Shown here: positions 1 through 34,508 of the stretch, piece by piece
How the letters are laid out: each line of letters starts with the position of its first letter
Position numbering within the stretch: position 1 is the stretch's first letter
From: Pseudomonadota bacterium
GTDB lineage: Bacteria; Desulfobacterota; Desulfobacteria; Desulfobacterales; Desulfolunaceae
Reading direction: 5' to 3'
Assembly: GCA_018818835.1 (NCBI GenBank)
Contig: JAHIRD010000139.1
Location: 1-34,508 of the forward strand
DNA length: 34,508 bases
Notes under the pieces: generated by a model
The model's input: the letters and a program-made list of their open reading frames with translations, nothing else
Told to the model about the DNA's origin: nothing
Database searches by the model: none
Program-made: the position numbers and the translations under genes

Positions 1-17
1 CCTTCGATTAATGCCAT
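1..17 (-). CDS. Start of a leftward gene, cut by the window edge
   Basis: Only the first five codons are visible, reading M-A-L-I-E from an ATG at 17. An AGGAGG ribosome-binding site lies at 21-26 on the minus strand, three bases before the ATG, and more purines lie upstream. The gene would be transcribed divergently from hslO. Nothing can be said about its product. The spacing is short for a classical Shine-Dalgarno, so the start is probable but not certain. Confidence 0.4.
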
Positions 18-67
18 GAACCTCCTCTTTACCTGTTTGATTTTTGAGTGTATATAGGCTCTTGGAA

Positions 68-86
68 AAGGGTCCACCTGACCCTT
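68..86. promoter_or_regulatory. Palindrome in the divergent control region upstream of hslO
   Basis: AAGGGTC (68-74) and GACCCTT (80-86) form perfect 7-bp inverted arms around a 5-base centre. They lie between the leftward gene at 17 and hslO at 128. It could be an operator for the divergent pair or a small hairpin in one leader. There is no T run to suggest a terminator. Confidence 0.3.
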
Positions 87-127
87 GATGATGTGATTGC
101 CGTATTGCTTAGCAGAAGGACAGGAAA

Positions 128-1066
128 TTGAAAAAAAAGAAACTGGTGGGAGATAGCCTGAAAAAACAACTGAAGGACAGAGCCCGGGACCGGGTACATA
201 CCTTTGTCCTTGGGAATGGCGACTTAAGGGGGGCTTTTATCAACGGCACACGCATGGTCAATGAAATGCGGGCAAACTTTGAATACGGCATTCTTGAGAC
301 CTTGGTGGCCGGGCATGCCTATCTGGCCGGTGGCCTCATGGCCTCCCATCTCAAAGGCCATGACCGACTGGTGATGTCCATTGACTGTTCCGGCCCCATC
401 AAGGGTCTTTCCGTAGAGGTCAATGCCTTTGGTGAGGTCCGTGGCTACCTCAAACACGTTCCCATCCCCCTTTCAGAACCCCTTAAGGACTTCAATCTGT
501 CGCCTTTTTTCGGCAGTGGTTTTCTTACCCTGACCAAATACCTGGAAGACATGAAACAGCCCTATACCGGGAGAGTCATGCTGGCCCATGGGAATATCGC
601 CCAGGATCTGGCCCACTATTTTTATACCTCCGAACAAACGCCCACTGCATTTTCATTGGGCATACAATTTGATGAACACGGACAGATGACAGGCGCCGGT
701 GGCCTGCTTCTCCAGGCCATGCCCGGTGCATCGGTTGAGATTAGATCCGAGTTGGAAGCCGTCATATGCAAAATGCCCTCACCCGGCCTTATGATGGCAG
801 ACGAAAAGGATCCTGTGGAGATCTTGACCGCCTGTTTTTCGGATTATTCCCCCAAATTTTTAAGCCATGACCGCATTGAGTTTTTCTGCCGTTGCAGCGA
901 AGAAAAGATTGCAGCTTACATCGCCATGCTTCCCATGGTCGATCTGGCGGATATGGCTGAAAACGGCCCCTTTCCCTTGGAAACCCGATGTCACAACTGT
1001 CATACCCCCTATCAGTTCTCCCGGGAACAGCTGACGGATATGGTTAAGAAACGGAAAGAGGCATAA
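128..1066 (+). CDS. hslO: Hsp33 family redox-regulated chaperone
   Basis: Hsp33 is a cytoplasmic holdase activated when oxidation releases zinc and unfolds its C-terminal redox switch. The 312-residue protein has the usual family length. The C-terminal zinc-binding cysteines are visible as C254-x-C256 and C288-x-x-C291, the canonical CxC...CxxC pattern. The start is a TTG preceded by AAGGA at a spacing of seven bases, with no competing upstream ATG. The gene ends only 7 bp before the stop of the convergent kinase at 1,074, so the two transcripts must overlap at their 3' ends unless termination occurs inside the coding regions. Identification rests on the cysteine pattern and overall fold-like sequence and is firm. 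Confidence 0.93.
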   Translation: MKKKKLVGDSLKKQLKDRARDRVHTFVLGNGDLRGAFINGTRMVNEMRANFEYGILETLVAGHAYLAGGLMASHLKGHDRLVMSIDCSGPIKGLSVEVNAFGEVRGYLKHVPIPLSEPLKDFNLSPFFGSGFLTLTKYLEDMKQPYTGRVMLAHGNIAQDLAHYFYTSEQTPTAFSLGIQFDEHGQMTGAGGLLLQAMPGASVEIRSELEAVICKMPSPGLMMADEKDPVEILTACFSDYSPKFLSHDRIEFFCRCSEEKIAAYIAMLPMVDLADMAENGPFPLETRCHNCHTPYQFSREQLTDMVKKRKEA

Positions 1067-1073
1067 ATCGTGC

Positions 1074-3266
1074 TCATTTTTCAAGAAGACGGGATATGGT
1101 TGAAAGAAGTTTTTCCATATCAAGGGGTTTTGTCAGGAAGGCATCTGCCCCTTCTGAAAGACAGTTATCCTTGTCCTTGTCCATGGCCCTGGCAGTAATC
1201 ATAATAACGGGTAATTTCTTGAATTTTTTATGTTTACGGATAAGGCGTAAAACGGATAATCCATCCATCATCGGCATGGCAATATCCAAAAGGAGAATCG
1301 CCGTGTCAGGATATTCCTCCAGTTTTTCCATGCATTTTTTCCCATCCGTGGCGACAATGATCTCGGGTTCATAAACGTCCATATTCTGAATCAAGGCATA
1401 CGCTGTCCGCATGTCGTCGTCTGCAATAATAATGGTTTTCCCGGCCATGGACCAGCTCATATCATGAAAGACTCCCTCTGATTCAGGGAAGCCGGTCTCA
1501 GCGTGCTGCTTTATAGACCCAATTTTTTGAAATTCATTCGTCATTTCAGGTATATAGAGTGTAAATATGCTGCCCTTTTTGTATGTGCTTTCCACCTGAA
1601 TGTCTCCCCCCAGAAGCTGGGCCAGAACACGGGACACAGGGAGGCCAAGGCCGGTCCCTCCATATTTCCGGAGAATACTTTTGTCTGCCTGGCGGAAAAA
1701 TTCAAACACATAATCCTTTTTATCTTCTTTGATCCCAATGCCGCTGTCCACAACTGAAAAAGCGAGTGTTCTTACATGATCCATCCCATTTATGCCGATC
1801 TGGGTAAGGTCCTGGGTCGGCTCAGGCCTATGGATATAAAGATCTACAGAGCCTTTTTCCGTAAATTTGATGGCATTCGAAATCAAATTTTTAATGATCT
1901 GCTCCAGCTTCTGAACGTCGGTGACAAAATAGTCGGTCAGGCCGGCTCCGGGATGTATCCCGAATTTCAGGCCTTTAACTCCAGCCATTTCAGTGAAATA
2001 ACCCCTTATTTTCCGGCAGAAATATTCCATACTCACCTTGGACAGATTGATCTCCATGCGCCCTGATTCCACACGTGAAATATCCAGTATGTCATTGATG
2101 AGTTCCAGAAGGTCATTCCCTGCTGATTTGATTATGGATGCGTATTCAGCCTCCTTTTCCCCCAGGCGTCCCGACCTGTTTTGCGACAAAAGGTCTGATA
2201 AAAGAATAATACTGTTCAAGGGGGTTCTTAGTTCATGGCTCATGCTGGCCAGGAACTCGGATTTATGCCGGCTTGATTCTTCCACCAGCCGTGCCTCTTT
2301 TTCGATGATCCTCTTGGCTTTTTCAAGTTCCCTGCTTTTTTTCTCAATGATGGCTTTTTGGCGACTCTGCTCCTTGTAAGCTTTTTTCAAGTCCCGTTCG
2401 GTCTGTTTTCTTTGCGTGAAGTCACTGCCAACAGCAAGGACACAGGCCTCATGGCCTATGGTCAGGGCATCCATGGAGAAAAGGACATAACAAATTTCGC
2501 CTGTTCTGGTTTTGACGGTGAGTTCATAATTTTCGATCCGTCCCTTTGTTTTGATCAAGTCCCTAATTTTCTTTCTCTGGGCCTTATTCGGGTACAGATC
2601 AAGCCCGACAATGGTGTTTCCAATCATTTCATGGGCTGAAAATCCCATCATTTTAAAGGCGGCCTCATTGGCATCAATGATGCGTCCCTCATCCACGGTA
2701 AAAACAACCATAATCACAGAACTGGAGTGAAAGGCCTTGAAGAATTTTTCTTCCGTGGCCTTGAGCTTGGATATATCTTTGCTTATGATAAAAAAGTAGG
2801 TCTTATCCTGGATGGTATCCCTCATCATCCTGAAGTCAACAGACACACACATTTTTTCTTTGCCCAGATAGGACATGGTGTCAATTGTATGTATTTCCGA
2901 ACTCATGGACTGCATTCTTGATTCCATGATTGGCCTGTCTTTTGCGTCAATGATCTGAAGAAATGACTTGCCCAAAATTTCATCTGCATTATAGCCCAAA
3001 TGGTTCAACGCTGTTTCATTAGCCAAACAAAGAGATCCATTTTCATCCACTATAAACAACATGACATCACAGATGCGAAATAAAATACGAAAAATTTCGC
3101 TGGCCGTGACATGATGGTACAGATGGTTGCGAATCGTATCATCGTCGGCAAAAAACATGTGAACATTATCCTTAATATACTTTCCCATTCGATGGGTCAG
3201 GCCTCCCTTCCAGCATTCATTTTCTAAAAAAGAGCCTCTCGAATTGAAATGTCTGTCACGAAACAT
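1074..3266 (-). CDS. Soluble PAS-PAS hybrid sensor histidine kinase
   Basis: The order of domains is PAS (about 55-170), PAS (about 178-290), a charged coiled coil (about 290-335), HisKA with phospho-acceptor H344 in SHELRTPL, HATPase_c (N-box around 460-468, GIGI and GTGLGL near 509-541), and a C-terminal receiver with acceptor D661, acidic pair D616-D618 and K713. No membrane segment is seen, so it should sense an internal signal through the PAS domains. Phosphate would pass from H344 to D661, and any further partner is unknown. The annotated ATG at 3,266 has only a weak ribosome-binding site. Internal ATGs near residues 27 and 37 have better upstream purines, so the true start may be somewhat later. 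It stands alone as a transcription unit. Confidence 0.9.
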   Translation of the reverse strand: MFRDRHFNSRGSFLENECWKGGLTHRMGKYIKDNVHMFFADDDTIRNHLYHHVTASEIFRILFRICDVMLFIVDENGSLCLANETALNHLGYNADEILGKSFLQIIDAKDRPIMESRMQSMSSEIHTIDTMSYLGKEKMCVSVDFRMMRDTIQDKTYFFIISKDISKLKATEEKFFKAFHSSSVIMVVFTVDEGRIIDANEAAFKMMGFSAHEMIGNTIVGLDLYPNKAQRKKIRDLIKTKGRIENYELTVKTRTGEICYVLFSMDALTIGHEACVLAVGSDFTQRKQTERDLKKAYKEQSRQKAIIEKKSRELEKAKRIIEKEARLVEESSRHKSEFLASMSHELRTPLNSIILLSDLLSQNRSGRLGEKEAEYASIIKSAGNDLLELINDILDISRVESGRMEINLSKVSMEYFCRKIRGYFTEMAGVKGLKFGIHPGAGLTDYFVTDVQKLEQIIKNLISNAIKFTEKGSVDLYIHRPEPTQDLTQIGINGMDHVRTLAFSVVDSGIGIKEDKKDYVFEFFRQADKSILRKYGGTGLGLPVSRVLAQLLGGDIQVESTYKKGSIFTLYIPEMTNEFQKIGSIKQHAETGFPESEGVFHDMSWSMAGKTIIIADDDMRTAYALIQNMDVYEPEIIVATDGKKCMEKLEEYPDTAILLLDIAMPMMDGLSVLRLIRKHKKFKKLPVIMITARAMDKDKDNCLSEGADAFLTKPLDMEKLLSTISRLLEK

Positions 3267-3809
3267 TGCGATTCATTGAATGATATCCCCTTTCGCACGG
3301 GCCATATCACGGGTGGTCAGATGTTCTAAGCGCTTGAAACTTTGTACGATATGAAAACTAGAAATGATTTCCTATACATAACAAGTTCCGCGAAAACAGT
3401 CAACATCAGGAAAATAATTTAACATGCCTCCCTTGGAATTTTAACGGGAGGTTCCTATCCCATGGCAACTATTTCGTTTACATTTAAGACCTCTGTTGTT
3501 AAAATAATAACGTGTTTTCAGTTATTTCCGAACTCCCTCCACCCCATTGTTTAAGCACTTTGTTTTACTCTGGAAATCTGGCTTTTTGCTGAAAACGGTG
3601 ATGTTTTTATGACTTTGCCCATTTATTAGCAGGCATTTTGCATAAACAATTTACCAGAGTATCACAAGGGATTTTCCATGGAAAGGTATCAGACAAATGG
3701 CGGATATACAGCCTATCCTGACAGGCCCCCTTAAGGAAAAGGCCCGATGCTCCATATTCGCCTTTTTTGAATGGTGTGGTATAAAATGATTTTTTTCAAG
3801 GTGATGCCC
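3267..3809. other. Gene-free stretch between divergent kinase genes
   Basis: This AT-rich region of about 540 bp must hold the promoters of both divergent kinase genes. It contains a small inverted repeat, CCTCCC (3,427-3,432) and GGGAGG (3,446-3,451). A 30-codon open frame at 3,697-3,789 lacks a convincing ribosome-binding site. No clear sigma-70 or sigma-54 promoter stood out, and no RNA gene was recognised. Confidence 0.4.
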
Positions 3810-6422
3810 ATGCGCTTTCTCACGTCCCTATCTGCCATGTCACGCTCATTGATAGATTCAGGCATTGGTCCTGATGATACTCTTGGAGAAGACCTTTTTT
3901 TCATGAGCCGCCTGAGGGTCATTAACGTTCTGTCCCTGTTCTTTTTTCTGACCCAGTGTCTTTTTTTTGTCATATACAGGTTCCTGGGGATACAGCCCCT
4001 TGCTTTGTTGGCAGCCATGTCAAGTCTTGCCCTTGCAGCCAATATCCTTTTCCTAAGAAAAAAAAGACGCACATCTATTCCCGCACATAATCTGGCCCTT
4101 GTGTTCTCTGCGTACATCATTATCTCGTGCATTATGAACGGCGGGTTCAGAAATCCAATGATCATGTGGCTGTTTCTCCTTCCGGTGGGAGCGGCCTTTG
4201 CCATCAATTTCAGAGCGAGCATACTCTACGGTCTGTTTTGTGCTCTGATCATTTCGATTTTTTTTCTGCTTCACACCTGGGATGTACTTGGGCCCCAAGA
4301 ACCCCCGTCAAATTATACAGACCTCTTTTTTGGCCTGCACCTCTATGCGCTTCTTGCTGTTATCGTCATGCTTGTATTTTTTTTCCAAAGCAATCAGACA
4401 GAAACCCTGAACCGTCTTTCTCTTTCCGAACAAAAATTCAAAGACATTTCCCTGAAGGCGGAAAAGGCCAGCCTGATTAAAAGTGAATTTCTGGCAAACA
4501 TGAGCCACGAAATCAGAACCCCCATGAACGGTATCCTCGGGATGATGCACCTCCTTTTAGATGCCGGCCTCACACAAGAACAGGAAAAATATGCCCGCAT
4601 TGTTTTCAACAGCGCACGGGGGCTTCTTGCGATTATCAACGACATCCTTGATCTTTCAAAAATCGAGGCAGGCAAACTCGAGCTGGATATCCGCAACTTT
4701 GATCTTCTGATTGCCCTGGAAGACATGAACGCCATGTTTGCCATCCAGGCCGAGCAAAAAGGGATATCCTATACCTTCACCCTGGAGCCGGAGACACCTA
4801 CTCTCCTGAGAGGCGACCCAGGCCGGGTACGACAGGTTCTGACCAACCTTGTCGGCAACGCCATCAAATTCACAGAAATCGGAAACGTGTCTTTAACCGT
4901 TGATTCCACCACAGGCCATAATGGCCACCCGGTATTAGGCTTTACGATTTCAGACACGGGAATCGGTATTTCTCAGGAAAAAATTGAAAAACTGTTCGAG
5001 TCATTCACCCAGGCAGACACCTCCACCACACGCATGTATGGCGGGACTGGCCTGGGATTGTCCATTTCAAAGCTGCTGATCCGAATCATGGAGGGACGTA
5101 TCCATGTGGAAAGCGAAGAATTGATTGGGAGTACATTCCGGATCACCATACCCTTTGAGTCCTACCAGCCTGAGCTTCAGTCATCCTTGAGCTTTTCCGA
5201 GTCCCTTACGGGCAAAAAAATTCTCATCGTCAGTGAAAACCCCTCGGTGATTAATGCATTGAACAATCAGCTCCATGCTTTGGACCTGATCATCGAAGAA
5301 ACCCATGCCCTTTCCCATGTTCCGGACATTCTCAAAAAGGCTGCCCGTGAAAAACAACCATTCCATGCCGCACTTCTGGATATCCAGAAACATGGAAGCT
5401 GTATTGAAAACCTGGGTAAAGCCGTAAAGGATCATGAGCTGATTCGTGAGGTCGGCTTGGTTCTCATCACATCCACCGGAGAAAAAGGTGAAGCCCGGCG
5501 TTTTGAAAAAGCCGGTTTTTCAGCCTATCTGAGCAAACCCGTGGATGGAGCCTTATTGTTGGACTGCCTCAAAGCCGTCCTGGCCAGCCGGGAAAAGGCC
5601 CCCCATGAACAAAATCAATTGATCACACGACACAGCATTGCTGAAAGTAAAAAAATTTCCTTGTCTCTTCTGATTGTGGAAGACAATGAAACCAATTTGA
5701 TCGTGGCCCGTGAGCTTCTCAATCGCATGGGCTTCCAGGCGGACAGTGCAAAAAACGGCAAAGAGGCTCTGACAGCCCTCCAGGAAAAAGCCTACGATAT
5801 AATTCTGATGGATTGTCAGATGCCTATTATGGATGGGTTCGAAGCCACAAAAAAAATCCGGGAAATGGAGTCGGACATACCCAGGCCTGCCATTATTGCC
5901 ATGACAGCCAATGCCTTGAAAGGAGTCCGGGAAAAATGTCTGGAGGCCGGCATGGATGACTACATCACCAAGCCCGTCAATCCCGAAGATCTATCACGGG
6001 TGATACGTTTCCACGGTTCGTCCTCAAATTCATCGGGAAATCGTCTTGAAACCCGTCGGCAGCCGGAAAATCAGAACCAGGAAACCGCCCCATCCGATCT
6101 TGTTTTTGATCGAAATGAAATGCTGAAACGCTTTGGAGGAGATCAGGATCTGGTTAAAATCATTCTGGATTCATTTATAGAAGAATCTCTGCCACTGTTT
6201 CAGAATATCAGAGAGGCCATTGCCGAAAAAGACATGGAGGCACTTGAGGCATACTGCCATGCCCTCAAAGGGTCATCGGCCAATGTCAATGCCGTTCCTC
6301 TGAACAAAGCGGCTCATATTCTTGAAAAAAATGCGAAAATAAACGCCTTTGAAGGCCTTTCCGCACTCTTCCAGACCCTTGAACGAGAATTCGAAACATT
6401 CACAAAGGAGATTTCACCATGA
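3810..6422 (+). CDS. Membrane hybrid histidine kinase with two receivers and an HPt domain
   Basis: This is a BarA-like unorthodox kinase. Numbered from the start at 3,810, the N-terminal 190 residues carry about five or six hydrophobic segments with short loops and no large periplasmic domain. Then come HisKA (H233 in MSHEIRTP), HATPase_c, a first receiver, a second receiver and a C-terminal HPt domain with H817 in the CHALKGS motif. The second receiver is intact (acceptor D668, acidic pair in VEDNET, KP lysine). The first is degenerate: it has SENPS in place of the acidic pair but keeps D524 and a KP motif. I chose ATG 3,810 because AAGGTGA lies six bases upstream. The frame is also open from ATGs at 3,771, 3,786 and 3,804. 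The stop overlaps the next gene by 4 bp, so the partner regulator is probably co-translated. Confidence 0.9.
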
Positions 6423-7570
6423 TTCAACTGGATTCCATGTCCATTCTGATTGTCGATGATATGGAAAGTATGCGCAAATCCATACGGGGTATGCTGAAAA
6501 TGCTTCAAATCGGGAAAACCATCCGCCTTGCCGAAAACGGCCGGGAAGGATGGAAGCTCATCAACAGCGTTCCAGTGGATCTGGCCATCATTGACTGGAA
6601 CATGCCCATCATGAAAGGCATTGAATTATTGGAGCATATTCGTTCAAGTAAAGAATACAGGGATATGCCGGTGATCATGATCACGGCCGAGGCAGAAAAG
6701 GAAATTGTATCCGAAGCTGCGGAATCTGACATCGACGGCTATCTCCTGAAACCCCTGACATCACACAGCCTGGATGAAAAAATTCGCGGTGTCATCGACC
6801 TTGCCAATGAACCGGCCAAGGCCACCTTACACATTCTCAAGGCAAGGGACTTTGAAGAAGCAGGGGACATCAAAGCCGCCATCGGCGAAGTCAAAGAAGC
6901 GTTAAAGGAAAGGCCGACCTCATCACGGATTTTACGCAAACTTGGCCAGCTTTATTCTGACATGGGTAACGATGATGTGGCTGAAAAATGCCTGCTCAAA
7001 GCCGTGGCAGTCAACAGCTATGACGCCATGAGCCGATACATCCTGGGTGAACTCTGCCTTAAAAAAAATGACCTTGCGGGAGCTGTTAAATATTACGACC
7101 AAGCCATCACCATCAGTCCCCGTCATATTTCTAAAGGGGTGGATCTGGGTGATGTTCTTCTCAAAAAAGGCATGGGCACCGACGCCTTTCGTATCTTTGA
7201 AAAAGTAATCAAATATTCGGGCAGAAGTCTTATGCAGACTGAAAAAGTCGCCGAATGCTGCATTGCATCAGGAGAGTATGGCTATGCCAAATCCCTGATC
7301 GAAAGCATTCTCAAAGAAAGCCCGGACAGGTTCGATCTCATGTTCACCCTGGCCACCCTTTACGAACGATCCGGTGACGTTCAGTCAGCACTGAATTATT
7401 ATAAGACCGTTGATGAGAGCGTCCCAGACCATCTGACTTCAAAACTGGCTCTTGCAAAAATATTCTTTTACCAGAAAAAAGTATTCGTCGTGGATGAATA
7501 TCTCAAACAGATTCTTAAAATCGACCCGAAAAATGAAGAAGCACTGACGATGAGGAAAGATAATTTTTAA
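6419..7570 (+). CDS. Response regulator with receiver and TPR output
   Basis: A receiver domain occupies residues 7-125 (acidic pair D13-D14, acceptor D59 in IIDWNMP, K114 of the KP motif). It is followed by about seven tetratricopeptide-like helical repeats from about 130 to the C-terminus. No DNA-binding or enzymatic output domain is present, so output is probably protein-protein interaction through the TPRs. The ATG overlaps the kinase stop (ATGA), and AAAGGAG lies upstream within the kinase gene, which is a translational-coupling arrangement. The upstream kinase has a C-terminal HPt and is the natural phosphodonor. Similar receiver-TPR proteins are known from deltaproteobacteria and gammaproteobacteria, but I cannot name a target. 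Confidence 0.88.
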
Positions 7571-7663
7571 GCCATGCTCACACAAGCCCCATAAGTCCCT
7601 GACAGGTCTCCCCATTAAAGAAGGCGAGTCTTATCCATGCCGCAATTGCTTTATCGGGGGAGG

Positions 7664-10387
7664 TCACTCCATGTGATCTTCTCCCTCAATATAAGCATGG
7701 GCGGCGGCCAGACGGGCAATGGGGATGCGATAGGGGGAACAACTCACATAATCCAGACCTGATTGATAGCAGAACTCCACAGACGAGGGGTCCCCGCCCT
7801 GTTCACCGCAGATGCCGATTTTAAGATCGGCCCTGCTTTTCCTGCCTTTTTCCACGGCAATCCGAATCAGGAATCCCACCCCTTCCCGGTCAATGGTCTG
7901 AAACGGATCATGGCTGAAAATATGCTTTTCTATGTAGCCCCCCATAAAACCTGTAAAATCATCCCGACTGATGCCGTATGTCATCTGGGTGAGATCATTG
8001 GTCCCGAATGAAAAAAACTCGGCAACCCTGGCCATTTTGTCGGCCTGGATGGCGGCCCTGGGGGTTTCGATCATGGTCCCGAATTTGTAGACGATGCCTT
8101 CCAGTTTGTAGCGTGACACCACATCATCGTACACGGCGTGAACCCGTTTTTTTATATAGGCGATTTCATTGACCTCACATGTTACAGGAATCATGATTTC
8201 GGGCTGGGGACGTTTTCCTTCCTTGGACAGTTCTGCGGCGGCTTCGAAAATGGCCCGGACCTGCATATCCGTCACCTCAGGAAAGCTGATTCCCAGACGT
8301 ACACCCCTGTGGCCCATCATGGGATTGGACTCCATTAACTCCTCGCAACGCCGACGTACTTCGTTCGGGTCGATATCCAATGCCTTGGCAAGCTCCAGTT
8401 GCTGGCCCCGTGCATGGGGTACGAATTCGTGCAGGGGCGGATCAAGGGTCCTTATGGTTACGGGAAGGCCGTCCATGACCTCCAAGGTTTTTTTGATTTC
8501 CTTTTTTACAAAGGGAAACAACTCAATCAGCGATCGTTTGCGTTCCCGGCCGGATGTGCTTAAAATCATTTTCCGCAACAGAAACAGGGGCTCGTCTGAA
8601 TTGGCTCCGTAGAACATATGTTCGGTCCTGAACAGTCCGATCCCTTCTGCCCCGTAGTTCCTTGCCAAAAGAGCGTCTTCCGGTGTGTCTGCATTGGCCC
8701 GGACCCCCATGGTCCTGTAACGGTCCGCCCGCCGCATAAAATCCTTGAACCGGATATTTTCCGTGGCATCGATCATATTCAGCTTGTCTTCGTAGACCAA
8801 GCCTTTGGTTCCGTTCAGTGTGATGATGTCCCCTTCATTCAAAACCAGGCTTCCGATCTTCATCTTCCGGGACAGGGCATTGATCTCCAAAGCGCCGGCG
8901 CCTACCACACAGCATTTTCCCCAACCCCTGGCCACAAGAGCCGCATGGCTGGTCATCCCTCCCCTGGCTGTCAAAACACCCTGGGCCGCACGCATACCTT
9001 CGATGTCTTCAGGGTTGGTTTCTTCCCTCACAAGAATCACGGGCTTATTGTCCCTGGCCCATTTGATAGCATCCTCCGAGGTGAATACGATATGGCCAAA
9101 GGCACCTCCTGGACCTGCGGGAAGTCCCCGTGCAATCACCTCGGCAGCTTTCTCATCTTCCGGATCCACCACGGGATGCAACAATTCGTTAAGCTGGATC
9201 GGCTTGACCCGTGTGATGGCGGTCACCTCATTAATCAGTCCTTCTTGAAGCATATCCATGGCCATATTCAGTGCAGCGGTGCCGGTCCGTTTACCTACCC
9301 TGCACTGCAACATATACAAGCGGCATTTTTCAATGGTGAATTCGATGTCCTGCATATCATGGAAATGGACTTCCAGTTTACGCCGGATATCAAGAAGCTC
9401 TTTGTACAGTTCAGGCATCAGGCTTTCAAGGGAGGGCTTGTTTTTGTTTTCTTCGGTTTTTGTGCTTTCGTTCAAAGGAAACGGCGTCCTGGCCCCGGCC
9501 ACCACATCCTCCCCCTGGGCATTGATAAGCCATTCACCAAAAAATACGTTTTCCCCGGTGGCAGGATTCCGGGTAAAAGCCACCCCTGTGGCTGAATCCT
9601 CTCCCATATTACCGAAAACCATGGCCTGGACCGTCAGGCCGGTTCCCCAGTCATCAGGGATATTCTCGATGCGTCTGTAAGCCAGGGACCGTTTACCATT
9701 CCAGCTTTTAAATACGGCTCCGATGGCACCCATGAGCTGTTCCCAGGCCGAGTCGGGAAAATCCATTCCCAGAACCTGGCGAATGCAGGCCTTGAACTGT
9801 TCGCAGATCGCCTTGAGATCCGTTGCCGGGATATCCGTATCCGTCACATAACCCCGTTCCTTTTTCCAGTCCTCCAACAGGGCTTCAAGTCGGGCTCGTA
9901 TTCCCTTGCCCGCCTCATGAACAATTCCCTCAGCTTTTTCCATGACCACATCTGCGTACATCATGATCAGCCGTCGATAGGAATCGTAGACAAAACGCTC
10001 GTTCTGGGTCTGCCTGACAAGTCCATCCAGTGAACTGCTGCTGAGCCCCACATTAAGGACGGTTTCCATCATACCCGGCATGGAATGCCTGGCCCCGGAT
10101 CTGCAGGATACCAGCAAAGGATTTTCAGGGTCATCAAACCGTTTACCCATGGTTTTTTCAATACCCTTTAGGGCTTCTTTCAATTCACGATCAAAGCCCT
10201 TGGGGAAAACCCCTCCCGATTGGAGATAATGGTTACAGCATTCGGTGGTGATGGTGAAGCCCGGCGGGACAGGAATGCCCAAAAGAGCCATTTCAGAAAG
10301 GTTGGCCCCCTTTCCACCCAGAAGGTTCATCTGAGAAGCCCCCCCTTCTGACTCTCCACTACCGAAACTGTAGATAAATTTTTTCAC
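7664..10387 (-). CDS. ppdK: Pyruvate, phosphate dikinase
   Basis: PPDK interconverts pyruvate, ATP and Pi with phosphoenolpyruvate, AMP and PPi. At 907 residues it is slightly longer than the typical bacterial enzyme of about 875. The N-terminal nucleotide-binding domain is clear (GGKGANL near 24-30). The phosphohistidine swivel domain shows GGMTSHAALVARG with H481, and the C-terminal PEP/pyruvate domain ends with the ICGEQGGDP motif holding catalytic C860. All three domains are intact. The start is GTG with AGGAA eight bases upstream. The gene begins 14 bp after the stop of the chemoreceptor gene, which suggests co-transcription. PEP synthesis from pyruvate is the likely role in an anaerobe assimilating acetate or CO2. 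This is family knowledge, not read from the sequence. Confidence 0.96.
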   Translation of the reverse strand: MKKFIYSFGSGESEGGASQMNLLGGKGANLSEMALLGIPVPPGFTITTECCNHYLQSGGVFPKGFDRELKEALKGIEKTMGKRFDDPENPLLVSCRSGARHSMPGMMETVLNVGLSSSSLDGLVRQTQNERFVYDSYRRLIMMYADVVMEKAEGIVHEAGKGIRARLEALLEDWKKERGYVTDTDIPATDLKAICEQFKACIRQVLGMDFPDSAWEQLMGAIGAVFKSWNGKRSLAYRRIENIPDDWGTGLTVQAMVFGNMGEDSATGVAFTRNPATGENVFFGEWLINAQGEDVVAGARTPFPLNESTKTEENKNKPSLESLMPELYKELLDIRRKLEVHFHDMQDIEFTIEKCRLYMLQCRVGKRTGTAALNMAMDMLQEGLINEVTAITRVKPIQLNELLHPVVDPEDEKAAEVIARGLPAGPGGAFGHIVFTSEDAIKWARDNKPVILVREETNPEDIEGMRAAQGVLTARGGMTSHAALVARGWGKCCVVGAGALEINALSRKMKIGSLVLNEGDIITLNGTKGLVYEDKLNMIDATENIRFKDFMRRADRYRTMGVRANADTPEDALLARNYGAEGIGLFRTEHMFYGANSDEPLFLLRKMILSTSGRERKRSLIELFPFVKKEIKKTLEVMDGLPVTIRTLDPPLHEFVPHARGQQLELAKALDIDPNEVRRRCEELMESNPMMGHRGVRLGISFPEVTDMQVRAIFEAAAELSKEGKRPQPEIMIPVTCEVNEIAYIKKRVHAVYDDVVSRYKLEGIVYKFGTMIETPRAAIQADKMARVAEFFSFGTNDLTQMTYGISRDDFTGFMGGYIEKHIFSHDPFQTIDREGVGFLIRIAVEKGRKSRADLKIGICGEQGGDPSSVEFCYQSGLDYVSCSPYRIPIARLAAAHAYIEGEDHME

Positions 10388-10401
10388 GATTTTTTCCTAT
10401 A

Positions 10402-12315
10402 CTATTCAAAGTGGGGAAGTCCCCGAATTATTTCAGCCTGTGGGGCATACCTCACCGGTGGACGTATTTTCCTGGAGGTCCCTCCCACAAGAGCAACAAG
10501 CTCCTTGGCACTGTCCTTCATACCCTGGGCCTGGCCGTTCATTTCCTCAGAAGCGGCTGCAGATTCTTCTGCATTGGCCGCGTTTTTCTGGGTGACCTTA
10601 TCCATTTCAGCAATGGCCTTGTTCAATTGCCCAATCCCTTCGGCCTGTTCTTTGGATGCTTCCGAAATTTCGTTGATCAGTTCGCCGACTGTTTTTACGG
10701 AGCTGGCCACTTCTTTGAACGCCTCGTTGGTTGCCGTAACAATACGTGATCCCTCATCAATTTTTTTAACAGTGCCCTCTATCAACGACGATGTATTTTT
10801 CGCGGCACTGGCTGCTCGCATGGCCAGATTCCGGACTTCATCGGCAACCACGGCAAAACCTGCTCCGGCTTCTCCGGCACGGGCCGCCTCAACAGCCGCA
10901 TTAAGGGCCAGAAGATTGGTCTGAAATGCAATTTCATCGATGGTTTTGACAATTTTCGATGTTTCCTGGCTGGCAAGGGAGATGTCCTTCATGGCCCCTG
11001 TCAGACCGGTCATTGACTGGTTGGCCTTGTCAACCACCGCGTTGGAACCTTTCATAAGCGTATCTGCCTGTCTGGCATTATCCGCATTCTGACGTATCAT
11101 GGCTGACATTTCCTCAAGGGACGATGACGTTTCTTCAATGGAGGCGGCCTGCTCCGATGCCCCTTCGGCAAGGGACTGGCTGGTCTGGGCAACCTGAGAT
11201 GATGCGGAGGCCACCTGTTCAGCCCCCTCATCCATCTGGACGCTGATATTTCCCAGCACCGTGACAATGCTTCTGGATATCACAAACGCAAGGAATGCAC
11301 CCAGAATAACGGCCAAAACGCTCAAAATACTGACCTGCCGCCGGGTCGACTGGGCTTTTTCCAGCATGACCTCATCGCTCATGATATGCTTACGCGCTTC
11401 GGTTCTCAGTTGCTTTAAAATCTCCTGAACCTGCACCAGGGCAGGAAGGGTTTCTGTGGAATAAATCCGACTGGCATCCATCATGCCTGTCAATCGGTTT
11501 TCCGCTTCTGTTTTCAGACCGGTCAAAATATTCAGGGTTCGGTCAAGTGCGGGAAGGGATTTCGTGTGATAGACCTCTTCGGCCTGTCTGAGGGCTTCAG
11601 GGGCCAACGCTCCGCCGGTTGTCGTTGAAGCCAGAAGGCCATTGATCTCAGCTGCACTGTCATGGAGTGATGCATGGGTACGCACCAGAGTATCCCATAC
11701 CTGCTTGTATTCGGGGCTGCCCTCTGTGTAGGCCCTTTTTGCCTGGTCCGAATTCATCCACTTGCCCAGAACACATTGGCGGGGGTCGACTTCCACCCCC
11801 AAATTACTTTTTTGACTTCCCATGGCACTCTGCACAGTCAGGGCCCATCGAAGATGATCGATGATCCGGTCCGATAGAATAAGCGGCAAATTATGATCAG
11901 CCTGATAAAAAACCTTGGAAATATGGATGGCACTGTCATGAAGGGCCTTGTGGGGCGCCTCAATATCTTTGAACAAAGGGGACAATGAGGGGACAAGCGT
12001 TTGGGCATTTTTTCGCCCTTCCCCATAAAGAAAACCGCCGAATCCGCATTTATGATCATCGGTTTCCACAGCCAGCCGGGTTATCTGATCATCAGTCAAA
12101 AGGGCATTGACCTTGGATGCCCAATTCAAATGGTCCACTTCCTTCTGGGCCAGATCACCATCCAGCCGATTACCCTGGATCACTTGATTTGCATTTGTGA
12201 CAATGCCCTTTACCCCCCTGAAACTGATCAGGGAAATAGCAATGAGCAAGGAAAGTACGAATCCGAATCCCAAGGCATTCTTTTTCCCAACCGACATAGT
12301 CTTCCAATCCATCAT
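10402..12315 (-). CDS. Chemoreceptor (MCP) with two tandem CZB-like modules outside the membrane
   Basis: TM1 (about 14-32) and TM2 (about 328-346) enclose an extracytoplasmic region. It holds two copies of a chemoreceptor zinc-binding pattern. Copy one has H62-x-x-W65, C90, H122 and H126. Copy two has H154-x-x-W157, C181, H214 and H218. The offset is 91-92 residues throughout, so this is a tandem duplication of a His3-Cys zinc site. The cytoplasmic part has little room for a full HAMP domain and goes quickly into the signalling hairpin ([21 protein letters not shown] region). The C-terminus lacks a CheR-tethering pentapeptide of the usual kind. GGAGG sits upstream of two adjacent ATGs, and the second (12,312) has the better spacing. 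It lies between cheW and ppdK on the same strand. Confidence 0.92.
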
Positions 12316-12380
12316 TCACCTCCGCAGAAACCATTGTGTGCCATACTCATCAATTTTCACTATAACCGTTTCAACACAAA

Positions 12381-12893
12381 TCATCCCACCGATTCCACAA
12401 CTGACATTTCTTCGGCATTTAAAACCCGGTCAATATCAAGAAGGATTTTGACGCCACCATCCAATTTTGCCATCCCCATGATATAATCGGTATCCAGTTT
12501 TGTTCCAAAAGCAGGTGTGTCTTCAATATCATCTCCTTTCACATTCAGAACTTCGGACACGGAATCCACCACAATACCAATAAGAACTGTGGATGATTTC
12601 CCGGTAATTTCAACCACGATAATACAGGTTCTCTCGGTGTATTCAATGCCAGCCATTCCGAATCTCAACCTCAGATCTATCACCGGAATGACCTTGCCCC
12701 TTAAATTAATCACTCCCTTTACAAATGAGGGTGTCTGGGGAACCGTGGTGATGGGCAGCATTCCGATAATCTCCTTGATCTTGAGAATGCCGATTCCGTA
12801 TTCCTCGTTGGCCAGTGAAAAGGTCAGATATTTCCCTTCCCGTCTTCCCATGGCCTGTATGTCCTGTCCCATGACCTGCGTTTCATCGTTCAT
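12381..12893 (-). CDS. cheW: CheW-type chemotaxis coupling protein
   Basis: CheW bridges chemoreceptors and the CheA kinase in the cytoplasmic array. The 170-residue protein shows the CheW SH3-like fold signature: YLTFSLANEEYGI, then IPQTP-like VPQTPSFVKGVINLRGKVIPVIDL, then a C-terminal GVKILLDIDRVL. The ATG has AAGGAGG seven bases upstream. It lies between two chemoreceptor genes on the same strand, 123 bp after one and 65 bp before the other. No cheA, cheY or cheB is in the window, so it probably loads these receptors onto a kinase encoded elsewhere. Confidence 0.94.
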   Translation of the reverse strand: MNDETQVMGQDIQAMGRREGKYLTFSLANEEYGIGILKIKEIIGMLPITTVPQTPSFVKGVINLRGKVIPVIDLRLRFGMAGIEYTERTCIIVVEITGKSSTVLIGIVVDSVSEVLNVKGDDIEDTPAFGTKLDTDYIMGMAKLDGGVKILLDIDRVLNAEEMSVVESVG

Positions 12894-13016
12894 GGTTTTT
12901 CCTCCTTGGATATATCAATGTCTTTCGTCATTGGATTATTGCCTGTTCATTTTATAAAACAACGAACCCGTGTCCCTGTTATCCCGGATCTTCGTTTGGA
13001 TCTTTTCCTGATGATT

Positions 13017-15344
13017 TTAAAAATCAGTAAAATCATCGTCCATGGGAAACACCTGGGAAGGGTTGACATCCCTGGCTTTGAATTTTCCGTTTGTTTTGGT
13101 CTGAATGGGCAAGGTCTTATGGTGTGACTCCTTCGTCATATGAGACGTACCGGCTTTATGTTTTTGGTGGCTCACCGTGCCACCGACCATGGCCACAAGT
13201 TCACCCACGTACTCCATCAGCTGGTTGGCCTGGGCACTCATTTCTTCGGATGCCGACGCTGACTCCTCGGCATTGGCTGCGTTCTGTTGGATGACCTTAT
13301 CCATCTCAACCGTGGCCTTGTTCACCTGTTCGATGCCCTCGGCCTGCTCATTGGAGGCTGCCGCGATCTCGCTGACCAGCTCACCTACTTTCCTGGCGCT
13401 TTCGGAGACCTCGGAGAACGCATCACTGGTGGAGTTGACCAGGATCGACCCTTCGTTGATTTTCTTTACGGTACCCTCAATCAATGACGCTGTATTTTTT
13501 GCGGCCTCCGCAGCCCGAAGGGCAAGATTACGGACCTCATCGGCCACCACGGCAAAACCGGCACCGGCTTCACCGGCCCGGGCTGCTTCCACCGCAGCGT
13601 TCAAAGCCAGCAAATTGGTCTGAAAGGCGATTTCATCGATGGTTTTGATGATTTTTGATGTTTCTTCACTGGCGCTGGTAATCTGGGCCATGGACGTGAT
13701 CAGCTCAGACATGGAAGTATTTGCTTTGTCCACTGTTTCATTGGCATTTTTCATCAGGTTGTTGGCTTCCGATGCGTTATCGGCATTTTGTTTGGTCATG
13801 GATGACATCTCCTCCAAAGAGGATGAGGTTTCCTCAATGGATGCCGCCTGCTCGGATGCCCCTTCGGCCAGGGTCTGGCTGGACATGGATACCTCACCTG
13901 AGGCCGATGCCACCTGATCGGACGCTTCGGAAAGGCCCCTAATCACCTTATTGATGGGGCCTGTAATGCTCCGGGTGATAAATACGGCCACTAGGCAACC
14001 CACGATCACAGCGAAAATAAGACCCACCACCATCATGCGTTTGGCCATGGACAAGGCCGTGACCGCATCCCCGGCAATGGTATCGATGGCCTTCATACCG
14101 GCATTAGCTGTCGTTTCGCAGGCGTTCAGAAGGACCACGCCCGCTGCCAGCCGTTCATCACTCAATTTTTGGAGGGTCAGCCAATTGGCCAGAAAATCGG
14201 TCATGGCTGTTTTATAATCACCGGCCGCTTCCTTGGTTCTATCAATCTGCTTGAGATTGATGTCTTTCCGGGTAATTTTTTTCAGGGCCTCGAACATGCT
14301 GTCCATATCATCGAAATTCCTCCGGGCTTTCTGAATCAAATCCGGATTTCTCTGGGCCATGGATTTGAATGTCGAAATCCGTGTGGCATTGCCCAGATCA
14401 ATGATATCGTTGACAAGGGTGATTTTATCGTGGCGGCCCGTCATGTCCATGGTCAGTTTTGCCTGCTGGTCTTTAAGAAATTCCGAGCAATTTTTATTGT
14501 AAGACCCGGCACTTGCATCCATTTCCTTTCTATGTTCAACAAGAACGACGGTCCGGGCTTGGGCCCCCTTGGAAAACTCGGCATGAAAATCTGTCATGGC
14601 CGATTTGTATTGATCAGCAGCCAACACCGTATCATTGATACGCTGGATGTCCTTTTCAGTTCGGGTGATTTTCTTGAGTTCATCGGTCAAAGGCCTGATT
14701 CCGTCCAGCTCAAGGATGGCCTTTTTCATCATGTCCGGGTCATTCATGGCCTGGGCCTTGAAATTCATGGTCCTCACTGTATTTCCCTGGTTGGTGATTT
14801 CCGAGACAAGCCGGATTTTGTTCTGCTGTTCTTCAAGTTCCCGTTTAAAACTTGTATTCTGCTCGTCCAGGAAATCAGCACAGTTTTTCATATACTGTGC
14901 CGCGGATTCATCAAGTTGCTCCTTGTTTTTTGCCATGTCATCGGTGACCGCTAAAATCTTTGACACCGTGGTCTTGTAATCGATCACGGCCTTGATTGCC
15001 GTATCCATCTGCCCTTTAAGCGTGGTCAGATGGACTGCCCGGGAATCAAGATCCTGACCGTCTTTTAAAAATTTTTCCACAAGGGCAAGTTCTTTCATCC
15101 CTTTATCGTAATAGCTTCGGTCTTCGGTCAGACCAAAACCCCTCATTTCGTACATCACCCTGTTTGCAGCACTGCTGAGATCTTTAGACATGGCGACTTC
15201 CGGAACATATTCCTGGGAAAGAATGGTTGAATCCGTTTCAACCTTGCCCATATTCCAGATGCCAATAGCTCCCAAGGTGACCGCAATCACAATTAGAATT
15301 CCGAACCCCAAAGCAATCTTCATTCCCATTTTCATGTTCTTCAT
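13017..15344 (-). CDS. Chemoreceptor (MCP) with a triple-repeat helical sensor domain
   Basis: TM1 (about 9-30) and TM2 (about 437-456) bracket a 400-residue all-helical extracytoplasmic domain. It is built from three related units of about 130 residues. Units two and three are obvious: [12 protein letters not shown] at 283-294 matches [12 protein letters not shown] at 152-163, and ELKKITR at 222-228 matches ALKKITR at 353-359. Unit one (about 50-160) is more diverged. This recalls helical bimodular or four-helix-bundle sensors but with an extra module, and the ligand is unknown. A shortened HAMP-like linker leads into the conserved signalling hairpin. The ATG has AAAGGAGG nine bases upstream. 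It is the first gene of the leftward MCP-cheW-MCP-ppdK run. Confidence 0.92.
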
Positions 15345-15763
15345 CCCACGTTTCCTCCTTTGAGGGTCTTTTCTATCATAACCGCTGGATTGATGATTCT
15401 ATTCATGGACGACATTTAAAACAGTTGTTTGTGAAACTAAATGCATGGGTAATGTGGTGACGGGCCCACACGGTTGAATGATAAATCAGGAATGATTTTA
15501 AATAGAGTCAGCCCACATGAATCGCTAAGAAATAACATGTTGAATTTTTTGTTTCTGAGCCCCAGATGAAACGTCAGGTCGGATTTAAATATACAGGAGG
15601 AGTCCTTTGTATTAAAAAAGGATACTGGCTCATAAAAAGCAAAAGATTAGCTTTATTTTTATACCATAAATTTCTTTTCATTGACAAGCCCAATTGTTAT
15701 CTCACGATAAATTCATCCGCGACTGGTTGGATTCAACACGCAATTTGATTTGACTTGTTTTTC
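15345..15763. other. Intergenic region upstream of the chemoreceptor run
   Basis: This 419-bp AT-rich stretch lies between the helicase stop and the MCP start, both on the minus strand, so it should carry the promoter for MCP-cheW-MCP-ppdK. I looked for flagellar sigma-28 and sigma-54 promoter patterns and saw none that convinced me. A 60-codon rightward frame at 15,566-15,748 has no family resemblance and is not called. Confidence 0.4.
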
Positions 15764-18622
15764 TTACCAGGAAACCGGAACCCGGACCTTCATTCCCGCC
15801 TTGTTTTTAAACAACAGGTAACCGTTCTTCCTGCCGAACAGATAAAGATCCCGCGTAACAATGACATCCTGACGGCAATAATCGACGATTTCACGAATTT
15901 TACCTTCCTTCCACCATGCAAGGGCCATAAGCCCGTCGGCACTCTTCCGGATACCCAGGGTATTTTCCCCCAGGTGGTCCAAGGAAAGGCGGTAACCCAG
16001 CCTCGTGTGTATCTCCGTGAGCATATCCAGGGTGGGGAGACTGTGAAAATCAAAGGAGCTGTTCCCTTTCAGGACCGAATAATCAAAGCGGCTGACATTA
16101 AAACCAACAACCAAATCCAGGCTCTTCAAATGGTCGGTGAGTCTTGGGATGTCATCTCCCAGATATTCTTCAAAACAATCACCTTTGGAATCATAGACCA
16201 CCACACAGCTAATCCCCATGCGCGATGCATTACCCCAACCCCCAACCTCCTGTGCGGACCTTCGTGTTTCCAGATCCAAAACTCCGAAATGGGGATCAGG
16301 CCTTAAGATATTGGGGGCTTCAGGTTTCTTGGCAGGTTCTTGGGGCACTATTCGGGCCGGCTCATAGCCGGTTCCTGTTTTCAAACGAACAAGGACGGCC
16401 TTGGCAGCCGATTTATCAATGGGCCGATTTCCCGAGCCGCATTTCGGAGAATGAACACAGGCGGGACAGCCCGTTTCGCAGGGACATGTGTCAATCACGT
16501 TAAGCGTGCTCACCATCAAGGTTTCCGAAAGCTCAAAGGCCCTTCGTGACAATCCCACCCCACCGGGAAAGCCGTCGTAGACAAAAACAGCCCCGGCACC
16601 CACCTGGGGATGAAAGGGAATGGAGATGCCCCCCAGATCGTTCCGATCCGTCATCACGAGCAAGGGAAGAATACCGATGGCGGCGTGCTCCATGGCATGG
16701 ATACCCCCCATGAAATGGATCTGACGATCCTCACAGTATGTCTGAACAGCCAGGGGTATCTCAATAAAAATCCCTTCCGTTTCAATGATAAGGGGAGGAA
16801 GATCAAGGGGGAAAACGCCGAGAAGCCTTTGCCCCTTGATCAGTTTTTTTTCATAGCCCGTCACGGTTTCAGTAACCTTCAGACGGCACAAGGCAATACG
16901 GGTGCCCCAAACGCCTTTTTGGTCAATGATCTCAAGAATTTCCGTGACCTTGTTGGATCGGGCCCGTGTAAAATAATGCACCTTTTCTTTGGAGGCATAG
17001 GCCGTATTTTTCTCAAGATCCAGATCCCGGACCAGATAATGACTTCCCCGGTGGATATAAACGGCCCCGGGATACGCCTCATGAAAGGCCCTGTGGCGGT
17101 CCACACTGCCAATGATCTCCCCTGTATCCTGATCCACAATATCCATGGACTCCCCTGCGCCCCGGAGGGACACGTGTCTGTGGGGGTATTTCCCCGGCGA
17201 AAAAAGAAGTCCCCCATCTTCCCCTCTTAAAAGCCTCCCTTCCTCTTCCAGTTCCCTGATGGCCTGTGTCGCATCCCGGACCAGTTCTTCATCCTGACCC
17301 AAGGGGAGGTCCGCTGCGGCACACACCAGATGGCGCTTCATGATCACCGGGTTCATGGGGTTGATCACAGCGGTTTCGGGCTCCATATGAAAAAATTCAT
17401 CCGGATGGTTCATCATATACTGGTCCAGGGCATCTTCATGGCCGATCAGCACCACGGCAGACTCCTGACCGGCACGGCCCACACGGCCGGCCCTCTGCCA
17501 GGTGGCCATGACCGTTCCCGGGTATCCCACAAGAATACACAAATCCAGGGTCCCGATATCAATGCCCATTTCAAGGGCGCTTGTGGTGATCACAGCCAGA
17601 AGCTCACCCGAGGAAAGCCGGGCTTCGATATCGCGGCGTTCTTCGGGCAGAAACCCCGCCCGGTAGGCTGAAATCCTGTCTTTATAATCTCCGGCTCGCT
17701 GGGCTGCCCACAAGGCAATCAATTCGGTCATTTTCCGGGACTGGGTATAAATGATGGTGCGAAAATCCCTGGCCAACGCAGCATGGAGCAAGGCAATGGA
17801 CGCCTGGGCCGCGCCGTCGGGCGTATTGAGCATCAAAAAATGCTTGCCTGTGGACGGGGCACCGCTGGTTTTCACCGCAGTTACATCAAGGCCGGTCAGC
17901 CCGGATGCCAGCCTGCCCGGATTTCCAATGGTGGCCGAGCAGAAAATAAACACAGGAGTGGCTCCATAAACTGCGCAGATCCGAAGAAGCCGACGAAAAA
18001 CCCAGGCCATGTGGGAACCCATCACCCCCCTACACGTATGCACCTCATCCACCACCACATATTCCAGATTCTCGATAAATTCCGACCATCGCCCATGAAA
18101 GGGAAGAATGGACAAATGCAGCATTTCCGGGTTGCTCAAAACAATATGGGGGGGATTATTCCTTATCTTCGTACGCCGGTAAGAGGTGGTATCCCCATCA
18201 TAAACCTCGGCCGTCATGGGAACCGTGGTCTGAATCTTCTGAAAAAGCTCGTTCACCCCTTTTAATTGATCCTGGGCAAGGGCCTTGAGGGGAAACAGAT
18301 AAAGGGCCCGGGCCTTGGGATTTTCCAGGATTTTTTCAATCACGGGCAGATTGTAGATCAGTGTCTTGCCGCTGGCCGTGGGCGTTGCCACCACCGTGTG
18401 TTTTCCCTGTCGAATCAAATTGATGGCCTCAACCTGATGGGAATAAAGGGCCGGAATACCAAGATCCGAAAGCAATTTTTTCACAGGACCGGAAAAAGGC
18501 GTCTCCGGCTCAGCATATTCCGCATCGCTGCCAGGAATCTCCCGATGATCCACCACAAAGGGCGCAAGGGTTTCATAGTTTCTCAACGCCTTGATATAGT
18601 CTCGAATTCGTCCCTTTTGCAA
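15764..18622 (-). CDS. DEAD/DEAH-type helicase fused to an RNase H-like exonuclease (MrfA-MrfB-like)
   Basis: Residues 1-440 form a superfamily 2 helicase: Walker A in ATPTASGKT (79-87), DEVH (192-195), SAT (229-231) and QRAGRVGR (376-383). The middle and C-terminal helicase region ends in a cysteine cluster (C713, C715, C719, C722, C728), as in YprA/MrfA and Hrq1-like proteins with the DUF1998 region. Residues about 778-952 are a ribonuclease H-like 3'-5' exonuclease with D783-x-E785, D847 and D919, plus Y915 in a YxxxD motif, a DEDDy arrangement. In Bacillus subtilis, MrfA (helicase) and MrfB (exonuclease) are separate proteins acting in mitomycin C lesion repair. Here both activities are on one chain. 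The start is TTG with GGGTGG six bases upstream. A DNA-repair role is inferred from family. Confidence 0.88.
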   Translation of the reverse strand: MQKGRIRDYIKALRNYETLAPFVVDHREIPGSDAEYAEPETPFSGPVKKLLSDLGIPALYSHQVEAINLIRQGKHTVVATPTASGKTLIYNLPVIEKILENPKARALYLFPLKALAQDQLKGVNELFQKIQTTVPMTAEVYDGDTTSYRRTKIRNNPPHIVLSNPEMLHLSILPFHGRWSEFIENLEYVVVDEVHTCRGVMGSHMAWVFRRLLRICAVYGATPVFIFCSATIGNPGRLASGLTGLDVTAVKTSGAPSTGKHFLMLNTPDGAAQASIALLHAALARDFRTIIYTQSRKMTELIALWAAQRAGDYKDRISAYRAGFLPEERRDIEARLSSGELLAVITTSALEMGIDIGTLDLCILVGYPGTVMATWQRAGRVGRAGQESAVVLIGHEDALDQYMMNHPDEFFHMEPETAVINPMNPVIMKRHLVCAAADLPLGQDEELVRDATQAIRELEEEGRLLRGEDGGLLFSPGKYPHRHVSLRGAGESMDIVDQDTGEIIGSVDRHRAFHEAYPGAVYIHRGSHYLVRDLDLEKNTAYASKEKVHYFTRARSNKVTEILEIIDQKGVWGTRIALCRLKVTETVTGYEKKLIKGQRLLGVFPLDLPPLIIETEGIFIEIPLAVQTYCEDRQIHFMGGIHAMEHAAIGILPLLVMTDRNDLGGISIPFHPQVGAGAVFVYDGFPGGVGLSRRAFELSETLMVSTLNVIDTCPCETGCPACVHSPKCGSGNRPIDKSAAKAVLVRLKTGTGYEPARIVPQEPAKKPEAPNILRPDPHFGVLDLETRRSAQEVGGWGNASRMGISCVVVYDSKGDCFEEYLGDDIPRLTDHLKSLDLVVGFNVSRFDYSVLKGNSSFDFHSLPTLDMLTEIHTRLGYRLSLDHLGENTLGIRKSADGLMALAWWKEGKIREIVDYCRQDVIVTRDLYLFGRKNGYLLFKNKAGMKVRVPVSW

Positions 18623-18723
18623 TGATCACCACCCTGTTTTCCGGTCCCTTGGTTTTAGCCCTTTCCCGGAGCCTGTTCTTTTTTAACACCACCATGATTT
18701 CGTGTCCACGTCAATTAACACAT

Positions 18724-18777
18724 GGGACGTATGGGTCAAGTGGGACTTATAGGACCTATGAGACTTATAAGTCCTAT
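18724..18777. repeat. Degenerate 9-bp tandem repeat, six units
   Basis: Six consecutive 9-mers follow the consensus GGGACNTAT: GGGACGTAT, GGGTCAAGT, GGGACTTAT, AGGACCTAT, GAGACTTAT and AAGTCCTAT. The array lies in the divergent region between the helicase and molybdopterin oxidoreductase genes. It is not inside a credible coding region. Slippage expansion or a protein-binding array could explain it. Confidence 0.7.
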
Positions 18778-18907
18778 TTAGGTCAAAGGGAGATACCTTA
18801 GTTTGCCTTTCACGTACAACACGTGGTAATAATAAGGGTTGAGGGTCATAATTGCCCTTAAGTTTAATCGGACTGTATATCATCCCCAATAAAAAGGATA
18901 TCGCATC

Positions 18908-21160
18908 ATGACACAAGGCCAAGATCCCAAAACCGGCGAACACATCGCCTATCATACCTGCCCCCTTTGTGAAGCAACCTGTGGGCTTGAATTCACCCTG
19001 AAAGACAATCGGGTTATCCGCATAAGAGGCGATAAAGAGGATGTGTTCAGCACGGGTTATCTCTGCCCCAAAGGCGCGTCTATTGTGGATCTGCACAATG
19101 ATCCTGACCGGCTTCGCACCCCCATGGTCCGCACCGGTGACACATGGAAAAAGGTATCCTGGGACGAGGCGTTTGCTGCGGTTGAAAAAGGTCTTCTTCC
19201 CCTGATTAAAAAAGACGGCAACGATGCGGTGGCCTTGTATCTTGGGAACCCCAATGCCCATACCATGGCTGCCTCATGTTTTTTGAAGGTGCTTATCAAA
19301 TCCCTTAAATCAAAAAATATATACTCGTCCAGTTCTGTTGACCAGATCCCCAAACATGTTTCCTGCGGATTCATGTTCGGCAGCCCCCTGACCATACCCA
19401 TTCCGGATATTGACCGGACAAACTATTTCTTGATATTGGGTGCCAATCCCTTGGCCTCAAACGGCAGTCTCTGCACAGCGCCGGACTTTCCAGGCCGTCT
19501 CCGCAGCTTGAAAAAGCGGGGCGGCAAGCTGGTTGTGATTGATCCCTGCCGAACCAAAACAGCCCAGATGGCGAATGAACATCATTTTATCCGACCAGGC
19601 ACGGATGCATTGTTTTTGTTATCGCTGGTTCATGTGCTTTTTAAGGAAAATCTCGTGTCCCTGGGAAAACTGGATGGGCATGTCACAGGAATCGAGGTGG
19701 TCAAAAAGGCATCGGAACTGTTTTCCCCGGAATCGGTGGAAGGCCATTGCGGTATAAACAAAACGACGATTTTCAAAATTGCCCGGGAACTTGCGGCCGC
19801 GGACAAGGCCGTGGTTTATGCCCGAATGGGCACCAGCGTGGTGGAATTTGGCACCCTATCAAACTGGCTGGTGGATGTCTTGAATGTCTTGACCGGGAAT
19901 CTGGATAAAGAGGGGGGCGCCATGTTCCCCATGGCTGCCCATGTGCCTGTCATCCCTGCGGTAAAGGGCAAAGGGTTCAAAATCGGCCGCTGGAAAAGCA
20001 GGGTAAAGGGTTTGCCAGAGGTTATGGGGGAATTTCCTGCAGCAACACTGGCCGATGAAATTGTAACACCCGGATCCGGTCAGATCAAGGCGCTGCTGAC
20101 GGTTGCGGCAAACCCGGTGATTTCAAACCCGAACAGCACGCGGCTTGACAAGGCCTTGTCCACACTCGATTTCATGGTTGCCGTTGATTTCTATCTCAAT
20201 GAAACCAACCGGCATGCACATGTCATTTTACCTCCGGCCTCTCCCTTGTCTCACAGCCAGTATGATTTCTTTTTTTACGGATTGTCCGTTCGAAATATCG
20301 CTAATTTTTCACCACCCGTCATCCCTTGCCATGAACAGGAAATGGATAAGTGGATGATTTTAATCAGGCTTGCATCCATTTTCAGCGGCATGGGGGCCAC
20401 GGCAGATCCCAAAGCCATGGACGATATGGTTATTCAATTTATGATCAATCAGGCCCTGGCATCAAGCAAAACCCAACTGGCAGACAGGTCCCTTGATGAC
20501 ATACTGGCCATGCTGGATAAAAACGACGGCCCCGTGCGAATCCTTGATTTTCTCCTGCGAACAGGACCGTATGGCGATGGTTTTGGCCTTAACTCGAAGG
20601 GTTTATCCCTTGACACGCTATTGGCACATCCCCATGGGATTGACCTTGGTCCTTTAAAACCCAGGATCCCGGAAATTTTATTAACCCCTTCGGGTAAAAT
20701 TGAACTGGCCCCGGACCTGATTGTTTCGGATATTAAACGGCTTCATACCTTTATTCAAAAACCACCTGAACGTCAGCTGGTACTCATCAGCAGAAGGCAT
20801 CTCCGGTCCAACAATTCCTGGTTTCACAATCTGCCCAAACTGGTAAAAGGGAAAAACAGGTGTACCCTTCAGATCAACCCGGAAGATGCATCATTACTGG
20901 GCCTTGAAGAGGGCTGTCCGGCGTGTGTTTCCTCCGCGGTGGGGGCGCTCACGATTCCCATAGAGATTTCCGGGGATATGATGAAAGGCGTTGTCAGCAT
21001 CCCCCATGGATGGGGCCATGACTTTCCGGGCATGTCCCTTTCCGTTGCCGCCTCGGTTCCGGGTGTGAACAGCAACATCCTGGCGGACGAAAAGCTTATG
21101 GATACATTGTCGGGGAATGCCGTACTCAATGGCATTCCTGTATCAATCAGCGTACCATAA
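18908..21160 (+). CDS. Molybdopterin-dependent oxidoreductase, catalytic subunit
   Basis: This is a 750-residue member of the formate dehydrogenase/DMSO reductase superfamily. An N-terminal [4Fe-4S] site is visible at C18-x2-C21-x3-C25-x27-C53. The Mo-bis-MGD core follows (GANPLAS near 178-184, VVIDPCRTKTA near 207-217), and a C-terminal molybdopterin dinucleotide-binding domain runs from about 635. There is no twin-arginine signal, so it is predicted cytoplasmic. The segment where a Mo-ligating Cys or Sec is expected reads SVDQIPKHVSC (143-153). The canonical position has no obvious Cys or Sec, although C153 is close. Substrate is therefore unknown. AAGGAT precedes the ATG. The next gene starts 86 bp downstream. 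No electron-transfer subunit is adjacent. Confidence 0.88.
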   Translation: MTQGQDPKTGEHIAYHTCPLCEATCGLEFTLKDNRVIRIRGDKEDVFSTGYLCPKGASIVDLHNDPDRLRTPMVRTGDTWKKVSWDEAFAAVEKGLLPLIKKDGNDAVALYLGNPNAHTMAASCFLKVLIKSLKSKNIYSSSSVDQIPKHVSCGFMFGSPLTIPIPDIDRTNYFLILGANPLASNGSLCTAPDFPGRLRSLKKRGGKLVVIDPCRTKTAQMANEHHFIRPGTDALFLLSLVHVLFKENLVSLGKLDGHVTGIEVVKKASELFSPESVEGHCGINKTTIFKIARELAAADKAVVYARMGTSVVEFGTLSNWLVDVLNVLTGNLDKEGGAMFPMAAHVPVIPAVKGKGFKIGRWKSRVKGLPEVMGEFPAATLADEIVTPGSGQIKALLTVAANPVISNPNSTRLDKALSTLDFMVAVDFYLNETNRHAHVILPPASPLSHSQYDFFFYGLSVRNIANFSPPVIPCHEQEMDKWMILIRLASIFSGMGATADPKAMDDMVIQFMINQALASSKTQLADRSLDDILAMLDKNDGPVRILDFLLRTGPYGDGFGLNSKGLSLDTLLAHPHGIDLGPLKPRIPEILLTPSGKIELAPDLIVSDIKRLHTFIQKPPERQLVLISRRHLRSNNSWFHNLPKLVKGKNRCTLQINPEDASLLGLEEGCPACVSSAVGALTIPIEISGDMMKGVVSIPHGWGHDFPGMSLSVAASVPGVNSNILADEKLMDTLSGNAVLNGIPVSISVP

Positions 21161-21161
21161 A

Positions 21162-21189
21162 TTGACATATGGGAAAAAACCCCCATATT
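21162..21189 (+). promoter_or_regulatory. Possible promoter or small hairpin before the selenoprotein gene
   Basis: TTGACA (21,162-21,167) is followed after 16 bases by CATATT (21,184-21,189), a plausible sigma-70 pair for the next gene. The same bases hold a 7-bp inverted repeat, ATATGGG (21,167-21,173) and CCCATAT (21,182-21,188), which could instead be a weak terminator for the preceding gene or an operator over the promoter. The reading is ambiguous. Confidence 0.3.
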
Positions 21190-21246
21190 AAAGAAAGGTA
21201 TAAACCAAAAGACCTTTCATTTATTTTACGACACATTGAGGTAACC

Positions 21247-21867
21247 ATGACACATAAAATAAGCATATTCTCAGACTATATCTGACCGTTCTGTTTCATC
21301 GGCAAAGGTATTGTCGATCAACTGAAAAAAGAGTTTGAGCTGGATGTCACCTGGGTTCCCTATGAAATACACCCGGAGACGCCTTCCATGGGGGTACTCA
21401 TTTCGGACATGTTTAAACATCTAGATCGTGACGCCATGTTTAACCAGTTTAACCGGAGCGGCAAACCCTATGACATTTACTTTAATAAACTTGAGTACAT
21501 CTATAATTCTCGGGCGGCTCTTGAAGTCTCTGAATTTGCACGGGACAAAGGTGTTTATGATCAGGTCCACAATCTAATCTTCTCTGCCTATTTCCATGAT
21601 GGAAAGAACATTGGTGACCCGGAAGTCCTCTATGATATCACTGATAAAGTCGGATTAAACAGGGAAGAGACCGCAGAAATTATTAAAAAGAAAACCTACG
21701 GCAATCGTCTGGTGGCTGCCATGGAAGAAGGCCGTGAACATGGGATTTCAGCTGTACCAACATTTATATTTTCCGATAATCAAACGCTCACTGGGGCCCA
21801 GCCCCTGGAAATGTTTAAACGTATACTTGCTGGGGGTACAAGCCAATCGCCGGGAAATATTCTTTAA
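21247..21867 (+). CDS. DsbA/FrnE-family thiol oxidoreductase, probable selenoprotein (UxxC)
   Basis: From ATG 21,247 (GAGG six bases upstream) the frame reads M-T-H-K-I-S-I-F-S-D-Y-I, then UGA at 21,283-21,285, then P-F-C-F-I-G-K, and stays open to 21,867. Family members have CPFC or CPWC at exactly this place (SDYxCPFCxxGK), so the UGA most likely encodes selenocysteine, giving U13-P-F-C16. The 206-residue length, the EIHPETP segment and the cis-proline P171 in AVPTF fit DsbA/FrnE thioredoxin-fold proteins of the cytoplasm. There is no signal peptide. A SECIS-like hairpin follows the UGA. Conventional gene calling would begin at ATG 21,388 and lose the active site. An alternative is a nonsense mutation, but the family match on both sides of the UGA and the hairpin argue against it. 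The substrate is unknown. Confidence 0.85.
21298..21318 (+). promoter_or_regulatory. SECIS-like hairpin for selenocysteine insertion
   Basis: ATCGGCAA (21,298-21,305) pairs with TTGTCGAT (21,311-21,318), eight base pairs including one G-U, around the five-base loop AGGTA. Bacterial SECIS elements lie just after the UGA and have a short stem with a GGU-type apical loop. Here the loop GG is about 21 bases after the UGA, within the usual range. It would recruit SelB with selenocysteyl-tRNA. Confidence 0.82.
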
Positions 21868-21961
21868 TTGGACATTGTCGAAATAGGCGTATCTATCCGA
21901 CTGGCCTTATAAAGTAATGGCTTAAATTAGTGACCATCTCATTATTTCCAGGAAATTATTG

Positions 21962-22345
21962 ATGAAATCGAAAACACTGCCGCCCTGGGTAATTAACTTG
22001 TTTTTTATGATTGGCCTGGTATCTGCCTTTCTTTTCAGGCTCCTTATCTTTTTCAATTATTATTATACATCATGGAGCAGAGGTGTATGGTATTGCGGTG
22101 TGATGGGTTACCTCTTCTTCTTCGGGTTCAGGTATTATATCAGCCATAAAAGACGGCAGAGTATCATTCAAAACAACCTCACCGAAAAGGTGGCCGCCTC
22201 AAACATTGAGGCCGATGATAAAGATGAAATCATTTATCTGTTTCAGTCATTGTTAAGGTCCAAAGAAATGTTTAACTATATCTTTATCTTTTCAGTCAGC
22301 CTGCTGGCCATCGTGGCTGACATTTTTCTCACACTGCTAAGATAA
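21962..22345 (+). CDS. Small membrane protein of unknown function
   Basis: The product is 127 residues with three hydrophobic segments (about 10-30, 43-57 and 104-125), rich in Phe and Tyr. A basic stretch HKRRQS follows the second segment, and an acidic cytoplasmic-looking loop (EADDKDE) precedes the third. AGGAAA lies about seven bases before ATG 21,962, and an in-frame TTG sits one codon earlier. It begins 94 bp after the selenoprotein gene on the same strand and could share its transcript. I do not recognise the family. Confidence 0.7.
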   Translation: MKSKTLPPWVINLFFMIGLVSAFLFRLLIFFNYYYTSWSRGVWYCGVMGYLFFFGFRYYISHKRRQSIIQNNLTEKVAASNIEADDKDEIIYLFQSLLRSKEMFNYIFIFSVSLLAIVADIFLTLLR

Positions 22346-22745
22346 ACAATTGCGATGAATACACGAAGTGCCGAAAGAATTTGCCTCAGACAGGCAGCGT
22401 CTTTTCTGCGTTGGGTCAAGCTCCCCGCCATCGCGGAGACAAAATTAAAAAAACCGGTTAAATGGGTTGGGGTCTTAAACGTTTTCAATGTAATAACAAG
22501 GACAACCACGGGGGGTTTGCCCCATAAGCGCTAAGTTATTTTATATATGTAACAACTTGAAATATTGACTCAAATAGAAAATAATTTAACGCCAAGGATC
22601 ACTGGCGCGAAGAATGAGCGACCAGTGGATCCGTTTGTTGGGATATAGTTCCTTCGGGATCAAAATCGATTTGCTCAGATCCATAAACCGAGGAGTCTTC
22701 TTTGAGCCCGCTCAGGTCGGTGGACGCCTCTCAGATTTCTTCTCG

Positions 22746-22840
22746 CTCCCAGGCTCATGCCTGGGAGTGTATTCCGCATGGCTCCAGCCATGCATCTGGA
22801 GGCAAGAGCCTCCATGCAGGCATTCCCAGGCAAGAGCCTA
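22746..22840. repeat. Cluster of three small hairpins in gene-free DNA
   Basis: Three perfect hairpins occur in a row: CTCCCAGGC/GCCTGGGAG (22,746-22,767, 4-base loop), GCATGGC/GCCATGC (22,776-22,793, 4-base loop) and GGAGGC/GCCTCC (22,798-22,813, AAGA loop). Fragments of these arms recur just downstream (CATGCAGGCATTCCCAGG, AAGAGCCT). This resembles small palindromic mobile repeats (REP-type). The surrounding stretch 22,346-23,263 has no credible gene. Confidence 0.6.
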
Positions 22841-22850
22841 AAATAGTTAT

Positions 22851-22886
22851 CTCCGGCGGCCAGCTTTTAAAAAGCTGGACAAATGG
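22851..22886. repeat. 36-bp dispersed repeat, copy 1
   Basis: This 36-base sequence begins CTCCGGCGGC and contains the near-perfect palindrome CCAGCTTTT-A-AAAAGCTGG. It is identical to 31,411-31,446, where it follows the FecR gene. Partial similarity continues for about 20 bases downstream of both copies. It may act as a small extragenic palindromic element. Confidence 0.8.
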
Positions 22887-23116
22887 GATTGTGGCAGTGA
22901 GATTTAAATCCATGGAAGGCTATAACTGCCCTGTCATAGCCCCCGGCTTCCTTGAAAACGTGCTTTGTCAAACTTTTACAAATAATTTGGCCCCCGGCAG
23001 GGCTGCCAGAGGCCTTATTTTGCCTTTCTTCGTGCTCTTCGTGTCCTTCAGTGAGCAACGCGAACGGGTGGTTAAAAACAGGGAGTCTTACCCTGAATCC
23101 CTAATCTTGATGAACT

Positions 23117-23251
23117 CGTAAAAAGTCAACGGATGGCTATGGGAAAAGGTCCATAGGCTCGGCATAGTGTTTGGCCATGGTTAACCGCATACATGAAAGT
23201 ATGTTGAACGTCCGGACAAGCATTATAACGCCGCATATGGGACTTTTTACG
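23117..23251. mobile_element. MITE-like element with 11-bp inverted ends
   Basis: CGTAAAAAGTC at 23,117-23,127 is the exact reverse complement of GACTTTTTACG at 23,241-23,251, bounding a 135-bp non-coding unit. An inner hairpin, CATACATGAAAGTATG, lies inside. The right end is 13 bp from the stop of the carboxylesterase gene. No transposase is encoded. The structure suggests a non-autonomous element, but no target-site duplication was identified. Confidence 0.45.
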
Positions 23252-23263
23252 ACGCCATTGATC

Positions 23264-25309
23264 TTATTCGCTGCAGAGTCCGTGATAGTAATCATCCGAA
23301 CCATAAATATTATAATAAACCTGGCATTTTAACTCATGGGGAAACCCGGTTTCGGCCATCAATTCATGGCGAACATCCTCCATGGTGATAAGCAGGGGTG
23401 ACATGCTTGTCCCCCCGCCTTCGGGTGTGTCAAAGATCATGATTTTATCCTGATCAGCCTCCGTGTTCCAGGGTGTCCAAACTGAATCCTGCTGAGCCTG
23501 GGGCATGCCTTTTCCCGGAGCGCCCTCATAGGCCAGGGCAACCCAGTAGGAGGACATGCTTTCAGCCATTGCATCGCGGCCAGCCTGATTGGCACTGGTG
23601 TAAAAGAAGGTTTTCTTGCTTTGAACAACCGTATCGTCCGGGGCTGCAAACACAAAGGGGATTTCCATGCCATGGGCCGCACCCACGATAAAGGAAATAT
23701 CAAATCCCATGATATTGGGTTCCTCATCCCAGTCAAAGCGGTAGGTATAAATGGAATCCGGCTGATTGACAGCAAGGGCCGTGGATAGACGGTCTGCCAT
23801 GAGGGCTTTCCATGCCTTTGAATAATAGTAGGCACTCAAGTCGTAATCGCTGTGATCAAGAACCAGGGGAATCAGTTCAAAAATATTGTACACATACTGG
23901 GGGTCCATCATCATGAACAGCTTTCTCTCATCCCGGTTTGTCCCCACAATGGTGGGGACCTGATTGTACTGCCCCGATTCAAAAAGATCAAAGGGGTCCA
24001 TGTCCGGAATGACAAAGCCGTCCCGGATCACTGTGGGCATATAAATAATACCCCCTAAGGCCGGTTCATAATCATACACAGACATGATTTCCTCGGGAGA
24101 AAGTCCCCGTAAAAAGTCTTCCAGAGCATCGGGAGCCATGGATTCCTGAATGGTCTTGGCCTCGGTCCTGTCTTGGGCAAGCCCTTTAACGATCAACAAA
24201 TTGTTGACCGATTCCCGGGAACTGCGACTCAAACCGGGATCCGGATCATCCATGTAATTTTCAGCGATGGCCGTGGTCTGCCAGGCCGTATGGTTGGCAA
24301 CCCACCCAAGAACCCCGCTCTCCACGGCGGCTTTATGAAAAAGTCCGCTTGCAAGGGGTGAGGCCATCATGGACAGGGTGGCCTGTCCGCCTGCGGATTC
24401 GCCAAAAACCATGACATTATCCGGGTCACCGCCAAAGGCCTCGATATTCTCTTGTACCCAGGTAAGAGCCCTGATCATGTCCAGGGTTCCGTAATTACCC
24501 GATAGATCTTCGGCAGATCCGTCTTCAGCGTTCAGGGCCGAATGAGAAAACCAGCCAAAGGGTCCCAATCGATAATTGATGGTCACAACCACCACATCAT
24601 AACGTTCTGCCAGCATCCGACCGTTATATATCGATCCTTCACCCAGGGTATTACCCCCGCCATGAATCCAGAACATAACAGGCTTCTTTTCATGGGCCTG
24701 ACTATCATCGGCCCAAATATTCAAGTAAAGGCAATCCTCACCTCCCAGTAAGGTACCGAAATATTCCAGGGGGCCGTCATTAAGCATATCCGCGTACTGC
24801 ATGCAGGGAATACAGGGTTCCACAGCAAGGTAAGGGTCCTGTCCCCAGGCCGCTTCGGGCACCGGTGCTTTCCAGCGCAAATCCCCGGTGGGAGGCGCCG
24901 CAAAGGGAATGCCCCACCATACGGCCACACCATTATCATCACGGGTTCCCATGATCCTGCCGCTGGCAATGGTTTTCATGGTGCTGCTGTCCATGGAAAA
25001 ATCCACATCCGAAACATTCACCTTGTCCCCGGATTTTATGATTCGTTTGATCGCCTTGCCCGAAAACCCGTCAGGAGAAAGAAGGGTCACTGTGTACTGG
25101 CCCTTGGGGATCTTGGCAAATGAATAGTCACCATCCTCATCGGTTGTGGTCGTGACCTCCATGTCTCCATTTGCAAGAATCACTGTGGCACCCTCGATTC
25201 CCGCCCCATCCAGGCTGACGTTTCCAGTGATCTTACATGCCGGGAGCATCACAAGCATTATTCCCAGAAGCAAACTTATCACACCATATTTTTTCAACGC
25301 AACAACCAT
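23264..25309 (-). CDS. Lipoprotein type-B carboxylesterase
   Basis: The start is ATG 25,309, with AGGAGG eight bases upstream. The frame is open eight codons further, but without a ribosome-binding site. The 681-residue product has a lipoprotein signal with lipobox L-P-A-C and lipidated C25. A short carboxypeptidase-regulatory-like beta domain follows (about 26-105), then a type-B carboxylesterase. The nucleophile is S305 in GESAGG, the oxyanion region is WIHGGG, and the probable catalytic histidine is H546 in AAHGMEIPF. It should hydrolyse small esters at the cell envelope, and the substrate cannot be read from sequence. It is flanked by repeat-rich DNA on both sides and is not in an operon. 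Confidence 0.9.
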   Translation of the reverse strand: MVVALKKYGVISLLLGIMLVMLPACKITGNVSLDGAGIEGATVILANGDMEVTTTTDEDGDYSFAKIPKGQYTVTLLSPDGFSGKAIKRIIKSGDKVNVSDVDFSMDSSTMKTIASGRIMGTRDDNGVAVWWGIPFAAPPTGDLRWKAPVPEAAWGQDPYLAVEPCIPCMQYADMLNDGPLEYFGTLLGGEDCLYLNIWADDSQAHEKKPVMFWIHGGGNTLGEGSIYNGRMLAERYDVVVVTINYRLGPFGWFSHSALNAEDGSAEDLSGNYGTLDMIRALTWVQENIEAFGGDPDNVMVFGESAGGQATLSMMASPLASGLFHKAAVESGVLGWVANHTAWQTTAIAENYMDDPDPGLSRSSRESVNNLLIVKGLAQDRTEAKTIQESMAPDALEDFLRGLSPEEIMSVYDYEPALGGIIYMPTVIRDGFVIPDMDPFDLFESGQYNQVPTIVGTNRDERKLFMMMDPQYVYNIFELIPLVLDHSDYDLSAYYYSKAWKALMADRLSTALAVNQPDSIYTYRFDWDEEPNIMGFDISFIVGAAHGMEIPFVFAAPDDTVVQSKKTFFYTSANQAGRDAMAESMSSYWVALAYEGAPGKGMPQAQQDSVWTPWNTEADQDKIMIFDTPEGGGTSMSPLLITMEDVRHELMAETGFPHELKCQVYYNIYGSDDYYHGLCSE

Positions 25310-25646
25310 GGATCGATCCTCCTTTGTGGTCATATTTTTTCCCCGTCACTCCTGGCCCAGGAGTATGTTATCTCCAGCGAAATAATGGATATACAATTTC
25401 ATTTTTTTACGGACATTCGTATTTTTAACATGCGGTTAATTCTATATATCGAACAATGTTTCCTTTGTCAAACAGGAATCAAACTTCATGCCCTTTTAAC
25501 CCCATAAATTATGCCGGTTGATAATCGGAGGTGCCCATACTGCTTTTCTTGATAAGATATCCGTTTAAAGCCAACCTAACTCATGTCTCTTCATTCCTCC
25601 CTTGACACGGGCCGAAAAACACGAGAATATTTAACCATATCAGAAA

Positions 25647-25690
25647 ATACTCGCGTGTATTTTAAGATGGAGGTTAAAATACGCGTGTAT
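25647..25690. repeat. Imperfect AT-rich inverted repeat with CGCG cores
   Basis: The left arm at 25,647-25,665 (ATACTCGCGTGTATTTTAA) and the right arm at 25,674-25,690 (TTAAAATACGCGTGTAT) are imperfect inverted copies around an 8-base centre. They lie in the gene-free stretch upstream of the carboxylesterase gene. Function is unknown. An operator or an element end are both possible. Confidence 0.4.
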
Positions 25691-25743
25691 ATCAAACGCT
25701 ATATTGAAAATACCATTATATTCGTCTCTTCCCTCTTTCCTGC

Positions 25744-26004
25744 TCGGAAACAGGTCATCCCACATCCGACTCGATCCTGAGTCTTCTGAAATTCGGAGGC
25801 TTTCCCGAACCTTTTCTTCTTCAGTCTGAAATCCAGACCCGACGGTGGAGCAGGGAGTACAGAACGCGGTTAATCCGTGAAGACCTGGCGGACCTGGAAA
25901 ACATCAAAGACATTGCCCTGCTTGAACATCTGGCATTGAGGTTGCCGGATCTTGTGGCATGCCATCGTTTAAAATGGTGCCTGTTTCTTCAGGATTGGGA
26001 TTGA
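25744..26004 (+). pseudogene. Fragment of an AAA ATPase with DUF4143-type C-terminus
   Basis: An 87-codon open stretch without a start codon encodes LLKFGGFPEPFL, then RRWSREYRTRLIREDL, then DLENIKDIALLEHLALRLPDLV. This pattern is typical of the middle of the AAA_14/DUF4143 ATPase family. The family match breaks after LPDLV, and a stop follows at 26,002-26,004. The N-terminal Walker ATPase region is absent upstream. It is a decayed remnant, consistent with the repeat-rich surroundings. Confidence 0.7.
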
Positions 26005-26039
26005 AATTATTTGATATTTCGTGATTCCTCAATTCTTAA

Positions 26040-26151
26040 TTTAGAACATATTTTAGAACATGTGCTATTATTAATTGGTCTTTATCACATAAATATCATT
26101 TTCTCTTTCATATATAAGCTTCATGACCCTAATATATAAAACATGTTCTAA
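26040..26151. promoter_or_regulatory. Repeated TTAGAACAT motifs upstream of the hydrolase gene
   Basis: TTAGAACAT occurs at 26,041-26,049 and 26,053-26,061 (12-bp offset) and in reverse at 26,143-26,151. A partial copy, TTAGAAC, lies near 26,180. The stretch is very AT-rich and a TTGACA lies at 26,158-26,163. This looks like a set of binding sites for a regulator of the gene at 26,284, but no matching regulator is in the window. Confidence 0.4.
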
Positions 26152-26283
26152 TATTTGTTGACATGCGCACTGATTATTATTAGAACGGTCGTATTATATT
26201 AATAATTCGCTGTTAATATAATATGTTTCAGGATGATGAAACTGGCCAAATTCACTCACCACTTGATTAGGAGAACCGTTATC

Positions 26284-27318
26284 ATGAAAAAGTTTAGGAA
26301 AATCTTTATTGCAGTAGCGCTTGTTTCCTGTTTTTTAGTATCATCTGTATCTGCATCCACAACGGACATCACGTTTCCGGTTGAACTTCGAGCTGGATAT
26401 GCTGACGTAACTGTCACAATTCATGAAAATACCAACGCGTGGCGTTCAGGCACAACCATCCTGGCCGTTCACGGCCTGACCGGCACAGCAGCCACATGGA
26501 ATCCTCTGATCAAAGAGATGTTTGCCTCTCGCCTTTGGGGAAAAAGAATCAAACGCGTTATCGCTCTTGATCTTCCCGGACACGGCAAAAGCCCCATGCC
26601 CTTAAGCTTAGCTGGCGGGCCCTTTGGCAACCTGCTCATTGATGACAACATCAGCGTCATTTTTCAAACCATCCTCTACCTGCAATCACAAGACCTTGGT
26701 CCCCGCGTGATCATGGGTCACAGCATGGGTGGCCTTGCCATTCAGGGCTTGCAGGAATCATTGCTGGCCCAAGATCTGAGCCTGGCCAAATTAGGTATTT
26801 ACCGTGCAGTTCTGATGGCACCGGTACCTGCCGAAGGCGCCGAATGGAACCAAGGCCCTGCAGCTGATCTGACACCGTTCATTTTTGGTGACCCGCAAGA
26901 TACTGTTGTCGGCCAGTACCTTTACATTCCGCCTCAGTATGCCGGCCTTGGCTCCGACTTTATGAATCTGGACGGCATCACCGTTCCCAATGTTCCGACC
27001 TTAGAAGAGTTTGCCATCTACGGTGCACCCGAACCCATTTATACGCTGCTTCAATTGGTCGGCCAGTTTCCGCTGCCCCGTCCGGCTGCCCGTGAAGGCG
27101 CTTTCTCAATTTGTAAGGGCACCCTGCTGAACCTGATCTCCTACAGCCAGGACAATCTTGTTCCCCAGGCTGACCTTGATGCCTTGTATCCCTATTTGAC
27201 CGGCAGCAACTGTCGTATGTTTTATCGTTCCATTGACACCGATGATGCCTGTCATAACATGCAAATCACCAATCCTAAACGAGTGCTGAAAACGTTGATG
27301 ACGTTGCCGCGGTTCTAA
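26284..27318 (+). CDS. Secreted alpha/beta hydrolase (lipase/esterase-like)
   Basis: The start is ATG 26,284, with AGGAG ten bases upstream. The frame is open 17 codons earlier without a good site. The 344-residue protein begins with a Sec signal peptide (MKKFRKIF then a hydrophobic run, cleavage near VSA-S). Alpha/beta hydrolase landmarks are the oxyanion VHGLTG, the DLPGHGKS strand-loop, the nucleophile elbow GHSMGG with S147, and a likely catalytic histidine H324 (CHNM). The acid is probably the Asp in YSQDNLVP. It is expected to be periplasmic or extracellular. The substrate is unknown. A strong stem-loop follows immediately, so it is probably monocistronic. Confidence 0.88.
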   Translation: MKKFRKIFIAVALVSCFLVSSVSASTTDITFPVELRAGYADVTVTIHENTNAWRSGTTILAVHGLTGTAATWNPLIKEMFASRLWGKRIKRVIALDLPGHGKSPMPLSLAGGPFGNLLIDDNISVIFQTILYLQSQDLGPRVIMGHSMGGLAIQGLQESLLAQDLSLAKLGIYRAVLMAPVPAEGAEWNQGPAADLTPFIFGDPQDTVVGQYLYIPPQYAGLGSDFMNLDGITVPNVPTLEEFAIYGAPEPIYTLLQLVGQFPLPRPAAREGAFSICKGTLLNLISYSQDNLVPQADLDALYPYLTGSNCRMFYRSIDTDDACHNMQITNPKRVLKTLMTLPRF

Positions 27319-27324
27319 TGACAG

Positions 27325-27369
27325 GATTTCGGGTAGAGTAAAAAACAGTTTCCTACTCTACCCGAAATC
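27325..27369 (+). terminator. Perfect 16-bp stem-loop after the hydrolase gene
   Basis: GATTTCGGGTAGAGTA (27,325-27,340) pairs perfectly with 27,354-27,369 around a 13-base loop, seven bases after the stop codon. There is no immediate T run, only a T-rich patch about 15 bases on. It may be a terminator or a 3'-end stabilising hairpin. Confidence 0.65.
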
Positions 27370-27566
27370 ACGGAATCAGGTCTTTCAATTGTTTTATTTT
27401 ACGCAGTTTTAGACAATCACATCCGTGTGACGATCCTTTCTTCAGACACTATTCCGATGACGAAATCAAAAAGAGAGACACGACCTGTTGTGGTAAGGAT
27501 GTCATGTTATCTCTGGGCCGCATCAACCATTTCAGACGGAAATGGCCCCTTATAGAATTGAATACA

Positions 27567-27599
27567 TAAGCGCTCGCTTAAACATCTGGTACAGATGTT
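27567..27599. promoter_or_regulatory. Two adjacent palindromes upstream of the barrel/FecR operon
   Basis: TAAGCG-CT-CGCTTA (27,567-27,580) abuts AACATCTG-GTA-CAGATGTT (27,581-27,599). Both are perfect dyads. They lie 56 bp before the TTG start at 27,655, where an operator or activator site would be expected. The remaining gap 27,370-27,566 shows nothing else I can identify. Confidence 0.5.
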
Positions 27600-27654
27600 G
27601 CTGTATCTATTATAAAAATTCAATTTGCGCACTCCGTTTGAAAGGATTCTATTG

Positions 27655-29022
27655 TTGAACAACGTATTTATTGCAAATATTATACAATTATTTTTGATAG
27701 TTATATTTATATGTCCCGCGAATGGAGATGCTGGTAATTCTAAAAACACCCCCTCTTCGCCAATTACAATTCGTTTAAGTAAGGCAACCTCGCTTATGAA
27801 TGCAGGTAAAGCAAACGAAGCATTTGAATTGCTATGGCCTTTAGAAGATGAGCTTGCCGGAAATAGCGACTACGACTATCTGTTTGGAATTGCAGCACTG
27901 GAATCGGGGCATCCTGCAAAAGCATCCCTGGCGCTGGAACGGGTTCTTGCAATGAAACCCGGCTTTGCCGGAGCGCGGGTTGATCTTGGGCGTGCTTATT
28001 TTGCAATTGGCAATTACCGTATAGCCAGAAAGGAATTTACTCTTGTTTTGCAACAGCCCAATCCACCGCCGTTGGTCAAAGCTGTTATCAATAAATACAT
28101 GGTCATGATCGAAGAGCGTTTAACAAAGAAAAAAAACCAGCTATCCGGATGGGTGGAAATTTCCGGAGGCTATGATTCCAATGTTAATTATGCCACAGCA
28201 GATACGGTCATAAAGGCACCGGGCCTGCAATCGGCAACAATCCCCCTGTCTGATGACAATATCGAGCAAGATGATGCATTTCTAAAATGCAGCATCAACA
28301 TGGGGCTTTTACATCATTTTACACCGACCGTGCGATCATTTGTGGGTGTCAATGGCTCCAAACGTTTCCTTGCAAATGAACAAAAATTTGAAACGGAAGA
28401 TGCTCAATTACGTACCTATCTTGAGTTTGGGGAAAACATCAATACATTTCGAATCGGCGCAGTCGCAGGACTATCAACCTTAGATCAGACCTTAAACAGC
28501 AAACAGGTTGGCGGAAACATGGTATGGCAGCATGCGCTTAATCCGTCTAACTTAATTACACTGTTCAGCCAGTATGATACGTTTCGCTATCCTGATGTTC
28601 AAGTCAATAATTTTGATCAATGGGTGGGTGGGGTGTCATGGATACATGCCATGCCTTTTATGCGCGCCTCAATGCTTGCCGCAAGTGCTTATGGGGGGTA
28701 TGCCTTTGAAACCGAGAATCGAGCCGATGGTGACAATTCAATCTATGGGTTAAGGCTTGGATATCACATAAAACCCTTTCCTGCCATTTCCATCATTGCC
28801 GGTGTCGGCGAACAATTAAGCGATTTCAAAAAAGAGAATGCTATTTTTCAAGAAGAACGTGATGATCAGCAGCTGGATGTAAGGCTGGCCGTGAATTGGA
28901 CCCCGATCAAACGCGTATCGATTGGGGGCATGATCAGCCATGTCCATAACAACTCCAACATACCCATTTATGAGTATAGAAGGAACGATGTTTCCGCCAG
29001 GATACAGTATTACTTTTTTTAG
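27655..29022 (+). CDS. TPR outer-membrane beta-barrel protein, Slam-like architecture
   Basis: I chose TTG 27,655, eight bases after AAAGGA, because the product then begins with a signal peptide ending near CPANGDA. The upstream TTG at 27,625 would put this hydrophobic run behind a polar leader. The 455-residue protein has about three TPR-like helix pairs (about 30-150). A beta-barrel-like region of about 290 residues follows, with alternating polar/apolar strands, opening with SGGYDSNVNYA and ending with RRNDVSARIQYYFF, a terminal-Phe outer-membrane signature. N-terminal TPR plus C-terminal barrel is the layout of Slam (surface lipoprotein assembly modulator, DUF560) proteins. Its stop overlaps the ribosome-binding site of the FecR gene, so the two are coupled. 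Slam identity is an inference. Confidence 0.78.
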   Translation: MNNVFIANIIQLFLIVIFICPANGDAGNSKNTPSSPITIRLSKATSLMNAGKANEAFELLWPLEDELAGNSDYDYLFGIAALESGHPAKASLALERVLAMKPGFAGARVDLGRAYFAIGNYRIARKEFTLVLQQPNPPPLVKAVINKYMVMIEERLTKKKNQLSGWVEISGGYDSNVNYATADTVIKAPGLQSATIPLSDDNIEQDDAFLKCSINMGLLHHFTPTVRSFVGVNGSKRFLANEQKFETEDAQLRTYLEFGENINTFRIGAVAGLSTLDQTLNSKQVGGNMVWQHALNPSNLITLFSQYDTFRYPDVQVNNFDQWVGGVSWIHAMPFMRASMLAASAYGGYAFETENRADGDNSIYGLRLGYHIKPFPAISIIAGVGEQLSDFKKENAIFQEERDDQQLDVRLAVNWTPIKRVSIGGMISHVHNNSNIPIYEYRRNDVSARIQYYFF

Positions 29023-29031
29023 GAGGTTTAT

Positions 29032-31377
29032 ATGAAAAATGACCAAAAAGGCATAATCAGGCGTTATTTTATATCCTTCCTGATTGGAATGGCGATTATC
29101 TGTTGGAGTGCATATGCAGAAGAGACTGATCCGGCTGGCCATGCCATTTTTGTTCATGGCCCTGTCTGGCGGATTCCGGTAGATATGACGAAGATGCCTT
29201 TGCAAAAAGGTGATTCTGTGTATGAAGCCGATACGATTATGACGGGCAAGACAGGGGCTGCGCAATTGATTATGTCTGATGGTGCCTATATCGCCATACG
29301 GCCGAACAGCAGCATCCGTCTGGATGTATATCACTATGATAAAGAAGAAGAAACAGGGGTTGGCGAAAGCATTATAACCCTCATCAAAGGATGCTTTCGA
29401 TCTATCACGGGATTGATTGGAAAGGAAAACAAAGAAAATTATCGGATTAAAACACCTGTGGCAACGATCGGCATCAGGGGAACCGACCATGAGCCACTCT
29501 ATATCCCGGAACCGGAAGAAGGGGAAATACCCATTGGAGAGCCTGGTTTATACGACAAGGTTAATTCAGGGGAAACCTATATTGAAAATGACGCCGGTAT
29601 CGTGACGATTCTTCCAAATCAGGTCGGTTATGTTTCGGATCAAACAACCTTAGCCATTGTGGACGATACCATTCCCGATGTCTATGACCAATTTTCCGCA
29701 ACAGGTTCCGAAGAATCAATGGAGACATCCGATGAGCAAACCACTGAACCAACAATGTCCATTGAGGGTTTGGATGTATTTTCAAGCACGACATCCCTTG
29801 CGGAACAGATGGCCGCACAATCCTTTGCCCCGGATATGCCCGTAATTGAAGACAAACCGGTCCAATATTTTGGTCTTTTCACCTGGCCGGATGCGGTTAA
29901 TTACCAGGGCATCATTGGATTTGGTGCAGATGCAACGGAAGTTGACACGGATGATACGGGGAATTTAACCGGATATCATTTGCCGTCACGTGATTTTCCC
30001 GATCCTGAATGGATACAAACCCTGCGGATGGTCAATCCAACCGCAGCAACACGACAGGAATCCAATCACTATTCTGAGACCTCCATTGAATACGGCACAT
30101 GGCAAGCCGATGCCATTGAAAGAATCAACTACGACGGAGTCATAGAAAATTTTCCAATTGGAAACGGCTTGGCCCACTGGATCAAAGGAAGCATATCTGA
30201 CTCGAATTATTTATCCCAAGTCATTACCGGTACCCAAATATATACATTTGATGGGGGTACGGCCCCTACTAATCAAGATGGTATTGGCGGAACCTTAAAC
30301 AGTGCCGCCCTATCCGTCGATTTTTCACGCCAGGCTTTGGATGTTGCGCTTCAACTGAACGTGAACAGTCATGACTGGTCAGCCGGTGCAACGAACGTCC
30401 CTATAGACAGAGGCCTTTTCACGGCAAGCAGCCCGGTTCTAACCGTTGATCGGGATGGGGATAGCGCCTATACGTGGGGCTATTTAAATGGTTCATTTGC
30501 CGGTCAGGGATTACGTGGTGCATTGCTTGGTTATACCCTGGGGGACACATCCATTTCGGAAACAGTCAACGGAACCGCCGCATTTTATGCCCCGGAACAA
30601 GACTCGAATGCCCCCTACCGTGAAATCGGAATAGCCGGAACAGATCCCAGGACACCCTTGTCATCCGCCCTGGCGCTGCACTCTCCGTCCGCAACGTCCA
30701 CGATAAGCATGGATGGATCGGAAAATTTAACCGGATTTGACGCCATGCTTCCAACATACAGCATCATGCCATCCGGTGACGCTCAATCACCTGTCCATCT
30801 GGATATCGGTGCGGCCACACTGACCGATACACAAACAGATACAGATTCAGGTATCACCTGGGGTCGCTGGTCCGGAACAATCACGGCCACTGATCGCGTT
30901 ACGCAAACAACCGCCTCTCCCTCTTTTGATCCACAAGAGCTTCATTTTATCGCAGGCCCTGAGATGTCATCACCCGTTGTATTACCCATAACCGGTACGA
31001 AGACCTATCAATTTGCCGGCGGCACCCAACCAACGGATAATATGGGCAATATCGGCACGCTTAACTCGGCATCCCTGTCTGCGGACTTTACGAACATGAC
31101 CGTGGCGACCGGAATCAACGCAACGGTTGGCACAACGACATTTGATGCCAGGTCAGAGGCAACCCCCATTGAAAGCGGCCGGTATTTTAATGCCACCCAC
31201 AATGATTCTTTGAGTATCGCCTGTACGGGTGCAGATGCGGGAACGACCCATACAGGAGTAATCTCCGGCGCATTTTACGGAGAACATGGTGAGAGTGCCG
31301 GTCTGGCCTATTCGTTCAATACAACAGATGGTGGAAGTATCGATACTACAATTGCCGGAACGGCTGCATTTAAGTAG
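29032..31377 (+). CDS. Exported FecR-domain protein with two barrel-like repeats
   Basis: The 781-residue product starts with a signal peptide (cleavage near AYA-EE). The nearby Cys is not in a lipobox. A FecR domain follows (about 42-155): TIMTGKTGAAQLIMSDGAYIAIRPNSS, then TPVATIGIRGTDHE. An acidic Ser/Thr/Glu linker leads to two tandem units of about 255 residues (about 285-520 and 540-781). Both units contain GGT-x-PT, GTLNSA-S-x-DF, a GxF/GAFxG segment and a final GTAAF. The G-x-F-x-G...GTAAF ending resembles the small barrels of TbpB-like surface proteins. No sigma factor or TonB receptor is adjacent, so this is not a classical FecIRA system. AGGAGG overlaps the upstream stop, nine bases separate the genes, and export by the adjacent barrel protein is plausible. 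Confidence 0.8.
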   Translation: MKNDQKGIIRRYFISFLIGMAIICWSAYAEETDPAGHAIFVHGPVWRIPVDMTKMPLQKGDSVYEADTIMTGKTGAAQLIMSDGAYIAIRPNSSIRLDVYHYDKEEETGVGESIITLIKGCFRSITGLIGKENKENYRIKTPVATIGIRGTDHEPLYIPEPEEGEIPIGEPGLYDKVNSGETYIENDAGIVTILPNQVGYVSDQTTLAIVDDTIPDVYDQFSATGSEESMETSDEQTTEPTMSIEGLDVFSSTTSLAEQMAAQSFAPDMPVIEDKPVQYFGLFTWPDAVNYQGIIGFGADATEVDTDDTGNLTGYHLPSRDFPDPEWIQTLRMVNPTAATRQESNHYSETSIEYGTWQADAIERINYDGVIENFPIGNGLAHWIKGSISDSNYLSQVITGTQIYTFDGGTAPTNQDGIGGTLNSAALSVDFSRQALDVALQLNVNSHDWSAGATNVPIDRGLFTASSPVLTVDRDGDSAYTWGYLNGSFAGQGLRGALLGYTLGDTSISETVNGTAAFYAPEQDSNAPYREIGIAGTDPRTPLSSALALHSPSATSTISMDGSENLTGFDAMLPTYSIMPSGDAQSPVHLDIGAATLTDTQTDTDSGITWGRWSGTITATDRVTQTTASPSFDPQELHFIAGPEMSSPVVLPITGTKTYQFAGGTQPTDNMGNIGTLNSASLSADFTNMTVATGINATVGTTTFDARSEATPIESGRYFNATHNDSLSIACTGADAGTTHTGVISGAFYGEHGESAGLAYSFNTTDGGSIDTTIAGTAAFK

Positions 31378-31410
31378 AGGCCATAGCGCAACCAATTTTT
31401 AAGAAATGGC

Positions 31411-31446
31411 CTCCGGCGGCCAGCTTTTAAAAAGCTGGACAAATGG
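31411..31446. repeat. 36-bp dispersed repeat, copy 2
   Basis: This copy is identical over 36 bases to 22,851-22,886. It begins 34 bp after the FecR stop. Just before it, GAGGCCAT (31,377-31,384) and ATGGCCTC (31,406-31,413) form an inverted pair that overlaps its edge and may contribute to a terminator for the operon. Confidence 0.8.
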
Positions 31447-31507
31447 ATTGGGGCAACAGATTTTGAATAAATGAAAGCGTGGGCCCCGCTAAGGCCGGCA
31501 TTTTCTC

Positions 31508-31535
31508 TCACGTTCACGGCTTGCCGTGAACGTGA
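31508..31535. terminator. 12-bp stem-loop between convergent genes
   Basis: TCACGTTCACGG (31,508-31,519) pairs perfectly with CCGTGAACGTGA (31,524-31,535) around a CTTG loop. It lies between the FecR gene and the convergent cyclase gene, where a bidirectional terminator would be expected. A T run precedes the stem (31,501-31,504) and serves the minus strand as an A run, not a U run, so the terminator role is uncertain. Confidence 0.5.
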
Positions 31536-31653
31536 AACAATTCAAAATGTTTAGAACCCTATAAAATTTATTTTCGTGGCGTTTTTTATCCCTTTAGGGG
31601 GCTCGGCTGGGACGTCTTCGGCATGAAACATTAGGTGTGGTTATGGCTTATTT

Positions 31654-33930
31654 TTAAAATGTAAACACACCATCCCAATGTTCACCGGGCGGATTGGAGC
31701 GAAACTGATGAATACGATGAAGGAATACGGAATATAAATCCGGATTGGCAGTGTGTCCCCTCAACTGCATAAATTGTTGTTCTGCTGTATCCCACTGCTG
31801 GTTTCGATAATGCATCAGGGCTTCACTAAAACCTTCTCTGTCTTCCAAGGCAATGACACCTTTTTTGCTTAACATATCAAGGGGGGTAAACACAGTCACC
31901 GGCTCGGCTTTTCCTTTGACCCGAACCCGGTCTATTTCCTGAAATTGAATCCCTTCTGCTTTTTTCTGTGTAAATTCACTGACCATAATGGGGGTATGAT
32001 AGATTTTGGAAAGCCCGGTAAGCCGGGAGCCAAGATTGACCGCATCCCCTAAAACGGTGTAGGCCATTCGATATTTCGATCCCATATTCCCCACATTCAT
32101 GGTGCCTGTATTGACGCCTATGCCAATTTCAATCTGGGGCCAGTTTTGCTTGATTAAGCGCTTATAAAGGCTGGGAAGTTCAGCGATCATTTCAAGGGCA
32201 GCGTCAAGGGCATGGTGGGCATGGTTCTCATCCGGGAGAGGCGCCCCCCAGAAGGCCATAATCTCATCACCGATATATTTGTCGATCGTCCCTCTGTGTT
32301 TATAGACAATTTGGGTCAAAAATGTAAATATTTCATTCATAAACTGGGTTAGCTGTCTGGGATCCATATGTTCAGAGATGGTTGTAAAATCCCGAATATC
32401 TGCAAAAAGGACCGTCATCTCGCGGCTTTCACCCGACATACCAAAATCAGAGGGGTTTTCGCTCATTTCCTGAACAAGCTCAGGCGGAACATATTGGACA
32501 AATATCTTTGAAATTTGTTTTTTCCCATGGGCTTCCATGAAAAACCCATAAGACATATGAAATACAAATAGCGTAAAAACCAAAAGCAACACAGATGACA
32601 TCCCCACAACCAGATTATGGTTTTCCCATAGATAGTAATTAAACCAGATAGATGCCCCTGTAATAACCAAAGCACTCAGTAAGGCTCCCAGTGGCGATAA
32701 TCGGGACAACAACAAGGATACCGTAATGCCCACAAGTATCAGGAGAACAAATTCAATGCCTAAGACATAACCCGGTTTATTTTTAATGGCCTGATCAAGC
32801 ATTCCGGATATCAGGTTCGCATGGATTTCGATTCCCGGATAGACGTTTTGCACGGGGGTTGGACGCAGATCTTTTAATCCTGGCGTGGTACTGCCGACAA
32901 GAACGATACTGCCTTGAAGAATCTCAGGATTTGCTTTTCGGGTAAGAATATCAACCGCTGAAATATAGGGAAAACTTCCCTGACGTCCCCGATAGGGGAT
33001 TAAAACAGCGCCTTTCTCATCCACCGGTATTCTTAAACCACCGATTCTCAGCCCCTCAAGCCCTAATGATGACGTCTCCTCTCCACCGGATGCAATCTCA
33101 AACTCCAACGGTGGAGAACCAACAAGCAGGCGGACAACAGCAAGGGAAAGGGATTCATATAATTTCCCATTATATTCCTGAACCATGGGAACACGCCGAA
33201 ACATGCCATCTGCATCCACCAGCGGATTGTCAAAAAATCCACCGCCTGCGGCACTGTTGTTCAATTGCTCAAGATTTCCGATATACCCGCGGGTCTCAAC
33301 AAAGGGAATACGTTCAAACTGTGAGGCAGTCAATTCCAACAAAGGATCAGGTAAGCTGCCGACGGCCATATTATTTTGATTTTGCCATAATGGTTGGAAG
33401 TAATAGCCGAGTATCACCGGACGGGAGTTCAAACTCCTGGCAAAGACATAGTCCCTCTCAAGGGAAGGACGTGCTTTATTTAAGGTTTTAATAAAGGTTC
33501 GGTCATCTTTAAATGCATTTTCAGCCAGGGCATCTAAAAATTTTAAACCGGAGCTTTCATCCCTCTCCGCAAAAACCATATCAAACCCGACCAGGTTGAT
33601 GTGATAATAATCAAACAGGGTGTCCACCATATCCGCTAAACGATCTCTTCCCCAGGGCCATCTTCCTTCGGCTGCAAGGCTCTTTTCATCAATATCCACA
33701 ATAACGATGCGGGAATCCACCGTGTTTGGCATCGTCGTCACCAGTCTGAAATCATAAAGAAAATTTTCAATTGGATCGATAAAGGGCAGATGGAAAATTC
33801 CCGAGAGGTGAAACAGAAATATCAAAACAATGATAAGGCTGACAACGATACGTGATAAGCCAGGATGAAGCGTTACTTTCATCAATAACATTTTTTTAAG
33901 ATGATGACCGGCTCTTTCCAAGGCATTCAA
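31654..33930 (-). CDS. CHASE2-domain class III adenylate cyclase
   Basis: An N-terminal membrane segment (about 27-46) is followed by a CHASE2 extracytoplasmic sensor (about 50-365; DFRL, VIVDIDEKSL, GRWPWGR). Then come three membrane segments (about 390-470) and a cyclase domain (about 500-680). Metal-binding aspartates are D511 (FADIRDFT) and D555 (GDEIMAFWGAP). The specificity pair is K551 and T625 (YTVLGDAVN), the Lys/Thr combination of class IIIb adenylate cyclases, so ATP rather than GTP is the predicted substrate. N and R of DAVNLGSRL supply the transition-state residues. The start is TTG 33,930 with AAGG 11 bases upstream. ATGs at residues 14 and 17 are alternatives. It converges on the barrel/FecR operon, and CHASE2 cyclases often lie near FecR-domain genes. 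Confidence 0.93.
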   Translation of the reverse strand: MNALERAGHHLKKMLLMKVTLHPGLSRIVVSLIIVLIFLFHLSGIFHLPFIDPIENFLYDFRLVTTMPNTVDSRIVIVDIDEKSLAAEGRWPWGRDRLADMVDTLFDYYHINLVGFDMVFAERDESSGLKFLDALAENAFKDDRTFIKTLNKARPSLERDYVFARSLNSRPVILGYYFQPLWQNQNNMAVGSLPDPLLELTASQFERIPFVETRGYIGNLEQLNNSAAGGGFFDNPLVDADGMFRRVPMVQEYNGKLYESLSLAVVRLLVGSPPLEFEIASGGEETSSLGLEGLRIGGLRIPVDEKGAVLIPYRGRQGSFPYISAVDILTRKANPEILQGSIVLVGSTTPGLKDLRPTPVQNVYPGIEIHANLISGMLDQAIKNKPGYVLGIEFVLLILVGITVSLLLSRLSPLGALLSALVITGASIWFNYYLWENHNLVVGMSSVLLLVFTLFVFHMSYGFFMEAHGKKQISKIFVQYVPPELVQEMSENPSDFGMSGESREMTVLFADIRDFTTISEHMDPRQLTQFMNEIFTFLTQIVYKHRGTIDKYIGDEIMAFWGAPLPDENHAHHALDAALEMIAELPSLYKRLIKQNWPQIEIGIGVNTGTMNVGNMGSKYRMAYTVLGDAVNLGSRLTGLSKIYHTPIMVSEFTQKKAEGIQFQEIDRVRVKGKAEPVTVFTPLDMLSKKGVIALEDREGFSEALMHYRNQQWDTAEQQFMQLRGHTANPDLYSVFLHRIHQFRSNPPGEHWDGVFTF

Positions 33931-33999
33931 TTTAAGGGTTGCCTTTCCATTCCTATGGTCTGCATATCGAAATCAAAAATGAGGCAGGTTTTTATACAA

Positions 34000-34508
34000 T
34001 TATTGACATTCAGCACATATTGCATACACCGTCAATGTAATCATTTTAGTCTGAGACGATTGATTTGTATATTTAATTGTCCATCCGTCCCCTGTAGGGA
34101 TTGGATATGACTCTGACAAGAGGTTGCCGTTATAGTCCGATTTCCCTCCCCCGCCTAATACTTTTTTTCCCGATGGGCATGACACGGATATGACACCGGC
34201 ATTACCTCCAAAGGAAAGAAGTGTATAACTCGCACTATTCGAGACAATACCATAACCGGATATGCCCGGATCTCCTTGATCCCCTTTGTCGCCTTTTAAG
34301 CCTTCGGGGCCTTGAAGACCCGTATCACCTTTAGGACCCTGGGGGCCCATGGCTCCGGCTATTCCCTGGGATCCCGTATCCCCTTTGTCGCCTTTTAAGC
34401 CTTCGGGGCCTTGAAGACCCGTATCACCTTTGGGACCCTGGGGGCCCATGGCACCGGCGATTCCCTGGGCTCCGGTATCCCCTTTGTCGCCTTTTAAGCC
34501 TTCGGGGC
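34000..34508 (-). CDS. Collagen-like repeat protein, C-terminal part
   Basis: The leftward frame is open to the window end, so the N-terminus is missing. An in-frame ATG at 34,449 lies inside the repeats and is not the real start. Gly-X-Y triplets run from the edge to about 34,262 ([19 protein letters not shown] type, Lys/Asp-rich). A C-terminal domain of about 85 residues with a beta-rich look follows ([23 protein letters not shown], ending YAICAECQ), typical of the caps on bacterial collagen-like proteins. It is likely a trimeric surface or secreted fibre. The stop lies 69 bp upstream of the cyclase start on the same strand, so co-transcription is possible. Confidence 0.85.
34281..34508. 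repeat. 99-bp in-frame tandem repeat in the collagen-like gene
   Basis: CCCCTTTGTC recurs at 34,281, 34,380 and 34,479, and GGGGGCCCAT at 34,341 and 34,440, all with a 99-bp period. The copies are nearly identical at the DNA level. The unit encodes 33 residues, or 11 Gly-X-Y triplets, so copy number can change without a frameshift. The array continues past the window edge. Confidence 0.9.

Follow-up and report, generated by a model that had tools for sequence, protein, structure and literature searches.

The window, i.e. the whole stretch of 34,508 nucleotides analysed here, carries on its plus strand (21247..21867) a DsbA/FrnE-like gene of 206 aa whose in-frame UGA is very probably read as selenocysteine. 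According to this reading, which we hold with high confidence from sequence comparison, the product would be a cytoplasmic oxidoreductase of the DsbA/FrnE group with U13 as the attacking residue, the UGA being recoded by SelB and Sec-tRNA(Sec) via a hairpin at 21298-21318. What was computed are the open frame, the position of the UGA at the catalytic column, the conservation of both UGA and hairpin, the recoding genes and the predicted fold.

An in-frame UGA at the first active-site position of a DsbA-like protein

Translation of 21247-21867 with TGA taken as U yielded 206 residues with U13 as the single recoded codon, verifying the claim of an earlier note on this DNA that the frame is open except for the UGA of codon 13 (21283..21285, plus strand). 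The ribosome-binding site that had been proposed for the ATG at 21247 was read from the sequence as GAGG at 21238..21241 on the same strand, 5 nt 5′ of the start. The UGA encodes the predicted selenocysteine as the first residue of a U-P-F-C motif, and the second redox residue, Cys16 (21292..21294, plus strand), is the sole cysteine of the protein, so that positions 13 (U) and 16 (C) are its only Sec/Cys positions. Residues 5-194 are matched by the Pfam DSBA domain PF01323 (E 8.8e-30), and thus a U-x-x-C motif and this domain are both present, while the two NCBIfam models reported for the protein both scored below their own cut-offs. One of them, NF041057, the model of the thioredoxin-like (seleno)lipoprotein Rcas_1661, has weak similarity to residues 66-194 (E 7.1e-9), and membership was rejected at 35.6 bits versus a cut-off of 190. 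In FrnE structures C-P-W-C aligns at the UGA, i.e. the UGA stands for the first Cys of the DsbA CxxC, as had been noted from the sequence.

UGA is the usual state at the active-site column

Matches to the window protein were found in 68 genomes of a relatives sample of 146, in 78 match rows, of which 71 were examined, the other seven being weak, with E values of 3e-5 or worse. At the column of codon 13 these 71 same-order loci carried 62 TGA, 7 TGC, 1 TGT and 1 TAA, with two of the TGC rows (L133 and L134) representing distant DsbA-family proteins. Genome contigs were also scanned with an alignment of the sequence that follows the UGA, keeping the best 80 of 364 relatives, and a phylum search gave matches in 85 of 395 genomes at 1e-12, the best nine of which were read besides the window; 88 of those 89 further loci were readable at the column and had 71 TGA, 12 TGT and 5 TGC. 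Aligning homologues for a Cys at position 13, a check suggested by the earlier note, therefore found one in 8/71 and 17/88 loci. Since the two sets overlap, with some records identical under two names (six pairs), distinct stretches were counted, which gave 99 with TGA versus 23 with Cys in a sample whose members were picked because they resemble the window and its relatives. UGA is thus the usual state in the loci examined, and its frequency at this single column far exceeds what chance would give.

The record titles of the TGA carriers span Thermodesulfobacteriota/Deltaproteobacteria, Bacillota, Nitrospirota, Chloroflexi and Actinomycetota, and include Smithella, other Syntrophaceae, Desulfobacterales, Desulfocapsaceae, Sedimentibacter saalensis, Clostridium rhizosphaerae, Tumebacillus lacus, Salirhabdus euzebyi and Desulforamulus aeronauticus, whereas the Lokiarchaeota/Lokiarchaeia rows have Cys in 11/11. 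On a quick tree, which contains three identical pairs, the Sec label required at least 7 changes, and the window protein grouped with Bacillota rows, Peptococcaceae among them (SH-aLRT 84), support too low to argue for transfer.

A SECIS-like hairpin follows the UGA

Just downstream of the UGA, a SECIS-like hairpin is predicted at 21298..21318 on the plus strand, consisting of an 8-bp stem (AUCGGCAA/UUGUCGAU) and an apical loop AGGUA (21306-21310) that begins 20 nt after the UGA. The homologues were scored for it in one ungapped register, taken from the window's own fold, and against a synonymous null. The 99 distinct TGA sequences retain 6-8 of the 8 pairs (mean 7.13) and all have a G among the first two loop bases, compared with a mean of 3.70 pairs and a G in 12/23 for the distinct Cys sequences, two of which keep 6 and 7 pairs (the latter L191); the 11 Lokiarchaeota rows, a natural Cys control, form 2 to 4. 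For 49 distinct order sequences 88.5% of the positions were paired, versus a mean of 60.1% (sd 1.6, max 65.6%) in 2000 synonymous draws. Taken by itself, the window sequence is only moderately unusual: its whole-region fold energy was reached by 7.6% of synonymous variants, its eight pairs by 4.1% and its hairpin energy by 0.6%. Pair columns covary as well, offsets 18/32 being G-C in 60 and A-U in 37 of the 99 distinct TGA sequences, and offsets 20/30 C-G in 63 and U-A in 33, in rows that are related and so do not represent independent events. Such a hairpin just 3′ of the UGA, with a G in its small apical loop, supports reading this codon as Sec.

The single codon at the column that specifies neither Sec nor Cys is the TAA of homologue L052 (G088:C95, codon 2028-2030), where the frame is otherwise open and a strong hairpin with loop GGA follows, equalled by 4.4% of synonymous variants. 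A UAA-decoding tRNA-Sec was considered for it and rejected; because the single tRNA-Sec recognised among the matches of that genome has the anticodon UCA, a mutation or an error in the sequence is the likelier source of this TAA.

The genome encodes a complete selenocysteine machinery

The window genome (6.75 Mb in 334 contigs, 98% complete) contains SelA (607 bits), SelB (366 bits), SelD (363.5 bits) and tRNA-Sec (74.1 bits), all above the cut-offs, so the absence of selenocysteine machinery, named by the earlier note as grounds for refutation, does not apply. Its SelD contains a UGA of its own, within the motif RAAGUAAK, and a hairpin follows this codon. Across the relatives sample, RF01852 matches above the cut-off were found in 125/146 genomes. 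Of the genomes in the order, 57 carry the TGA gene; a canonical tRNA-Sec of at least 70 bits was present in 48 of them, and the search, run with stricter filters, did not find one in the other nine, which are drafts of ~120-740 contigs and 81-97% completeness.

A second UGA-reading system in the same genome

Besides the canonical Sec system, the window genome has a UCA tRNA of the selC* type (56.6 bits; L057, G000:C160:14000-24000). This tRNA has A1:U72 and U73, its acceptor stem is 8 bp long, and its T stem carries an unpaired A (GG-A-GG/CCCC); a SelB-like protein of 641 aa (SelB*) is encoded directly downstream. SelB* aligns with SelB along its full length at 32% identity and keeps the last winged helix, PF09107, above the cut-off. 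The tRNA features are those given for the selC* tRNA-Cys of Desulfobacterales in PMC7609411, and the system is described in PMC9437257 as putting Cys at selenocysteine codons, with a posited role under selenium scarcity.

These observations speak for a reading in which the UGA of our gene would always be decoded as Cys, by selC* tRNA-Cys(UCA) and SelB*, to give a classical CPFC enzyme. Against this stands the complete Sec set of the same genome. Of the published selC*/SelB*/CysRS* components, the tRNA and SelB* were found, but no cysS* adjoins selB* at this locus; the second CysRS of the genome (763 aa, L062:553-2844, G000:C100) is a PALP (cysteine-synthase-like) domain fused to a full cysteinyl-tRNA synthetase, with DALR and CysS_C domains. 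It retains the anticodon-binding domain that CysRS* is said to lack (PMC7609411), and was rejected as CysRS* because it does not match the published form. Furthermore, 53/57 genomes with the TGA gene have no selC* among the matches listed. We therefore regard an exclusively Cys reading as quite improbable.

The distribution of selC* rests on 28 other tRNA-Sec-model matches below 70 bits, among the matches listed, that were fetched and classed. U73 and a bulged T stem are common to thirteen, though not all have A1:U72, and 12 of the thirteen have a SelB* match downstream within the available stretch; of the other 15, L232, L233 and L257 resemble canonical tRNA-Sec cut by contig ends, L237 is odd and the rest are other tRNAs. 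L237 (G076:C1) is a second UCA tRNA, called tRNA-Sec by ARAGORN, which is unlike both the canonical and the selC* types and has no SelB match downstream. In L239 (G012:C128), a selC*-shaped tRNA has GCA, a cysteine anticodon, and a SelB*-like gene starts 1.5 kb downstream, at the contig end.

Because the TGA gene occurs in 4/14 selC* genomes versus 53/132 others of the order, as classed among the matches listed, with no enrichment in selC* genomes (Fisher p 0.57), Sec would be the general reading of this DsbA-like family, with Cys as a possible alternative in the window genome. It is conceivable, if rather unlikely, that both are used: with ample selenium SelB and tRNA-Sec might insert Sec at the UGA, whereas under scarcity SelB* and selC* tRNA-Cys might insert Cys, and one gene would then yield both UPFC and CPFC enzymes.

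Three genomes (G132, G102 and G054), in which the sole listed tRNA-Sec-like match is of the selC* type (50.7-51.9 bits), were considered as reading UGA solely as Cys, but this is not supported, SelA being present in all three. G132 (L246) is 99% complete, and at E 1e-6 the selC*-type tRNA is all that was matched there; the stricter filters may have hidden a canonical tRNA-Sec.

The conserved frame begins upstream of the annotated start

Under standard annotation (table 11) the mechanical ORF starts at 21388 and runs to 21867 on the plus strand, giving 159 aa without the first strand and the entire redox motif; the loss of the catalytic motif had been foreseen correctly. An ATG is present at 21388 with GGAG upstream, as would suit a true product beginning there behind an untranslated stretch. 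Such a product would be a thioredoxin fold minus strand 1 and minus every redox residue, and, as Cys16 is the only Cys, it would contain no Cys at all. Homology, moreover, continues upstream through strand 1 and the motif, in contrast to the homologues beginning at 21388 without Cys or Sec that would have told against the selenoprotein. In a 20-row alignment, in which all rows except the window protein were cut nine residues before the Sec/Cys column, S9, D10, Y11, the Sec/Cys column, P14 and C16 are invariant. A start at 21388 is accordingly very improbable. Pro171 (21757..21759, plus strand) is likewise invariant in these rows, and we take it to occupy the position of the cis-proline loop in thioredoxin folds, presumably in the cis state.

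That the UGA is a true stop or a wrong base, i.e. a pseudogene or a sequencing error, as the mechanical ORF finder's treatment of it as a stop would have it, is hardly credible and in our view already refuted by conservation, the same column carrying UGA in 133 rows, or 99 distinct stretches, which come from several phyla and have the frame open on both sides and the hairpin in common.

Predicted fold and a possible mechanism

The selenoprotein was modelled by AlphaFold2 with a mean pLDDT of 94.3, and a helix (14-26) begins right behind U13. The six best PDB matches by Foldseek are five FrnE entries of Deinococcus radiodurans and SCO1869 (TM normalised to query 0.78-0.87), and the lower matches include YjbH, kappa-class GST, HCCA isomerase and DsbM. 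Strand 1 starts at model residue 3, leaving no room for the N-terminal signal peptide of a periplasmic DsbA.

FrnE of D. radiodurans (5cnw, 5co3, 5cp1) provides the best matches in both sequence and fold, with Cys where the window protein has Sec. The protein shares the FrnE-like fold and, where the first helix begins, the CP(W/F)C-type motif, with U replacing the first C, but the C-terminal CXXXXC tail of many, not all, FrnE is absent, and it is therefore called FrnE-like and not FrnE proper. According to PMC8945050, FrnE has CP(W/F)C and is predicted to act as a thiol oxidoreductase in the cytoplasm. The D. radiodurans protein, drFrnE, is proposed to reduce disulfides in the cytoplasm; in vitro it showed isomerase activity and reduced insulin, and a mutant with the gene disrupted has raised sensitivity to cadmium and diamide.

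The analogy with drFrnE makes reduction or isomerisation of disulfides in the cytoplasm the most likely activity of the window protein, with U13 attacking and Cys16 resolving. The hairpin would direct SelB and Sec-tRNA(Sec) to recode the UGA; the U13 selenolate would then attack a disulfide (or an oxidised thiol) to form a Se-S bond with the substrate, Cys16 would resolve this bond, and the Se-S pair left over would be reduced by some partner. As the CXXXXC tail is absent, regeneration probably differs from that of drFrnE. Sec insertion, the cytoplasmic place, the direction of the reaction and the substrate are what we infer here.

The upstream neighbour is a molybdopterin oxidoreductase (18908..21160, plus strand, 750 aa) that ends 86 bases before the selenoprotein ATG. 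The adjacency pointed out by the earlier note is thus real, but because no match to the oxidoreductase was found in 94 other family loci (flanks of up to 1.5 kb in 89, more in four), it says little about function, and a conserved operon of the two was rejected (0/94). A promoter-like site at 21162-21189 was not above chance (1 found, 3.0 expected). Near the contig end, at 34000-34449 on the minus strand, the window contains an ORF with collagen-like G-x-x repeats.

A further member of the DsbA-like UxxC family

The DsbA-like UxxC family has been in print since 2005, and the window gene is a further member. The Sargasso Sea survey reports nine DsbA-like UxxC selenoproteins of COG2761 with SECIS (PMC1088965); DsbA-like selenoproteins are given for Anaeromyxobacter dehalogenans, Desulfovibrio desulfuricans and Desulfotomaculum reducens (PMC1794560), so that, as the earlier note had stated, Sec in DsbA-like proteins of deltaproteobacteria was already known, from two species; three DsbA groups are distinguished (PMC2398784), the DsbA-like family is listed (PMC9312934), and two DsbA-like selenoprotein sequences come from Lokiarchaeia/Helarchaeales (PMC11227280). 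A table of a 2026 review names a 'DsbA-like protein form 1', and the same review calls the functions of the prokaryotic selenoprotein group that includes the DsbA-like proteins largely uncharacterised (PMC13188914). PF01323, U-x-x-C and a SECIS after the UGA are common to these members and the window gene, and no qualitative difference was found in comparing the published members by their descriptions.

The gene is a clean example of how standard annotation destroys a catalytic domain, the mechanical ORF being without the active site. With two UGA-reading systems in one genome, dual decoding of UGA as Sec or Cys becomes directly testable with this gene.
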